From Acidimicrobiaceae bacterium (lineage in GTDB: Bacteria; Actinomycetota; Acidimicrobiia; Acidimicrobiales; Poriferisodalaceae): a DNA stretch of 64,000 nt. Each line of letters starts with the position of its first letter. Positions within the stretch are counted from its first letter, which is position 1. Made by a program: the position numbers and the translations under genes. Shown one piece after another: positions 1 through 64,000 of this stretch. Below the pieces are notes generated by a model, which worked only from the letters and a program-made list of their open reading frames with translations, searched no databases and was not told the DNA's origin. The stretch spans positions 62,001-126,000 of the forward strand of contig PBHE01000007.1 of assembly GCA_002719335.1 (NCBI GenBank). Reading direction: 5' to 3'.

Positions 1-596
1 ATGACTCAGTAGCGGTTATCAATGCCGGAGATGGATTGAATGCACACCCAACCCAGGGGTTGCTTGATGCCTACACGCTTTGTCAGCACTTTCACACGGT
101 GGCCGGGCCACAGGCATCGCTGGAAGGAATCCATGTAGGGATTATTGGCGACGTCAAACACAGCCGTGTAGCTCGAAGCGACGTACATGCATATACCTCC
201 CTAGGTGCAACAGTGACCTTGGTGGCGCCGAAGTCGTTGCAGCCTCCCAACGTTCAAGATTGGCCGGTACAAATTTCTGAAGACTTGGATTCAGTTTTAC
301 CCACCTTCGACGTAGTGGGCTTACTGAGAATTCAAAAAGAACGTATGGAAGAAGGGCTTATCCAGTCGGTTGACGATTACGTCGATAGATATGGCATAAC
401 TGAGGCTCGGGCGGCAAAGCTGCGAAATGAAGTAGTGATTACGCACCCAGGACCAGTCAACCGAGGGATTGAACTAGCCGAAGCAGTTCTCGAACACAGA
501 GACAACGTTTTGATTAACCGGCAAGTGACAAACGGCGTGCCCGTGCGAATGGCTGTTCTATTCCGCCTGCTTGGTTCGGGGGTTGAGATTGATTGA
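1..596 (+). CDS. pyrB: aspartate carbamoyltransferase catalytic chain (5' end cut by window)
   Basis: Second step of UMP synthesis: condenses carbamoyl phosphate with aspartate. The frame is open from the window edge (first full codon at base 3), so the N-terminal half lies outside. Visible motifs are INAGDG followed by HPTQ, the ATCase signature LRIQKER, and THPGPVNRG near the C-terminus; together they separate it from ornithine transcarbamylase. An apparent TTG start at base 36 is only an edge effect, because conserved residues precede it. carA follows after 65 bp on the same strand. The dihydroorotase gene pyrC, which often follows pyrB, is absent here. Confidence 0.95.
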   Translation, partial: DSVAVINAGDGLNAHPTQGLLDAYTLCQHFHTVAGPQASLEGIHVGIIGDVKHSRVARSDVHAYTSLGATVTLVAPKSLQPPNVQDWPVQISEDLDSVLPTFDVVGLLRIQKERMEEGLIQSVDDYVDRYGITEARAAKLRNEVVITHPGPVNRGIELAEAVLEHRDNVLINRQVTNGVPVRMAVLFRLLGSGVEID

Positions 597-661
597 CGGT
601 TTTGGGTTGGGAGCACTGCAAATGCAACTACGCCTGCAGTATTGGGTGGTCAGGTGATTAG

Positions 662-1750
662 GTGAGCCAGATTCGTGAAGGAGCGCTCGTTCTAGCTGAT
701 GGAACTGTGTTCGAAGGAGAACTGATCGGCGCTGAAGTTGAGGTCGCTTCGGGAGAGGTGGTCTTTAATACTGTGCTGAGCGGTTACCAAGAAGTGATAA
801 CCGACCCATCCTACGCGGGACAGATCATCAACTTTACGTATCCGCACATAGGCAACTATGGGGTTTGCAGTTCTGACGTAGAAGCCCGCCAACCCTTTTG
901 TAACGGTGTCGTAGTTCGCGAGTTGACGCGACGCCGATCCAATTGGCGTAGCGAAGATGATTTAAACAGTTATCTTCGCGACAAAGGCGTGCCTGGAATT
1001 TCGGCGGTTGATACACGCCGTCTCACCCGGCACGTGCGTGAACACGGAGCGATGCCTGGCGCGTTCGGTTTTTCTTCTGAGAAATCTCTCGCATCGGCGG
1101 CCAAATCCGAACCTGGCACTACCGGCGTGGACCTCGTAAGCAAAGTGACGACGCCCGAAGCATATTCTTTAGGGGGTGGCCCCCATCGAATCGTTGCCTA
1201 CGACTTAGGCATCAAAAAATCGATAGTTGAGCAATTGGCCGAGATCGGATCGGTTCATGTGGTGCCGGCCGACACGACCGGCGAACAAGTGCGTTCGCTC
1301 GAGCCTCACGGACTCTTCCTTTCCAACGGCCCCGGTGATCCGACAATGGCCGGTCAAGTTATAGAAACTCTTGGTGATTTGCTAGGGCACGTTCCGATAT
1401 TTGGGATATGCCTAGGTCACCAAGTTCTTTCGCTGGCACTTGGCGGCAAATCCTACAAAATGAAGTTCGGTCATCATGGCGGCAACGTCCCTGTGCGAAA
1501 CATTGATAACGGACGTATTGAAATCACAAGCCAGAATCACAATTTCGCAATTGAGTCGGGGTCAGTGCCAGCGGTAACAGAAACCCACGTGTGTTTGAAC
1601 GACGGCACCCTCGAGGGCTTGCGATGTAACGACATTCCGGCCTTCAGCGTGCAGTACCACCCTGAGGCCAGCCCGGGGCCACACGACTCCCGCTACTTGT
1701 TTCAACGCTTCTCCGAACTAATGACCTCATTTCACGGAAGGGCCAAATAA
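662..1750 (+). CDS. carA: carbamoyl-phosphate synthase small (glutaminase) subunit
   Basis: Hydrolyses glutamine and feeds ammonia to CarB for carbamoyl phosphate, used for both pyrimidines and arginine. 362 aa, the usual length. An N-terminal CPSase small-chain domain is followed by a class I glutamine amidotransferase domain with oxyanion motif LSNGPGDP, nucleophile elbow GICLGHQ (Cys250) and C-terminal HPE. Starts at GTG with a purine-rich stretch (AGGTG) a few bases upstream. Its TAA stop overlaps the carB start by one base (TAATG), consistent with translational coupling and equal subunit supply. Confidence 0.97.
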
Positions 1751-4700
1751 TGCCGCGCCGTGATGATATTGAGAGCATTCTCATTATCGGTTCGGGGCCC
1801 ATCGTCATCGGTCAGGCCTGCGAATTCGATTACTCAGGCACCCAAGCCTGTCGGGTGTTACGCGACGAGGGGTACCGCATCATCCTCGCGAACTCCAATC
1901 CGGCCACCATCATGACTGACCCAGAGTTCGCAGACGCCACCTATATCGAGCCGCTTGAGGTCGCTGTTCTCACCGCGATCATCGAACGTGAGCGGCCAGA
2001 TGCTCTTCTACCCACCTTGGGAGGCCAAACTGCTCTCAACCTCGCCACCGAGCTGTTGGAAGCTGGTGTTTTAGATCAGTACGGAGTTGAAATGATCGGA
2101 GCTAGCGGCGAGGCAATTGCCACCGCCGAAGACCGTGGTCTCTTCCGACGAGCGATGGAAGAAATTGGCTTGAAATGCGCCCAATCTGGAATCGCACACA
2201 CCATGGATGAAGCGATGGCAGTGGTCGACGAGGTCGGCCTGCCAGTTATCATCCGACCGGCCTACATATTGGGTGGAAAAGGCACGGCATTCGCGCACAC
2301 TCTCGAAGAATTTCAGCGGGTGGCAGCCCTAGGAATGGATGCCAGTCCGATATCAGAAATTCTGATTGAACAATCCATCAAAGGCTGGAAAGAATACGAA
2401 CTGGAAGTGATGAGAGACCACGCCGACAACTGTGTAGTGATCTGCTCGATCGAAAATGTTGACCCCATGGGAGTCCACACTGGCGATTCCATTACCGTTG
2501 CTCCCGCACAAACTCTTTCCGATGTCGAGTATCAGCAAATGCGAAATTCAGCCTTCGCGTGTATTCGTCGAGTGGGGGTAGAGACTGGTGGTTCCAATGT
2601 GCAATTCGCTGTCCATCCCGATTCAGGAGAGCAAATTGTCATCGAGATGAACCCGCGCGTCAGTAGGAGCTCAGCGCTAGCTTCGAAAGCCACCGGCTTC
2701 CCGATTGCGAAAATAGCGGCAAGGCTCGCGGTCGGATACCGCCTTGATGAGATCACAAACGACATCACTGAAAAAACCCCAGCGAGCTTCGAACCAACGA
2801 TTGACTATGTAGTTACGAAAATTCCGCGGTGGGCTTTTGAAAAGCTTCCTGGAGCTTCTGGTGTGCTCGGACCCCAAATGCAATCGGTAGGCGAAGCCAT
2901 GTCGATTGGCCGAACATTCCCTGAGAGTCTTCAAAAAGGGATTCGGTCGCTCGAACAAGGCAGAGCCGGACTAAATGCGGACCTTGGTGAAAGTCAATAT
3001 CTTGGCCAAAGCCAAGCGGATTTGCTGTCGGCCATACACGTCGCGACACCTGACCGGTTATTCCAGATCGCAGAGCTCATCCGGCTTGGTGTGCCGCTCG
3101 GCGAAATTCATGACGCGTGCGAAATCGATCGTTGGTTTCTTGATCAAATGCGCCTAATCGTTGAAGAACGCTTACATCTGGAGCAGTGTTCAATTGCGGA
3201 TCTAACCAAATCAGAATGGCGTCGGGCAAAGCAACTTGGCTTTTCGGACGCTCAGTTGGGGTACCTCCTTCAAGTAGATGAAATGGAAGTACGAGATTCT
3301 CGTATTAGTAAAGGGGTCCGACCAACTTTCAAGACTGTTGACACTTGTGCCGCCGAGTTCGACGCTCTTACTCCATATCACTACTCGACCTACGAAGACG
3401 AAGATGAAATATGTCGCGGCAATCGCCCGCGGATGATGATTTTGGGATCGGGCCCAAATCGGATTGGTCAAGGAATCGAATTCGACTATTGCTGCGTGCA
3501 TGCAAGCTTCGCATTAACGGAAGCCGGCTATGAGACGGTCATGGTGAACTGCAACCCAGAGACCGTCTCGACGGACTACGACACATCCGACCGGCTCTAC
3601 TTCGAGCCAGTAACCCTCGAAGACGTACTCAATATTGTTGAGGCAGAGGAGCCATCCGGCATTATCGTAAGCCTCGGCGGCCAAACCCCGCTCAAGTTGG
3701 CATCAGCTTTACCCAGTGAACTAGTTCGCGGAACTTCACCGGACTCCATCGATCTAGCCGAGGATCGTGAACGTTGGAACTCACTATGTGCTCAGCTAGA
3801 GATCCCTCAACCGCCCGGCGGAACAGCAGTAACATTTGAAGAAGCGTCCGCCATCTGTGACCGAATCGGGTTCCCGGCGTTGGTGCGACCGAGCTATGTC
3901 TTAGGCGGCCGCGCCATGACGATCGTCTATGGATTGGACGAACTACAAACTGCTATGACGGAGCTGGCCGCTTTCGGTGGGCTCGGTCGCGAGGGAGGGC
4001 TTTCTTCCGATCGACCAGTGCTTATCGACCATTTCTTAGAGGACGCAACTGAAGTCGACGTTGATTCGATTCGAGACGAGACAGGCGAATTTGTCCTTGG
4101 TGGAATTCTCGAACACGTGGAGGAGGCTGGTGTGCATTCGGGCGATAGCGCCTGCGTTATTCCGCCCCCAAATCTCTCCCCGGAAACACAAAAGGTAATT
4201 ATTGACTACACAAAACGACTTGCTGACCGGCTGAATGTAGTCGGTTTGCTGAATGTTCAGTTTGCGGTCAAGCAAGGGCAAGTGTTTGTGATCGAAGCCA
4301 ATCCGCGAGCCTCGCGGACCGTGCCGTTTGTCGCCAAAGCGACCGGGGTACAGCTAGCGAAAGTCGCGGCGAGGGTTATGGCGGGAGAAACCCTGCACGA
4401 ACTGCGTGCCTCAGGAGCATTGCCAGAACCAATCCGTGAGGGACATGTCGCAGTCAAAGAGGCCGTGCTTCCTTTCCAACGATTTCCTGATGTAGACACG
4501 GTCCTTGGGCCCGAGATGCGTTCAACCGGAGAGGTCATGGGAATTGACCGCACCTTCGGATTGGCCTTCGCTAAAAGCCAAATCGCGGCGGGGGAAGGGC
4601 TGCCCGTCGCCGGGATGATTTTTCTCTCCCTCGCAGATAGAGATAAACCTCAAGGGCTCGAAGCTGCCCGAGGCTTTTTGGAACTTGGGTTTGAGATAGC

Positions 4701-5043
4701 CGCTACTTCAGGAACAGCGGAGTTCCTAGAGGAGCATGGAGTTCGAGTAGAAACCGTCGTCGCGAAGCTGAGCGAAGAAGGACGAGAGATTAGCGCTGGA
4801 GTAGATGCGGTTGAACTTATTGGAGCTGGTCAAGTCAAGTTGGTGGTCAACACTCCACGAGGGCGCGGACCGCGCGGCGATGGTTACAGGATCCGCTTTG
4901 CGTCCACAGCACACAAGGTGCCCTGCTTGACGACAGTGGCCGCCGCTCGGGCAGCTGCGGTGGGGTTAGGGGAGTGGATGTCTAATCCGCTAACCGTGAG
5001 ATCGCTGCAGGAGTTTCTAGATCCGAACGCGTCGATCAAATGA
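1750..5043 (+). CDS. carB: carbamoyl-phosphate synthase large subunit
   Basis: Makes carbamoyl phosphate from bicarbonate, ammonia and two ATP. 1097 aa with the expected internal duplication: an N-terminal carboxyphosphate half with ATP-grasp motif [10 protein letters not shown] near residue 170, a central oligomerisation region, a second ATP-grasp half with [11 protein letters not shown] near residue 710, and a C-terminal MGS-like allosteric domain from about residue 960 (motif ATSGTAEFL). Coupled to carA by TAATG at its start and to pyrD by ATGA at its stop. No truncation or missing core motif is seen. Confidence 0.98.
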
Positions 5044-5963
5044 GGTCGTCTGACTACTCTGTTCAGATTGGTTCGGTAGTGCTTCCAAACCCCATTATGA
5101 CTGCTTCTGGGACAGCTGGCCACGGAGCCGAGCTTGCCGCATATGTCGACCTATCCGAACTCGGCGCAGTAGTGGTCAAGTCACTTTCGGCGGAACCTTG
5201 GTCTGGAAACCCAGCGCCGCGGGTTCATGGCACCCCGGCCGGAATGATTAATTCAGTTGGCCTACAAAACCCGGGCATAGACAGTTGGATAAACAATGAT
5301 CTGCCCGCACTAATTGACCATGGGGCACGCGTCGTTGCGAGCATATGGGGGAAGAGCGTTGCGGAATATAGAGAGGCTGCAACACGGCTAGCAGGAATCG
5401 ACGGCATAGTCGCGGTTGAGGTGAACGTCAGTTGTCCAAATCTGGAGGAGAAGGGCGACATGTTCTCTCACGCTCCGGACACCTGCCGTTTGGCAATAGA
5501 GGCGTCGTTAGTTGCTGGGTTGCCGCTATGGGCCAAACTAAGTCCAAACGTCACTGACATCGTCCCAATAGCGCGAGCTGCTCTTGATGGGGGAGCAGAA
5601 GCGCTCACTCTTACTAACACGGTCTTAGGGATGGTCATAGACCCCGAAACTCGTCGCCCAGTTCTTGGCAGCGGCGGAGGTGGGTTATCGGGACCTGCGA
5701 TGCGGCCGGTTTCGGTGCGGGCTGTCTTTGACGTCTATGCGGCTCTCGGACCGGTGCCCATCATAGGAGTCGGAGGCGTGACCGCCGCCGAACATGTCGC
5801 GGAGTTCATGATTGCTGGTGCCTCTGCCGTTCAAGTAGGGACCGCCCACTTCGCAGACCCAAAAGCGTCGCGGCGCATCCTTCGTGACTTGGAGCGTTGG
5901 TGCCGACGAGGACATGTAAGTTCCATCCGATCCCTTACTGGAGCAGCCCATGGGTCCGCCTGA
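5040..5963 (+). CDS. pyrD: dihydroorotate dehydrogenase, class 1-like
   Basis: Oxidises dihydroorotate to orotate on an FMN-containing TIM barrel. 307 aa. The catalytic-loop motif is VNVSCPN with Cys132; class 1 enzymes use Cys here and class 2 membrane enzymes Ser. SVGLQNPG and GVGGV phosphate-binding segments are present, and there is no N-terminal membrane helix, so it should be cytosolic. ATGA overlap with carB and a 14-bp overlap with pyrF. Class 1B enzymes need the PyrK Fe-S/FAD partner, but no pyrK lies in the cluster, so class 1A (fumarate) or a distant pyrK remain open. Confidence 0.93.
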
Positions 5964-6657
5964 TATCTCTGAGGAGGTGCGCTCGCGCCTTGCCCTCGCA
6001 CTAGACGTCGATGATCTCGTTGAGGCTGGGCGGCTTGGCCGACGAATGCTCCCGTGGTTCTCGGTGGCAAAAGTTGGGTTGGAGTTGTTTTCCGCATCAG
6101 GGCCAGAAGCCGTGGGAATTTTTGTGGACCAAGGGTATGACGTCTTTCTCGATGTCAAGTTGCATGACATTCCAACAACTGTTGGGAAAGCCGCACGTGT
6201 CCTTGGAAGCCTTGGTGCCTCCTATGTGACAGTCCACGCGTCTGGTGGCACACAAATGCTTTCAGCGGCCGTTGGCGGCCTGAATGAAGGCGCCTCCGCG
6301 GTGGGGTTAGCCCCTCCAATGGTTCTCGCGGTAACAATACTGACCTCTGACAGGGACGCTCCTAGCGGTCTTTTGGAGGAAAGGCTCGGTCACGCGGTAA
6401 ACGCTGGATGTGGGGGCGTTGTCTGCGCAGCGAGTGAGTTAGCCGAAGTGTCGAGGCTCGCGCCTGAGATGTTGTCGGTTGTTCCGGGTATTAGACCAGA
6501 CGGAGTCGCGTCGCATGATCAGGGACGACCAGCTACACCTAGCCAAGCCATTAGCCAAGGTGCAGGGCTTCTTGTGATTGGACGAGCGGTAACGGGTTCT
6601 GAGGATCCCGAACGCGCTGCGACGGGCATTGCTGACGAAGTCGCTCAATCAATTTGA
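5950..6657 (+). CDS. pyrF: orotidine 5'-phosphate decarboxylase
   Basis: Final step to UMP. 235 aa, short bacterial-type OMP decarboxylase. The catalytic segment DVKLHDIP supplies Asp68, Lys70 and Asp73; the phosphate-binding end carries VVPGIRPDG and VIGRAVTGS. The start overlaps the end of pyrD by 14 bp and pyrD reaches its stop without frame loss, so the overlap looks genuine. It is followed by mihF, the order seen in other actinobacteria. Confidence 0.96.
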   Translation: MGPPDISEEVRSRLALALDVDDLVEAGRLGRRMLPWFSVAKVGLELFSASGPEAVGIFVDQGYDVFLDVKLHDIPTTVGKAARVLGSLGASYVTVHASGGTQMLSAAVGGLNEGASAVGLAPPMVLAVTILTSDRDAPSGLLEERLGHAVNAGCGGVVCAASELAEVSRLAPEMLSVVPGIRPDGVASHDQGRPATPSQAISQGAGLLVIGRAVTGSEDPERAATGIADEVAQSI

Positions 6658-6700
6658 GGAAGGGTTTGGGCGCGTTGTCTCGCCGTTAGACTCGTCGGAT

Positions 6701-7018
6701 ATGCCCGACCCGCCCCGCCTTTCACCACAACAACGTGAAGCAGCCCTTAAGAAAGCGGCGGCAGCGCGTCGCGTAAGAGCAGAAACAAAAGACCGGTTGA
6801 AGCTCGGGCTGGTGTCGTTCGAGGAGTTGCTTGAATTGGCTGATGGGGACGAACTTGTCGGCAAGATGAAGGCGCTTACGGCGCTTGAGTCCATGCCGCG
6901 ACTTGGAAAAGTCAAAGCTCGTCGGCTCATGAACGAAGTTGGTATTGCAGAAAGTCGCAGACTACGAGGCTTGGGTGAGAATCAAAGGAGTCAACTCCGC
7001 GCTTTCTTTGCGAGTTGA
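6701..7018 (+). CDS. mihF: actinobacterial integration host factor (mIHF)
   Basis: Nucleoid-associated DNA-binding protein found only in actinobacteria; unrelated in fold to enteric IHF. 105 aa from this ATG. An N-terminal helix with LSPQQREAALKKAAAARR is followed by a helix-two-turn-helix/S13-like region LGKVKARRLMNEVGI and the C-terminal signature ESRRLRGLGENQR. An upstream in-frame TTG (6629) would add 24 residues overlapping pyrF, but known family members begin near the LSPQQR segment, so the later ATG is preferred. Its place between pyrF and gmk-rpoZ is classical actinobacterial synteny. Confidence 0.93.
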   Translation: MPDPPRLSPQQREAALKKAAAARRVRAETKDRLKLGLVSFEELLELADGDELVGKMKALTALESMPRLGKVKARRLMNEVGIAESRRLRGLGENQRSQLRAFFAS

Positions 7019-7051
7019 AGACTGTCAGCGAGTAGTGAGGGTGCGGCCACA

Positions 7052-7621
7052 GTGACCCAAAACAGTGATCCAATCGTCTTTGTTGTATGTGGCGCCGGGG
7101 GGGTTGGCAAAGGAACAATTGTCGCCGAATTGGTATATCGAGACGACAGTCTCCATTTGAGTCGTTCATGGACAACCCGGACTCAAAGATCGGGCGAAGC
7201 CAACGATGCATATGTCTATGTGACGGAAGAACAGTTTGAGGCTCGCGTAGCGGAAAACGGATTTTACGAGTGGGCTGATTTCTTTGAGTACCGCTACGGA
7301 ACACCGACACTTTCGGTTCCTGAAGGTAGCGACTTACTCCTTGAGATCGACGTTCAGGGAGCTGTCGCTGTCAGGGAACGCGAACCCAATGCGGTAGTGA
7401 TACTCGTTTTGCCACCGAATCGTTACGAACAAGAGAGCCGGATGAGATCGAGGGGGGACGATGAGATGCACGTAGTTCAACGTTTGGCAGCTTCCGATGC
7501 AGAGGAAGAGGCTGGACGAGAGCTGGCGGACCTGGTGGTAGTTAACGCAGATTTGGCTATCACTGTCGACGCTGTCGAATCGTTCATTGGCGAAACCCGA
7601 CACCAGCGGTCTAAAAGCTAA
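7052..7621 (+). CDS. gmk: guanylate kinase
   Basis: Phosphorylates GMP to GDP. 189 aa. P-loop GAGGVGKGT at residues 14-22, GMP-binding segment with SRSWTTRTQRSGE, then YGTP and EIDVQGA of the core. The P-loop opens with CGAGG instead of the common SGPSG, but the GKGT lysine is intact. GTG start with GAGGGT upstream. It lies directly upstream of rpoZ as in many bacteria. Confidence 0.95.
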   Translation: MTQNSDPIVFVVCGAGGVGKGTIVAELVYRDDSLHLSRSWTTRTQRSGEANDAYVYVTEEQFEARVAENGFYEWADFFEYRYGTPTLSVPEGSDLLLEIDVQGAVAVREREPNAVVILVLPPNRYEQESRMRSRGDDEMHVVQRLAASDAEEEAGRELADLVVVNADLAITVDAVESFIGETRHQRSKS

Positions 7622-7646
7622 GGGCTCTGGTCAGCGGCAATCGCTG

Positions 7647-7674
7647 TTCGAGTGACAAAGGCCGCTGGTAGCAT
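7647..7674 (+). promoter_or_regulatory. candidate rpoZ promoter
   Basis: A TAGCAT -10 box at 7669-7674 with a TTCGAG hexamer 16 bp upstream lies in the 97-bp gmk-rpoZ gap. It would give a leader of about 40 nt carrying the rpoZ Shine-Dalgarno. The match is modest. Confidence 0.35.
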
Positions 7675-7718
7675 GGTGGGTCCGTTCGGATCGCTTGCAA
7701 CTTTCAGAGGTAGAGCAG

Positions 7719-8054
7719 ATGTCTGATGAACAAGACACGATGATTAGTCCCGGCCTTGAGGCTCTGTTGGAGAAGGTAGATTCGAAATTTACTCTCGTGA
7801 GTTTGGCGGCAAAAAGATCTCGCCAACTCATCTCTTACGACCTTGGACTAGGCGAAGGCGGCGGAAGTGAAGTACCTCCGCAAGTAACGACCACCGCACG
7901 TAAATCTTTGTCCATGGCGTTCGAAGAAATTGAGGCCGACAAGATTGGATACGAACGTTTTGACCCGGAGGAACGGGCTCGCCTCGAAGCCAAGGCATTA
8001 GCTCAGGCGGAAGCTGATGCAGCTGCGCTTGAGGCCGTGCCCGACGAAGAGTAG
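7719..8054 (+). CDS. rpoZ: RNA polymerase omega subunit
   Basis: Small subunit that helps assemble and stabilise RNA polymerase. 111 aa from ATG 7719, chosen over an upstream TTG (7695) because AGAGGT sits 7 nt before it. The conserved core is VDSKFTLVSLAAKRSRQL followed, after a Gly-rich stretch, by KSLSMAFEEIEADKI. The C-terminal tail is acidic and Ala-rich (about 30 residues), longer than the minimal omega fold. coaBC follows after 15 bp. Confidence 0.93.
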   Translation: MSDEQDTMISPGLEALLEKVDSKFTLVSLAAKRSRQLISYDLGLGEGGGSEVPPQVTTTARKSLSMAFEEIEADKIGYERFDPEERARLEAKALAQAEADAAALEAVPDEE

Positions 8055-8069
8055 GTCGAGGTTCAACCG

Positions 8070-9254
8070 ATGCTGGCCGATCGCCGCATCGTCCTGGGGG
8101 TAACCGGGGGGATCGCCGCCTACAAGGCAGTTCTTCTTTGCCGGATGCTCGTTGACGCAGGGGCACATGTCATCCCGGTGTTGACGGAGAGCGCCCAGCG
8201 ATTTGTGGGCAGGGCTACCTTCGACGCGTTGGCATCGGAACCGGCGCGAACATCAATCTTCGACGACCCTGATCCCATTCCACACACAACTTTGGGACAG
8301 ACTGCCGATCTCATAGTCGTTGCTCCCGCCACAGCACGTTGTATAGGTAGTTACGCCAGCGGAATATCTGATGATCTGCTGACAGCCACCCTCATCGCTA
8401 CGAGAGCTCCAGTTGTGGTTTGTCCTGCGATGCACACCGAGATGTGGGAACACCCAGCTGTGCAGGACAACTTGGCAATCCTCGAAGCACGAGGCGTGCA
8501 CCTCGTTCCTCCCGATGAAGGACGCCTTGCGGGTGGTGATATGGGATCGGGTCGCCTTGCTGCACCGGAGACAATTTATGAGACGGTGGAATCGATCCTT
8601 TCAGATGGAGATTTGCAAGGTCGAACGGTCGTCGTTACAGCGGGCGGTACTCGAGAAGCGATCGATCCCGTGCGCTACGTCGGTAATCGTTCGACGGGAA
8701 AGCAAGGCTACGCAGTAGCTGAGGCAGCTAAAGCTCGCGGAGCGAACGTCACTTTGATATCGACGGTTGCCACAGCGGCTCCCGTCGGCGTTGAAATTGT
8801 CCGCGTTGAGTCCGCAACCCAGATGCACGTTGCGGTTCTTGAGCGGTCCGATGCCGACGTCATCGTGATGGCAGCTGCTGTCGCTGACTTCCGACCGGTG
8901 GGGGTATCGGAGTCGAAGATAAAGAAAGATGCCGGGCCACCGAAGCTGGAGTTAGAGGCGACTCCCGACATTCTCGCGGAGTTGGGGGCGAAGAAAAAGC
9001 CGGGCCAGGTGATTGTTGGGTTTGCTGCCGAGACCGAAGAACTGGTATCTCACGCTCAAAGCAAGCTCGAACGCAAAAACGTTGATGTCATCGTGGCGAA
9101 CGATGTGTCGGCACCTCAAGTTGGTTTTGCCCACGACACAAATGAAGTGACCATATTTATTGCCGACGGATGTCAGCGCCATATATCGCTTAGATCTAAA
9201 CAACAAATTGCCGAAGAAGTGTTGAACACGGTGGCCCAAATACTTATTGGGTGA
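8070..9254 (+). CDS. coaBC: bifunctional phosphopantothenoylcysteine decarboxylase / phosphopantothenate-cysteine ligase
   Basis: Two consecutive steps of CoA synthesis. 394 aa: an N-terminal FMN-dependent CoaC domain (GVTGGIAAYKA, active-site His in PHTTLGQTADL, residues about 1-180) and a C-terminal CoaB ligase domain (TAGGTREAIDPVR, NRSTGKQG, KIKKD). The CoaC substrate-recognition segment reads PAMHTEMW where the general motif has PxMNxxMW; His at this site is, as far as I recall, usual in actinobacteria. No clear ribosome-binding site precedes the ATG; coupling to rpoZ is plausible. Confidence 0.95.
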   Translation: MLADRRIVLGVTGGIAAYKAVLLCRMLVDAGAHVIPVLTESAQRFVGRATFDALASEPARTSIFDDPDPIPHTTLGQTADLIVVAPATARCIGSYASGISDDLLTATLIATRAPVVVCPAMHTEMWEHPAVQDNLAILEARGVHLVPPDEGRLAGGDMGSGRLAAPETIYETVESILSDGDLQGRTVVVTAGGTREAIDPVRYVGNRSTGKQGYAVAEAAKARGANVTLISTVATAAPVGVEIVRVESATQMHVAVLERSDADVIVMAAAVADFRPVGVSESKIKKDAGPPKLELEATPDILAELGAKKKPGQVIVGFAAETEELVSHAQSKLERKNVDVIVANDVSAPQVGFAHDTNEVTIFIADGCQRHISLRSKQQIAEEVLNTVAQILIG

Positions 9255-9285
9255 AGTGAGATACCTTTCGGCGCTCTTTGTCGCC

Positions 9286-9291
9286 TAACCT
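9286..9291 (+). promoter_or_regulatory. candidate -10 box upstream of metK
   Basis: TAACCT in the 71-bp coaBC-metK gap would start a leader of about 35 nt that contains the metK AGGAGAG site. No convincing -35 hexamer is visible. Confidence 0.3.
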
Positions 9292-9325
9292 TAAGCCGTT
9301 CTGTCGAGTAATCAGGAGAGACTGC

Positions 9326-10528
9326 GTGAGTCGATGGACTTTCACCTCGGAGTCGGTGACCGAAGGTCACCCTGACAAGATGGCCGATCAAATTTCCGAT
9401 GCCATCCTCGATGCCATGCTTGAGCAAGATTCGAATAGTCGAGTCGCTTGTGAAACCATGATTACCACTGGCCTGGTGATAGTCGCTGGAGAAATCACGA
9501 CCAGTGGTTTCGTCGACATTCCCTCAGTTGTTCGAGAAACCATTAACAGCATCGGCTACGACCGAGATTCGTTGGACTTTAACGGAAGCACATGCGGGGT
9601 CATGCTGACCCTCGATGAGCAGTCACCGGACATCGCTCAAGGAGTAAACGATTCCGAAGAAGTGCGAAGCGGCCGTGCTGGAGAAGGAGACGAACTAGAC
9701 CGCCAGGGAGCCGGCGATCAGGGAATGATGTTCGGATACGCGTGTCGCGAGACCGAAGCATTAATGCCCCTCCCCATCCATGTTGCACATCGAATGGCAG
9801 AACAACTAACAGAGGCTCGGAAATCGGGTCAAGTTCCGTATTTGCGTCCTGACGGGAAAACGCAAGTTTCATTTGACTACGAGGACGGTCGGCCGATCAG
9901 ATTGAAGACAGTTCTCGTTTCCACGCAGCACAACCCCGGCATTGATCGCGACGGCATGATTCGCCCGGACCTGATTGAACATGTAATTCGCCCAGCCGTA
10001 CCGGCTGAGTTCGCCGATGATGATTTTGAAGTATTTGTAAACCCGACGGGAAATTTTGTTGTGGGAGGACCGGTCGGTGATTGCGGCCTTACCGGCCGCA
10101 AAATCATTGTGGATACCTACGGAGGCTATGCCCGACACGGCGGTGGTGCCTTCTCGGGGAAAGACCCATCCAAAGTAGATCGGTCGGCTGCGTACGCGAC
10201 ACGTTGGGTTGCGAAAAATCTAGTCGCGGCAGGCGCCGCTGATCGATGTGAGGTTCAGGTCGCCTACGCGATTGGTGTCGCCCGCCCGATCTCGGTTCTC
10301 GTGGAAACGTTTGGCACCGAAAAAGTAGATCGTGATCGAATAAGTGGGGCAATCAACGAAGTATTCGACCTCAGACCAGCAGCCATTCTTCGAGACCTCG
10401 ACCTTAGGCGACCCATCTTTCAGCCCACAGCGTCATATGGTCACTTCGGCCGTGATGCATCGGATGACTTCTTCACATGGGAACGAACCGACCGAGTGGA
10501 AGAGTTGCGCTCGGCTCTCGGCTTATAA
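9326..10528 (+). CDS. metK: S-adenosylmethionine synthetase
   Basis: Makes SAM from methionine and ATP. 400 aa from GTG 9326, chosen because AGGAGAG lies 5 nt upstream and the protein then begins [17 protein letters not shown], the family's usual N-terminus; an upstream ATG-less extension (9278) adds 16 unrelated residues. Signature [12 protein letters not shown] and P-loop-like [16 protein letters not shown] are present. No room for a SAM riboswitch is seen between coaBC and metK. Confidence 0.97.
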
Positions 10529-10576
10529 AACTGCTGCTGAGCTTCTAGCGTCCCACCCTTCGAGCAGAATTTCGTT

Positions 10577-12310
10577 GTGACCCGGGTAGTTCGCATCCTT
10601 CCTGACCAGCCGGCAGTAGATAAAGATTTTGACTATCTCTTACCCGACAGTCTTTTAGATTCACCTAACGGCCCTCCGGTCAAGGTCGGGACAGTGGTGC
10701 GTGTGGATTTGCGTGGCCGAAGAACAAGGGGTTGGATAACCGCCGTCGACGTTGACCCGCCGCCGGGGGTTGACCTTCAAGAAATAAAGAAAGTAAGTAG
10801 CTGCGGCCCACCGCCAGCGTTGGTTGATTTGGCTAGTTGGGCGAGCAGTCAGTGGATGGGCAGCCGCGTGCATTTCCTACGCACGGCGACTCATGATCGA
10901 GTCGTATCATCAATTCCGGCCCCGACGAGCCGGTCGCGTGCTGTGTTACCAAACGAGAATCTCGCTCAAGAGGCTTTCCGTCGTAGAGGTGCCGTAGTCC
11001 GAACACCACCTAACAGCGATGATTTTTCTCTAGCGGTTGCTGCTGCGTCGTACGGTCGAGCGTTGATCCTCACACCGACTCTTGCTCGGGCGCAGAGACT
11101 TGCCGTCGCGATGAAAAGAGCTGGAATTGACGTGGCAGTTGTTCCTCGGGATTGGATAGCGTCGGCTTCGGGAACAGTAACTATTGGAACAAGATCTGGG
11201 GCATGGGCTCCGATTGACGACCTTGATGCGGTCCTAGTCCTTGATGAACACGATGAGTCCTATCAACAGGAATCCGCTCCGACCTGGCATGCGCGAGACA
11301 TAGCCCTCGAACGGGCCAAACGCGATGGCGCTCGATGGGTCATCGCGTCGCCTACACCGTCACTTGAAGCCCTCACTTGTGGAGCACCATTGCTTACCCC
11401 TGACCGCGCTGTAGAGCGAGCTGGATGGTCGGTTTTTGATGTCGTTGACCTTCGCAATGAGCCACCGTTGGCGGGATCATGGTGTTCAGAACAGCTTTCT
11501 CGACTATTGAGAGATAAGCGGAGGGTTGTCTGTGTTCTCAATCGAAAAGGCCGAGCCCGGTTTGCATATTGTGACCAATGCGGTGAACTCGCGCGCTCTG
11601 AAATCACTGGTCGCCCGTTGGGTTTGGACGGCAATCGTCTTGTGCACCCGGTAGATGGCGATGACAGACCCGCTGTATGCCAATCTTGTTCTTCAACGAA
11701 GTTTCGTCGAGTGAAACTCGGGGTGACGGGCGTCGCAGAAGAACTGGAACAGATCACGCGCCGACCTGTCGTGGAAGTCAGCTCAGAAACTGACTCTGTA
11801 CCTTCAGGAGCAGATTTATATGTAGGTACAGAGGCAGTACTTCACAGGGTCGATCGAGCAGATGTCGTCGTCTTCCTTGATTTTGACCAGGAGTTGCTGG
11901 CGCCGCGGTATCGAGCTGCGGAGCAAGCCATGTCGCTACTCGTTCAGGCTTCTCGGGTGGTCGGTCGTCGTGAAGATGGTGGAAGAGTCCTCATCCAGAC
12001 TCGAATGCCTCAGCACACAGTATTAGAAGCTGCCCGAACCGCAGATCCTGGCGCCTTAGCGCGGTCAGAGCTGAACATCCGTCGTGACTTACGCCAACCC
12101 CCTGAAGCTCATTGGGCCATCATCTCCGGCACCGCTGCGGCGGAGTTTGTTCAAGGTATCGGAGACTCGCATGGACTTGAAATCTTGGGTCCGAGCAACG
12201 ACCGATGGCGTATCCGAAGTGATGACCGCGAACACATGGTCGCGATCTTGAAGTCCGTGGACCGTCCACCCGGCAGGTTACGCGTCGAGATCAATCCGCT
12301 AAGAGCCTGA
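10577..12310 (+). CDS. priA: PriA-like primosomal protein, helicase motifs degenerate
   Basis: Replication restart factor family. 577 aa, shorter than enteric PriA (about 730). The N-terminal 3'-DNA-binding domain (VDKDFDYLLPD) is recognisable, and HARDIALERAK matches the region after motif II. The Walker A segment is absent: the equivalent position reads RTPPNSDDFS with no GxGKT. Motif II is LDEHDESY. Only two of the usual zinc Cys pairs remain (CDQC, CQSC). Loss of the ATPase site is a known trait of actinobacterial PriA, so this is probably a structural primosome protein, not a helicase. GTG start, 48 bp after metK. Confidence 0.9.
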   Translation: MTRVVRILPDQPAVDKDFDYLLPDSLLDSPNGPPVKVGTVVRVDLRGRRTRGWITAVDVDPPPGVDLQEIKKVSSCGPPPALVDLASWASSQWMGSRVHFLRTATHDRVVSSIPAPTSRSRAVLPNENLAQEAFRRRGAVVRTPPNSDDFSLAVAAASYGRALILTPTLARAQRLAVAMKRAGIDVAVVPRDWIASASGTVTIGTRSGAWAPIDDLDAVLVLDEHDESYQQESAPTWHARDIALERAKRDGARWVIASPTPSLEALTCGAPLLTPDRAVERAGWSVFDVVDLRNEPPLAGSWCSEQLSRLLRDKRRVVCVLNRKGRARFAYCDQCGELARSEITGRPLGLDGNRLVHPVDGDDRPAVCQSCSSTKFRRVKLGVTGVAEELEQITRRPVVEVSSETDSVPSGADLYVGTEAVLHRVDRADVVVFLDFDQELLAPRYRAAEQAMSLLVQASRVVGRREDGGRVLIQTRMPQHTVLEAARTADPGALARSELNIRRDLRQPPEAHWAIISGTAAAEFVQGIGDSHGLEILGPSNDRWRIRSDDREHMVAILKSVDRPPGRLRVEINPLRA

Positions 12311-12324
12311 TCGGTTCGGCACGG

Positions 12325-12330
12325 TACCCT
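12325..12330 (+). promoter_or_regulatory. -10 box before def
   Basis: TACCCT ends 9 nt before the def ATG, with no ribosome-binding site between. A start site near 12337-12340 would give a leaderless or nearly leaderless def-fmt-rsmB transcript. Confidence 0.45.
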
Positions 12331-12339
12331 GGGATCATT

Positions 12340-12867
12340 ATGAGTTACCGGATCCGTGTTTTAGGCGACCCGGTCCTTCGCCAAGAAGCCGTATCAATCG
12401 AAGATATCGACGGTCGTATTGTCCGAATGGCCGAAGACATGGTTCCAGCGATGTACGAAGCCGAAGGTATTGGCCTAGCTGCTCCTCAGGTGGGAATCCA
12501 AAAGCGACTCTTCGTGTACGACATTGGAGAGGGACCGCAGACGCTGGTCAATCCGCAGATTATTGACTCTGATGGCGAATGGGCTTTCGAAGAAGGTTGC
12601 CTTTCGATACCCGGATTGTCCTTCGAAATTGTTCGGCCAAAGCAAGTTCATTTGGTGGGGCGAGACTTAGAAGGTAAAGAAATTTCAGTAGAAGCTGACG
12701 AATTGCTAGCGCGACTATTTCAACACGAACTTGACCATCTCGACGGAGTGTTGCTTTTGGACCACCTAGACCGTGATCAGCGTAAAGCTGCTCTTAGTCA
12801 ATGGCGCGAGATGCAATCTCTCGGTGGTAGAGGCGACTTAGCTTCTGGTGGGCTTTCGGTACCGTGA
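12340..12867 (+). CDS. def: peptide deformylase
   Basis: Removes the formyl group from nascent N-terminal Met. 175 aa, all three motifs intact: EGIGLAAPQVG (from residue 42), EEGCLSIPG with metal ligand Cys87, and QHELDH with His129, catalytic Glu130 and His133. The stop overlaps fmt by 4 bp, pairing the enzyme that removes formyl groups with the one that adds them. Confidence 0.97.
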   Translation: MSYRIRVLGDPVLRQEAVSIEDIDGRIVRMAEDMVPAMYEAEGIGLAAPQVGIQKRLFVYDIGEGPQTLVNPQIIDSDGEWAFEEGCLSIPGLSFEIVRPKQVHLVGRDLEGKEISVEADELLARLFQHELDHLDGVLLLDHLDRDQRKAALSQWREMQSLGGRGDLASGGLSVP

Positions 12868-13757
12868 CGATGCGGCTGCCAGCTCCGCCTGAACACCCTC
12901 GATCGGTGGTTTATTTCGGAAGCCCTGCGGCTGCAGTTCCTGCCTTGATTGCCCTAGTGGACGCTGGCTTTGAAATTCCTTTAGTAATTTCCATGCCTGA
13001 CCGCCGTCGAAGTCGAAGAGCGGAGCCGTCCCCAACGCCCGTCAAAGAAGCGGCGCTTAAACTGGGAATAGCGGTCTCTGAGGAAGTGTCGGACGCGCTG
13101 ACGGTAACAGCGGACTGTGGTGTGGTGGTCGCGTACGGCAGGTTGATTGATACCAATGTGCTGCATCGACTTCCGATGATCAACGTCCATTTTTCTTTGC
13201 TGCCGCGGTGGCGCGGGGCGGCACCTGTAGAGAGAGCTCTGCTTGAAGGCGACAAAAAAACGGGTGTTTGCATTATGGGTATCGAGCCTGAGCTCGATGC
13301 GGGCCCTGTATATCGATGGCGAGAAACCGATATAAAACCAACTGTCACAGCGACTGAACTTCGGGAAGAGTTGGCGATCCTCGGAGCTCGTGAGTTAGTG
13401 ACTGCGTTACGTGAAGGCCTTCGCGACCCCGTTCCCCAAGAGGGGGAGGTAAGCGTGGCTAAGAAGATCCACCGAGCGGATCTACAACTCGATTGGGCTC
13501 GTTCCGCTATCGAGTTGGACAGGGTTGTTCGTGTAGGCGGTGCTTGGACCACCACCAATTCGGCTGTACTCAAGGTGCACGAGGCTCGCCCTGTCGAGGG
13601 GACCGCCATTCCTGGCGAATTAGACCGAGACCTTGTTGGAACCGGAGAAGGTTTATTGCGTTTACTTGTCGTTCAACCTGAGGGAAAGTCCCGGCTGAAC
13701 GCGACGGCGTGGATCAATGGAGCCCGACTCGGACCTGACGCGCAGCTAGGAACGTGA
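12864..13757 (+). CDS. fmt: methionyl-tRNA formyltransferase
   Basis: Formylates initiator Met-tRNA using 10-formyl-THF. 297 aa: N-terminal hydrolase-type domain with INVHFSLLPRWRGAAP and the Asn-His-Asp triad completed by ELDAGPVY, then a C-terminal OB-like tRNA-binding domain from about residue 200 (KIHRADLQLDW). The start is GTG overlapping the def stop (GTGA); ATG 12870 two codons on is an alternative. Both ends overlap neighbours by 4 bp, so def-fmt-rsmB is a coupled unit. Confidence 0.95.
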   Translation: MTMRLPAPPEHPRSVVYFGSPAAAVPALIALVDAGFEIPLVISMPDRRRSRRAEPSPTPVKEAALKLGIAVSEEVSDALTVTADCGVVVAYGRLIDTNVLHRLPMINVHFSLLPRWRGAAPVERALLEGDKKTGVCIMGIEPELDAGPVYRWRETDIKPTVTATELREELAILGARELVTALREGLRDPVPQEGEVSVAKKIHRADLQLDWARSAIELDRVVRVGGAWTTTNSAVLKVHEARPVEGTAIPGELDRDLVGTGEGLLRLLVVQPEGKSRLNATAWINGARLGPDAQLGT

Positions 13758-14881
13758 AAAAGCTAACTAGTCGGCAGGTGGCCGTTCAGGTGTTGACCGA
13801 GATCGAGAATGGTGCTCGGGCAAACGACAGCCTCGCTTCGTTCTTAGCGTCCTCGGGGCCAGGTTTAAGCAGACGCGATCGGGGGTTCGTGACTGAATTA
13901 GTGCAGGGAACGACTCGTATGCGCCGAGCGATTGACCACGTCTTGCAACCCTTTTTGCGAAGAAAGCTGGACCCCGATGTTCGGGCAGCGCTTCGTATGG
14001 GAGCACATCAGTTACTGCATCTAGGAACTCCGCCTCATGCTGCAGTCAACGACACCGTCGCTGTCACGCCACGAAGAGCGAGCGGGTTAGTCAATGCGGT
14101 ACTCCGCAAGGTCTCGAACGCCGACCCGCAATGGCCCACTGGGGCGATTCGTTATAGCTATCCAGATTGGATATGGGACCTCTTCATCGACACATGGGGC
14201 CAAGATGGCAGGGCATCACTCATTGCAATGAACTCGCCTGAACGACCTTCTCCGCGACCCGATGGCTATATACAAGGACAGGCATCTCGATGGGTCAGCG
14301 ACGAGGTTGACGACGCATCTCCTGATGGAGGCTCGATGCTTGATCTCTGTGCGGCGCCGGGAGGTAAAACGACTGCTCTGGGATCGCAGTGGTCCCCCCT
14401 ATATGCCAACGACATAGATGCGGTGCGGGCCAAGAATCTACAAGAAACCGTTGGCCGTTTTCGGCCGGGGACCGCGGTGGTAATAAGTGATGGGACTAGC
14501 GCCGCCTTCGGTGATAGTTCGGTAGACGCCGTACTTGTGGACGCGCCGTGTACCGGACTTGGCGCGTTGGGCCGACGCAGCGACGCTCGATGGCAAATCT
14601 CGGAAAGTGCAATTAGTCGTTTGGTATTGATCCAAACGGCGTTGCTCGATGAGGCATTCCGGCTACTCCGCCCCGGAGGAGTCTTGAGCTACAGCGTGTG
14701 TACCGTGACTAATGAAGAGACCATCAAAGTGCCCGAGGATTTCCAGGCTTCACATCGAGAATTGACAAGTATTGCTTTGGGCGGAAGTCATTGGCGACCG
14801 CACCGCCAAGGAGGGATTGTTCTCCCTCACGACCAGGGGACGGATGGAATGGCGATGTTTCAGTGGAAACGTCAATCGTGA
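13754..14881 (+). CDS. rsmB: 16S rRNA m5C967 methyltransferase RsmB (Sun)
   Basis: SAM-dependent rRNA cytosine-5 methylase. 375 aa: NusB-like RNA-binding domain at residues 1-130 (NDSLASFLA, VNAVLRKV), then a Rossmann methylase domain with LDLCAAPGGKTT, VDAPCTGLG (motif IV Cys) and SVCTVTNEE (motif VI catalytic Cys). Somewhat shorter than the roughly 430-460 aa usual form, mainly in the linker. GTGA overlap with fmt. Confidence 0.93.
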   Translation: MKKLTSRQVAVQVLTEIENGARANDSLASFLASSGPGLSRRDRGFVTELVQGTTRMRRAIDHVLQPFLRRKLDPDVRAALRMGAHQLLHLGTPPHAAVNDTVAVTPRRASGLVNAVLRKVSNADPQWPTGAIRYSYPDWIWDLFIDTWGQDGRASLIAMNSPERPSPRPDGYIQGQASRWVSDEVDDASPDGGSMLDLCAAPGGKTTALGSQWSPLYANDIDAVRAKNLQETVGRFRPGTAVVISDGTSAAFGDSSVDAVLVDAPCTGLGALGRRSDARWQISESAISRLVLIQTALLDEAFRLLRPGGVLSYSVCTVTNEETIKVPEDFQASHRELTSIALGGSHWRPHRQGGIVLPHDQGTDGMAMFQWKRQS

Positions 14882-14891
14882 GGGCGACAAA

Positions 14892-15470
14892 ATGCGAATT
14901 GGTTTAATTTCCGACACTCATATCCCCGAGGCCGGTCCTGAACTTTGGCCGCAGGCTTATGCCGCTTTTGAAACATGTGAAGCAATTCTCCATGCGGGCG
15001 ACATATACGAGATTTCGGTGATTGAAAATCTTCAGCGGATTGCTCCGACCTGGGGGGCGAGAGGCAACGGTGACGATGGGTCGTCGGGACGACTAGTGCA
15101 GCCTGACCACCCGCAGTTAGCTTCTGCGTGGATTCGCGAATTTGACGGAGTCAAAGTCGGATTGACCCACCACATGCCGATCCCTGAGATGCCAACTTAT
15201 GGAGTCCGCGACGCCATAAGTCGACACTTCGATGGGGCCGCCCTCGACGTTGTCGTTTATGGCGACACTCACGTTGAACACATCACGACTATTGACGAGG
15301 TCCTCTGCGTTAATCCGGGATCACCTACATTCCCGCACAATCTATCGGTTCAGCTAGGAACCGTTGGTTTTCTCGACGTCACTGACGGCAACGTGCAGGC
15401 CTCAATCTGGCGCCTCACAGACGACGGCATTGAGCCGTTCGATTGGGACACCTGGGGGCGGCCCTGGTGA
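14892..15470 (+). CDS. YfcE/MJ0936-type metallophosphoesterase
   Basis: 192 aa calcineurin-like phosphoesterase of the small single-domain type. Metal-binding motifs in order: LISDTHIPE (DxH), HAGDIYE (GD), RGNGD (GNxD), THHMP and GDTHVEH (GxTH). Substrate unknown; relatives hydrolyse phosphodiesters in vitro. The start is ATG 14892 with GAGGG upstream; a longer reading into rsmB has no family resemblance. It follows rsmB by 10 bp and may be read through from the def operon. Confidence 0.85.
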   Translation: MRIGLISDTHIPEAGPELWPQAYAAFETCEAILHAGDIYEISVIENLQRIAPTWGARGNGDDGSSGRLVQPDHPQLASAWIREFDGVKVGLTHHMPIPEMPTYGVRDAISRHFDGAALDVVVYGDTHVEHITTIDEVLCVNPGSPTFPHNLSVQLGTVGFLDVTDGNVQASIWRLTDDGIEPFDWDTWGRPW

Positions 15471-15524
15471 AGGTTGACTAGCGTCGTAGATGTTTCTGTG
15501 GCCCCCACCAAGGGAAGTAAAGCG

Positions 15525-16526
15525 ATGGACAAGACCGCATGGCTAGCGAGCACTAAAGAGGAACCAGTCGACCCATTAGAAGAAATTGTCGACCCGCACC
15601 ATCATTTGTGGGATTTCCCTACTGGCACTTACCTCCTGCCCGAATTGCATGACGACACTGGTTCTGGTCACAACGTGACGCAGACGGTGTTCATTGAGTG
15701 TGGAGCCGGGTATAGAGCTGAAGGGCCTGAATACCTTCGGTCCGTTGGCGAAATCGAGTTTGTGCGCGCACAGGCGGAGCTTTCGGCGCGGCAAGAGGGT
15801 GCCGAAATAGCTGCGATCGTCGGATTCGCTGATCTGACGCGAGGAGAAGCCGTAGAGGAAGTGTTGGCCGCTCAAGAAAATGCAGGCGGAGGTAGATTTA
15901 GGGGTATTCGTCATGCCAGTGCGTGGGATCAAAGCGATGAGATTCGTGAGTCGCACACCAAGCCGCCAGCGGGATTATTGGGTCATGACAACTTCCGCGC
16001 TGGATTCGCGACACTAGGTCGCATGGGTTTTACCTTTGACGCATGGATGTTTCACCCTCAGGTAGAAGAGCTAGTTGAGCTTGTCGCGGCGCTTCCAGAA
16101 ACTCCAGTTGTCCTCGACCACTTAGGAGGTCCATTAGGTATCGGCCCGTATGCGGGCAATCGTGACGAGGTCCGATCAACGTTGCGTCCCGCTCTGGAGG
16201 CGCTGGCGCAGCATGAGCAGGTTGTGGTCAAGGTTGGCGGAATAGGCATGAGTATCTATGGGGTTGGCCTTAACCGTCTTCCCGAAGCACCCACATCGGA
16301 ACATGTCGCAAATGTTTGGAGCGAAGATATAAGGCACTGCGTCGACACCTTTGGGCCTGAACGTTGCATGTTCGAAAGCAACTTTCCTGTCGATAGACAG
16401 GGCTGTTCGTACACGGTGCTCTTCAACGCCTTCCAGCGCATAGCCGATCAGGCCGGATGGAGCGCTTTGGAACGATCCCAGCTTTTTTCTGGCACGGCGC
16501 GCCGTTTCTACCGCATAGAACCCTAG
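15525..16526 (+). CDS. PF04909 amidohydrolase, LigI-like
   Basis: 333 aa TIM-barrel metal-dependent hydrolase. N-terminal metal motif DPHHHLWD (HxH), barrel HLGGPLG, and C-terminal ESNFPVD with the conserved Asp. Relatives include 2-pyrone-4,6-dicarboxylate lactonase and fuconolactone hydrolases; the exact substrate is not readable. ATG 15525 is chosen because AAGGGAAG lies about 7 nt upstream; a TTG at 15474 in the same frame would add 17 unconserved residues. A GNAT gene follows by 4 bp. Confidence 0.82.
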   Translation: MDKTAWLASTKEEPVDPLEEIVDPHHHLWDFPTGTYLLPELHDDTGSGHNVTQTVFIECGAGYRAEGPEYLRSVGEIEFVRAQAELSARQEGAEIAAIVGFADLTRGEAVEEVLAAQENAGGGRFRGIRHASAWDQSDEIRESHTKPPAGLLGHDNFRAGFATLGRMGFTFDAWMFHPQVEELVELVAALPETPVVLDHLGGPLGIGPYAGNRDEVRSTLRPALEALAQHEQVVVKVGGIGMSIYGVGLNRLPEAPTSEHVANVWSEDIRHCVDTFGPERCMFESNFPVDRQGCSYTVLFNAFQRIADQAGWSALERSQLFSGTARRFYRIEP

Positions 16527-16530
16527 AACG

Positions 16531-17106
16531 GTGCCTGCTCCGGAGATAGAGACGCCACGGCTGTTGCTTCGGCATTGGTGTCAAGAAGACCGGGAACCTT
16601 TCGCGCAAATGAACAGCGACCCCGAGGTGATGAGATATTTTCCGCAGGCATTAGATCGCGTCCAGAGCGGTCTATTCGCGGACCTGATTCAAATTGGACT
16701 CGAGGAGAAAGAACATGGCCTGTGGGCGGTAGAGCTGAGAAATGATGGATCCCTGCCGCCCGCACATTTCATAGGGTTTGTGGGTTTGTCTGAGCCAACA
16801 TGGGATGCACCGTTCACGCCGTGTATTGAGATCGGGTGGAGACTCAGTCGCTCCTTTTGGGGGCGTGGGTTTGCGACTGAGGCTGCGAAACACGTTCTTG
16901 ACTTTGGGTTTCAGGTACTAAAGCTAAATGAGGTGCTGTCGTTTACATCGCTGCTCAACGCGCGGTCCATGGCGGTAATGGAGCGCCTCGGAATGACTCG
17001 CGATATTAGGGAAGATTTTGATCACCCTAAAGTCGAAACTAATAATGAATTGTGTCGGCATGCCCTTTATCGAATCGGCGATAAGAAATGGGCAAACTCG
17101 AATTGA
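16531..17106 (+). CDS. RimJ/RimL-type GNAT N-acetyltransferase
   Basis: 191 aa acetyl-CoA-dependent transferase. N-terminus ETPRLLLRHWCQEDREPF is typical of the RimJ/RimL group; the acetyl-CoA pyrophosphate loop is FWGRGFATEAA, followed by NARSMAVMERLGM. The acceptor is unknown (protein N-terminus or small amine). GTG start, 4 bp after the amidohydrolase, probably co-transcribed. Converges with the lactonase-like gene with only 11 bp between stops. Confidence 0.85.
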   Translation: MPAPEIETPRLLLRHWCQEDREPFAQMNSDPEVMRYFPQALDRVQSGLFADLIQIGLEEKEHGLWAVELRNDGSLPPAHFIGFVGLSEPTWDAPFTPCIEIGWRLSRSFWGRGFATEAAKHVLDFGFQVLKLNEVLSFTSLLNARSMAVMERLGMTRDIREDFDHPKVETNNELCRHALYRIGDKKWANSN

Positions 17107-17117
17107 GTCGAGTCGAT

Positions 17118-17888
17118 CTAGGTCAAACCCTTTGAGGAACGATCAAGATCGGCCCACTGCGCCTCGTCGTGCCCGAACAAAAGCTTGCAGCCCTGCTCAT
17201 CGCGCAACGCCTTGAGATAACCCATTGAACTCAATTGCATCTCATGGTCAAAGCCAAACGGGGGCAATAACATCTTTTCGAGAACCTCCCCCCAGTACAC
17301 ACAATCGCCGGTCAAAACGACGGGCCCGCTGCCCAAATTTACTCGCAGAGATTGATGGCCGGCAGTGTGGCCTGGAGTTGGCAGACATAGAACTGATCCG
17401 TCGCCGAAGACGTCATGCTGACCTTCGATTTGTAACACATCGTGCCCTAAATCAAAGTCATCTGGTTTGTAGACCTCGTATTCGATCAGCTTTGAGTGAT
17501 GGCCTGATTGCCACTCAGAGCGCTGCACGATGATCTGAGCGTTTGGCACCAAAGCAGTCCCACCGCAGTGATCGAAATGGAGGTGGCTGAACACGATTTT
17601 GTCAACCGAAGAAGGATCTACGTCAACATTTTCGAGTCGGGCTGAGACGTTGTCGTCGGCGTTGAAACGCGATTCAAACTGACGCGCCATCAGGGGATAC
17701 CTCGCAGATACGCCATTGACCAAGTCGTCGTGGAGACCGGTGTCGAAAAGAAGAGTTTGCCCGCTGGGGTGCACCACTAACCAGCTTGGAATTGGCAGGT
17801 CAACGTTGCCGTTCAGACCAGCGACCACAGATGAGGCCGACGTGGAAAGCCATCCACATTCGAGTGGAACTAGTCGTAGTTGCGTCAT
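17118..17888 (-). CDS. metallo-beta-lactamase fold hydrolase, AHL-lactonase-like
   Basis: 256 aa. Metal ligands of the MBL fold are complete: SHLHFDHCGG (HxHxDH), TPGHTAGHQ, LTGDCVY and LFGHD. The length and the WLVVHPSGQTLLFDTG strand pair resemble N-acyl-homoserine lactonases (AttM/AiiB group), though other lactones or thioesters are possible. A TAACGT box lies 6 nt before the ATG with no ribosome-binding site, so it appears leaderless and single-gene. Confidence 0.82.
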   Translation of the reverse strand: MTQLRLVPLECGWLSTSASSVVAGLNGNVDLPIPSWLVVHPSGQTLLFDTGLHDDLVNGVSARYPLMARQFESRFNADDNVSARLENVDVDPSSVDKIVFSHLHFDHCGGTALVPNAQIIVQRSEWQSGHHSKLIEYEVYKPDDFDLGHDVLQIEGQHDVFGDGSVLCLPTPGHTAGHQSLRVNLGSGPVVLTGDCVYWGEVLEKMLLPPFGFDHEMQLSSMGYLKALRDEQGCKLLFGHDEAQWADLDRSSKGLT

Positions 17889-17894
17889 CTCAAA

Positions 17895-17900
17895 ACGTTA
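17895..17900 (-). promoter_or_regulatory. -10 box of the lactonase-like gene
   Basis: Reads TAACGT on the minus strand, 6 nt from the ATG at 17888; leaderless arrangement. Confidence 0.5.
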
Positions 17901-17934
17901 GCTGTGCTAGAGCGTTGGGCGCTGGCGATCTTCG

Positions 17935-19350
17935 CTAGCTATCTTCTCGGGCCCAGAGTTGATCCGTTAATCGACCACACCGGTCCTGAATCGACACCAA
18001 GGCGTCACAGATTGTGTCTTCTCGGTAACGCTGACCGACGATTTGGACCGCTGCGGGGCGGTCTTCGATGAGATCCATCGCGACGACCCCGGCCGGCAAA
18101 CTTAGGTAATTGATCGCCATGGAATATGTGGACGCTTCGAGGAAATCTTTACATGCGTCGAAGCTTTGAAGGTCGTAATCCCAATCGTAGAGACGGTTCA
18201 TATAGAACGGCGTAAGAACGAGCGGATAGTCAGCCAGGAATAGGTTCCAGTCCCGCATCATTCGGGTCCGATCCCCAAAACCGTTGATGTAGTCATCAAG
18301 TTCGAGGAGCTCACCCATCTGAAAGAAGTATTCAAATGTGGTCTTAATATCATCGCTTCCGTATTCGGCAACCTGCGGCATGAGTGCTGTATTCATTTCG
18401 GTAGTTAATGTTCGGAACCAATCCCTGAACGGTTCTTGAATCGACGGGGTGTCAACCTCGACCACGTGGTACCCAGCGTCAACCAAGGCTTCCGACGCCC
18501 GGTCTATCAGTTCGAGAATTCCGTCGTGTATTGGGTAGCCGCATGGGTCTTTCGTTACCGCAACTGAGATTGGTTCAGTGAACGAAGTCCCTCTCCACGG
18601 GATTGGAGGGCAAAGAGGATCGCGTGCGTCGGGCCTAATCATTACCTCTGTTGCAAGCGATAGATCGCTAGCGTCGCGAGACATAATTCCTTGGACTGAC
18701 ATCACCTGAGATAAAGGACCTCGCTCCGCTCCTGCAGTGGAATTAAATACGGGGATTCTGTTATTGGTCGGTTTCACTGTCGTGATCCCGTTTGCGAGCG
18801 CGGGAAAGCGAAGGGATCCGCCGATGTCGTTTCCGTGGTGTAGAGGGCCGAACCCTGCGGCCGCAGCAGCGCCACCTCCACCAGAGGATCCACCAGGGCT
18901 AGCGTCTTCGTCCCAAGGGTTGAAGGTGCGACCCCTTAAGGGGTTAACTGTCGTCCCCCGCATGGAGAATTCAGGGACATTCGTTCGCCCAATGATGATC
19001 GCGCCCGCTTCGCGCAGATTACGCACGAGCGGGGCGTCCTCTGATGCAATCAAATTCGCAAACGCTGGAACACCGTTCGGTGTTGCCTGACCAGCGACGT
19101 CAATGTTTTCCTTGATGGTTATCGGTACGCCATGTAGAGGACCTGTTCGGTCCCCAGCTGCCAAAGTGGCGTCTGCTGCTGCTGCCGCCGCCAGTGCTTG
19201 CTCAGGGAATTCAACGGTAATTGCATTGAGTTCAGGATTTTTCGCTGCAACTCGGGTTAAAACCGCTTCGGTTATCTCGGTTGCTGAGAACTCTTTGTTC
19301 TGTATTCCCTGGGCGATGTCTCGGGCACTTAAACGCCATAGCTCGGTCAT
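17935..19350 (-). CDS. amidase signature family protein
   Basis: 471 aa. Ser-cisSer-Lys machinery is visible: TIKENIDVAG supplies Lys, SPGGSSGGGGAAAAAG the cis-Ser, and GNDIGGSLRFPA the nucleophile Ser (the common GTDxGGS has Asn for Thr). It hydrolyses an amide of unknown identity; similarity to GatA is limited to the signature and no gatBC lies nearby. ATG with AGGGGGAAA upstream; 8 bp downstream of the crotonase stop, so the two form an operon. Confidence 0.85.
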   Translation of the reverse strand: MTELWRLSARDIAQGIQNKEFSATEITEAVLTRVAAKNPELNAITVEFPEQALAAAAAADATLAAGDRTGPLHGVPITIKENIDVAGQATPNGVPAFANLIASEDAPLVRNLREAGAIIIGRTNVPEFSMRGTTVNPLRGRTFNPWDEDASPGGSSGGGGAAAAAGFGPLHHGNDIGGSLRFPALANGITTVKPTNNRIPVFNSTAGAERGPLSQVMSVQGIMSRDASDLSLATEVMIRPDARDPLCPPIPWRGTSFTEPISVAVTKDPCGYPIHDGILELIDRASEALVDAGYHVVEVDTPSIQEPFRDWFRTLTTEMNTALMPQVAEYGSDDIKTTFEYFFQMGELLELDDYINGFGDRTRMMRDWNLFLADYPLVLTPFYMNRLYDWDYDLQSFDACKDFLEASTYSMAINYLSLPAGVVAMDLIEDRPAAVQIVGQRYREDTICDALVSIQDRCGRLTDQLWAREDS

Positions 19351-19358
19351 TTTTCCCC

Positions 19359-20204
19359 CTAGAGGCCATCTCGAAGCGGACGATGGTTCGGAAATTCGGC
19401 ATCTCGCTTCTCGTTGGCGGCGGTGAAAGCTTCGGCCATGTCGTCAGTGTCGAACATGGCAGCGTTCCAAGTTGCAATGTATTCAAGTCCGTCAGCGACT
19501 GAATGATCACGACCGTAGTTAAGTGTTTGTTTGGTTCCCCAGACGGCCATCGGGCTTTTCGATGCGATTTCGCCAGCTATATCGAATACGGCGGCGATCA
19601 TCTCATCTTGATCTGCGTATATTTCGTTTACGAAGCCGCGTTCTTTTGCCTCGATTGCTGACATATTTCGTCCGGTATAGGCAAGTTCTCGCACCACTCC
19701 TTCAGGTACCAGCTTGGGCATTCTCTGGAGGGTTCCAACGTCTGCGGTCATGCCAATGTTGATCTCTTGGATACAGAAGAAGGCGTCCTTTGTTGCGTAG
19801 CGAAGGTCAGCAGCGGAAACCATGTCGATTCCTCCACCGATGCAGGCACCTTGAATAGCGGACAACACTGGAAGACGACTTTCTTCTAGACAACTGAAAC
19901 TGCGTTGGAGTTTCAGTGCGGTTGAACGGAAAGTTGCTCGCTGTCGGCTGCCGTGTGTCGACTGTTCTTGGCTACTCACATTGTTGTTCCCAGCGAAAAC
20001 GCTTAAGTCCATTCCAGAGCAGAAGTGCCGACCCTCCGCCGAAAGAACAATGACTCTTGCGTCACCGCCAGCGGACAACTGGTCAACAATTTCGGGCAAT
20101 TCTTGCCAGAACTCAGGAATCATCGAGTTTGCGCGCTCAGGCCGGATCATTCGCACGTGCGCCAGGTGATTGGTTGTTTCAACGTCGAAGCAGGTATAGG
20201 TCAC
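19359..20204 (-). CDS. enoyl-CoA hydratase/isomerase family, dienoyl-CoA isomerase (ECH1)-like
   Basis: 281 aa crotonase fold. Oxyanion motif HFCSGMDLSVF and GACIGGGIDMVSAADLRYA, then FFCIQEINIGMTADVGTLQ. The three acidic residues of delta3,5-delta2,4-dienoyl-CoA isomerase (Asp of GGGID, Glu of IQE, Asp of TADVG) are all in place, which argues for a role in beta-oxidation of unsaturated acyl chains, not simple hydration. GTG start, with TAGGGT 6 nt upstream (leaderless). Operon with the downstream amidase. Confidence 0.85.
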   Translation of the reverse strand: MTYTCFDVETTNHLAHVRMIRPERANSMIPEFWQELPEIVDQLSAGGDARVIVLSAEGRHFCSGMDLSVFAGNNNVSSQEQSTHGSRQRATFRSTALKLQRSFSCLEESRLPVLSAIQGACIGGGIDMVSAADLRYATKDAFFCIQEINIGMTADVGTLQRMPKLVPEGVVRELAYTGRNMSAIEAKERGFVNEIYADQDEMIAAVFDIAGEIASKSPMAVWGTKQTLNYGRDHSVADGLEYIATWNAAMFDTDDMAEAFTAANEKRDAEFPNHRPLRDGL

Positions 20205-20210
20205 ATCTCG

Positions 20211-20216
20211 ACCCTA
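20211..20216 (-). promoter_or_regulatory. -10 box of the crotonase-amidase operon
   Basis: TAGGGT on the minus strand, 6 nt before the GTG start at 20204; no ribosome-binding site between. Confidence 0.5.
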
Positions 20217-20261
20217 GATCGCGCAAGAGAACCATGCGACCTCATAGAGTCGTTATCGAGG

Positions 20262-20666
20262 TCAGCCCGACAACATAACTCCCATGACCAAGGCTGCCAG
20301 TGACGCGAGAAGAGCAAGCCCGGCGCTTGCACCCCGTATCGATGCCTTATCGGTGGATTGATGCAGCCAAGCACCAAACCCGGAAAGTGCGACCAGGAGC
20401 ATCTTGATTCCAAGTAGCGCATTCCAGCTTGCTGTAGTGCTCGGTAGAGACACCATGTTCCAAATTCCGGTGAAGACGGCAAGTCCGAAAAACGGCCAAG
20501 CAATACGCCCGAACGCTTTGGCGATACTTGGTAGTGCTTCGGGATGTGTTCGCCGGACCGCGGGAACTAACGCACCAACGACAATTTGTCCTCCGACCCA
20601 GACGCAAACCGCCAGGATGTGCAGCAAGACACGGACGGTGTCGACGTCAAATGAAACATCAAGCAT
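20262..20666 (-). CDS. small integral membrane protein, CopD-like
   Basis: 134 aa with four predicted hydrophobic helices: HILAVCVWVGGQIVVGALV near residues 16-34, WPFFGLAVFTGIWNMV, LLGIKMLLVALSGFGAWL, and GLALLASLAALVMGVML at the C-terminus. The first helix (His and VWVGG) resembles CopD/DUF2269-type membrane proteins that may bind haem or copper, but this is weak. AAGAGG ribosome-binding site 6 nt before the ATG. Function unassigned. Confidence 0.7.
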   Translation of the reverse strand: MLDVSFDVDTVRVLLHILAVCVWVGGQIVVGALVPAVRRTHPEALPSIAKAFGRIAWPFFGLAVFTGIWNMVSLPSTTASWNALLGIKMLLVALSGFGAWLHQSTDKASIRGASAGLALLASLAALVMGVMLSG

Positions 20667-20734
20667 TATGAACCTCTTATTTTTGACGGGTTCTTGCAGC
20701 CCGCTGATTGGATGTTAGGAGACTGCGGCTTCCG

Positions 20735-21892
20735 TTAGGAGTTCAGAAGACGTGACATATTGTCGGCATAAAACTTGTTGAGTACCTCTTCTGACATGCC
20801 CTCTAGAGAAGCTTCGAATCTTCCGAGCGGGTTCCTGCCGCCTTCGATGTGCGGGTAGTCCGAAGAAAACAGATAAAGGTCCGAGTTTGACTCTCGAACC
20901 ATCGCCCCCACGTCTTCGAACGCGTATGGCGTGAAGGCCATCTGACGACTGATTAGTTCCGACGGAAGACTCTTCAGCGCTTCCAGATCAGGTTCTGACC
21001 GTTTCCAAATTTGTGCCACGAGATCTAACCGCCGAAGAAACGAGGGCACCCACCCGGCGCCAAGTTCTATTACCCCGCCGCGCAGCTTCGGGTGCCGTTG
21101 AAGAACCCCATCCAACACCAATGTGCCGACAAAGTTCTCTGCTGCATGGTGAAGAGCAATCATGTCCTTGCCCCGCACATTCTCTCCGCCGCCCAACCAG
21201 TCTGTGGGCACTGGCCGGCCCGTGTTCAGCCACTCGGGTTTGAGTTGGAGAGGATTGCCGCCAACGTGAAGAAGAAACGGAATCCCCGCTTCTGCCATTC
21301 GTGCCCACACAGGGTCTAACGAGTCGTGGCCTGGTGAAGCCCCTCCTGCTGGGCGATGAGGAACCCACATGGCTTCAAGACCAAGCGAAATAGCAAATTC
21401 GAGTTCCTTCAAGCTTGCCGTTGGCTCATCCAATGGAAGCAACGCAACCCCTATGAGGCGCGAATCCTCGGAACAGAACTCAGCCATTGCGCGGTTGTGG
21501 GCACGCGCAGCGCCGTAACGAACTTCCAGGTCCGCTTTGGGGTCGAAGGCAACGGGAGCGCTGAAAGTCGAAAACACGAACTGCTGCTGAAATCCCAGTA
21601 GATCGAGAGCCGTACCGCGTTCGTGTTTGTTGAACGCTCCGAGAGCGAGGTATCCCTTTGGCCCCGCGATCAGATCATCCCCGAGCGCAACGAGTTCAGC
21701 GACTTTCTGAGGCGGATGGGCACCCGTCCTTGCGGCTTCTCGCCATGAATCGCTACTCCGCGCCGCTGCATCGAAGTCGATTTGCGGGATGCGATCGCGA
21801 ACTAAAGGGTCGGCATGAGCAGTCAGGAAATCAGGTAACTCCATGAGGTGACTGTCGGCGTCCAAGTATGTGCGTTCTCGTGCATAGGCCAT
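20735..21892 (-). CDS. PF04909 amidohydrolase
   Basis: 385 aa TIM-barrel hydrolase or decarboxylase family member. DADSHLMEL near the N-terminus, LHVGGNPL barrel His, HHAAENF, and FSSDYPHIEG with the conserved Asp; related proteins in actinobacterial degradation islands are annotated only as amidohydrolase. ATG 21892 is preferred over a longer reading (to 21964) because TACCGT sits 6 nt upstream as a leaderless -10 and the longer form would overlap the divergent moaB gene. Substrate unknown. Confidence 0.8.
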   Translation of the reverse strand: MAYARERTYLDADSHLMELPDFLTAHADPLVRDRIPQIDFDAAARSSDSWREAARTGAHPPQKVAELVALGDDLIAGPKGYLALGAFNKHERGTALDLLGFQQQFVFSTFSAPVAFDPKADLEVRYGAARAHNRAMAEFCSEDSRLIGVALLPLDEPTASLKELEFAISLGLEAMWVPHRPAGGASPGHDSLDPVWARMAEAGIPFLLHVGGNPLQLKPEWLNTGRPVPTDWLGGGENVRGKDMIALHHAAENFVGTLVLDGVLQRHPKLRGGVIELGAGWVPSFLRRLDLVAQIWKRSEPDLEALKSLPSELISRQMAFTPYAFEDVGAMVRESNSDLYLFSSDYPHIEGGRNPLGRFEASLEGMSEEVLNKFYADNMSRLLNS

Positions 21893-21898
21893 ACCATG

Positions 21899-21904
21899 AC
21901 GGTA
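21899..21904 (-). promoter_or_regulatory. -10 box of the amidohydrolase gene
   Basis: TACCGT on the minus strand, 6 nt before the ATG at 21892. It decides that start and faces the moaB promoter within a 63-bp divergent gap. Confidence 0.5.
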
Positions 21905-21943
21905 GTTGCCAGATCTGTAGAGATGCTTAAGAAGCGGTGACGG

Positions 21944-21949
21944 TAGCCT
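21944..21949 (+). promoter_or_regulatory. -10 box of the moaB-rib operon
   Basis: TAGCCT, 6 nt before the moaB ATG; leaderless arrangement, no ribosome-binding site visible. Confidence 0.5.
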
Positions 21950-21955
21950 CCGGAT

Positions 21956-22486
21956 ATGACTCACCGCGAAAATCTTGACGAGTCTTCACACGACTCTCAT
22001 GAGCGAACTATTTCTGAGAGCGTCCTGTTGGCCAAGGTGTTGACAGTTTCCGATGGTGTGATGAGCGGCGTGCGCGAGGATAAAAGTGGTGAAGCGTTGG
22101 TTTCGAGTCTTACCGCTCACGGCTTCAATGTGGTTGAGCATTGCTGCGTCGCAGATGGAGTAGACAATGTTGCGGAGCGTCTCGCTGAAATGTCACAAGA
22201 TTTCGCCGGCGTGATTGTCACCACGGGTGGAACCGGATTTACTGAGCGCGATCTCACCCCCGAGGGAACTCTGCGAGTGCTTGAAAAGCAGGCCCCGGGT
22301 ATCGCTGAAGCCATGAGACTGGTCAATCCTCTTGGGCGCCTATCTCGTGGCGTGGCAGGAATCGTCGGTCGATCAATCATTCTCAACACCCCAGGCTCCA
22401 CAGCAGGTTGCGTCGAGTGCTTCGACGCCGTGGCCGATGTGATACCCCACGCCTTGGGGCTTCTTCACGGTGAACGGTTGCATTAG
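21956..22486 (+). CDS. moaB: MoaB/MogA-type molybdopterin-binding protein
   Basis: Molybdenum cofactor synthesis family, adenylylating molybdopterin before metal insertion. 176 aa with a roughly 24-residue polar N-terminal extension, then the core from KVLTVSDGVMSG, the pterin/phosphate motif TTGGTGFTERDLTPE, and ILNTPGSTAG. MoaB and MogA cannot be told apart reliably by eye. It heads the riboflavin operon: ribD starts 2 bp after its stop. Confidence 0.88.
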   Translation: MTHRENLDESSHDSHERTISESVLLAKVLTVSDGVMSGVREDKSGEALVSSLTAHGFNVVEHCCVADGVDNVAERLAEMSQDFAGVIVTTGGTGFTERDLTPEGTLRVLEKQAPGIAEAMRLVNPLGRLSRGVAGIVGRSIILNTPGSTAGCVECFDAVADVIPHALGLLHGERLH

Positions 22487-22488
22487 CA

Positions 22489-23493
22489 GTGAATAACTCT
22501 GAATATCCCACTGATGCTGCCCTTATCGATAGGGCGATAGCAAACGCAGCCTCAGTTAGAGGCACCACAGCACCTAATCCTTGGGTAGGTGCCGTAGTTC
22601 TGACCCAAGACGGAGAAGTATTCGACGGCGCAACTCGTCCTGCAGGTGGACCGCACGCGGAACGGATTGCCCTCGAAGCTGCTGGTCAAGCCGTGCGAGG
22701 AGCGACGCTCGCTACTACGCTCGAACCCTGTTGTCACTCGGGTCGAACAGATCCATGCGTGGATCACATAATCGAAGCCGGAGTTGTTCGCGTCGTAGTA
22801 GGCCTTACCGATCCAGATCCTCGAGTCGCTGGCGGCGGTATACGCGCATTGCGTAATGCGGGAATCGAAGTAGTAGAAGGAGTGCGAAAGCGAGCAGCCA
22901 CGGCTCAACTTGAGCCCTATCTGCATCATCGACGCACGGGCAGACCGTGGGTGGTGCTAAAGATGGCGCTTACCCTGGATGGTCGAACAGCTGCACCTGA
23001 CAGTTCCTCTCAATGGATCACCAGCGAAGAGGCCCGACGTGATGGCCGCTCCCTAAGAGCTCGATGCGACGCGGTTCTCGTGGGAGCCGGAACTGTGAGA
23101 TCGGATGATCCATCGCTGACTGTGCGGGACGTTTCAGGGATCGACCCTCAACGCATTGTCTTAGGTCGAGCGCCGGCCGGTGCGGCAGTTCACCCTTGTT
23201 GGGAGATGCAAGGGGAACTCGAAGCACTGCTTGAACAGATGGGAGAGGCGGGCGTTGTTGATCTCCTAGTTGAAGGTGGAGCCAACGTTGCTGCCGAGTT
23301 CCACCGTAAAGGTGTAGTCAACGAATACGTGTTGTATGTAGCGCCCGCGCTTATGGGTGGCGACGACGGTCGACCCGTGTTCGCTAACTCAGGTTCTGCG
23401 ACAATGTCTGACCTATGGCGCGGCGAAATTCGCGATATCCGCAGAGTGGGAGTTGATCTTCGGATAGAAGTTCGACCCCTAGAGGGAGACTGA
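22489..23493 (+). CDS. ribD: bifunctional riboflavin deaminase/reductase
   Basis: Deaminates then reduces the pyrimidine intermediate of riboflavin synthesis. 334 aa: deaminase domain at residues 1-145 with NPWVGAVV, zinc motif HAE and PCCHSGRTDPC; reductase domain from about 150 with MALTLDGRTA, GAGTVRSDDP and LLVEGGANVA. The reductase is a little shorter than the roughly 360-aa standard, with a compact middle section. GTG start. TGATG overlap with ribE. Confidence 0.95.
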   Translation: MNNSEYPTDAALIDRAIANAASVRGTTAPNPWVGAVVLTQDGEVFDGATRPAGGPHAERIALEAAGQAVRGATLATTLEPCCHSGRTDPCVDHIIEAGVVRVVVGLTDPDPRVAGGGIRALRNAGIEVVEGVRKRAATAQLEPYLHHRRTGRPWVVLKMALTLDGRTAAPDSSSQWITSEEARRDGRSLRARCDAVLVGAGTVRSDDPSLTVRDVSGIDPQRIVLGRAPAGAAVHPCWEMQGELEALLEQMGEAGVVDLLVEGGANVAAEFHRKGVVNEYVLYVAPALMGGDDGRPVFANSGSATMSDLWRGEIRDIRRVGVDLRIEVRPLEGD

Positions 23494-24068
23494 TGTTCAC
23501 GGGATTGATTGAGGAGCTCGGCTCTTTCGTAAGCAGAGACGGCGAGCGATTTCGTTTTTCCGCAAATCAAGTTCTCGAAGGAACCACCGTCGATGATTCG
23601 ATATCGGTTAATGGCTGTTGTCTAACAGTCGTCGCGTTGGGGGAGGACTGGTGGGAAACTGATGTTGTAGGTGAAACCGTCCAACGAACCTCGCTTGGAC
23701 AGTTGACCCCTGGGGACCCGGTCAACTTCGAACGCGCAGTCAGATATGCCGACCGTTTGGGAGGTCACATGGTCCAAGGCCATATAGACGGCGTTGGGAC
23801 TGTGGTCACGCCTGGCTCAGACTTGCGTATTCGGACCCCCGAAGGATTAGATAGGTACCTAGTAGAAAAAGGGTCAATTACGGTCGACGGAGTCAGCCTG
23901 ACGTGTTTTGACGTGCACGAAAACTCGTTCTCAGTGGCATTAATTCCCCACACCCTGGCTGTCACAACTCTCGGATCGTACTCAGCGGGCGATAGCGTAA
24001 ACCTTGAGGTCGATGTAATCGCCAAGTATGTAGAGCGGCTCCTGGCGCCGCACAATGGAGATAACTAG
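23493..24068 (+). CDS. ribE: riboflavin synthase alpha chain
   Basis: Dismutates two lumazines to riboflavin. 191 aa, two lumazine-binding repeats: first with MFTGLIEELG, SVNGCCLTV; second with GGHMVQGHIDG, VDGVSLT. The tandem repeat and N-terminal MFTG are diagnostic. Start overlaps ribD by one base. Confidence 0.96.
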   Translation: MFTGLIEELGSFVSRDGERFRFSANQVLEGTTVDDSISVNGCCLTVVALGEDWWETDVVGETVQRTSLGQLTPGDPVNFERAVRYADRLGGHMVQGHIDGVGTVVTPGSDLRIRTPEGLDRYLVEKGSITVDGVSLTCFDVHENSFSVALIPHTLAVTTLGSYSAGDSVNLEVDVIAKYVERLLAPHNGDN

Positions 24069-24095
24069 TGACTATCCCCGGGAAAACTCGCGACG

Positions 24096-25361
24096 ATGGA
24101 TAAGTTGAATTCGAAGAACCAGTCATCGGGTGATACCGATTCACCGCTCGCTGCGGTGGAAGATGCGATCGCCGCGATCGGACGCGGTGAAATCGTGGTC
24201 GTCGTCGATGACGAGGATCGCGAGAACGAAGGCGACCTCATCATGGCGGCGGAACACGCTACGCCAGAGACCATCGCGTTTTTCGTCCGCTACACATCGG
24301 GAGTTCTATGCGCGCCGATGACAGGTGAGCGTCTAGACGAACTAGCGCTGCCGTTGATGGTGAGTGTCAACACTGAGCCGATGCGGACCGCCTACACCAT
24401 TACTGTGGATGCGGCTGAGGGCACCACTACTGGAATCTCTGCAGGCGACCGCTCTCGTACCCTTAATTTGCTTTCATCCCCCCACAGCGAGCCGCATGAT
24501 TTTGTGCGACCAGGTCACGTTCTACCTCTCCGCTACCGTCCAGGTGGGGTACTCAAGCGAGCCGGTCATACCGAGGCAGCAGTCGACCTGTCTCGTCTGG
24601 CCGGGTGTGAACCAACGGGTGTTCTTGCCGAAGTTGTTAACGACGACGGCACTATGGCCCGGCTGCCTCAACTTATACAATTTTGCGAAGAACACGACCT
24701 ATTCCTCATTTCGATTGCGGACCTAATTCGCTATCGACGAGCAAACGAGCGGCTTGTTGACCCGGTGGCACAGGCGCGCATCCCAACTATCTACGGAGAT
24801 TTCACCGGGCATGTTTTCCGCGACTTTGACGGCACAGAACACCTCGCGTTGGTCCACGGACAGATCATGGGCCCAGATCCCATATTGGTGCGCGTCCATA
24901 GCGAATGTTTGACAGGAGACATCCTCACTTCCATGCGCTGCGATTGCGGTGCTCAGTTACATACGGCTCTTGAAGCAATAGCCAACGAGCAAGCCGGCGT
25001 TCTTGTTTATCTTCGCGGCCATGAAGGTAGAGGCATCGGAATTGGACACAAGATAGCGGCGTACTCGTTGCAAGATGAAGGGCGCGACACCGTCGATGCA
25101 AATCTCGAACTTGGGTTGCCCGTCGACAGTCGTGAATACGGTATTGGCGCACAAATTCTCGTCGAGCTTGGGGTCACCAAAATGCGCCTTATGACTAATA
25201 ATCCCGACAAAATTGGCGGACTTGGCGGCTATGGCCTCGAAATAGTTGAACGTGTTCCAACGACGACCGGGGCCAACCCAGAAAACTTGGCGTATTTGCG
25301 GACCAAGCAAATGCGGCTAGGGCACCTTATCGAAGGTCTTGGCGATGTTGCCGCTGATTGA
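24096..25361 (+). CDS. ribBA: bifunctional DHBP synthase / GTP cyclohydrolase II
   Basis: Supplies both branches of riboflavin synthesis. 421 aa: RibB half (DDEDRENEGDLIMAAEH, then RPGHVLPLRYRPGG and RAGHTEAAVDL) and RibA half from about residue 225 with zinc motif HSECLTGDILTSMRCDCG, RGHEGRGIG and MTNNPDKI. Both active sites appear intact. The usual next gene, ribH for lumazine synthase, is missing; hisG follows after about 100 bp. Confidence 0.96.
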   Translation: MDKLNSKNQSSGDTDSPLAAVEDAIAAIGRGEIVVVVDDEDRENEGDLIMAAEHATPETIAFFVRYTSGVLCAPMTGERLDELALPLMVSVNTEPMRTAYTITVDAAEGTTTGISAGDRSRTLNLLSSPHSEPHDFVRPGHVLPLRYRPGGVLKRAGHTEAAVDLSRLAGCEPTGVLAEVVNDDGTMARLPQLIQFCEEHDLFLISIADLIRYRRANERLVDPVAQARIPTIYGDFTGHVFRDFDGTEHLALVHGQIMGPDPILVRVHSECLTGDILTSMRCDCGAQLHTALEAIANEQAGVLVYLRGHEGRGIGIGHKIAAYSLQDEGRDTVDANLELGLPVDSREYGIGAQILVELGVTKMRLMTNNPDKIGGLGGYGLEIVERVPTTTGANPENLAYLRTKQMRLGHLIEGLGDVAAD

Positions 25362-25397
25362 ACCAACGCGGCTTCAGCCGTGAGCTCAATTGGTTTT

Positions 25398-25455
25398 GAA
25401 GGGAACCTTCGAATCGTAATTCGACTAGGGGTTCGACTGCCCCGAACGGTACGGT
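25398..25455 (+). promoter_or_regulatory. inverted repeats and -10 box upstream of hisG
   Basis: Three elements are packed here: GAAGG-gaa-CCTTC (25398-25410), TCGAAT-cgta-ATTCGA (25409-25424), and GGGG/CCCC with GTTCG/CGAAC around 25428-25447. TACGGT (25450-25455) ends 7 nt before the hisG ATG. The 16-bp palindrome is one symmetric change from the actinobacterial LexA box; its real partner is unknown. Confidence 0.45.
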
Positions 25456-25462
25456 CAACAAC

Positions 25463-26338
25463 ATGCTGAAACTCGTGCTCCCCAAGGGTTCTCTTGAAAC
25501 AGCGACAATGCAGCTTTTCGATGATGCTGACCTGACCGTTCGTAGAAGCAGCGAGGTTGATTACCGAGCGACCATTGATGACCCGCGTGTCGATGAGGTG
25601 AGGATCCTTCGTCCGCAAGAAATTCCAACCTACGTTGCTGATGGGCTGTTCGACGTAGGAATCGCTGGCAGAGACTGGATTGAAGAAACTAGCAGCGACG
25701 TAGTTTCCTTAGGTCAGATGAAGTACTCCAAAGCAACAGCAAAGCCAGTCAGAATCGTGTTGGCGGTCCCAACTGACAGTTCCTATGAATCGATTACTGA
25801 TTTACCACAAGGTGTTCGAATCTCAAGTGAGTACCCCGAACTAACGAACCGCCACTTCGCTGCAGCGGGTATTAAAGCCGATATCCGACTTAGCTACGGT
25901 GCCACAGAAGCCAAAGCACCCGACATAGTCGACGCGGTCGTTGATCTCACTGAAACCGGTAGCGCTCTTAAAGCAGCGGGGCTGAAAATAATCGACGAAA
26001 TTTTGACCAGCTATACCGAAATTTTCGCTAACGGTGAATCCTATGCCGATCCTGGAAAACGTAAAGCTATGGAGCAAATCAAGACCCTTCTAGATGGAGT
26101 ACTGGACGCCCGTGGACGGGTATTGATGAAGCTAAACGTGGGAGCCACAGAGCTGGATCAGGTGATAAGCGTTCTGCCTTCTATGAAGGCGCCCACCGTC
26201 AATGAGCTTTGGGGAGGAGGAGGTTTCGCCGTGGAGACTGTCGTGAACAAAAGCGATATCAACGTCCTTATTCCAGACCTTCTCGAACTCGGAGCCACAG
26301 ATGTAATCGAGATTCCAATCTCTAAGATCGTGCCGTAG
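25463..26338 (+). CDS. hisG: ATP phosphoribosyltransferase, long form
   Basis: First, feedback-controlled step of histidine synthesis. 291 aa: catalytic domains with LVLPKGSL, ADGLFDVGIAGRDW and the PRPP-loop region VVDLTETGSALK; a C-terminal ACT-like regulatory domain from about residue 215 (RVLMKLNVGATELDQVI) marks the hexameric long form that needs no HisZ. Leaderless start. No other his gene is in the window; hisE often precedes hisG but does not here. Confidence 0.96.
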   Translation: MLKLVLPKGSLETATMQLFDDADLTVRRSSEVDYRATIDDPRVDEVRILRPQEIPTYVADGLFDVGIAGRDWIEETSSDVVSLGQMKYSKATAKPVRIVLAVPTDSSYESITDLPQGVRISSEYPELTNRHFAAAGIKADIRLSYGATEAKAPDIVDAVVDLTETGSALKAAGLKIIDEILTSYTEIFANGESYADPGKRKAMEQIKTLLDGVLDARGRVLMKLNVGATELDQVISVLPSMKAPTVNELWGGGGFAVETVVNKSDINVLIPDLLELGATDVIEIPISKIVP

Positions 26339-26352
26339 ATCTGATCGCTTAT

Positions 26353-26763
26353 TTACTCTTCAGAGTCGCCTGACTCGTGATTTTGAACCTCAACGTAACC
26401 GAGCCTGATTTGATGCAACGCCGCCGCCAAGGTCTGATGTTCAGGAAGTCGATCACCGAGTTGCTCCACTAACACGCCCATAGCGTCGATCGGTAGACGA
26501 GCCTCCTCCAGGTTGGGCGGATCTACACGAAGGTGAAGAGCTGCCAGCTCGAAGAGACCGATTACGTGGTTAGCGACTATTTGGCCTGCTGGTACCGAAA
26601 GCAACTGTTCCTGCGCTTCTTGAAGCTGCTGTTCCATAGCCGCGGCTGTCTCAGGATCGATGTCTGCGCCACCGGTGAAATCAGGAGCCGGGTTCGCCGA
26701 TGGTGCATCACTTGAATCTCCTGGGATTTCGTGCTCACCCGAAGGAGTCCAAAAGCTGCTCAT
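26353..26763 (-). CDS. DUF1844-like conserved protein
   Basis: 136 aa. N-terminal 40 residues are acidic and low complexity; an ETAAAMEQQLQEAQEQL helix follows, then a conserved-looking alpha-helical block (ANHVIGLFELAALHL, PPNLEEARLPIDAMGVL, ALHQIRLGYVEVQ) whose spacing matches the DUF1844 family by eye. Cytosolic, function unknown. Divergent from infC, sharing the upstream region; AGGAGAG precedes its ATG. Confidence 0.7.
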   Translation of the reverse strand: MSSFWTPSGEHEIPGDSSDAPSANPAPDFTGGADIDPETAAAMEQQLQEAQEQLLSVPAGQIVANHVIGLFELAALHLRVDPPNLEEARLPIDAMGVLVEQLGDRLPEHQTLAAALHQIRLGYVEVQNHESGDSEE

Positions 26764-26834
26764 ATTTTCTCTCTCCTAGATTGACGGTTCTAGCTTGCTG
26801 GCGTCCGCCTGTGCGAATAGTGCACTCACCCTGC

Positions 26835-27044
26835 TACCCTACGCCTTCAACAATAGATACAAGCGGGGTTCGCCCCCACCGTTCCACCGAAAGGTGCGTT
26901 TCGGTCACTGTCGGTCTGTTAGCGACCTAGTTGCTGGTTTTCCGTTATGTGAGGCGGGCACCAAAATGTGTCCGCCTTTCGTCATTTGATGAGAGGTGCC
27001 ATCAGACGGACGAGGAGAACGTCCTTGGTTAAGCGAGTAAGGCC
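26835..27044 (+). promoter_or_regulatory. infC operon promoter and structured leader
   Basis: A TACCCT -10 box (26835-26840) is followed by about 200 nt of hairpins: GGGG-TTCG-CCCC (26865-26876); CACC-GAAA-GGTG (26885-26896), which is mutually exclusive with ACCGAAA...TTTCGGT (26886-26905); a 9-bp stem at 26953-26976; and GGACG...CGTCC (27008-27024), with AGGAG in its loop. It looks like a regulated 5' leader of infC-rpmI-rplT. No named riboswitch or r-protein leader was matched. Confidence 0.5.
26953..26988 (+). terminator. attenuator-like hairpin in the infC leader
   Basis: A 9-bp stem (26953-26961 with 26968-26976, one G-U pair) around a 6-nt loop, followed by a T-rich stretch (TTTCGTCATTT). 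The T tract is interrupted, so it may be a weak terminator/attenuator or simply a leader stem. Confidence 0.4.

Positions 27045-27048
<4 letters not shown>
27025..27048 (+). CDS. 7-codon upstream ORF overlapping the infC start (putative)
   Basis: TTG GTT AAG CGA GTA AGG CCA TAG would encode MVKRVRP. AGGAG lies 7 nt upstream, the best ribosome-binding site in the region, and the TAG stop overlaps the presumed infC ATA start (ATAG). This would allow termination-reinitiation coupling. It could also be the true infC N-terminus if one base is missing in the sequence near 27045. Confidence 0.3.
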
Positions 27049-27611
<563 letters not shown>

Positions 27612-27690
27612 TGGATCTGACAGCAGGTCCAGAAATATTTAGGAAAATTCGTCCCTCCCATCTCGAACCCCCTTTCGATAAGGAGATGTC

Positions 27691-27885
27691 ATGCCAAAGA
27701 TGAAGACGCACAGTGGAGCAAAGAAGCGGTTTAAGACAAGCGGTTCGGGTAAGTTGATCCGCCGCAAGCAGGGCCGCAACCACATCCTTGAAAAGAAGTC
27801 AGCAAAGCGCAAGCGTCGGCTTGCCCTGGAAGGCGAGATAAGCAAGGCCGATCTTCCGCGCATCAACAAGATGCTGGGCAAGTGA
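27691..27885 (+). CDS. rpmI: ribosomal protein bL35
   Basis: 64 aa, highly basic 50S protein. Opens [14 protein letters not shown] and ends [10 protein letters not shown], both family hallmarks. AAGGAG ribosome-binding site. Lies 79 bp after infC and 26 bp before rplT in the universal infC-rpmI-rplT order. Confidence 0.97.
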
Positions 27886-27911
27886 ACCCGGACCTGTAGA
27901 GGAGATACAAA

Positions 27912-28274
27912 GTGGCACGAGTAAAACGTTCTGTCGCAGGTCGCAAGAGCCGAAAAGCGACCTTGGAAAAAGCTAAGGGCTATTACGGCAACAAGAGTCG
28001 TTCCTATAGGGCTGCCAATGAGCAACTCATGCACAGTGGCAACTATGCGTTTAGGGACCGCCGAGCCCGCAAAGGTGAATTCCGTCGACTTTGGATTCAA
28101 AGGATCAATGCTGCTGCTCGACAAAATGGTACGAGCTACAGCAAATTGGTTAATGGACTCAATGCTGCGGACATTCGGGTAGACCGAAAAATTCTGGCCG
28201 ACATGGCTGTCAACGACCCCGAGGCATTCAGCACGCTCGTTGAGAGAGCTGAGTCGGCCCGCCAAGCAAGCTGA
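27912..28274 (+). CDS. rplT: ribosomal protein bL20
   Basis: 120 aa 50S assembly protein. [23 protein letters not shown]-type N-terminal tail followed by [26 protein letters not shown] start with GAGGAG upstream. In other bacteria L20 represses this operon by binding the leader; the hairpins before infC make that worth testing here. Confidence 0.97.
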
Positions 28275-28318
28275 CTCTTTCTCCCCGGTCTCGAAGGCTT
28301 ACTCGCCTCCGACGGTTA

Positions 28319-29047
28319 GTGCGCGATAGACGCTATCGCGACGCCGAAGGTGTGGCGGTCATAGAAGGTCCGCGTCCGCTCAGGACGGCAATCGAAATTG
28401 GTGTCGATCTCGAAGAAGTTTTCTTTCGGCCCGACCAAGAGCAAATTTTTGACTCTGTTGGAACCATCAATGCAAATTTTTACGAAGTTGATGCTCGGAC
28501 ACTCGATGAGATTTCTGACAGCAGTTCGCCTCAAGGAGTGCTTGCCGTCACTAAAGTTCACGAGACTGCTCTCGACGTCATAGCCGGAATGCAACGCGTT
28601 GTTGTGATCGACTCCGTCCAAGATCCAGGCAACGTCGGCGCGATTGTCCGCACTGCAGCAGCGGCTCGGTTTGATGCCGTCATCACCGGACCAGGAACGG
28701 CCGATTTGTGGAGCCCCAGGGCAATTAGAGCGAGCGCCGGTACTGTCTTTGCGCTCAATGTTGTTAGGCGAGTCGATCTGGAGTCAGCACTTGACCTTTT
28801 AGGTGCTGCTGGACACTCGGTTCTAGCAACCGATTCTCAAGGCGAGATCAGCATCAACGACATCCAGGTCGTGGACCGGATGACCCTTATGTTAGGTAGT
28901 GAAGCTCACGGCGTATCTGAAGCCGTGATGGCGCACACCGATGCAATGATCAGGGTCCCTATGGGGCCATTCGTTGAGTCCCTTAATGTTGCAGTCGCCG
29001 CTGGAATAGTTATGTACTCGATACCAAAAGAAAGACAAGATGACTAG
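28319..29047 (+). CDS. TrmH/SpoU-family RNA 2'-O-methyltransferase
   Basis: 242 aa from GTG. N-terminal L30e-like substrate-binding region (AVIEGPRPLRTA), then a SPOUT knot domain with VQDPGNVGAIVRTAAA (motif 1), LMLGSEAHGVS (motif 2) and VPMGPFVESLNVAVAAGI (motif 3). It probably methylates 23S rRNA or tRNA ribose. The residues encoded just upstream (SRRLTRLRRL) look like the usual family N-terminus, so translation may begin at CTG 28271, overlapping the rplT stop. Common neighbour of rplT and pheS. Confidence 0.87.
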   Translation: MRDRRYRDAEGVAVIEGPRPLRTAIEIGVDLEEVFFRPDQEQIFDSVGTINANFYEVDARTLDEISDSSSPQGVLAVTKVHETALDVIAGMQRVVVIDSVQDPGNVGAIVRTAAAARFDAVITGPGTADLWSPRAIRASAGTVFALNVVRRVDLESALDLLGAAGHSVLATDSQGEISINDIQVVDRMTLMLGSEAHGVSEAVMAHTDAMIRVPMGPFVESLNVAVAAGIVMYSIPKERQDD

Positions 29048-29088
29048 ACCGTTCACTTATGTGCTTCTGGTAGCCGCCTCGCTAGCCG

Positions 29089-29094
29089 TATCCT
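29089..29094 (+). promoter_or_regulatory. -10 box of pheST
   Basis: TATCCT, 7 nt before the pheS GTG, with no ribosome-binding site; leaderless arrangement. No T-box space is present. Confidence 0.5.
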
Positions 29095-29101
29095 TCACAT
29101 T

Positions 29102-30172
29102 GTGAGTGTTCACCGCCAGATTGCAGAAGCTCGAGCGGCCGCCGTATCGAGTATTGAACAGGCGGACGATCTTGAAAGCCTGATGGCTCTTGAGTCCACG
29201 CTATTTGGGAAGAAATCGCAATTGGGCAGCCTCAAACGGTTAATGGCCGAAGTTAATGCAAAGGAACGAGCCGGAGTTGGCCAGGCCCTCAACGAGGCGC
29301 AGGAAATAGTTCGAGAAGCACATGCTGTTGCAAAGGAACGGTTCCTTTCGGTTACTCGGCGAGTGCAGCTTGAGGCAGAACGGCTCGATTTAAGTGAATC
29401 ATTGGAGTCAACTGCTCGAGGGCATCTACACCTCGTAACGCAGACCATGGAACGTTTAGAAGATGTCTTTGTGGGAATGGGTTTCACTGTTTCGGAGGGC
29501 CCGCAGGCGGAAACAGATTGGTACAACTTTGAGGCGCTAAATCTTCCAGCCGCCCACCCAGCAAGATCCATGTTTGACACTCTGTACTTAGATCTAGGTG
29601 ATCGAACGGAAATAGGGGACGGCGAAGGCGGGGAAGCAACAAACATCTTGCTTCGAACGCACACTTCTCCGGTTCAAATTCGTGTGATGGAAACGTCCCC
29701 GCCGCCGATCTACACCGTGTGCCCCGGGCGAGTGTTCCGAAGAGACACTGCCGATGCCAGCCATATGCCGGTGTTCCACCAAATCGAAGGTTTAGTCGTT
29801 GACCATGACATAAGTCTGGCCGATTTATCCGGAACCTTGAATGAATTCACCGCCGCCTATTTCGGCGGCTCGATTCGTAGTCGATTGCGCCCCTCCTACT
29901 TCCCCTTTACCGAGCCGAGCGCAGAATTTGATATCACTTGCGTCATATGTGAGGGAGATGGGTGTCAAACATGCCAGCGAACCGGTTGGATTGAACTCGG
30001 CGGATGTGGAATGGTTCACCCAAACGTATTGGGAAACTGTGGGATCGACAGCGAAGAATGGACCGGTTTCGCATTTGGCTTTGGCATTGATCGCTTGGCG
30101 CTCATGAGATATGGCATCAAAGATCTGCGAGACATGTACACCAACGACATTCGCTTCCTTAGGCAGTTTTAG
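29102..30172 (+). CDS. pheS: phenylalanyl-tRNA synthetase alpha subunit
   Basis: Catalytic class II subunit of the alpha2beta2 enzyme. 356 aa: N-terminal coiled-coil tRNA-binding arm (residues 1-100), then GPQAETDWYNFEALNLP, LRTHTSPVQIR (motif 2 region), FRRDTADASHMPVFHQ and GFGIDRLAL (motif 3). A four-Cys insert CVICEGDGCQTC before GGCGMVHPNV looks like a small zinc site; it occurs in several bacterial PheS lineages. GTG start. Confidence 0.96.
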   Translation: MSVHRQIAEARAAAVSSIEQADDLESLMALESTLFGKKSQLGSLKRLMAEVNAKERAGVGQALNEAQEIVREAHAVAKERFLSVTRRVQLEAERLDLSESLESTARGHLHLVTQTMERLEDVFVGMGFTVSEGPQAETDWYNFEALNLPAAHPARSMFDTLYLDLGDRTEIGDGEGGEATNILLRTHTSPVQIRVMETSPPPIYTVCPGRVFRRDTADASHMPVFHQIEGLVVDHDISLADLSGTLNEFTAAYFGGSIRSRLRPSYFPFTEPSAEFDITCVICEGDGCQTCQRTGWIELGGCGMVHPNVLGNCGIDSEEWTGFAFGFGIDRLALMRYGIKDLRDMYTNDIRFLRQF

Positions 30173-30184
30173 GCGAGGCTTGAG

Positions 30185-32554
30185 ATGAAAGTTCTTCTTT
30201 CCTGGTTGCGTGAATTTGCGCCGATCGATGGTGATCCACAAGAACTCGCTGATCATCTGAGCGACCTCGGTATGGCAGTCGAGGAGATGCGACTCCTTGA
30301 CCCACTTGATGGCGTAGTTGTGGCCAAAGTCGTGGATCTTAGACGACACCCCGAGGCGGACAGGATTCAACTCGTTGATGTCGAAATTGATGATGAGCAA
30401 CTGCAAGTCTGTTGCGGCGCCTTCAACATGGCCATCGGCGATCTGATTCCCTTTGCGACGATTGGCACCGTAATGCCGAATGGCATGGAGATCTCGCAGA
30501 GAACAATGCGAGGTGAAATCTCAAATGGGATGTGCTGTTCCGCCTCAGAACTTGGTTTGGGTTCTGATCGCGACGGCATCATGATTCTCCCCAACGACCT
30601 TCATCTAGGTGCTCCACTCATGGATCAATTAGGCCTAGAGGGAGATGTTCTCTGGGACCTTGAGATCAATCCCAATCGCCCAGATGCTATGTCCGTAGCC
30701 GGCGTGGCTCGCGACCTAGCAGCGAGACTTGGCCTCCCGTTTGCCATTCCCAAATGGGCGACGGCTCAGACTGATGACTCTGGAAATGAATTGGCGACAA
30801 TCCAAATCCAGGACGGATCGTTGTGCCCAAGGTTCTGTGCGCGAGTGATTCGCGGGGTCACCGTGGGTGATTCGCCATTGTGGATGCAGATGAGGCTCAC
30901 TCTGCTGGGCATGCGGCCAATCAATTCGGTAGTTGACGTGTCGAACTACGTCATGCTTGAACTGGGAACCCCGAACCACACCTACGATCTCTCTCTTGTT
31001 CCCCGAGGACACATAGGTGTTCGTCGAGCCCAAGAGGGAGAAACCATTGTCACCCTCGACAATCAGGAACGAGAATTGGCACCGGGTGACGGGTTGATCG
31101 TCGACCACGCTGACCAACCAATAGGGATCGCTGGAGTTATGGGAGGAGCAAGTACGGAAATTTCTTCAAGTACGGATGCTGTGCTCCTGGAACTCGCAAG
31201 CTGGGAACCTGAGTCAATCGCGCGAACTTCACAACGACTGGGCATTCGATCGGAAGCGTCCGCTCGGTTTGAACGAGGCACCGACTGGGACATCAATTCG
31301 TTGGCGGTAGAACGATTTTGTTATTTGCTGAACGAGGTCTCGCCTGGCGGCGTCGAAGTAGTCGGGCAAGTGATCGATGCTGAAGGAATTCTTCCTGACC
31401 GAATTTCGGTTCCCGTGCGAACATCTCGCATAAGCACGCTTCTAGGGCGAGCTTTCGGAGCCGACGAGATTCGATCCCTGTTGGAACCCATCGGGTTCGT
31501 GGTCGAACAGACCGATGATGTCAACGTCCAATCTGTCACGGTTCCTTCATTTCGGCCCGACACCGAAACCGAAACTGACGTCGCTGAGGAAATAGCGCGT
31601 CATTATGGCTACGGGAAGCTTGGGAGCACAGTTCCGCGATCACCTGAGGCAGGACATCTAACTCCTCAACAAAAACTTCGTCGAGTTGTGCGACAGGTCA
31701 TGGTTGGCGCCGGCGTAGCCGAAGCAATGCCCAACCCGTTCATAGCCCCCGATGAGATTGCCAAAGCGAGCCTGCAAATTGACGACCCAATTCGATTGCT
31801 GAACCCGCTGGCGGTAGAAGAGTCGGTACTTCGGCCTTCCCTCTTACCAGGGTTACTGACCGCTATGTCCTACAACTATTCTCACCGCAACAGGGGAGTA
31901 GGCCTATTCGAAACAGGGGTCGTTTTCGAAATCTCTGCCGACGACGCCCCTTTGCCTGCAGAGCATGAACATCTAGCGGTTCTTCTTGGTGGACGCGATG
32001 CTTTTGCCGCGATCAGTTTGATGGAGACTCTCGCATCGGCATTACATCTGCAGTTTGAGCTATCTAACTCGGACGACCTGCCGGGCATACATCCAACCCG
32101 CGGTGCACGCATATCGGTGGGTCGATTAGAGGTGGGAGTAGTTGGAGAAGTTGACCCTGGGGTCTTAGAACGCTACGAGATTGACGAACGATGTGGGTGG
32201 CTCGATATTCGACTCGACCTGATCACCGACGCTGCGGTAGCGGCCGGCGATGTTTCCTATCAGCAAGTGTCTAGCTACCCGTCTAGCGATGTAGACCTAG
32301 CTTTTCTCGTTAACGACGGGGTGCAGGCTTCCACGATTGAAGACACCTTGCGTAAAGCCGCAGGTGAAGAACTTCAAGGGTTGGCGCTGTTCGACGTATT
32401 CCGAGGTGACCAGCTCGAAGGCAGTTCGCGCTCACTAGCCTTTTCGTTGCGCCTTCAAGCCGCCGACCGCACACTCACAGACGAAGAAGTCGGTGTCGTT
32501 CGCCAACGCTGTATAGACGCCGTCGAATCATTACATCCCGCCACCCTGCGCTAG
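30185..32554 (+). CDS. pheT: phenylalanyl-tRNA synthetase beta subunit
   Basis: tRNA-binding and editing subunit. 789 aa: N-terminal MKVLLSWLREF, EMAP-II-like tRNA-binding domain at about 40-150 (VGAF-type CCGAFNMAIGD), B3/B4 editing domain (ASWEPESIARTSQRLGIRSEAS, given here in parts: RTSQRLGIRSEASARFERG), B5 domain, catalytic-like core and a C-terminal FDX-ACB anticodon-binding domain (SSYPSSDVDLAF). Twelve bp downstream of pheS. Full length. Confidence 0.96.
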   Translation: MKVLLSWLREFAPIDGDPQELADHLSDLGMAVEEMRLLDPLDGVVVAKVVDLRRHPEADRIQLVDVEIDDEQLQVCCGAFNMAIGDLIPFATIGTVMPNGMEISQRTMRGEISNGMCCSASELGLGSDRDGIMILPNDLHLGAPLMDQLGLEGDVLWDLEINPNRPDAMSVAGVARDLAARLGLPFAIPKWATAQTDDSGNELATIQIQDGSLCPRFCARVIRGVTVGDSPLWMQMRLTLLGMRPINSVVDVSNYVMLELGTPNHTYDLSLVPRGHIGVRRAQEGETIVTLDNQERELAPGDGLIVDHADQPIGIAGVMGGASTEISSSTDAVLLELASWEPESIARTSQRLGIRSEASARFERGTDWDINSLAVERFCYLLNEVSPGGVEVVGQVIDAEGILPDRISVPVRTSRISTLLGRAFGADEIRSLLEPIGFVVEQTDDVNVQSVTVPSFRPDTETETDVAEEIARHYGYGKLGSTVPRSPEAGHLTPQQKLRRVVRQVMVGAGVAEAMPNPFIAPDEIAKASLQIDDPIRLLNPLAVEESVLRPSLLPGLLTAMSYNYSHRNRGVGLFETGVVFEISADDAPLPAEHEHLAVLLGGRDAFAAISLMETLASALHLQFELSNSDDLPGIHPTRGARISVGRLEVGVVGEVDPGVLERYEIDERCGWLDIRLDLITDAAVAAGDVSYQQVSSYPSSDVDLAFLVNDGVQASTIEDTLRKAAGEELQGLALFDVFRGDQLEGSSRSLAFSLRLQAADRTLTDEEVGVVRQRCIDAVESLHPATLR

Positions 32555-32569
32555 CGAGCAACCCGCCAA

Positions 32570-33487
32570 TCAATACCCGAGGGCCACATCGACTGGACCC
32601 AACAACGGTAATCCAGTGACGTAACGCCGAACGTTCGCGGTCACTCTGTCAGCAAGTAATGGGAGACCCATCTCGGGCGTATTTCCGATGTGGGGAGTGA
32701 TGATGCAATTATCGAGCGACCACAGGGCATGCCCATCTGGAAGAGGTTCAGGATCAGTAACGTCAAGAGCCGCTCCGCCAATAGAACCATTTTGCAACGC
32801 GTCCACTAGGTCTGAAGTCACGATGTGCCCACCGCGCGCGACATTGATCACCCAAGCATGCTTGGGAAGCAACGCAAGTTCGTTCTCGGCGATGATGCCC
32901 GAGGTTTCAGGTGTTAGGGCGAGAGCCAGCACTAGCAAATCGGTATTTGGAAGAACACCGTGCAGGTGGTGCGATCCAACGACCTCGTTTGCGCCTTCCA
33001 TAGGGAGAACCTGGTTACGAACAACGGTCACATGACAACGAAACGGCGAGAGAAGAGGTAGCAGTTCTTCCGTTATTCCTCCGCCTCCGAGAATCGTGAC
33101 CCTCGCGTCAAGCAAGTTTTGACCCTCTGGCGCTAACCACTTCTCTGCTCGACCAAAGGTGCCGAGTCCTCTGAAGCCCGCTAACGCGAGCATCAGAGCG
33201 TGCTCGGCTACTGGTGCCGCATAAACACCTTTGCCGCAGGTCCATTCGAGGTTGGGTCGGGCGCGAAGCATGTCGAGGAACGGTTCGATGCCAGCGTACG
33301 GAAGTTGTACCCATCGGATATTCGGGTTCGCGTCGAGCATCGCTGGAAGGAGGTCGGCGCGAGCTGGTTCAGCCCAAATTAATGCCTCGGCGACATCCGG
33401 ATCGACTAGCTGACCGCCACCGGCCCTCACGGCCGCAACTAGCGCCTCGCGTCGTGAACATTCAGGTTCCACAGCAATTTTGGCCAT
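32570..33487 (-). CDS. D-isomer-specific 2-hydroxyacid dehydrogenase
   Basis: 305 aa NAD(P)-dependent oxidoreductase. The cofactor loop is ILGGGGITEELL, where the third canonical Gly is Thr. The catalytic set is present: Arg of NVARGGHIV, Glu of DPEPLPDGH, His of TPHIGN. It reduces or oxidises an alpha-keto/alpha-hydroxy acid of unknown identity. TAGGTT 7 nt before the ATG suggests a leaderless gene. Converges on pheT with 15 bp between stops; this marks the left edge of the accessory island. Confidence 0.87.
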   Translation of the reverse strand: MAKIAVEPECSRREALVAAVRAGGGQLVDPDVAEALIWAEPARADLLPAMLDANPNIRWVQLPYAGIEPFLDMLRARPNLEWTCGKGVYAAPVAEHALMLALAGFRGLGTFGRAEKWLAPEGQNLLDARVTILGGGGITEELLPLLSPFRCHVTVVRNQVLPMEGANEVVGSHHLHGVLPNTDLLVLALALTPETSGIIAENELALLPKHAWVINVARGGHIVTSDLVDALQNGSIGGAALDVTDPEPLPDGHALWSLDNCIITPHIGNTPEMGLPLLADRVTANVRRYVTGLPLLGPVDVALGY

Positions 33488-33494
33488 ATCGATG

Positions 33495-33500
33495 AACCTA
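33495..33500 (-). promoter_or_regulatory. -10 box of the 2-hydroxyacid dehydrogenase gene
   Basis: TAGGTT on the minus strand, 7 nt before the ATG at 33487; leaderless arrangement. Confidence 0.45.
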
Positions 33501-33535
33501 GACGGCGGATGTCGATTTGTAGACCTTTTAACAGA

Positions 33536-33940
33536 TCATCCTCCGGAGTAAGTTCCAAAACTCCACACGTTTCCTTCGGGGTCAGTTGCTGCGAAACCGC
33601 GTGATCCGTAGTCTTCGTCCGTCAAACCTCGGATGATATTTGCTCCGCTTTCGACTGCTCGTCGGTGTAACTCATCGGGTTGATCGGTGACAACGTAGAC
33701 ACTGGATGGCCCATTGGGGAGTTCAAGATGAGCTGGATTGTCAGATGCTTCGTCGCCAAGCATCACTCCGCCACCTCCGGGCCACCTAAGTTGGGCGTGG
33801 ACCACACCTTTGCCAGTTTCATTTGCTATAACCAACTGTTCGTGAAAGCCGAAAGTTGTGGTGAGGAAATCGATGACGAGACGTGTGTTTTTGCAGCGAA
33901 TCGTTGGCCAGACTGTCGGATTGGGCACGTCGGATCCCAT
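33536..33940 (-). CDS. VOC (glyoxalase/bleomycin-resistance) family protein, PhnB-like
   Basis: 134 aa, two beta-alpha-beta-beta-beta modules. Ends with EDYGSRGFAATDPEGNVWSFG, typical of the PhnB/COG2764 group, in which metal binding is often lost. It could be a dioxygenase, isomerase or binding protein. The ATG directly abuts the SDR stop with no spacer, so both are co-transcribed and the SDR product may be its partner's substrate. Function unassigned. Confidence 0.78.
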   Translation of the reverse strand: MGSDVPNPTVWPTIRCKNTRLVIDFLTTTFGFHEQLVIANETGKGVVHAQLRWPGGGGVMLGDEASDNPAHLELPNGPSSVYVVTDQPDELHRRAVESGANIIRGLTDEDYGSRGFAATDPEGNVWSFGTYSGG

Positions 33941-34765
33941 CTAGGAGCGGCTGTCGGCGATCAGCCCGCCATCGGGGAAAATAATTTCTCCCGTCACGAA
34001 ACTTGCTTCGTCGCTGCAAAGATAAAGGCAGGCGTTCGCAATATCTGAGGGCTCTCCGAGCCGACGCAGAGGCGTTTCTTTCACCCGTGCCTCTACCCAC
34101 TTTTCGTTGCTTGTTGCTGCGCCGCTCATCGAGGTCTTTATGTAACCGGGGCCGACGGCGTTCACTCTTATGCCGTGTCGAGCAAGTTCAATCGCTCCAC
34201 ACTTGGTGAGCATCCAGACTCCAGCTTTGGAGACGCAGTAATCGGAAGCACCCATGAGAGCCGTCTTTCCTGCGACTGACGCAATATTAACGATCGCGCC
34301 GCCCCCCGATTCAGCCATTCGTTTGGCTACGAACTGGTTGGTGAGCATGACACCTGTGAGGTTCACATCTATTACACGTTGCCAACTTGCCAGTGACTTA
34401 TCGATAAGCATCATGTCGTGCTGGTCAAATCGATCAGCGGCTTTTTGCTCATCAGCTTCGCGACTCACATAATCCGCATGAGATATGCCGGCCGCGGCTA
34501 CACACGCGTCGATGGTCCCGAAAGCGTCAACAGCAGCCGAAGCCATTGCTTCCACTTCTTCGGGGAGTGAAGTGTCGACTTCCACAGGGATCGAATCAAC
34601 TCCAAGAGCTGCAACTTGGTCTGATACGGAATGGGCGCGTTCAAGATTTAGGTCCGCTACGACGACGCTCGCTCCCTCTTGCGCGAAACGCAGACAGCAG
34701 CCCATCCCTATTCCGGAAGCTCCCCCAGTAACAAGAACTACTTTTCCTTCCATACGTCCGGCCAT
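33941..34765 (-). CDS. short-chain dehydrogenase/reductase
   Basis: 274 aa classical SDR. Cofactor motif TGGASGIG near residue 13; VVVADLN ends strand 2 with Asp, favouring NAD(H). Active site: Ser in NIASVAGK, Tyr-x3-Lys in DYCVSKAG, then VNAVGPGYIKTSM. It has a 30-residue insert around SREADEQKAADRFDQHD. It likely oxidises a secondary alcohol in the island's pathway. GGGAGG ribosome-binding site; a TAGGTT box about 45 bp upstream is a possible promoter. Confidence 0.87.
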   Translation of the reverse strand: MAGRMEGKVVLVTGGASGIGMGCCLRFAQEGASVVVADLNLERAHSVSDQVAALGVDSIPVEVDTSLPEEVEAMASAAVDAFGTIDACVAAAGISHADYVSREADEQKAADRFDQHDMMLIDKSLASWQRVIDVNLTGVMLTNQFVAKRMAESGGGAIVNIASVAGKTALMGASDYCVSKAGVWMLTKCGAIELARHGIRVNAVGPGYIKTSMSGAATSNEKWVEARVKETPLRRLGEPSDIANACLYLCSDEASFVTGEIIFPDGGLIADSRS

Positions 34766-34936
34766 TAGCTACCTCCCAGCTTTCCAACGACAGCGTAGAG
34801 ACCTGAACCTAGCCTTGCCTGTCGCAGCCAGCACTAGACCGCGACCAGAAGAAGTAAACCGAACTGTCTGGAATGGGTTGCCAGGGTTGAAGGTGCCAAG
34901 GCGATGACTCAACTCAGCGTCCGAGGATCGGAATAG

Positions 34937-37339
34937 TTATTCGAGTACTCCTGCTATCACGAGCTCGGCTATTTGGTCAGCGTCGTAGCCCAGCAATTCG
35001 CTGAGAATTTCGAAGTTGTGTTCACCCCAAAGAGGTCCTGCACGTTCTGGTGTTCCGTCGCTGCGAGAGAGACGGAAGCCGTACTGTTCAACCCAACTGG
35101 AGCCGTACACTTCGTGAGGTACTTCCACAAAGTGATTGCGGTGCAGCAATTGAGGGTCTGCAGCAACTTCAGGGCTGTTCTGAACTCGATGTGATGGAAT
35201 CCCATTTGCCTGCAGGAGGTGGGTAGCTATGTCCGGGTCTTGTTCGCCGCACCAGTCGCTGAGTAGTTGGTTTAGCTCTTCTTCTCGATTAAGACGTTCA
35301 GCCAACTGCAGATCAGCGAGATCTTCTCGTCCTAAGGTATGAGCAAGTGCCGCCCATTGGTCGTCGCTTTCGCAGGCAATTGCTAGCCATTGATCTTCGG
35401 TGATTTCTCCGCATCGATACACCGAATGTGGTGCTTGCCAACGATCAGCATTGCCAATTCGAGTTTGAGCGAATCCGTTGACTTGTTGATCCAGGATTGC
35501 CTCCGTCAAGAAATGTATTCCTCCTTCGGCCTGTGAAAAATCAAGGACTGTTCCTTCGCCGGTCCGCTCCCTATGGTCCAGTGCTGCTATGAGGAGGGCT
35601 GCGGTGAGTCGCGGAGAAGTCGCGTCGGTGTAAGCAAGAAATGGGCCAGCTGGAAGCCGATCAGCCCACCCAGTTAATTCGTAATAGCCGCCAGTGGCCG
35701 CGCCCATATTTCCGAATCCAGGTATTGGTGACAACGGACCGGTTTGCCCGAATAGCGTGGTGGAGCAGATGATTAAACGAGGGTTGACCTTTAAGAGATC
35801 CGCTGGGCTTAAACCCATCCTGTCGAGCACTCCTGCTGAGAAGGCGTTGATTGCGATGTCGGATTGGGCTGCTAAATCCAAAACGACTTGCCGTGCCTCA
35901 GGAGCCTTGAGGTTGATTTGCAGGCTCTCCTTGTTTGCGTTGATGGAATGCCATTGCTGGCTGTTTTCCGGCCCATCGGGATCGTCGGGGTCTCGGGTTA
36001 GTCCTGAGGTTCTGACTTGGTCAGGTCGCGTTTGGGATTCGATCCGAATGACCCGCGCCCCGTAGTAACCCAACATTCGGGTCGCAAAAGGACCTGCATA
36101 CACCCAAGTGAAGTCGAGAACGGTCACCCCTTCGAACGGCTTTCGAGGTGTCGAGGTCTGCGCCCCGGAGGAACTAAATGGACGGGTTTCGGCAAGTACC
36201 TCGGCCGTGTGTTCACCCAGTGTGGGAGGCCTATCTAGACGCCGCAAACCTGTAGGGGAGCCATGTGCCCACGGTCCTGGGAATTTCACAATTCCCTCGA
36301 CCCCGTCCATATCAACTTCATCCCAAAAGCCGCGCTCGGAATAGTGAGGTGTTTCGAGAACATCAGCGGGTGTGATGACGGGAACCAGAAGCAATTTGTC
36401 TCGCTGGGCCATCTCAAACAGGTCTTTTTTTGAATAGGCGGCGAGAGCATTCGCTAGACACGCCGCTGTTCGCTCGGCAATCGATGCAACTTCTTCCAAC
36501 TCGTGTTCGCCGAGTAAGTCCGTCCAGTCGATTCCGCAGAGGTCGTCGTCTAAATGACCTTCACTCTGTACCCACTCAAGCAGGCGGTTCATGAATGAGC
36601 CAACGAGTATGCCAGGTAAGAAGGTGACTGTTACATGCCCGTCGAGGCACTCGTAGACGAAACGGAATTTAAGCATTCCTAACAGTTCGAATCCGCCGCC
36701 GGTTCGTTGGGCGGAGGGATTGTCACAGAGGGCCGTTGCTAGCCATCCTTGCGCAGTGAGTATCATTGCTTCCTGGGCAGATACGTCGATGTGTTGGCCG
36801 ATTCCGCTTTGTCTGCGATCTGAAAGTGCGATTAGTGCTGCGCATGCAGCTTCCGAGGCGGCATTGACCCAAACTTGCGGCGCTGAGATCCTTACTGGAG
36901 CGCGATCTTTGTAGCCGTTTAATGACATCGGGCCTGCGGCTGCGTTCAGAGTGAGATCGGTACCGATCCACTCTGACTTTGGTCCATCCTCACCGAAATT
37001 TGTCATTGACACTGTTACCAATGACGGGTTCAGGGCTCGAAGCTCGGAAAGATCGACGTCTAACGCTCCGCACTCGATTAGCACGTCTGCGGTCAGGGCT
37101 AAGTCCTTCAGGATCGCTTGATCCCCCATCAATACTGAACGTTTGCCCCGGTTGTACGCCCAATGTTGAAGTGAACGTTCCGGGTCCGCTTTGTTGCCAG
37201 CAAATGGAGGAAGGTGGCGTGAGCGTTGCCCTCCAGGAGGTTCAACTGCGATCACATCTGCACCTAATTGCGCAAGCAGTAGACCAGCAAAATGCCCGCG
37301 ATCATCAGTTAGATCGAGTACACGATAAGGCGACAGCAT
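34937..37339 (-). CDS. tandem-fused CaiB/BaiF (family III) CoA transferase, paralogue 1
   Basis: 800 aa made of two homologous family III CoA-transferase halves (about 1-385 and 405-800). Each half opens with a VLDLT/VLDFT strand and ends its core with GxGxxxDxSxxE: GQHIDVSAQEAM in the N-half, GTVLDFSQAEGG in the C-half. The residue aligned by eye with the catalytic Asp of formyl-CoA transferase is Glu in both halves. It would transfer CoA between carboxylic acids; substrate unknown. ATG 37339 is chosen because AGGGGGAA precedes it. Divergent from the carboxyltransferase gene across 101 bp. Confidence 0.85.
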   Translation of the reverse strand: MLSPYRVLDLTDDRGHFAGLLLAQLGADVIAVEPPGGQRSRHLPPFAGNKADPERSLQHWAYNRGKRSVLMGDQAILKDLALTADVLIECGALDVDLSELRALNPSLVTVSMTNFGEDGPKSEWIGTDLTLNAAAGPMSLNGYKDRAPVRISAPQVWVNAASEAACAALIALSDRRQSGIGQHIDVSAQEAMILTAQGWLATALCDNPSAQRTGGGFELLGMLKFRFVYECLDGHVTVTFLPGILVGSFMNRLLEWVQSEGHLDDDLCGIDWTDLLGEHELEEVASIAERTAACLANALAAYSKKDLFEMAQRDKLLLVPVITPADVLETPHYSERGFWDEVDMDGVEGIVKFPGPWAHGSPTGLRRLDRPPTLGEHTAEVLAETRPFSSSGAQTSTPRKPFEGVTVLDFTWVYAGPFATRMLGYYGARVIRIESQTRPDQVRTSGLTRDPDDPDGPENSQQWHSINANKESLQINLKAPEARQVVLDLAAQSDIAINAFSAGVLDRMGLSPADLLKVNPRLIICSTTLFGQTGPLSPIPGFGNMGAATGGYYELTGWADRLPAGPFLAYTDATSPRLTAALLIAALDHRERTGEGTVLDFSQAEGGIHFLTEAILDQQVNGFAQTRIGNADRWQAPHSVYRCGEITEDQWLAIACESDDQWAALAHTLGREDLADLQLAERLNREEELNQLLSDWCGEQDPDIATHLLQANGIPSHRVQNSPEVAADPQLLHRNHFVEVPHEVYGSSWVEQYGFRLSRSDGTPERAGPLWGEHNFEILSELLGYDADQIAELVIAGVLE

Positions 37340-37440
37340 TGTTCCCCCTGCCCGTCGGTTCTCATCATAGAGAACATGCAGGCAGGCTTTAGCGGAGATG
37401 GGCATAACGTGATGAACTATCGGCTTACCCCGAGGATCCC

Positions 37441-39009
37441 ATGAGTGAAGATAACGAAGAAGCCCAAGCCGACCCGGTTGCCGATCTTTATGAGCGGCAG
37501 CGACGTATTCGCGAAGAGATGGGCGGAGCCGAGCGAGTTGCGCAGATGCGCGCTGATGGAATTCCGACGATTCGCGACCATATCGATGGGTTGCTCGACG
37601 ATGGAACTTTTCGCGAGTTGGGCACCCACAGTCGCTCGATGCGCCTGGAAGACCGCCACAACACCCCCGGAGATGGCAAGGTCGGCGGCGAAGGAGAAAT
37701 TGAGGGGCGATCAGTAGCTATCGGGGGAGACGACATCACGGTAAAGAAGGGCTCGAGCGCGATTGTCGGAAGTCGCCGCCTCCATCGGCTTTACGAAAGG
37801 GCGATGGAACGCGGCATGCCCTATGTTTACGTCGGAGAAACTGGTGGGGGTCGAATTCCCGACCTTATCGGGGCAGAAGGCATCGCCGAGGTAGCACCGG
37901 ACCCAGAGCTAGCGCGAAGAAGGCGCCAAATACCGATGGCGACAGTTATCGTGGGACAAAGTTTCGGAGGGTCCTCATTCCAGTCGGCATTCTCGGACTT
38001 TGTTGTCCAAGTTCGAGGGTCGGTTCTTGCGGTTACTTCACCAAGAGTTTTTGAGGTTGCTACCGGCGAAATCATCGGATTTGAAGAGCTAGGTGGCGTG
38101 GATGTTCATTCACGGATCACAGGCCAGATAGACCTTGGTGTCGAGACATTTGAAGAAAGCTATATGGCGGTCCGCCGGTGGCTTTCGTACCTGCCGCCCA
38201 ACGCTTGGACACCAGCGCCTCGAAGCGAAGTTAGGGCCGATCTAGAGCCAGACGGATCTCTCGCGGCGATGGTGCCACGGAAACGAACTCGCGGATATGA
38301 CATGCGTCGATTCAGCGCAGCCCTTTGCGACCCTGGTTCCTTTATGGAACTTCAGCCTGGATACGCCCGTAACCTCACTACAGGGCTTGGCAAACTCGAT
38401 GGTTTCTCTGTCGGGATCATTGGTAACAACCCGATGTTCAACGCTGGTGTTTTGGACCCCGAGTCTTGCCGCAAGGCGATCCGATTGATGTGTCTCTGTG
38501 ACGCATTCAATCTTCCCGTCATCTTCTTGATGGACGTACCAGGGTTCATGGTCGGTAAGGCGGTTGAGCACGATCGAATTTTGGCTCTTGCGATTCGCTT
38601 TGTGGAAGCGTTAGGCAACATGTCGACCCCGACATTGACTGTGGTTCTCCGAAAAGGCTTTGGTTTGGCGTACCCAGCTATGAACGGGTCCGGACTCGGC
38701 TCATCAGGTCTTTATTCTTGGCCAGGCGCCGAAATTGGTTTCATGGATCCCGACGTTGGAGTCAATGTTGCGTACTCGGCTCGTCTCGATCAACTGGATC
38801 CAGCGGAAGCAGAAATTGAACGAGCGAGAATGGTTTCCGATATTTCGCTAGCTACCTCGCCGTATGAGGCTGCCGGGACGCTCCGTATCGATGAGGTGAT
38901 CGATCCTGCGGACACAAGAGGGGTCTTAGTGAACGATCTCCGGCAACTCGACGGTCGTCGCGTTCCCGCACCAGAAGAACGGCCGCTTAGCTACTGGCCG
39001 ACAGTGTGA
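37441..39009 (+). CDS. acyl-CoA carboxylase carboxyltransferase (beta) subunit
   Basis: 522 aa biotin-dependent carboxyltransferase, both crotonase-like halves present. N-half ends GGDDITVKKGSSAIVGSRR and PYVYVGETGGGRIPDL; C-half carries IGNNPMF, LMDVPGFMVGKAVE and WPGAEIGFMDPDVGVNVAY. It moves CO2 from carboxybiotin to an acyl-CoA; propionyl-, methylcrotonyl- and geranyl-CoA types cannot be separated by eye. No biotin carboxylase or BCCP gene lies in the window. GAGG ribosome-binding site before ATG. Confidence 0.88.
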   Translation: MSEDNEEAQADPVADLYERQRRIREEMGGAERVAQMRADGIPTIRDHIDGLLDDGTFRELGTHSRSMRLEDRHNTPGDGKVGGEGEIEGRSVAIGGDDITVKKGSSAIVGSRRLHRLYERAMERGMPYVYVGETGGGRIPDLIGAEGIAEVAPDPELARRRRQIPMATVIVGQSFGGSSFQSAFSDFVVQVRGSVLAVTSPRVFEVATGEIIGFEELGGVDVHSRITGQIDLGVETFEESYMAVRRWLSYLPPNAWTPAPRSEVRADLEPDGSLAAMVPRKRTRGYDMRRFSAALCDPGSFMELQPGYARNLTTGLGKLDGFSVGIIGNNPMFNAGVLDPESCRKAIRLMCLCDAFNLPVIFLMDVPGFMVGKAVEHDRILALAIRFVEALGNMSTPTLTVVLRKGFGLAYPAMNGSGLGSSGLYSWPGAEIGFMDPDVGVNVAYSARLDQLDPAEAEIERARMVSDISLATSPYEAAGTLRIDEVIDPADTRGVLVNDLRQLDGRRVPAPEERPLSYWPTV

Positions 39010-39020
39010 AAATGTGAGAT

Positions 39021-39026
39021 TAGGGT
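39021..39026 (+). promoter_or_regulatory. -10 box of the first PhyH gene
   Basis: TAGGGT, 7 nt before the ATG at 39034, in a 24-bp gap after the carboxyltransferase; suggests an internal leaderless promoter. Confidence 0.45.
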
Positions 39027-39033
39027 TGAACTA

Positions 39034-39852
39034 ATGGACTATCACGTCGCCAAAGAAGAAGTTGACGCGTATCACAGAGACGGTGCAGTACCCCTGCGGG
39101 GAGTTGTTGACGGAGATTGGTTGAAACTGCTGGAAGCGGGAATCGAGCGTGATATGAGCGAACCAGGCCCGTTTACTCACGGATATGTCCCGGACAACGG
39201 AATCGGAAAGTTTTACGGAAACATCAGAATATGGGAAAACGATCCTGAGATGGGAAGGTTCTGCACCAGCGGTCCCCTTGTCTCTCTCGCAGCCCAGTTT
39301 TTTGAGTCATCGAAGGTCAACCTCTTTTACGACCAACTCTTCATTAAAGAACCCGGTACCGAAAATCGGACTCGTTGGCACAACGACTTGCCCTATTGGC
39401 CGGTCAGGGGAAGCCAAATTATGTCGTTTTGGATCGCCTTAGATGCAGTGACCATCGAAAGTGGCGCGCTCGAATTCGTGAGGGGCTCACATCTTTGGGA
39501 CATCTGGTATCAGCCGGAGACCTTCGGAAAGACCTCGGGGCATGGTGAGTATGAACGAAACCCCGACTACGTCGACATGCCTGACATCGAAGCGACTCGC
39601 GATGACTACGAAATTATTACTTGGGATCTCGAACCTGGTGATGTCTACGCGTTTCATGCGATGACTGTTCACGGAGCTGGAGGAAATCTGCGTTCCGATG
39701 TACGCCGTCGCGGCTACACCGTTCGATACTGCGGAGACGACGCGGCGTACGACTCTCGTAAGGGAACCCAAGGCCATCTTCGGTCCGATCAACATCGCGA
39801 TGGCGACTCCCTTGATAGTGACCTATACCCCTTGGTGTGGCAGTCTCACTGA
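39034..39852 (+). CDS. phytanoyl-CoA dioxygenase (PhyH) family protein 1
   Basis: 272 aa Fe(II)/2-oxoglutarate-dependent oxygenase fold. Iron triad by position: His116 and Asp118 in WHNDLPYW, His213 in MTVHGAGGN; Arg231 in TVRYCGDD would hold 2-oxoglutarate. Hydroxylates an unknown substrate; family members act on phytanoyl-CoA, ectoine or small metabolites. Sits between the carboxyltransferase and the second CoA transferase, whose stop converges 10 bp away. Confidence 0.86.
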   Translation: MDYHVAKEEVDAYHRDGAVPLRGVVDGDWLKLLEAGIERDMSEPGPFTHGYVPDNGIGKFYGNIRIWENDPEMGRFCTSGPLVSLAAQFFESSKVNLFYDQLFIKEPGTENRTRWHNDLPYWPVRGSQIMSFWIALDAVTIESGALEFVRGSHLWDIWYQPETFGKTSGHGEYERNPDYVDMPDIEATRDDYEIITWDLEPGDVYAFHAMTVHGAGGNLRSDVRRRGYTVRYCGDDAAYDSRKGTQGHLRSDQHRDGDSLDSDLYPLVWQSH

Positions 39853-39862
39853 TTAGTCACCG

Positions 39863-42274
39863 TTATTCGAGTACTTCGGCCGCTGCAAGGTCGGCAATTT
39901 TGTCAACTGAATAGCCCAATAATTCGCTGAGTACTTCGAAGTTGTCTTCCCCCAGACAGGGCCCTCCCCGTGCCAGTACTGCCGGGGTTCGCGACATTTT
40001 TGTTCTGCACGAATGAGTCCACATCGACCCAGCGTGACTCTGTGGAACCTGGATTTGGTGTTGGCGGTGTCTCAGTTGAGGGTCGGTGTTAGTTCCAGCT
40101 GCGTCGTGGACCGGGTACGCGGCAACTCCCGAGTTTTGGAGTTCCTCAGCCGCAGAATCGTTATCTCGTACCGAACTCCAGGCAGTCACTGCCTCATCAA
40201 TCAGAGCGCGCTGCTCGCGACGCTCCAATTGGTTGATGCCTGTAAGGCTATCGAGGCCAATGATTTCGGCTAACGCGGGCCAGCTTTCGTCGGAACACGC
40301 GACCGCTAGCCACGAATCCTCGCCCTTCGAGGAGAAAACACCGTGGGGGAACATATGGGGGTCATCGTTGCCCTGCCGCTGAATGGTTCGCCCATTTACA
40401 CTTTGATCCAATATCGCTGGGGCCAGGTAATGGAGCGCGCACTCAGTTTGCGACAGGTCGATGTATTCTCCCCGTCCAGTTGTTTTTCGGTTCTCTACCG
40501 CCGCCATCAAGGTCGCGACAACGATACGCGGTGCCAAGAAATCTGTGTACGGGCCATATGGTCCCGCAGGTGGACGATCAGACCAGCCCGTTAACTCGTA
40601 ATAGCCGGCAATCGCTGCAGCCATGAACCCATACCCAGCGAGACTGGAATGAGGGCCTGTCTGCCCCAGAAGCGAACTAGAGAGCATTATCAGCCCCGGA
40701 TTGATTTCCGACAGGACGTCGTAGCCGTAACCCAAACGGCCCATTGCCCCTGGAGCAAATGACTCCGTAACAATGTCAGCCCATCGGATGAGATCCGACA
40801 CGATTTCTCGGGACTCAGGTTTGCTTAAATCGAGACTGAGGCTGCGCTTTCCAGCGTTGTAGACGCCGTACACGACACTGTTGTCGGGGTGAGGGTCTTC
40901 ATTAACGAAGGGGTTCACCGTTCGAATGGTGTCGGGTCGGCTTGCCGTTTCAACCTTGACTACATCAGCGCCGTAATCACTGAGTATTCGCACCGCAGAG
41001 GGCGTTGCAATCACCCAAGAGAACTCGACAACCTTCAGCCCTTCGAGAGGCAACGAGTTATTAGCCGTTGGCGTCGCATTGAACTTGGGTTTTCGGTCGA
41101 CGGTCACCGTTTCGTTGTGTTCGCCCAGCTTGGGTGGAGAGCCTCTGAACTCGATGGGGTTGTTTTGGAACTTCACCAATGCGCCCGGATGCTGAGCGTT
41201 GTTTCCATTGTTAACCGGCTGGAAATCCCAAAAGTTGCGAGCATTGAGATGTTCGTAGTTCACCAGATCAGCGATCGTCATTGAAGGGGTGATAAGGAGG
41301 TTTCGACTTAGGGCTGCCTCCCAGAGTTGAGCTTTTGATTTCGTTGCTAGAAACTTGCCATAAGTCTCAAACGCCTCAGCGAGAACAGCGAAACTCACTT
41401 CCCCCGCAAACAGCTGCACTCCAATGTTGTCCCAGTCGATAGAGAGGAGGTTTTCGCTAGCGACTCCTTCCTCATCGAGCCACTGGGTTAGGCGACGCGA
41501 AAACGGCGCGAACGCGACACCGGGAAGAATGACACAAATGGTGTAACCGTCCCTGCATGGAAACAACAGCGGGATATCCATGCCGCCCAGGCTTATTCCC
41601 CCGGCGATCCGGTCCGCTGCCAAGGCATTTTCCATCGGAGCGACATTCTGAGGGAAGCCAATCGTGACCGACTCTTGCGCTGAGACGTCAATGTGCTGAC
41701 CGATGCCGCTTCGGTCACGCTCTTGCAAGGCGATCAGACTTGCTGCCGCCGCATCGGCAGACGCGTGTAAGAAGCTGTGCGGCAAGCCGACACGCAGCGG
41801 GGCTCGATCCGCGTCGCCACTGGCATACATGAAAGCACTACCAGCCACCGCGGTGAGGTCAGTCCCAAGCCAACGCGATCTCGGCCCCTCTGATCCGTAC
41901 GGTGTAATAGAAGCATGAATGAGGCCCGGGTTAATTTCAGCTAGGTCCGCGTAAGAGAGACCAAGAGACGAGAGATAGCCTGGACGGCAGTCTTCCAAGA
42001 AGATGTCCGCACTGGCGATCAAGGTGCGGAACTCGCCGCGATCTTCAGATGATTCGACGTTTAGAGCCAGAGAACGCTTTCCTCTGTTGTAGGCCCAATG
42101 AGTAAGACTGGCATCTAGGTCGGGTTCATCGCCAACAAATGGACCCATATGTCGTGTAGCTACGCCAACAGTGGGTTCAACCGCTATCACCTCGGCTCCG
42201 AGATGCGCCAAGATGTGACCAGCGAACTGACTTATGCCATCACAGAGATCAACTACCCGGATGTGCTCTAACAC
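39863..42274 (-). CDS. tandem-fused CaiB/BaiF (family III) CoA transferase, paralogue 2
   Basis: 803 aa, same two-half layout as the protein at 34937-37339 and clearly its paralogue: both share HWAYNRGKRS, GQHIDVSAQE and the C-terminal NFEVLSELLGY/NFEILSELLGY. The C-half core reads GEYIDLSQTECAL. Glu again replaces the usual catalytic Asp in both halves. GTG start preceded by a run of eight G on the coding strand that serves as its ribosome-binding site. It likely acts on a related acid or forms a partner enzyme. Confidence 0.85.
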   Translation of the reverse strand: MLEHIRVVDLCDGISQFAGHILAHLGAEVIAVEPTVGVATRHMGPFVGDEPDLDASLTHWAYNRGKRSLALNVESSEDRGEFRTLIASADIFLEDCRPGYLSSLGLSYADLAEINPGLIHASITPYGSEGPRSRWLGTDLTAVAGSAFMYASGDADRAPLRVGLPHSFLHASADAAAASLIALQERDRSGIGQHIDVSAQESVTIGFPQNVAPMENALAADRIAGGISLGGMDIPLLFPCRDGYTICVILPGVAFAPFSRRLTQWLDEEGVASENLLSIDWDNIGVQLFAGEVSFAVLAEAFETYGKFLATKSKAQLWEAALSRNLLITPSMTIADLVNYEHLNARNFWDFQPVNNGNNAQHPGALVKFQNNPIEFRGSPPKLGEHNETVTVDRKPKFNATPTANNSLPLEGLKVVEFSWVIATPSAVRILSDYGADVVKVETASRPDTIRTVNPFVNEDPHPDNSVVYGVYNAGKRSLSLDLSKPESREIVSDLIRWADIVTESFAPGAMGRLGYGYDVLSEINPGLIMLSSSLLGQTGPHSSLAGYGFMAAAIAGYYELTGWSDRPPAGPYGPYTDFLAPRIVVATLMAAVENRKTTGRGEYIDLSQTECALHYLAPAILDQSVNGRTIQRQGNDDPHMFPHGVFSSKGEDSWLAVACSDESWPALAEIIGLDSLTGINQLERREQRALIDEAVTAWSSVRDNDSAAEELQNSGVAAYPVHDAAGTNTDPQLRHRQHQIQVPQSHAGSMWTHSCRTKMSRTPAVLARGGPCLGEDNFEVLSELLGYSVDKIADLAAAEVLE

Positions 42275-42352
42275 CTAACCCCCCCCGTTGAATACGAGAG
42301 CTTAGAGCGCGGAAATTATTACCAGGACATTCCAACCTTGTTCTCAGCGGCC

Positions 42353-43570
42353 TCAAGAGAGTTTGACTCGCAAAGGCTGTTGAATCGAGGAAATAACCGT
42401 CCCTTCGATTGGTGGCACGGGGCCGACTGGCTCGAAAGTCCGGTATCTCCCGAGTAAAGCCTTGAGAGCCAAGCGCGCCTCAAGGCGTGCTAGGTGAGCT
42501 CCCAGGCAGTGATGCAGGCCCCATCCGAAAGTCAGATGCGGATTCGGATCGCGGTCCAACTTGAGGCGGCCCGGTTCATCGAAAACATCAGGGTCGTGAT
42601 TGGCCGCTGCCACACAAAGCAAGACGTTGTCGTCCACAGCGAGCGCTTGTCCGCCTCTCTCATGGGCAACCGCCACTTTTCGGTACATGCTCCGCGTGGG
42701 CCCGAGGACGCGAAGAAGTTCCTCAAGAGCGGTATCTAATTCCCCAACACGTAATGCTTCGACTAGGTCACGGCGAGTGGCCAATAAACCCATTGTGTTC
42801 ATCAGTAAAGAAGTTGTGGTTTCGTGACCTGCGAACAAAATGAGCGTGCATGCCCCCACCAGCTCAAGGTCAGATAGTTGATCACCCGCCCCGTTTACTA
42901 ATGCAGTCATCAAAGTTTCTGAGGGTTCAGCACGTTCACGCTCAATTAGGCGCTGAAAAAAGTCACTGAACTCTGCAGCCGCCGCGGTGGCTTGCTCTGG
43001 CGCCGTCGTGTGCGGATCGGTAGCAAACACAATCGTCGCTAAATCATTCGACCAACCTTGAAAACGATCTCTTTCGGTGGCCTCCACTCCGAGGACCGCA
43101 GCGATCACCCACGCTGGCAGTGGTCCCGCAAAGTCCTCCCGGACGTCGATTACATCATCTAACCCGTCAACGATTTCGTCGACGACTTGAGAGACCATCT
43201 CCTCAAGCGTCGCGACCCGCCTAGGCGTAAACACGTTGCGCATAGGGTCCCGAAGATGAGTGTGTAAAGGCGGATCCCGGAAAACCATCCACCCACCCAA
43301 TAGTTCTACAACCTTGGCGAAGCTCGAAGGACGGTGCGCGGCTACCCGCTCCAAGGGTGTGACTCGATCCGCCGAAAGAAGACGCCCATCGCGGAAGGCT
43401 TCGCTGAGTTCCACGTGACCAAGCACGACCCACGCGCGGTGAGCATCGCTCCATTGCACCGGTCCCATGTCGCGATAACGAGACCAATAGCTATGCGGGT
43501 CATCGATACTCGCCGGATCGTTCAGATCAATATCCGTCACAGCTACCGACGGTAGCTGGAAGCGCATCAT
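42353..43570 (-). CDS. cytochrome P450
   Basis: 405 aa soluble bacterial P450. I-helix oxygen-activation motif FAGHETTTS, K-helix EELLR (ExxR), and haem loop FGWGLHHCLGAH with Cys355 as thiolate ligand. No membrane anchor. It needs ferredoxin and a reductase, neither of which is encoded nearby. Divergent from the second PhyH gene with only 29 bp between starts, so the two oxygenases may be co-regulated. Substrate unknown. Confidence 0.93.
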   Translation of the reverse strand: MMRFQLPSVAVTDIDLNDPASIDDPHSYWSRYRDMGPVQWSDAHRAWVVLGHVELSEAFRDGRLLSADRVTPLERVAAHRPSSFAKVVELLGGWMVFRDPPLHTHLRDPMRNVFTPRRVATLEEMVSQVVDEIVDGLDDVIDVREDFAGPLPAWVIAAVLGVEATERDRFQGWSNDLATIVFATDPHTTAPEQATAAAAEFSDFFQRLIERERAEPSETLMTALVNGAGDQLSDLELVGACTLILFAGHETTTSLLMNTMGLLATRRDLVEALRVGELDTALEELLRVLGPTRSMYRKVAVAHERGGQALAVDDNVLLCVAAANHDPDVFDEPGRLKLDRDPNPHLTFGWGLHHCLGAHLARLEARLALKALLGRYRTFEPVGPVPPIEGTVISSIQQPLRVKLS

Positions 43571-43587
43571 CTGTGCCGATCAGCGAA

Positions 43588-43593
43588 TAACCT
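43588..43593 (+). promoter_or_regulatory. -10 box of the second PhyH gene
   Basis: TAACCT, 6 nt before the ATG at 43600, inside the 29-bp P450-PhyH divergent gap; leaderless arrangement. Confidence 0.5.
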
Positions 43594-43599
43594 CATGAC

Positions 43600-44433
43600 A
43601 TGGGAAAGGTCTTTACCGAAGAGCAGATCAAGCAATATGAGCACGATGGGTGGGTATCCCCAGTCGATTTCCTTACCTCAGAGCAGGCTGACGAGTGTCG
43701 AAGCCACTTAGAGGCCTGGGAGCTACTTCGCGGCGGTTCCTTACCCGCGCATGAACGATCGGGGGGACATATCTTGTTCCCGTGGATTGACGAACTCATG
43801 CGCGCCGAGAAAATCCTGGACGCAGTCGAGGATCTGATTGGCCCAAACATTCTTTGTTGGAACTCAGTGTTCTGGATAAAAGAAGCGCAAAGCCCCAGCT
43901 ATGTGGGCTGGCACCAGGATCTCCAGTATTGGGGCTTGTCTAATTCCGAGGTGGTGTCGATCTGGATAGCGCTCACTAACGCGAGCGAGGACGCAGGCTG
44001 TATGAACGTAATGCCTGGCAGCCACAAGGAGACCATTGAGCACGCTGAGACCTACGCGGAGAATAATCTCCTGAGTCGAGGTCAAGAACTCGACGTCGAC
44101 ATTTCGCAACGTAAGACGGTTCCTATGGCGCTGAAGGCCGGACAAGTTTCTTTCCATAACGTTCGAACAGCTCATGGGTCGGGACCCAACAAAACGAATG
44201 ACCGGCGGATTGGACTCTCTCTTCACTACATGCCGCCGCATACAGAACAAACACTTAGCGAGTGGGACAGTGCCTCGTTAGTGCGTGGCACAGATCAATA
44301 CCGACATTTTGAACATTGCCCACAGCCCTCTGCGGACTTAGAGGCAAACGCCGTGGAATTTCACAAACGTGCCTCCGATGCGATGAGAGAAATCATTTAC
44401 AAAGGCTCGCGCACTGACAGGCGAACCCTTTAG
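43600..44433 (+). CDS. phytanoyl-CoA dioxygenase (PhyH) family protein 2
   Basis: 277 aa Fe(II)/2-oxoglutarate oxygenase. Ligands His105 and Asp107 in GWHQDLQYWG, His192 in RTAHGSGPN, and Arg202 or Arg203 in DRRIGLSLHY. Motif spacing and flanking residues differ from the first PhyH protein, so the two are not a recent duplication. Followed within 10 bp by the VOC gene and then the DUF3237 gene, likely one operon. Confidence 0.88.
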   Translation: MGKVFTEEQIKQYEHDGWVSPVDFLTSEQADECRSHLEAWELLRGGSLPAHERSGGHILFPWIDELMRAEKILDAVEDLIGPNILCWNSVFWIKEAQSPSYVGWHQDLQYWGLSNSEVVSIWIALTNASEDAGCMNVMPGSHKETIEHAETYAENNLLSRGQELDVDISQRKTVPMALKAGQVSFHNVRTAHGSGPNKTNDRRIGLSLHYMPPHTEQTLSEWDSASLVRGTDQYRHFEHCPQPSADLEANAVEFHKRASDAMREIIYKGSRTDRRTL

Positions 44434-44442
44434 GTATTTGTG

Positions 44443-44844
44443 ATGCTTGATCTCCATCACATCCATATCTTCGCTTCCGATGCATCGGTCACTGTTGATT
44501 GGTGGGAAAGAAACCTCGGGGGAGTAGTGAGCCACGATGGTGATTTCGGCGGATCCCGAAACATCTTCATGAAAGTCGGGCATGGGCGCCTCAATATTTA
44601 TGACCAACCGCCACGCGGTGACTCCACCGGCGCCTATCACCACATAGGAATACGGGTAGATAACCTCGCGGATTTGCGCGACCGGATGGCTTCTAACGGA
44701 GTTGAGTTCAGATCCGACATCAGGGAGTTCAGTAATTGGCGATACCTAATGTGCGCCGCTCCTGACCAGGTTCTGCTGGAACTCTTCGAAATCGATATGG
44801 ACGATCTGCCCGCGAACCTCGCTGACTTCTTCAATCTCGGCTGA
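44443..44844 (+). CDS. VOC family protein with intact metal site
   Basis: 133 aa. LHHIHIF, YHHIGIRVDN and LLELFEI supply the His/His/Glu metal ligands expected in VOC enzymes, unlike the PhnB-like VOC at 33536-33940. Possible lyase, epimerase or ring-cleaving activity; methylmalonyl-CoA epimerase-like layout but unproven. A GTG one codon upstream is an alternative start. Nine bp after the PhyH stop. Confidence 0.8.
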   Translation: MLDLHHIHIFASDASVTVDWWERNLGGVVSHDGDFGGSRNIFMKVGHGRLNIYDQPPRGDSTGAYHHIGIRVDNLADLRDRMASNGVEFRSDIREFSNWRYLMCAAPDQVLLELFEIDMDDLPANLADFFNLG

Positions 44845-44873
44845 CCGAGCTCCGAATGTGTCAGGCTTTCTCT

Positions 44874-45305
44874 ATGGCAACTGGACATCTAGAGGTGGAA
44901 CACCTATTTACTTTGGACGTAGAGGTCGCGGAAGGAATGCGAGTTGTAAAAGGCGGACCGCAGGGCACTCGCATAATTGCTCAGGTTGCCGGTGGCACCT
45001 TTAACGGTGAGCGACTGCGAGGAAACATCGCACCTCCCGGCGGTGACTGGGTGACCGCTCGAACCGACCGCAGCCTTCAACTCGACGTTCGGCTGACCTT
45101 AGTAACCGACGACGACGCCGTCATCTTGATGCAATACAAAGGCATAGCTGAACCAAATCTCGGGGTCGCTCGCTCGGCCCCTCAATTCGAAACGGGCGAT
45201 GACCGCTATTTGTGGATCAACAATGTCCAGGGAGTTGGGGTGGGAACCCTGCACCCAGAAGGTGGAGTGACCTACGAAGTGTATTCGCTAACCCAAATGC
45301 CCTAA
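44874..45305 (+). CDS. DUF3237 protein
   Basis: 143 aa beta-barrel-like family of unknown function. Matches the family pattern: LEVEHLFTLDVEV, GTRIIAQVAGGTFNGERLRG, PPGGDWVTARTD and LTLVTDDDAVILMQYKG. Found next to catabolic genes in many actinobacteria and proteobacteria. ATG 44874 places the conserved strand near the N-terminus; ATG 44856 adds six residues. Its stop overlaps the convergent MFS stop by 4 bp. Confidence 0.8.
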   Translation: MATGHLEVEHLFTLDVEVAEGMRVVKGGPQGTRIIAQVAGGTFNGERLRGNIAPPGGDWVTARTDRSLQLDVRLTLVTDDDAVILMQYKGIAEPNLGVARSAPQFETGDDRYLWINNVQGVGVGTLHPEGGVTYEVYSLTQMP

Positions 45306-46555
45306 CGCGGTGAGACCAACCAAACGGTCGGTTGAGCCAGGAAAGAATGTGCCGGCGGTTCAGAAGGCGCGCCATCGCCGAGGCGCCATAACGGCAGGAC
45401 CGAAAGAGTTGCCATTAGCGAAACGATGATTGCTCCGACGATCGCGACCGTGTATGAGCCGGTGGCATCAATGACAGCTCCAGCAGAAATCGGTCCTACC
45501 AAGGCGCCGATGCCGGCGGAGGTGTATTGAATTCCAAGGACCCCACCCAGACCTTCAAGACCGAACATACCTGCCAGGGCGACAGGGCTTAGAGCGACGA
45601 ATCCTCCATAGCCCACTCCTAATAAACCGGCGAAAAGAAGTAGCATTGCGTAGTTGGGCCCGGCGAGTAGCCACACCACGTACGCGATGGGTTGAATGCC
45701 AAAGCACATGATGATCAACGGCAAAACCCCCAGGCGCATTCCGAGCACTCCGAGACCGAGGCGGCCGAGAACGCTCCCCAGCCCAAGCGAAGTGATGAGA
45801 AATGCCGCTGTGCTTGATGCGATCCCTTGTTCCTTCGCGTATTGCACTAGGAATACGAAAGGAATAAAGAGTGCCACTGACATCAAGAATCCGGCCAGAT
45901 AAAGCCGCCAAAATTCAGATCTTCCTACAGCGCGACGCGCAGCCGAAATGCTTGCTGCAAGGGATGCTGGCGGGGTAGGTGGCTTAAAGGAAACCAAGGC
46001 CACCACGCCGTACACGATCGCACTTCCGATTCCCATCAGTTCAAAAGCGCTGCGCCATCCAGCAGTTCGGATGAGCCATTCCGCCACAGGAACCAAAATC
46101 AAGGTCCCGAGCCCTATTCCCACTGTGTTAACCCCCAGGGCGAGAGTTCGATTTTTCTCAAACCAGGCTCCGGTGGCAACGCTGAGCGGAACTAGATAAG
46201 AGCCGATCCCTAATCCGACTCCGAGTCCGTAGACCACAATGCCGGTAAACAGAGATTCGACTTGAGCGGTAAGCCAGAGTCCTCCGCCCATGAGCAATGC
46301 GCCCACTGCTACGAGTCGCCGAGCGCCAAAACGATCGGCCAGTGGGCCGGCAAGCATGCCCACCACAAAAAAGAGAAACGTTGTGACTGAGAAGAACGCT
46401 GCGATGCCCGACAGGCCAGCATTGAACTCGTCGGCCATTTGTTCAAGAGCAGTCGCGAAGGAGTAGAAAACCCCGAATGTCCATGTGTTAATTGCGCAAC
46501 CTGCGAACGCTACGACCCAGCCGCGACCGCTATCTACCTGGTGCTTGTCGGACAT
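45302..46555 (-). CDS. MFS transporter, monocarboxylate/oxalate-formate type
   Basis: 417 aa with 12 hydrophobic segments. Motif A-like GPLADRFGARR lies between helices 2 and 3; the second half repeats the fold after a central loop at about 195-210. Layout resembles MCT/OxlT-type carriers for organic acids, fitting an uptake role for the island's substrate, but direction and cargo are inference. TAGGGT 6 nt before the ATG suggests a leaderless gene. Confidence 0.85.
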   Translation of the reverse strand: MSDKHQVDSGRGWVVAFAGCAINTWTFGVFYSFATALEQMADEFNAGLSGIAAFFSVTTFLFFVVGMLAGPLADRFGARRLVAVGALLMGGGLWLTAQVESLFTGIVVYGLGVGLGIGSYLVPLSVATGAWFEKNRTLALGVNTVGIGLGTLILVPVAEWLIRTAGWRSAFELMGIGSAIVYGVVALVSFKPPTPPASLAASISAARRAVGRSEFWRLYLAGFLMSVALFIPFVFLVQYAKEQGIASSTAAFLITSLGLGSVLGRLGLGVLGMRLGVLPLIIMCFGIQPIAYVVWLLAGPNYAMLLLFAGLLGVGYGGFVALSPVALAGMFGLEGLGGVLGIQYTSAGIGALVGPISAGAVIDATGSYTVAIVGAIIVSLMATLSVLPLWRLGDGAPSEPPAHSFLAQPTVWLVSPR

Positions 46556-46561
46556 CGACTC

Positions 46562-46567
46562 ACCCTA
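46562..46567 (-). promoter_or_regulatory. -10 box of the MFS gene
   Basis: TAGGGT on the minus strand, 6 nt before the ATG at 46555; leaderless arrangement. Confidence 0.5.
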
Positions 46568-46625
46568 GAGCAGTATCTATTCTCCGAGCCCACCCACATG
46601 CAGGTCTTCATGACAGGATGAATGC

Positions 46626-47033
46626 ATGGAAATAGATAAGGGTCTTGACTACGTGCGCAACAACTCGCGTGCTGTTCTTGCTACGCGACGTAGAGATGGA
46701 TCTCCCCAAATGTCGCCTGTGACGCTCGCAGTGGTTGACGACACGATCATTATGAGCACACGCGAGACAGCTGTGAAAACTTGGAATTTACGACGGGATC
46801 CCGTTGCTTGGCTGTGCGTGTTTCCTGACAAATGGCTGGGCCGATGGGTGCAGTTGCAATGTCGCGGCGATGTTGTAAGCCTTCCCGACGCAATGGACCA
46901 TCTCGTTGAGTACTACCGCACTCTCAGCGGAGAACATCCTGATTGGGACGACTACAGGCGTGCAATGAACGAAGATAAGAGGTGCATCGTTTGGTTTCAA
47001 ATAGAGGCCGCGGGTCCTGATATTCAGGGCTAG
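46626..47033 (+). CDS. pyridoxamine 5'-phosphate oxidase-like split barrel, probably F420-dependent
   Basis: 135 aa. ATRRRDGSPQMSPVTLAVVD and WVQLQCRGDVVSLPDAMDHL are typical of small actinobacterial PPOX-class proteins (Rv1155-like), many of which bind F420 and reduce unsaturated or quinone-like compounds. F420 versus FMN cannot be settled here. Five bp ahead of the FAD/NAD(P) protein, so probably one operon. CAGGATG upstream acts as ribosome-binding site. Confidence 0.8.
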   Translation: MEIDKGLDYVRNNSRAVLATRRRDGSPQMSPVTLAVVDDTIIMSTRETAVKTWNLRRDPVAWLCVFPDKWLGRWVQLQCRGDVVSLPDAMDHLVEYYRTLSGEHPDWDDYRRAMNEDKRCIVWFQIEAAGPDIQG

Positions 47034-47038
47034 AAGGC

Positions 47039-48442
47039 ATGATCAATAAGTTTGCGAGCGACTACCTAGTTGTAGGTGCGGGTGCCATGGGCATGGCGTT
47101 CACTGACGTCCTCATAGCTGAAACGGATGCGACCGTCACCATCGTTGATCGACACGCTCGTCCTGGTGGCCACTGGAATGACTCCTACCCGTTCGTGCGA
47201 CTTCACCAGCCGTCGTCTTTTTATGGTGTTAATTCGCGAAACCTTGGAAGTGACACCAAAGATTTCGCGGGATGGAACGCGGGGTTGTACGAATTGGCGT
47301 CGGGCACCGAGGTTGTCACGTACTTCGAGCAAGTGATGATTCAACAATTCTTGCCAAGTGGTCGGGTGCGTTACTTGCCAATGTCTGAATACCGCGGGGA
47401 TGGTCTTATTCGAGGCCTTACCTCTGGCAAGGACACAGTGGTGGAAGCCCGAAAGACTGTCGATGCCACGTATATGAACGTAACTGTTCCTGCGGTTACT
47501 CCACCCAGCTATGAGGTAATGGTCGGGGTTCAATGCATCCCCCCTAACGAACTTCCAAGCATTCGGGAGGCATCAGATGGCTACGTGGTTATTGGTGGAG
47601 GGAAAACCGCTATTGATTCGTGCTTGTGGTTACTAAGTAACAATGTGGACTCTGAGGCAATCCGCTGGGTGGTGCCCCGCGACCAGTGGATGTTAGATCG
47701 CGCCTACATCCAACCTGGATCCGAATTCGCGGAACGAGTGATGCTTCGGCAAGTCGAAACGATGGAGATCGTTGCGGCTTCGACGTCTTCAGATCAAATG
47801 TTTGACCGGTTACTTGAGCAAGGCATCCTGCTCCAGCTGGACGCGGCTGTCCGTCCGACGATGTACCGATGCTGCACGGTCACACTGCTCGAACTGGAAG
47901 AGTTGCGCCGAATAGCAGACGTTATTCGTTTAGGCCATGTACAGCGAATTGGGCGCGACCTTATCGACCTTGACGGTGGAACCATCGCTACGAGCCCTAA
48001 TACAGTGCACGTTGATTGCACTGCCGACGGGCTAGCTCGGCGCCCTATCCGACCAGTCTTTGAGAACAGTTTCTTGACCTTGCAGACAGTGCGCACGTGC
48101 CAACAAGTTTTTAGCGCCGCTTTCATTGCTCATGTTGAGGCGACCTATGAAGATGAAGCCATTAAGAATGAACTATGCACAGTTGTGCCCCATCCTGATG
48201 ACACGTTGGACTGGGTGCGAACCACTATGGAAAATGCGCTCAACTCGATTAAGTGGAATGCCGATCCAAACCTTAAGACCTGGCTTTCTAATGCTCGGCT
48301 CGATGGCTTTGCGGGCAGTGGGGCACCCCGCCAGAGCGCGGGCGCTGCCGGCGATGATTTGTTGCGACGGATGCGCGAAGTAACTCCCAGTGCACTCACA
48401 AAACTCTCAACCTATCTAGTTGAGGGCAGACAACTCGGCTGA
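47039..48442 (+). CDS. FAD/NAD(P)-binding oxidoreductase
   Basis: 467 aa. N-terminal FAD motif DYLVVGAGAMGMAF; HWNDSYPFVRLHQPS follows, as in flavin monooxygenase-like proteins; a second dinucleotide motif YVVIGGGKTAIDS lies near residue 185. Overall it resembles FAD-dependent monooxygenases/oxidoreductases but lacks a clean BVMO signature, so the reaction is open. Co-transcribed with the preceding PPOX gene. Confidence 0.78.
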   Translation: MINKFASDYLVVGAGAMGMAFTDVLIAETDATVTIVDRHARPGGHWNDSYPFVRLHQPSSFYGVNSRNLGSDTKDFAGWNAGLYELASGTEVVTYFEQVMIQQFLPSGRVRYLPMSEYRGDGLIRGLTSGKDTVVEARKTVDATYMNVTVPAVTPPSYEVMVGVQCIPPNELPSIREASDGYVVIGGGKTAIDSCLWLLSNNVDSEAIRWVVPRDQWMLDRAYIQPGSEFAERVMLRQVETMEIVAASTSSDQMFDRLLEQGILLQLDAAVRPTMYRCCTVTLLELEELRRIADVIRLGHVQRIGRDLIDLDGGTIATSPNTVHVDCTADGLARRPIRPVFENSFLTLQTVRTCQQVFSAAFIAHVEATYEDEAIKNELCTVVPHPDDTLDWVRTTMENALNSIKWNADPNLKTWLSNARLDGFAGSGAPRQSAGAAGDDLLRRMREVTPSALTKLSTYLVEGRQLG

Positions 48443-48447
48443 TGCAA

Positions 48448-48491
48448 CCCCGCGCGCGTCGTCAACTGACGGGGCACACACCGTCGCGCGC
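48448..48491. repeat. overlapping GC-rich inverted repeats between convergent genes
   Basis: CCCCG/CGGGG (48448-48452 with 48470-48474), GCGCGCG/CGCGCGC (48452-48458 with 48485-48491) and an inner CGTC-aact-GACG form overlapping stems between the convergent FAD protein and gltD. Likely a transcription end region; no T tract follows on either strand directly. Confidence 0.4.
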
Positions 48492-48594
48492 TAATTGCAG
48501 GACCGTTGGAGGCGTTATTTCCGTTCCATCTGGTGAGAGTGGTCCCGCAAAGGCGCTTTTCGTCTATGTGTAAATGGTTCGTGAATTTTTCTCA

Positions 48595-50052
48595 TTAAAG
48601 TAATGGGCGATCTTTGGGTGTTACAGGGGAGATTAATGAAGTCCCACCAGTCAAAGAGGTGTCAACTGCCGCAGCACAGGAACGGCCCTCGGCTATGGCC
48701 CAAACGATGAGGCTCTGACCTCTACCCATATCGCCGCACACCCATACCTTGTCTGCATTTGTAGCGAAATTGTTGTCTCGAACAACATTTGCGCGCTCGT
48801 CCAACTCGATATCTAGTTGTTCGAGAACACCGCCTTGTTCCGGACCGGTGAAGCCCATTGCTAAAAAGACGATGTCAGCTTCTAGTTCAAAATCCGAACC
48901 GTCAATCTTTTCGAAACGCCCATCTATCATCTGCACTTCATGAGCCGCGAGCGCTCGCAAATTGCCGGCTTCATCGCCGAGAAATTTGTCAGTATTGACG
49001 GAGTAAACCCTTTCTCCGCCCTCCTCGTGAGCTGATGTGGTTTTGAATGTCATGGGGAATGTTGGCCAAGGATTTCCCTCAGACCGTTCTTCGGGGGGAC
49101 AAGGCATGATTTCAAATTGGTGAACCGATGCTGCACCTTGCCGATGTGCAGTGCCTAGGCAGTCGGCACCAGTATCGCCTCCTCCGATGATCACGACTTT
49201 CTTTCCCGCTGCCGAAATAGGTGCCTCTTCGACCGTGAAATCGCCTTGCTGGGCGCGATTAGCCCAAGGAAGGTATTCCATGGCCTGGTGAACCCCGGAG
49301 AGTTCTCTGCCTTCAATTGGAAGATCTCGCCATTGAGTGGCGCCGCCGGCGAGTACGACGGCATCGAATTCATTGCGAAGATCACTGGCGCTTATATCGA
49401 CGCCAACGTTGACCCCGGTGCGAAATTCGGTGCCTTCTTGCTCCATTTGTTCGATTCGGCGATCGATGTGACGTTTTTCCATTTTGAATTCCGGGATGCC
49501 GTAGCGAAGTAAGCCGCCAATACGGTCGGCTCTCTCAAAAACCACAACCGTGTGGCCAGCTCGCGTCAGCTGCTGCGCGGCTGCGAGGCCTGCTGGCCCG
49601 CTGCCGACTACTGCGACAGACTTTCCCGAAAGGACGTTTGGGAGAACTGGTTCCACCCATCCCATTTCGAAGGCGTGGTCGATAATCGTCACTTCAATTT
49701 GTTTTATGGCCACCGGATCTTGGTTGATCCCAAGTACGCAAGCACCCTCGCACGGAGCTGGACACAGTCGGCCCGTGAACTCAGGGAAATTGTTTGTGGC
49801 ATGTAGGCGATCGATTGCGTCTCGCCAGCGGTCTCGGTATACGAGGTCGTTCCAATCCGGGATGATGTTTCCGAGGGGGCATCCGTTGTTACAGAAGGGA
49901 ATTCCGCAATCCATGCATCTACTGGCTTGGTTCTGCAAACTGATTTGGTCAAAGTCTTCGTAAACCTCACGCCAGTCCAGGAGACGCACCGGTACAGGTC
50001 GTCGAGACGGTGTCTCACGGGAATGTTTTAGGAACCCTCGAATATCAGTCAT
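48595..50052 (-). CDS. gltD: glutamate synthase small subunit
   Basis: NAD(P)H-oxidising FAD/[4Fe-4S] subunit of GOGAT. 485 aa: N-terminal Fe-S clusters at CMDCGIPFCNNGCP and CPAPCEGAC, FAD motif AVVGSGPAGLAAAQQL, NAD(P)H motif VVIIGGGDTGADC, and C-terminal VWVCGDMGRGQS. Downstream of gltB by 75 bp on the same strand with GAGGGAG before the ATG, so the two subunits are made together. Confidence 0.96.
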   Translation of the reverse strand: MTDIRGFLKHSRETPSRRPVPVRLLDWREVYEDFDQISLQNQASRCMDCGIPFCNNGCPLGNIIPDWNDLVYRDRWRDAIDRLHATNNFPEFTGRLCPAPCEGACVLGINQDPVAIKQIEVTIIDHAFEMGWVEPVLPNVLSGKSVAVVGSGPAGLAAAQQLTRAGHTVVVFERADRIGGLLRYGIPEFKMEKRHIDRRIEQMEQEGTEFRTGVNVGVDISASDLRNEFDAVVLAGGATQWRDLPIEGRELSGVHQAMEYLPWANRAQQGDFTVEEAPISAAGKKVVIIGGGDTGADCLGTAHRQGAASVHQFEIMPCPPEERSEGNPWPTFPMTFKTTSAHEEGGERVYSVNTDKFLGDEAGNLRALAAHEVQMIDGRFEKIDGSDFELEADIVFLAMGFTGPEQGGVLEQLDIELDERANVVRDNNFATNADKVWVCGDMGRGQSLIVWAIAEGRSCAAAVDTSLTGGTSLISPVTPKDRPLL

Positions 50053-50127
50053 ATCGAATCGGCTCCCTCTGCCGACTAGACGTGTTTGCCTCGAATTTGT
50101 TCGATGTCGACCATTGCAACATCGCGA

Positions 50128-53100
50128 TCATCCCTTCGCCGCAGCCATTACGGCTTGTTCGACATCTTGTCCGTGTTCTTCCGCCGCAGCGATGGCCTCG
50201 GTGACGCGTTTGTAGTCCTTGGGCATGACTTTTTTAAAATACCGTAGGTGCTGATGCCAGCGGTCAAGAATGGCGGAAGCGACTCCGGATCCTGTCTCAT
50301 CGTGATGACGGCGAATCACCTCACGAAGGAAGTCGGAATCCTCACCGTCGAGAGAGCTTTCTAAATCCACCATTTCGGTGTTGAGGCTTCGATGGAATTC
50401 GTCTTCGGGGTCGTAGACGAATGCGACCCCTCCAGACATGCCCGCTCCGAAGTTTCTCCCTGTTGGCCCCAGGACGACAACCTGGCCTCCCGTCATGTAT
50501 TCGCAAGCGTGATCCCCAACCCCCTCGACTACCGCTGTTGCTCCAGAGTTACGAACACAAAAGCGTTCCCCCACGGTCCCTCTTAGAAAGACCTCGCCAC
50601 TGGTCGCTCCGTAGAGGATCACGTTTCCGGCGATCACGTTTTCTTCGGCAATGAACTCAGTTGCCGAATCAGTTGGTGGTTTGAGCGCGATTCGTCCACC
50701 GGAGAGGCCTTTACCGAGGTAGTCGTTCGCGTCGCCCGACAGGCGCAAAGTAATTCCGCTCGGAACGAATGCACCGAAACTTTGACCTGCTGAGCCGGTC
50801 ATGTTGACTGTGATGGTGTCCTTTGGCAGTCCTTGGCCCCCATGAGTTTTAGTCACGTGGTGACCGAGGAGAGTGCCGACAGCGCGGTTGACATTGGAAA
50901 TGAGGCAAGTTATCTCTACCGAAGATTTGTTTTCGATGGCCTCCTGGGCTTGTTCGATTAATTGCTGATCAAGGGCTCGGTGTAAGCCATGGTCCTGTTG
51001 CTTAGAGCAGAACCGGTCTTGGTCCCAAGGTGAAGTAGGTATATGGAGAATCGGGCTGAGATCTAGACCATCTGTCTTCCAGTGGTCGACAGCGCTTTCT
51101 ATATCCAAGCAATCGACACGACCGATGGCCTCTTCAATCGATCGAAAACCGAGCTCAGCTAAATGTTCACGGACCTCATGAGCGAGGTATTCAAAGAAGT
51201 TGACTACGAACTCTGCTTTCCCCGCGTAGCGAGCACGCAATTCCTTGTTTTGAGTAGCGACTCCGACTGGACATGTGTCGAGATGGCAAACCCGCATCAT
51301 TATGCATCCAGAGACAACTAGCGGAGCTGTCGCAAATCCAAACTCCTCGGCGCCGAGCAACATGGCGACGATGACGTCGCGGCCGGTCTTGAGTTGACCG
51401 TCGGTCTGTACGACGATCCGGTCTCTTAATCCGTTGATGAGGAGAGTTTGTTGGGTCTCAGCAAGCCCAAGTTCCCAAGGGCCGCCGGCGTGTTTGAGTG
51501 AAGTGAGCGGGGACGCGCCTGTTCCTCCGTCGTGTCCAGATATCAGGACAACATCTGCTTTGGCTTTGGATACCCCTGCGGCAACAGTGCCTACGCCTAC
51601 TTCGGCAACAAGTTTTACGTTTATGCGAGCTTCAGGATTTGAATTCTTTAGATCGTGAATGAGCTGTTTGAGATCTTCGATCGAGTAAATGTCGTGATGT
51701 GGAGGTGGAGAGATCAGTCCAACTCCAGGTGTGGAGTGGCGGGTTTTTGCGATCCATGGCCACACCTTTGGGCCGGGTAGTTGTCCACCTTCGCCTGGTT
51801 TGGCACCTTGTGCCATTTTGATCTGGATGTCGTCGGAGTTGACGAGGTACTCCGAGGTGACTCCGAAACGACCAGAGGCCACTTGCTTGATTGCTGATCG
51901 TCTGGAGTCGCCGTTATCGTCTGGGATAAAGCGCTCTGGATCTTCGCCTCCTTCCCCGGTATTTGATTTTCCTCCCAGACGATTCATCGCTATCGCCAGA
52001 GTTTCATGCGCTTCAGCAGAAATGGAGCCGTAGCTCATCGCACCCGTCGAGAATCGTTTCACTATTTCGCTAATGGGTTCGACTTCGTCAAGCGCGATAG
52101 GGCCTGTGTCGGAGGGAACGAGCTTGAAGAGTCCGCGGAGCGTGGCGAGCTGCTCGGAATGGTTGTTTACGAGCTTGGTGTATTCCTTGAAAACCTCGTA
52201 TTGGCCGGTTCGGGTGGCGTGTTGCAGTTTGTACACGGTTTCGGGGTTGAAGAGGTGATATTCACCCTCTCGTCTCCATTGGTATTCGCCCCCGGACCAG
52301 AGATCGCGATGCGCTACCTCTCCAGGGTTCTTTAGGTAGGCAAAGCGATGACGAAGTGCTACTTCTTCGGCGATGACGTCGAGCCCAATTCCACCCAGTT
52401 TTGATGCCGTACCTGTGAAGTAATCGTCAATTACTTGGTTAGATAGCCCGATGCACTCAAAGACCTGCGCCCCCGTATAGCTGGCAACTGTAGAGATGCC
52501 CATTTTGGACATAATTTTAAGGACACCTTTTGAACAGGCCTTGATGTAGTTGCGAACAGCGGCCTTTCTGTCGATTTCGTTGATCACTCCCTGCTCAACG
52601 AAATCCTCGATGGATTCGATAGCGAGATAGGGATTGATTGCGCCGGCGCCATAGCCGAGCAGTACAGCCATGTGATGAATTTCTCGGGCATCGCCGCATT
52701 CGACGATCAGGCCGACCTTGGTGCGAGTCCGTTCTCTCACCAAGTGGTGGTGTACCGCTGCCGTTAAGAGAAGCGAAGGAATGGGTGCGTTTTGCTCGTT
52801 GCTGTATCGATCTGATAAGACAATAATTTTGGCGCCGTTGGCTATTGCATCGGAGACCTTTGCCCTTATGTCTTCTATAGCGCTGCGCATGCCAACTCCG
52901 CCTTCGGTGATGGGATAAAGGCCATCTATCGCGAACGACTTGAATTGCGGGTAGTCACCGCCTTCGTTTAGGTACAGGATTTTGGCGAGATCTTCGTTAG
53001 AAAGTACGGGGTGGGGAACGACGATTTGCTTGCAGGAGTCCGGGCCAGGTTGAAGCAAGTTACTTTCTGGCCCCAAAAATGACGAGGTTGATGTGACCAA

Positions 53101-54696
53101 TTCTTCGCGGATGGCGTCAAGTGGGGGGTTTGTGACTTGTGCGAACAATTGGGAGAAGTAGTCAAATATCAAACGTGATCGTTTGGAGAGCACTGCAATA
53201 GGGGTGTCGGTACCCATGGACCCGATCGGTTCGGTTCCGGTCCGAGCCATCGGCGCGAGGAGAATTCTGAGTTCCTCTTCCGTAAAGCCAAAGGTGCGTT
53301 GCCGCTTTACCACGGATGAATGTTGCGGTGTCAGCAGGTAGCGGTCTGGAAGGTCGTCCAAATGCACGAGTCCTTCTCGAAGCCACTCTCCGTACGGCTC
53401 CGCGTCGGCGAGAGTCTGCTTAATTTCCTCGTCGCCGACGATTCTTCCTTCAGCAGTATCAACAAGGAACATTCTGCCGGGCTGAAGTCGGCCTTTTTGG
53501 ATGATCGTGCTTTGGTCGAGATCGAGTACCCCGACCTCGGATGCCATGACAACTAGACCTTCTTCAGTCACCAAGAAACGGGAAGGTCGAAGACCGTTTC
53601 GATCAAGGACGGCGCCGATAACAGTCCCGTCGGTGAAAGCAATTGACGCTGGGCCATCCCAGGGTTCGATTAGGGACGCATGGAATTCGTAGAAATCTCG
53701 CTTCCATTGCGGTAGCCGTTCGTGGTTCTCCCACGCTTCGGGCACCATCATGAGTACCGCGTGAGAGAGACTTCGCCCACCAAGCTGAATGAGTTCGAGC
53801 GCTTCGTCGAAGCTTGCTGTGTCAGATGCGTCAGGCGTCATTATCGGAAGGGCACGCCCTAGGGATTCGCCAAATGCATCAGTGGCTAGCGTCCCTTCCC
53901 TCGCGTGCATCCAGTTCCGATTTCCCATCACGGTGTTGATTTCACCGTTGTGAGCGATCAGTCGATAAGGGTGGGCCAGTGGCCAGGAGGGAAAGGTGTT
54001 GGTGCTGAATCGAGAGTGGACCAGGGCTAGCGCACTCGTCAATCTTTCGTCTGTGAGGTCCGGAAAGAAAACCGGAAGTTGATCACAGGTGAGCATGCCT
54101 TTGTAGACGAAGGTGCGAGACGAAAGTGAAGGGAAATAGACCGATGGCTGAATTTCGTGTTCGATGCGTTTACGAAGAACGAAGGTCATGCGCTCAAGTT
54201 CGAGGCCCCTGATCGGCTTTTCTTTTGGCCCCGCGATGAAAAGGATTCGAAAATTAGGCATAGCGTTGATGGCGAATGTTCCTAACGAGGAACTGACCGT
54301 TGGAACGTTCCTCCAGCCAATAGTTCGAAGTCCCTCGTCTTGTGCCAGGGATTCGATTGCTGATACGGCAGCCTCAGGGTCTTCGGCAGGAAGAAAGGCC
54401 ATGCCAGCCGCGTAACAGCCTGCTTCGGGAAGATCGAGGTCGGTTACTTGACGGAAAAAGGAGTCGGGGAGCTGAATAAGAATTCCTGCTCCATCGCCGA
54501 CGTTTTCTTCCGCCCCGGTGGCGCCGCGGTGATCTAATTTACGAAGGCAGGAAAGACCGCGCTGCACCATCTCGTGCGAAGCACGACCGTGCATATCAAC
54601 CACGAACGCCACGCCGCAAGCATCATGCTCGTATTTCGGGTCGTAGAGGCCTTGAACCGGGGGAAGCCCTGGTTGAGTAAGCGAAGCTGCCTGCAT
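50128..54696 (-). CDS. gltB: glutamate synthase large subunit
   Basis: Glutamine:2-oxoglutarate aminotransferase subunit of ammonia assimilation. 1522 aa. A 26-residue propeptide ends at HDA, leaving catalytic Cys27 (CGVAFV) as the mature N-terminus of the class II amidotransferase domain; then a central domain, FMN/[3Fe-4S] synthase barrel ([16 protein letters not shown]-type segment, CPVGVATQ with CHLDTCP cluster Cys), and the C-terminal beta-helix GXGXG domain ([11 protein letters not shown]). Full length. Confidence 0.97.
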
Positions 54697-54801
54697 TTGA
54701 GACGTCCGGAAGTTTCGAGCGAGCGATAGTTAGCGCTGAAGGGACGTCGTTGGCCCAAGCAGAACGACACTAAGAGTACTGAACAGACTCGTAATCGCAA
54801 A
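54697..54801 (-). promoter_or_regulatory. gltB promoter and structured leader
   Basis: On the minus strand TTGCGA and TACTCT (54773-54778) form a promoter with 16-bp spacing. Between it and the ATG lie GTCGTT/AACGAC (54763-54768 with 54746-54751) and GACGTCC/GGACGTC (54742-54748 with 54701-54707), which share bases 54746-54748 and cannot both form, plus an inner AGCG/CGCT. The ribosome-binding region falls next to the second stem. Confidence 0.45.
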
Positions 54802-54816
54802 CCTCGCGGTAAGTGA

Positions 54817-56010
54817 CTAGTGATTTTCGGCGGAGGGAATGCGAGGTTTGCCCTGTAGGAGCATCGCAGCGGCGAGCAGGCTGCACGCCGTCATCCAGAC
54901 TGTGGGGGACTGACTATCGGCAAGGTCAGCGATAACTCCTGCCGCTATCGGTCCGGCTGCTCCAGCCAGCGCAAAAACGGAATGTTGTAGCCCCATCAAC
55001 AATCCGAGGTCTTCGGGTTCAAAAGTATCTTGTGCGTGGATGGCTTGCAGTGGGGTCGAGGCCCCCAAACTGGCGCCCACTAGCAATCCGTACACAACCC
55101 CAAGTGCGACGTTCCCTCCCAAGATAAACAATGAGCCCGAAGCTGCCATGACGTAGCCGATCCGTAACGCACGAGATGCTTCTTGTTTGGCAAGGGCTGC
55201 GATAACCCCTACCCGACCAAATAGCTGACAAAAGCCGCGAAACCCGGCGACCGCAGCAGCGGTGCTTAAGGCAAGGCCTTGATCAATCATGATTGGTACT
55301 TGGTAAACGAGAAGAGTGCTGAATGAGAACCCAGCGAATGCGTACGCCAGCAACATTCTCCGAACTGTGGGCCGGTGTATCGCAGTCCGAAGTGCTTTGA
55401 GAGCGTTAGGAGAGGGTCCGTGCGTCTCTTCTGAAGCACCGTTACGAGCAAAATAGGCGGCTTGGAGTGCTCCCAAAAGAGCCAATACAGCGAATACTCG
55501 GACAGCGACTCGCCATCCTGCGGAGTTGATTAGGAGAGCGCCTGCCGGAAGGTAGATCGGGCTACAGAACGCTCCAATCACGGTCAATACGGTGATGGAT
55601 TTGGCCGGATCGGCAGGCCCGACTCGACCAGCAATAGCTGTCGATACGTGGTAGAAGCCGGTAGCTGCCATTATTCCGAGAGCACTGGAGACGAGGATCG
55701 CGAATACCAGAGGGGAACTTGTCCAACTTCCGGCGAACAGAAGCACTGAAGCGAGCGCTTGGATGTTGAAGATAAGTTTGCCGCCCCAGCGGTCAAGTAG
55801 TCGCCCGGCAATCGAGGCGCCAAATCCCGTCAAGAGTTGAGCGCCCGCGAATACAGATCCCAAGAAAGTCAATGACCAGCCGAGTTCGTTGTGAATGGGA
55901 TCTATAAGGATGCCGTAGGCGTAAAAAGCTGCGCCGTAGCATGTGCAGGTCATCACTCCGAGAGAAATGACAGGGCTCCAACCTCGGGTTAAGCCTGTCA
56001 TCTTGACCAC
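54817..56010 (-). CDS. MFS transporter
   Basis: 397 aa with 12 hydrophobic segments and a GRLLDRWGGK motif A between helices 2 and 3; related in layout to the monocarboxylate-type carrier at 45302-46555 but clearly diverged. Cargo unknown. GTG 56010 is taken as the start because TAAGGT lies 6 nt upstream; ATG 56001 three codons on is the alternative. Upstream of gltB on the same strand by 120 bp, but gltB has its own promoter. Confidence 0.82.
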   Translation of the reverse strand: MVKMTGLTRGWSPVISLGVMTCTCYGAAFYAYGILIDPIHNELGWSLTFLGSVFAGAQLLTGFGASIAGRLLDRWGGKLIFNIQALASVLLFAGSWTSSPLVFAILVSSALGIMAATGFYHVSTAIAGRVGPADPAKSITVLTVIGAFCSPIYLPAGALLINSAGWRVAVRVFAVLALLGALQAAYFARNGASEETHGPSPNALKALRTAIHRPTVRRMLLAYAFAGFSFSTLLVYQVPIMIDQGLALSTAAAVAGFRGFCQLFGRVGVIAALAKQEASRALRIGYVMAASGSLFILGGNVALGVVYGLLVGASLGASTPLQAIHAQDTFEPEDLGLLMGLQHSVFALAGAAGPIAAGVIADLADSQSPTVWMTACSLLAAAMLLQGKPRIPSAENH

Positions 56011-56016
56011 CTGGCT

Positions 56017-56022
56017 ACCTTA
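56017..56022 (-). promoter_or_regulatory. -10 box of the second MFS gene
   Basis: TAAGGT on the minus strand, 6 nt before GTG 56010; leaderless arrangement. Confidence 0.45.
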
Positions 56023-56063
56023 CGTCTGCGCTAGGGAAGACCGCAGGTATTACCAAACTGCTA

Positions 56064-56097
56064 TGCATAAATATTCAATTAGGTGAATAATTATGCA
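56064..56097 (+). promoter_or_regulatory. double ARG box (ArgR operator)
   Basis: TGCATAAATATTCA (56064-56077) and TGAATAATTATGCA (56084-56097) are two near-identical half-turned copies (the second, read in reverse complement, is TGCATAATTATTCA), with centres 20 bp apart. This matches the known ArgR/AhrC box pattern of paired operators. The second copy overlaps the expected -35 region of argC, so ArgR-arginine should repress. argR lies in the same operon. Confidence 0.85.
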
Positions 56098-56114
56098 CAA
56101 TTAGTTATTTCATG

Positions 56115-56120
56115 TACTCT
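56115..56120 (+). promoter_or_regulatory. -10 box of the arg operon
   Basis: TACTCT ends 7 nt before the argC ATG; no ribosome-binding site intervenes, so the arg mRNA is probably leaderless. Confidence 0.55.
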
Positions 56121-56127
56121 TGAATAG

Positions 56128-57162
56128 ATGTCCAGCAACGCGCCCCTCCGTGTCGGCATCGTGGGTGCCTCAGGCTTCACGGGAGCCGAATTGATGAGGT
56201 TGATAGCGAACCACCCGAACATGTCGCTTGTGGCCGCCACCGGAGATTCAGAAGCGGGCACCAAAGTTCGATCCCTGTACCCCAGTTTGGCGTCGGACTT
56301 TAGCGAAATGGTTTACTCCTCCTATGAGCCGTCGGACTTCGTTGGGTTAGACGCGGTTTTCTTAGGTTTGCCCCATATGGCGAGCCAACCAGTAGTTGCC
56401 GATCTGTTTGAAGAGGTCGGCTGCATTCTTGACCTCGGATCAGACTTCCGACTCAAAGATCCGGCGCTCTACCCCGAGTGGTACGGAGCCGAACACACGA
56501 TGCCTGAGTTGTTGGAGAAATTCGTCTATGGCTTGCCTGAGTTGTATCGAAATGACTTGAAAGGCGCCCGCGGAATAGCGGTGCCCGGTTGCTATCCGAC
56601 GACGGCCTCGCTTGCGCTGAGTCCATTTGTTCGCGCTAACAAGATTGAAAAGACGGGCGTAATCGTGGACGCAGCGTCGGGAGTGAGCGGCGCGGGCAGA
56701 GGACTAAAACCAACCACGACATTCACCGCGGTAGACGAGAACTTCACCGCCTATGGCCTGTTAAACCATCGGCACACGCCTGAAATCGAGCAGGTAACTG
56801 GATGCGAAATTCTATTCACTCCGCATCTCGCTCCCATGGTTCGTGGCATCCTCGCGACTTGCTACGCGCGTCCCAGTGACCCCTCGTTTTCGACAGAGCA
56901 AGCGCTCGAGGTATTAGCTCAGTCTTACGCTGAAGAACCATTCATTGTTGTCAACGAAGCATCGCCATCGACTAAAGCAACCCTGGGCGCAAACACGGTG
57001 CATATGACCGCTCGAGTTGATGAACGAACCGGATGGCTTCTTACTATTAGTGCCCTAGACAATTTGGTTAAAGGTGCGGCTGGGGGGGCTATCCAATGCG
57101 CCAACATCGCTTTAGGGCTTGATGAGGTTGCTGGTTTACCTACTAGCGGCTTGATGCCCTGA
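56128..57162 (+). CDS. argC: N-acetyl-gamma-glutamyl-phosphate reductase
   Basis: Third step of arginine synthesis, NADPH-dependent. 344 aa: N-terminal Rossmann motif GIVGASGFTGAEL, catalytic Cys155 in VPGCYPT, and HRHTPEIEQ with the conserved His. First gene of the arg operon, 13 bp before argB; argJ, which commonly sits between them, is absent. Confidence 0.97.
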   Translation: MSSNAPLRVGIVGASGFTGAELMRLIANHPNMSLVAATGDSEAGTKVRSLYPSLASDFSEMVYSSYEPSDFVGLDAVFLGLPHMASQPVVADLFEEVGCILDLGSDFRLKDPALYPEWYGAEHTMPELLEKFVYGLPELYRNDLKGARGIAVPGCYPTTASLALSPFVRANKIEKTGVIVDAASGVSGAGRGLKPTTTFTAVDENFTAYGLLNHRHTPEIEQVTGCEILFTPHLAPMVRGILATCYARPSDPSFSTEQALEVLAQSYAEEPFIVVNEASPSTKATLGANTVHMTARVDERTGWLLTISALDNLVKGAAGGAIQCANIALGLDEVAGLPTSGLMP

Positions 57163-57175
57163 TCGGAGAAACACC

Positions 57176-58114
57176 ATGGACGACAAGACTCCGCCACTTC
57201 GGCTAGTCGATCCCGACGAAACTCTTGAAGAGCGAGATGTTGATTCCGTTGCGTCGCGTTCAGTAGGAGACCACCTGCACAACGCCGAGCTACTAGTCGA
57301 GATATTGCCTTACATCCAACGTTGGCGTGGCAAGGTCGTTGTCATCAAATATGGCGGAAACGCTATGACCGACAGTGCGTTGGCCCACCGATTCGCTGAA
57401 GACGTTGTCCTCATGCACCAAGTTGGAATATTGCCGTTGGTGGTCCATGGAGGCGGACCTCAAATAGGCGACCTTATGGAACGACTAGGCAAGAAACCGG
57501 AATTCCGTGATGGGCTCAGGGTCACCGACGCTGAGACCCTCGACATCGCCCGAATGGTTCTCGTCGGCAAAGTGAACCGAGACATCGTTGGAGCGATCAA
57601 TATTCATGGGCCTTTAGCCGTAGGAGTAAGTGGCGAAGATGGTGGACTCATTACGGCGGCTGCTCGCAACCCCGAACTTGGCTTCGTTGGCGACGTCGAT
57701 TCCGTCGACCCGGCACTGCTCACTAAGCTGTTTGCTGAAGGTCTTATTCCCGTAATGTCCACCATCGGAGCGGATGCATCGGGCCAGGCGTACAACATAA
57801 ACGCCGACACAGTTGCGGGCGCCGTCGCTGAGGCTATAGGCGCCGAAAAAGTGGTTTACCTCACCAATGTCGAAGGTCTCTACGAAGATCTAGACAACGA
57901 AGATTCACTCATCCGCCGAATCAGCGCAGATGAGCTTCAGACTAAAATCGAATCTGGACAAATCACTGACGGGATGATCCCCAAAATCGAAGCTTGTATC
58001 CGGGCAGTAAAAAATGGGGTCACTAGCGCTCACTTGATCGATGGGCGAATTCCCCACGTAGCTCTGCTCGAGATCTTCACCGACGCGGGCATCGGAACAA
58101 TGATTGCCGATTGA
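57176..58114 (+). CDS. argB: N-acetylglutamate kinase
   Basis: Phosphorylates N-acetylglutamate. 312 aa with a roughly 30-residue N-terminal extension containing a helix before the core, as in arginine-sensitive hexameric enzymes. VVIKYGGNAMTD (Lys58), VVHGGGPQI and GMIPKIEAC are intact. ATG with GGAG upstream. The extension suggests feedback inhibition by arginine, which is inference. Confidence 0.96.
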   Translation: MDDKTPPLRLVDPDETLEERDVDSVASRSVGDHLHNAELLVEILPYIQRWRGKVVVIKYGGNAMTDSALAHRFAEDVVLMHQVGILPLVVHGGGPQIGDLMERLGKKPEFRDGLRVTDAETLDIARMVLVGKVNRDIVGAINIHGPLAVGVSGEDGGLITAAARNPELGFVGDVDSVDPALLTKLFAEGLIPVMSTIGADASGQAYNINADTVAGAVAEAIGAEKVVYLTNVEGLYEDLDNEDSLIRRISADELQTKIESGQITDGMIPKIEACIRAVKNGVTSAHLIDGRIPHVALLEIFTDAGIGTMIAD

Positions 58115-58155
58115 CTTGCGCTTCAGGAATCGCTAACGAATTAGGAATTTCCCCA

Positions 58156-59361
58156 ATGAATAGTTCAACAATTGCCGCCGAGGGCCCTGAGGCCTATCCA
58201 CTCATGCCGACGTATGGGCAACCGCCCGTGCAGTTTGTCAGAGGTTCGGGAACCGAGCTCTATGACCGTGATGGCAAAAGGTACCTCGATTTTCTTTGCG
58301 GATTAGCAGTGACGTCGCTTGGCCATTCCCATCCAGCGGTAGCTGAAGCTCTCGCCGAGCAAGCACGGACGCTTCTTCACGTTTCGAACTTGTATGAAAC
58401 TGTGCCGGGTCTAGAAGTCGCGGAAACGATCGACAGACTTCAGGGTGGAGGCGGGCAAGTCTTCTTCTGCAATAGCGGAGCGGAATCGATTGAGGGCGCA
58501 ATCAAGCTCGCTCGGAAAAACGGTGGTCGGGGAAAGCATGTAGTCGTAAGCGCCCTTAGGTCGTTCCACGGCAGAACCCTCGCCACACTTCATGCAACGG
58601 GACAAACCGAAAAACACGAGACATTTCAACCTTTACCCGAAGGGTTCCGGCATGTCCCATATAACGATTTCGGTGCTTTGGAGGCTGCAATCGACCCTTC
58701 CTGCGCTGCTGTGTTATTGGAAGTGGTCCAGGGAGAAGGAGGGGTCAATATTGGGGATGGTGAGTACCTGAAACAGGTTCGTCAATTGTGCGACGAACGA
58801 GACATGCTGCTGATGTTCGACGAGGTTCAAACCGGGTTCGCTCGCACTGGAGAATGGTTCGCGTGGCAACACCATTTCGATCCGACCAGTGACGTCCGGC
58901 CGGACGTGGTCACAATGGCCAAGGCGCTAGGCAATGGTGTTCCCATCGGCGCTATCTGGGCAAAGCGAGAAGTTGCCGCGGCATTCGAGCCCGGTGACCA
59001 CGCAACTACCTACGGAGGTCAACCCCTGGCCACCTCAGCGGCTCGCGCAGTTCTTCGGGTGATGGAAGCCATAGATGCTCCCAACCTTGCACGTGTAGCT
59101 GGCGATGATCTGATGGGCAAGTTATTGGAGGTCCCAAATGTCATCGATACGCGAGGCCTTGGACTCCTGATAGCTGCTGAGATTGATACCGAGGCAGTGG
59201 GTATGACAGGGCCTGAAATCGCACTCAGTTGCTTAGAGGCGGGCCTGGTGGTCAACGGGATAAGCCCGACCGCTATTCGCTTCGCGCCGCCCCTAACTGT
59301 TTCCTCTGAAGAGATCGATGAAGCAATAGAGAAATTAGCGACTGTCGTCGGAGGCAACTGA
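58156..59361 (+). CDS. argD: acetylornithine aminotransferase
   Basis: PLP-dependent class III transaminase. 401 aa from ATG 58156 with AGGA 9 nt upstream; a TTG at 58111 overlapping argB would add 15 residues before the usual N-terminus. FCNSGAESIEGAIKLAR, MFDEVQTGFARTG and the Schiff-base Lys256 in TMAKALGNG are present. The stop overlaps argF by one base (TGATG). Confidence 0.95.
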   Translation: MNSSTIAAEGPEAYPLMPTYGQPPVQFVRGSGTELYDRDGKRYLDFLCGLAVTSLGHSHPAVAEALAEQARTLLHVSNLYETVPGLEVAETIDRLQGGGGQVFFCNSGAESIEGAIKLARKNGGRGKHVVVSALRSFHGRTLATLHATGQTEKHETFQPLPEGFRHVPYNDFGALEAAIDPSCAAVLLEVVQGEGGVNIGDGEYLKQVRQLCDERDMLLMFDEVQTGFARTGEWFAWQHHFDPTSDVRPDVVTMAKALGNGVPIGAIWAKREVAAAFEPGDHATTYGGQPLATSAARAVLRVMEAIDAPNLARVAGDDLMGKLLEVPNVIDTRGLGLLIAAEIDTEAVGMTGPEIALSCLEAGLVVNGISPTAIRFAPPLTVSSEEIDEAIEKLATVVGGN

Positions 59362-60260
59362 TGCGACATTTCTTAGAAGTTGACGATCTCAGCATCGATG
59401 AACTTCGCCGGGTTCTTCAACTTTCAACACAGCCAGATTCGCCCAAGATGCTTGACGGTCAAGGTGTGGCGCTAATCTTCGAAAAACCATCAGGTAGAAC
59501 GCGGAACTCGATGGAGATGGCAGTCGTCCAACTGGGCGGGCACCCGATGTACATCAAACCCGAAGAACTAGGTATCGATACCCGCGAGACAGCGGAAGAC
59601 GTGGTTCGTGTCATGGCTGGATATCACGCTGCGTTAGCGGCGCGGGTCTTTGACCATGGCCGCCTCCAACGCATGGCCGCTACCGACGCCATGCCCGTCA
59701 TCAATTTGCTTTCCGACGTCGCTCATCCAATGCAAGCATTAGCGGATCTGCTGACAATCGAACAAGAGATTGGCCTTTCCGATGTGGGCCGTGTCGCGTA
59801 CGTGGGGGACGCGAACAACGTGTGGCGCTCCCTTGCTATTGGTTGCTCGATGCTTGGCATCGATACTGCAGTCGCGTCTCCACCCGGCCACGGGCCTAGC
59901 GAACTAGATGTTGACCGTGTCTTAGCGTCTGGTGGGTCATTGCTCGTGACGAACGACCCACAAGAGGCGGTTCAGGGTGCTGACGTGGTTTACACCGATG
60001 TATGGACATCCATGGGGCAAGAAAGCGAGAAGGAGCAAAGGCTTGACGCGTTTGCAAATTTTAGAGTTGATTCAACGTTGATGTCTCGAGCAAGCGCGAG
60101 CGGCATCTTTATGCACTGTCTTCCCGCTCATCGTGGCGAAGAAGTCACAAACGAGGTAATGGAAAGTTCGCGAAGCAAGGTGTTCCCTCAAGCGCACAAT
60201 CGGATGCATAGTGCCCGAGGGCTGCTTTCGTGGATCGTTGGGGAGGCAATGGGAAGATGA
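59361..60260 (+). CDS. argF: ornithine carbamoyltransferase
   Basis: Joins ornithine and carbamoyl phosphate. 299 aa. The carbamoyl-phosphate loop reads SGRTR (residues 44-48), where the common form is STRTR; HPMQALAD replaces HPCQ-type and FMHCLPAHRGEEV is the OTCase signature. These changes look like lineage variation because the catalytic Arg, Cys and His are kept. The last codons overlap the argR start (ATGA). Confidence 0.93.
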   Translation: MRHFLEVDDLSIDELRRVLQLSTQPDSPKMLDGQGVALIFEKPSGRTRNSMEMAVVQLGGHPMYIKPEELGIDTRETAEDVVRVMAGYHAALAARVFDHGRLQRMAATDAMPVINLLSDVAHPMQALADLLTIEQEIGLSDVGRVAYVGDANNVWRSLAIGCSMLGIDTAVASPPGHGPSELDVDRVLASGGSLLVTNDPQEAVQGADVVYTDVWTSMGQESEKEQRLDAFANFRVDSTLMSRASASGIFMHCLPAHRGEEVTNEVMESSRSKVFPQAHNRMHSARGLLSWIVGEAMGR

Positions 60261-60718
60261 CGAGTAAATCTCAGCGGCAACACTTAATCGAGCGGCTCTT
60301 GGCGGACCGGTCGGTCGGTGATCACGGCGAACTGGTGGAACTTCTGGCGTTAGAAGGAGTAGAAGCATCCCAGGCAAGCGTCAGTCGAGACCTTGACGAA
60401 CTGGGCGCTGTAAAACTCCGAGCGGGGGGCCGCACGGTTTATGCCATACCCGAAATAGCGACGCAAAGGTCTATTCCTCTTGAAACTCTCAGACGAGTCT
60501 GCGGCGATTGGGTTGTAGGAGCCGAACATTCCGACAATCTGGTGGTTCTGACCACTCCTCCAGGCTCTGCTCACGTCGTTGCATCAGCGATCGATCGCAG
60601 CGACAGCAGCGATGTCATTGGCACTGTCGCCGGCGATGACACCATTCTTGTGGTCGCTGCTCGACACACCAGTGGCGAAGCAGTTGCTAAACGTTTTCGT
60701 GAATTAGCGGGACTTTGA
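60257..60718 (+). CDS. argR: arginine repressor ArgR
   Basis: Arginine-responsive hexameric repressor. 153 aa from ATG 60257: winged helix-turn-helix at 1-70 (ASQASVSRDLDELGAVK, the DNA-reading helix) and a C-terminal arginine-binding/oligomerisation domain with VIGTVAGDDTILVVA (GTxAGDDT signature). Start overlaps argF by 4 bp; a longer in-frame reading (60230) has no support. Should bind the paired ARG boxes upstream of argC, making the operon autoregulated. Confidence 0.95.
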   Translation: MTSKSQRQHLIERLLADRSVGDHGELVELLALEGVEASQASVSRDLDELGAVKLRAGGRTVYAIPEIATQRSIPLETLRRVCGDWVVGAEHSDNLVVLTTPPGSAHVVASAIDRSDSSDVIGTVAGDDTILVVAARHTSGEAVAKRFRELAGL

Positions 60719-60767
60719 GGCCCGTTACCTCCAACCGACACCACCAACTTTCTGACAGGACGTACTT

Positions 60768-62147
60768 ATGGCCGATGGCAACACCCTTTGGCACGGCCGC
60801 TTTGCCGGCGGCCCCAGCGAGGCACTACGGGCCCTCAACGACTCACTACCTTTCGATCGGCGCATGTTTAAAGAAGACATCGCAGGTTCTCGGGCGCACG
60901 TTCAGATGCTTCAAGCGGTTGGGCTCTTAGACAGCGCAGAGCTATCCGAGATCCTCCTCGCGCTCGACACTGTCGAGGAGGAGATGGAACAAGGAAAGTT
61001 CGACTGGGCGGAATCCGACGAGGATATTCACACCGCCGTCGAACGGCGCGCAACAGAGCTAACTCCCGCAGCAGCAAAGATGCACACCGGCCGAAGTCGC
61101 AACGACCAGGTAGCAAATGACGTTCGTCTCGTCGCAATAGGCGAAATTGATTCACTTACTGAAGTACTAGCGGCACTTATCGGAGCACTACTAAGCAGAG
61201 CGCAAGAGGCCCTTGAACGGGAGATCTATCTTCCGGGGTACACCCATCTACAACGAGCTCAGCCCGTGGAGCTCGCACACCATCTAGCTGCCTACTGCTG
61301 GATGTTTTTGAGGGATATAGAGAGGCTTGGGGACGCGCGCCGACGTGCGGATGTTTCGGTGTTAGGGGCCGGGGCGCTTGCAGGCTCTTCTTTACCAATC
61401 GACCCACAAATGGTTGCTGACGAACTCGGTTTCTCAAAGCTCTTCGCTAATTCCCTCGACGCGGTTGCTGACCGGGACTTTGTCGCAGATTTGCTTTATT
61501 CGTTAAGCGTACTTGGGGTACATATTTCGAGAATGGGTGAGGAACTGTGCTTGTGGGCGTCCAGAGAGTTCAATTTCATCGAGCTTGACGATGCTTTTTC
61601 GACGGGCTCTTCGATGATGCCACAGAAGAAAAACCCCGACATTGCTGAGCTAGCTCGAGGTAAAGCCGGTCGACTTATAGGAAACCTGACCGGTTTCTTA
61701 ACTACCCAAAAGGGCCTCCCGCTTACCTACAACAAAGACCTGCAAGAAGACAAAGAGCCGTTGTTTGATAGTTGCGACACCGTGCGCCTAACACTTGTGG
61801 CTTTAACCGGCATGATCAACACTCTTGGTTTCAATGTTGAGGCAATGCAATCCAGCGCTGATTCGCCATACTCCGCCGCGACCGATCTAGCGGACTTTCT
61901 CGTTGAACGCGGAGTGCCATTTCGCCACGCTCACGCCACGGTCGCTGGTTTGGTTCGCAAATCTCTTGCTGATGAAACCGAGCTAGTCGAACTAGTACAA
62001 GCGCATAGTGATCTAGGGCCGGAAGCCGCTGAACTTCTTCAACGTGGGAGTGGTCGAAACCGAAGAAATAGCCACGGAGGCGGTGGAGCCGTCGCTGTTG
62101 CAGCGCAACTCGCAAAATTGAGCGAATTAGTCGGTGCTTTGCGGTGA
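60768..62147 (+). CDS. argH: argininosuccinate lyase
   Basis: Final step to arginine, releasing fumarate. 459 aa. HTGRSRNDQ at about residue 108, and the signature GSSMMPQKKNPD near 280 with the catalytic Ser region. AGGA before the ATG. Follows argR by 49 bp; argG, whose product makes its substrate and which usually sits between argR and argH, is absent. Confidence 0.96.
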   Translation: MADGNTLWHGRFAGGPSEALRALNDSLPFDRRMFKEDIAGSRAHVQMLQAVGLLDSAELSEILLALDTVEEEMEQGKFDWAESDEDIHTAVERRATELTPAAAKMHTGRSRNDQVANDVRLVAIGEIDSLTEVLAALIGALLSRAQEALEREIYLPGYTHLQRAQPVELAHHLAAYCWMFLRDIERLGDARRRADVSVLGAGALAGSSLPIDPQMVADELGFSKLFANSLDAVADRDFVADLLYSLSVLGVHISRMGEELCLWASREFNFIELDDAFSTGSSMMPQKKNPDIAELARGKAGRLIGNLTGFLTTQKGLPLTYNKDLQEDKEPLFDSCDTVRLTLVALTGMINTLGFNVEAMQSSADSPYSAATDLADFLVERGVPFRHAHATVAGLVRKSLADETELVELVQAHSDLGPEAAELLQRGSGRNRRNSHGGGGAVAVAAQLAKLSELVGALR

Positions 62148-62764
62148 ATCACGACGTTGGCCGGTGGTGCGCTGCCAACGACCGAGATATGGCTCCCGAC
62201 CACCACCTATCAGCAGCAGTAGCAACTGTTGAGAACTTCGTGCCAACAGATGATGCTCAGAGACGAGCGCGGCAGAGCGTCCTCGATTTCGCCGCAACGT
62301 ATCAAGATGCTCTGCACCGCTCCTGTCTGGCGGGTCATTTCACCGGTTCGAGTTGGGTTGTTAATCACAGTGGCAGCTTGGGACTTGTTCTGCTGCACAC
62401 AAAGGTCGATCGATGGCTGCAACCCGGAGGCCACGCGGACGGCAATGGTTGCCTTGGATCTGTAGCCCTGCGTGAGGCGACAGAGGAAACCGGAATAGCT
62501 GACCTAGAAATATGGAGCGATCCCATTGACATTGATGTTCATCTTTTTGAGAACCGAGCAGAGTCAGAACCCTCACATTTGCACCTAGATATTCGGTATC
62601 TCGTCAGAGCTCCACGAGACGCGGTAGTTCGAGGGAACGAAGAATCCCAAGCACTCAGATGGATCACCGAAGCGGACCTAGTAGACGCCAAGCTTTCTCT
62701 CGACGAAAGCACCCAAAGACTCGCTCGTTGCGGTTTTATGCTCGCTGAACGGGTCTTAACCTGA
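62144..62764 (+). CDS. NUDIX hydrolase
   Basis: 206 aa. An N-terminal helical region of about 60 residues precedes the fold. The Nudix box reads WLQPGGHADGNGCLGSVAL then REATEETGI: the REUxEExGU half is intact, but the Glu expected seven residues before REA is Gly, as in some GGHxDG-type subfamilies. Hydrolyses an unknown X-linked nucleoside diphosphate. GTG start overlapping the argH stop (GTGA); ATG 62189 is an alternative. Confidence 0.82.
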   Translation: MNHDVGRWCAANDRDMAPDHHLSAAVATVENFVPTDDAQRRARQSVLDFAATYQDALHRSCLAGHFTGSSWVVNHSGSLGLVLLHTKVDRWLQPGGHADGNGCLGSVALREATEETGIADLEIWSDPIDIDVHLFENRAESEPSHLHLDIRYLVRAPRDAVVRGNEESQALRWITEADLVDAKLSLDESTQRLARCGFMLAERVLT

Positions 62765-62772
62765 CGCTCCTG

Positions 62773-62778
62773 TAGCTT
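62773..62778 (+). promoter_or_regulatory. -10 box before the first small membrane protein gene
   Basis: TAGCTT ends 7 nt before the second of two tandem ATG codons (62786), favouring that codon as a leaderless start. Confidence 0.4.
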
Positions 62779-62785
62779 CACCATG

Positions 62786-63049
62786 ATGCGGTTTGTAGTG
62801 GTTCAGTTGGAAAACCTGCTGTTGCTCGCAATGGGGTTCGCTCTTGGCTGGTACCTCGTCACTACGTTGCCACGTTATGTGACCGTGGCTTCTTGCCCCA
62901 ACTGGCTGACAGCAGTTGCCCTAGCAACGGTGCTACTAGCAGTAGGTGGCCGTTTTGTTTTCGATGGCACGTTTCAGGCCTTGGGAATTGGCCTCATGTT
63001 GTCAAGTTCAGGTGCAGCGACGCTGCTGATCTATGAGGTGATTCGCTGA
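62786..63049 (+). CDS. small membrane protein of unknown function
   Basis: 87 aa (88 if ATG 62783 is used). Three hydrophobic stretches: LLLLAMGFALGWYLV, WLTAVALATVLLAVGG and LGIGLMLSSSGAATLLIY. No recognisable domain. The only polar features are a few Arg and one Cys in the loop VASCPNW. Followed 22 bp later by another small membrane protein gene. Confidence 0.55.
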   Translation: MRFVVVQLENLLLLAMGFALGWYLVTTLPRYVTVASCPNWLTAVALATVLLAVGGRFVFDGTFQALGIGLMLSSSGAATLLIYEVIR

Positions 63050-63059
63050 ATATTGCGGG

Positions 63060-63065
63060 TAGATT
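63060..63065 (+). promoter_or_regulatory. -10 box of the second small membrane protein gene
   Basis: TAGATT, 6 nt before GTG 63072; leaderless arrangement. Confidence 0.4.
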
Positions 63066-63071
63066 CTGATC

Positions 63072-63323
63072 GTGCGCTCAGGCCCCGTCGTATGGATTTC
63101 ACTGATCGTTGCAGCCATTGTTGTTGTTTACGGAATCGCCTCGGTGTTTGTCGTTCCCAAGTCTGCATGGGCTGAACTAAATCGACGCCGACGCAATTGG
63201 GTATTGCTGATTCTGCTCTTTGGACCGCTGGCTGTGCTGTTGTTCTATGGCACAGTTAGGCAACATCTCATGTACCCCGAACGGTACAAAATCATCGACG
63301 GTGTTGCCGAAGCGGATCGTTAA
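63072..63323 (+). CDS. small membrane protein, PLDc_N-like
   Basis: 83 aa. N-terminal helix WISLIVAAIVVVYGIASVFVV, a basic loop ELNRRRRNWVL, and a second helix LLILLFGPLAVLLFYGTV, matching the two-helix layout of phospholipase D-like N-terminal membrane domains (weak call). Cytosolic C-terminal tail of about 20 residues. Immediately upstream of tyrS. Function unknown. Confidence 0.6.
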   Translation: MRSGPVVWISLIVAAIVVVYGIASVFVVPKSAWAELNRRRRNWVLLILLFGPLAVLLFYGTVRQHLMYPERYKIIDGVAEADR

Positions 63324-63372
63324 CACAGAAAAGTATTTCACCCTTGGCCTCATGCCTTGGCACACTGTCAGT

Positions 63373-64000
63373 GTGGACATTCTTTCCGATCTTGAGGCCC
63401 GCGGGCTCATCCATGATGCGACCGACCGCGATGCCTTGGCCGCTCAGCTTGCGAACGGACCGGTAGTCCTTTACTGCGGCTTCGATCCGACCGCCGACAG
63501 TCTCCATGTCGGAAATCTCATTGGGTTGTTGACTCTTCGCCGATTTCAACTCGCCGGCCACCGCCCAATCAGCCTCGCTGGCGGTGCTACAGGAATGGTG
63601 GGCGATCCCAGCGGTCGCAGCGCCGAGAGAAACCTCCTCAACGATGAAGGTCTTGCACGCAATTTGACGGGAATTCTGCCCCAACTGCGCCAATTTCTAG
63701 ATTTCGAAGGCGACCATCCAGCGAAGCTGCTCGACAACCGGGCGTGGACGGTAGGCCTTGGAGTCCTAGATTTTTTTCGAGATGTCGGCAAGCACGTAAC
63801 TGTGAATCAGATGATCGCAAAAGAGTCTGTTCGCAATCGCATGGCCGAAGGAGATGGGATTTCCTACACAGAGTTCAGCTACATGCTGTTGCAGGGATAC
63901 GACTATTTGTGGCTCGCTGAAAACGAACATTGCGAGTTGCAAGTAGGTGGCTCAGACCAGTGGGGCAACATTGTGCTGGGAGTGGACCTCATACGAAGAA
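63373..64000 (+). CDS. tyrS: tyrosyl-tRNA synthetase (3' end cut by window)
   Basis: Charges tRNA-Tyr. About 209 residues visible from GTG 63373: YCGFDPTADSLHVGN with HIGH-type motif HVGN at 45-48, then GGATGMVGDPSGRS, tRNA/dimer region LLQGYDYLWL and GGSDQWGNI. KMSKS and the S4-like domain lie past the window edge. No clear ribosome-binding site or -10 box at leaderless distance was found. No T-box-like leader fits in the 49-bp gap upstream. Confidence 0.95.
   Translation, partial: MDILSDLEARGLIHDATDRDALAAQLANGPVVLYCGFDPTADSLHVGNLIGLLTLRRFQLAGHRPISLAGGATGMVGDPSGRSAERNLLNDEGLARNLTGILPQLRQFLDFEGDHPAKLLDNRAWTVGLGVLDFFRDVGKHVTVNQMIAKESVRNRMAEGDGISYTEFSYMLLQGYDYLWLAENEHCELQVGGSDQWGNIVLGVDLIRR

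Follow-up and report, generated by a model that had tools for sequence, protein, structure and literature searches.

We found that the window, by which we mean the whole 64,000-nucleotide stretch of DNA analyzed here, encodes two proteins, A and B, that with a probability of about three in four are each a single-chain family III CoA-transferase of the benzylsuccinate CoA-transferase (BbsEF) type, made of a BbsE-like and a BbsF-like half with one working site per chain, and that probably handle two acids or two steps in a catabolic island. The catalytic Asp of the family was found in the C half of both proteins and was absent from both N halves. BbsEF and DddD, the DMSP CoA-transferase/lyase, are already examples of family III enzymes, paired or fused, in which only one half is active.

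Two Fused Family III CoA-Transferases

The assembly that contains the window (G000), of an uncultured member of the Acidimicrobiales, has 2.3 Mb and is about 82% complete. A sequence-only reading of this DNA had placed two proteins of 800 and 803 amino acids on the minus strand, around plus-strand genes for a PF01039 carboxyltransferase (CT) and a PhyH oxygenase (PhyH1), and the same arrangement was found in our analysis (Table 1). The open reading frame of A is open as far as 37405, which corresponds to 822 aa. The alignment of its orthologues begins at about residue 17-23 of this frame, residues 1-20 have a pLDDT below 50 in the predicted structure, and a GGGGG run resembling a ribosome site lies just 5' of the ATG at codon 23; thus, A is best taken as a protein of 800 aa. 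Residue numbers of A refer to the 822-aa frame throughout. Both proteins had also been described as double fusions sharing motifs from end to end. In agreement, two full PF02515 domains were detected in A and two in B (E values of 2.7e-148 and 3.6e-154), with totals of 494 and 514 bits against a cut-off of 23.3 and each half matched separately, which places both halves of both proteins in family III (CaiB/BaiF), and A and B could be aligned over their full length at 39% identity. When compared with the specific CoA-transferase models of NCBIfam, both proteins scored far under the cut-offs, and no substrate name was obtainable.

Table 1. Coordinates, in the window, of the genes and active-site codons discussed in the text.
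Feature	Position	Strand	Remarks
SDR oxidoreductase	33941..34765	(-)	Island member
Protein A, fused double family III CoA-transferase, 800 aa	34937..37339	(-)	Start at ATG codon 23
Catalytic Asp594 of A, C half	35624..35626	(-)	...AYTDATS...; aligned with FRC Asp169 and BbsF Asp178
Trp179 of A, N half	36869..36871	(-)	...PQVWVNA...; site of the lost catalytic Asp
CT, PccB-like acyl-CoA carboxyltransferase subunit, 522 aa	37441..39009	(+)	PF01039
PhyH1, Fe(II)/2-oxoglutarate oxygenase	39034..39852	(+)	HxD...H metal site retained by every orthologue checked
Protein B, fused double family III CoA-transferase, 803 aa	39863..42274	(-)	
Catalytic Asp578 of B, C half	40541..40543	(-)	...PYTDFLA...
Phe168 of B, N half	41771..41773	(-)	...PHSFLHA...; site of the lost catalytic Asp
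Cytochrome P450	42353..43570	(-)	Among the compared islands, only in G000, G002, G005 and G009
PhyH2, second Fe(II)/2-oxoglutarate oxygenase	43600..44433	(+)	HQD, not the halogenase-type HxA/G site
VOC/glyoxalase-fold protein	44440..44844	(+)	Island member
DUF3237 protein	44856..45305	(+)	Island member
MFS transporter	45302..46555	(-)	Best matches are carriers of monocarboxylate, lactate and oxalate/formate, none reaching the cut-off
PNPOx-like split-barrel protein	46626..47033	(+)	In two g4 genomes, its homologue adjoins the orthologue of B
NAD(P)-binding flavoprotein-like protein, 467 aa	47039..48442	(+)	Island end, before GltD

Each Chain Combines a BbsE-Like and a BbsF-Like Half

The two halves of each protein resemble different subunits of benzylsuccinate CoA-transferase. 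For both A and B, HMMER scores were higher with BbsE for the N half and with BbsF for the C half, and a tree of the halves grouped them in the same manner, although several of its forks were weak. The predicted structures (pLDDT 75 and pTM 0.84 for A, pLDDT 70 and pTM 0.78 for B) are middling models, with their weakest part close to the Asp of A, around residues 577-589. The VIA-align comparison paired the N half of A with the BbsE chain 9fn0_A (Z of 26.1, rmsd of 2.9, 364 residues aligned) and the C half with FRC-type chains at a Z of about 23, while in the Foldseek analysis the first matches were BbsEF chains for B, and SUGCT and BbsF for A. Collectively, the half scores, the half tree and the structure matches indicate that A and B each contain a fused BbsEF-type unit. 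They differ from BbsEF in that the two halves form one chain rather than two separate subunits, and the identity is only about 28-34%. Unfused pairs were found in Variovorax, Paraburkholderia and Rhodococcus, and on contig C3 of the window genome. Oxygenases are present near A and B, and benzylsuccinate seems an unlikely substrate; no bss or bbs genes, including those of bbs-type beta-oxidation, were recognized among the neighboring genes scanned.

To locate the active site, 24 halves from the 12 fused doubles of the window genome were aligned with Escherichia coli FRC, YfdE, BbsE, BbsF and the unfused pairs. In the column of FRC Asp169, the catalytic residue of the family, the C halves of A and B both carry Asp, and the N halves carry Trp and Phe, respectively; the four codons were read directly in the DNA. 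The same column contains residue 178 of BbsF, where the Asp is likewise confined to the F-type half, and the title of PDB entry 9fol names a D178-CoA adduct. All 12 doubles of the window genome had Asp in the C half, and none had it in the N half. This was also the case for doubles from Variovorax, Paraburkholderia and Novosphingobium. In a sample of doubles that included A and B themselves, a few repeats and mostly orthologues, so that the counts are not independent, the C half had Asp in 61/61 and the N half Trp or Phe in 61/61, with Trp in the A clade and Phe in the B clade. When all the fused doubles sampled were considered, about 75 with the DddD-like protein described below, every one showed the one-sided pattern. 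The alignments are thus strong support for the loss of the catalytic Asp from the N halves.

The Two Proteins Lie in a Conserved Island

A and B belong to an island with the order SDR-A-CT-PhyH1-B-(P450)-PhyH2-VOC-DUF3237-MFS-PNPOx-FMO, located between PheST/2HADH and GltDB. Conservation of the four-gene set across genomes had been proposed as a check, and A-CT-PhyH1-B was indeed contiguous and in the same order in 16 assemblies, that of the window included, from three genera (g1, g6 and g7). The close relatives of A came from records of Acidimicrobiales, Acidimicrobiaceae, Acidimicrobiia and Candidatus Microthrix, with a few more labeled simply as actinobacteria. Two near-identical copies of the island were observed in G023, on contigs C26 (L069) and C11 (L070), and these are possibly an artefact of assembly or of a strain mixture.

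CT matched the beta subunit of propionyl-CoA carboxylase, PccB (PDB 3ibb and 1xnv), over its full length with an E value of 3e-84. This full-length PF01039 match, together with biotin carboxylase domains at three places in the window genome, is what is expected of an acyl-CoA carboxylase beta subunit. CT differs from PccB in having Pro at the specificity position, Asp422, and in that no biotin carboxylase gene adjoins it. A role in a sodium-pumping decarboxylase was considered and rejected, as no match to the OAD-beta decarboxylase subunit was found in the window genome at its approximately 82% completeness. Single-chain BC-BCCP-CT carboxylases were observed in two other places: one of 1136 aa at the start of contig C9 (L116:268-3678), with a CaiB fragment next to it at the end of the contig, and one of 1129 aa (L078:5424-8813) beside an orthologue of A.

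With regard to the oxygenases, the nearest solved structure to PhyH1 is the Fe/2OG dioxygenase MysH (PDB 9c9n, E value of 1e-42), which shares the HxD motif; however, no gene for mycosporine biosynthesis was recognized among the window genes examined. PhyH2 is closest to the uncharacterized monooxygenase entry 6zyk, and its HxD-type metal motif led us to discard a halogenase role. Structure matches of the P450 were uninformative about its substrate.

Alternative Readings of A and B

It had been claimed that the catalytic Asp is replaced by Glu in all four halves, which would suggest sites with altered chemistry, e.g., a racemase or a lyase-like reaction. The alignment and the codon check ruled this out: the C halves hold a normal Asp in the FRC/BbsF column, and the Glu seen by eye belongs to a (S/A)Q-x-E motif located after the GxG segment, past the Asp column. 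Moreover, the catalytic His of methylacyl-CoA racemase was not apparent in the C halves of A and B. Since nothing in its favor was left after the alignment, we give this reading practically no weight. The same reading of the motifs had set A and B apart from DddD, and this distinction was not upheld. The 837-aa double CaiB of pNGR234b (L209:5581-8094), which was identified as DddD-like by its size and setting and not by assay, has Asp599 in the C half, with Ser in the N half, and therefore shares with A and B two family III halves in one chain and the Asp in the C half only. It could then be argued that A, B or both are CoA-transferases/lyases of the DddD type, in which CoA transfer is followed by cleavage of the substrate, and in SAR202 top hits resembling DddD have been noted, together with lyases that may be novel (PMC5395668). 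However, the identity of A and B to the DddD-like protein is only about 24%, over a partial length, and both are far nearer to BbsEF-type proteins; in addition, the GMC oxidoreductase that adjoins the pNGR234b gene represents a different setting. We thus regard a DddD-type activity as unlikely. Another NGR234 match, H12, was rejected as DddD, being a single-domain protein of 395 aa.

The reading of A and B as BbsEF-type fusions leaves the question of whether they work together. They had been called paralogues retained together, possibly as a hetero-oligomer acting on one substrate, and the adjacency and order of their genes kept in 16 assemblies are in line with this. They are paralogues in the broad sense, but not sisters: in a tree of 49 doubles, the branch of B separates before those of A and the doubles of contigs C34, C18, C40 and C13, and A is closer to the C18 double (47% identity) and B to the C40 double (44%) than they are to each other. 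The tree position and the identities indicate that neither gene arose from the other by local duplication, and a recent tandem duplication was discarded on the same grounds. Moreover, each chain already has a BbsE-like and a BbsF-like half, and the two genes can occur separately. In G006, the island has an empty A site, with 198 bp from the SDR to CT, and the only A paralogue, at 43%, lies elsewhere; in G009, A-CT-P450-VOC-DUF3237-MFS are found together, and B is on another contig; in the g4 genomes, B (62-63%) adjoins the PNPOx homologue, and no A-clade match was detected; and in G060, the A orthologue adjoins a full BC-BCCP-CT carboxylase. From these arrangements, the A-CT and B-PNPOx links were observed more widely than the A-B link, and the cases of G006 and G009 make an obligate complex of A and B unlikely. 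The hetero-oligomer is thus weakened to an improbable option, and two acids or two steps are favored.

Proposed Role of the Island

We suggest that, in A and B, the catalytic Asp of the BbsF-like C half would form the covalent links with the acyl group and CoA. In the family III dimers that have been reported, the two subunits interlock and the pockets lie where they meet (PMC9196870), and by inference from them the dead N half would replace the second subunit; the BbsE-like half would then most likely act as an interlocked partner, building up the fold and the pocket. The CoA donor may be an acyl-CoA such as succinyl-CoA, and A and B would probably each activate a different carboxylic acid, or serve two steps. 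The substrate could be taken up by the MFS carrier of the island and oxidized by the two Fe/2OG oxygenases and the SDR, while CT may carboxylate an acyl-CoA with a biotin carboxylase encoded elsewhere in the genome. Our best reading is that the two CoA-transferases would serve two acids, or two steps, in an aerobic catabolic route that would include acyl-CoA carboxylation, the pathway itself being weakly indicated. It is a tentative extension of this reading that the island may encode an undescribed aerobic carboxylic-acid pathway of Acidimicrobiales, in which two single-site fused CoA-transferases would supply intermediates to two Fe/2OG oxygenases and to an acyl-CoA carboxylase dedicated to the route, and that the fusion with one dead half may be the usual plan within a large CoA-transferase radiation of these bacteria.

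Family Expansion and Significance

The family is strongly expanded in the window genome, which has 55 PF02515 matches, including the 12 fused doubles. This number is not unique in the order, as first-look counts in Acidimicrobiales genomes went from few to more than 140 per genome, with 80-143 in some f41 genomes. The pairing of a CoA-transferase with a carboxyltransferase also recurs: on contig C18 (L111:8241-12530), a fused double CaiB is directly followed by another carboxyltransferase. On contig C13 (L107:222-10145), a fused double was observed near an amidase, an SDR and a FAD/GCV_T protein similar to dimethylglycine dehydrogenase. An expansion of family III paralogues, some of them DddD-like, has been reported in marine SAR202, and these bacteria and that of the window are alike as marine heterotrophs with many family III CoA-transferases; however, SAR202 belongs to a different phylum, and neither the island nor the one-sided active site is described in the passages of that report that were consulted (PMC5395668). 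A literature search for CaiB in Acidimicrobiia returned no paper.

Several uncultured bacterial groups have large numbers of family III CoA-transferases, most of them with no assigned substrate. The results presented here offer a rule for annotating the fused doubles, as one-sided enzymes of the BbsEF type whose single active site lies in the C half of the chain. In addition, the syntenic island, with its slow-evolving carboxyltransferase, offers a defined point from which to identify one acid used by these bacteria.
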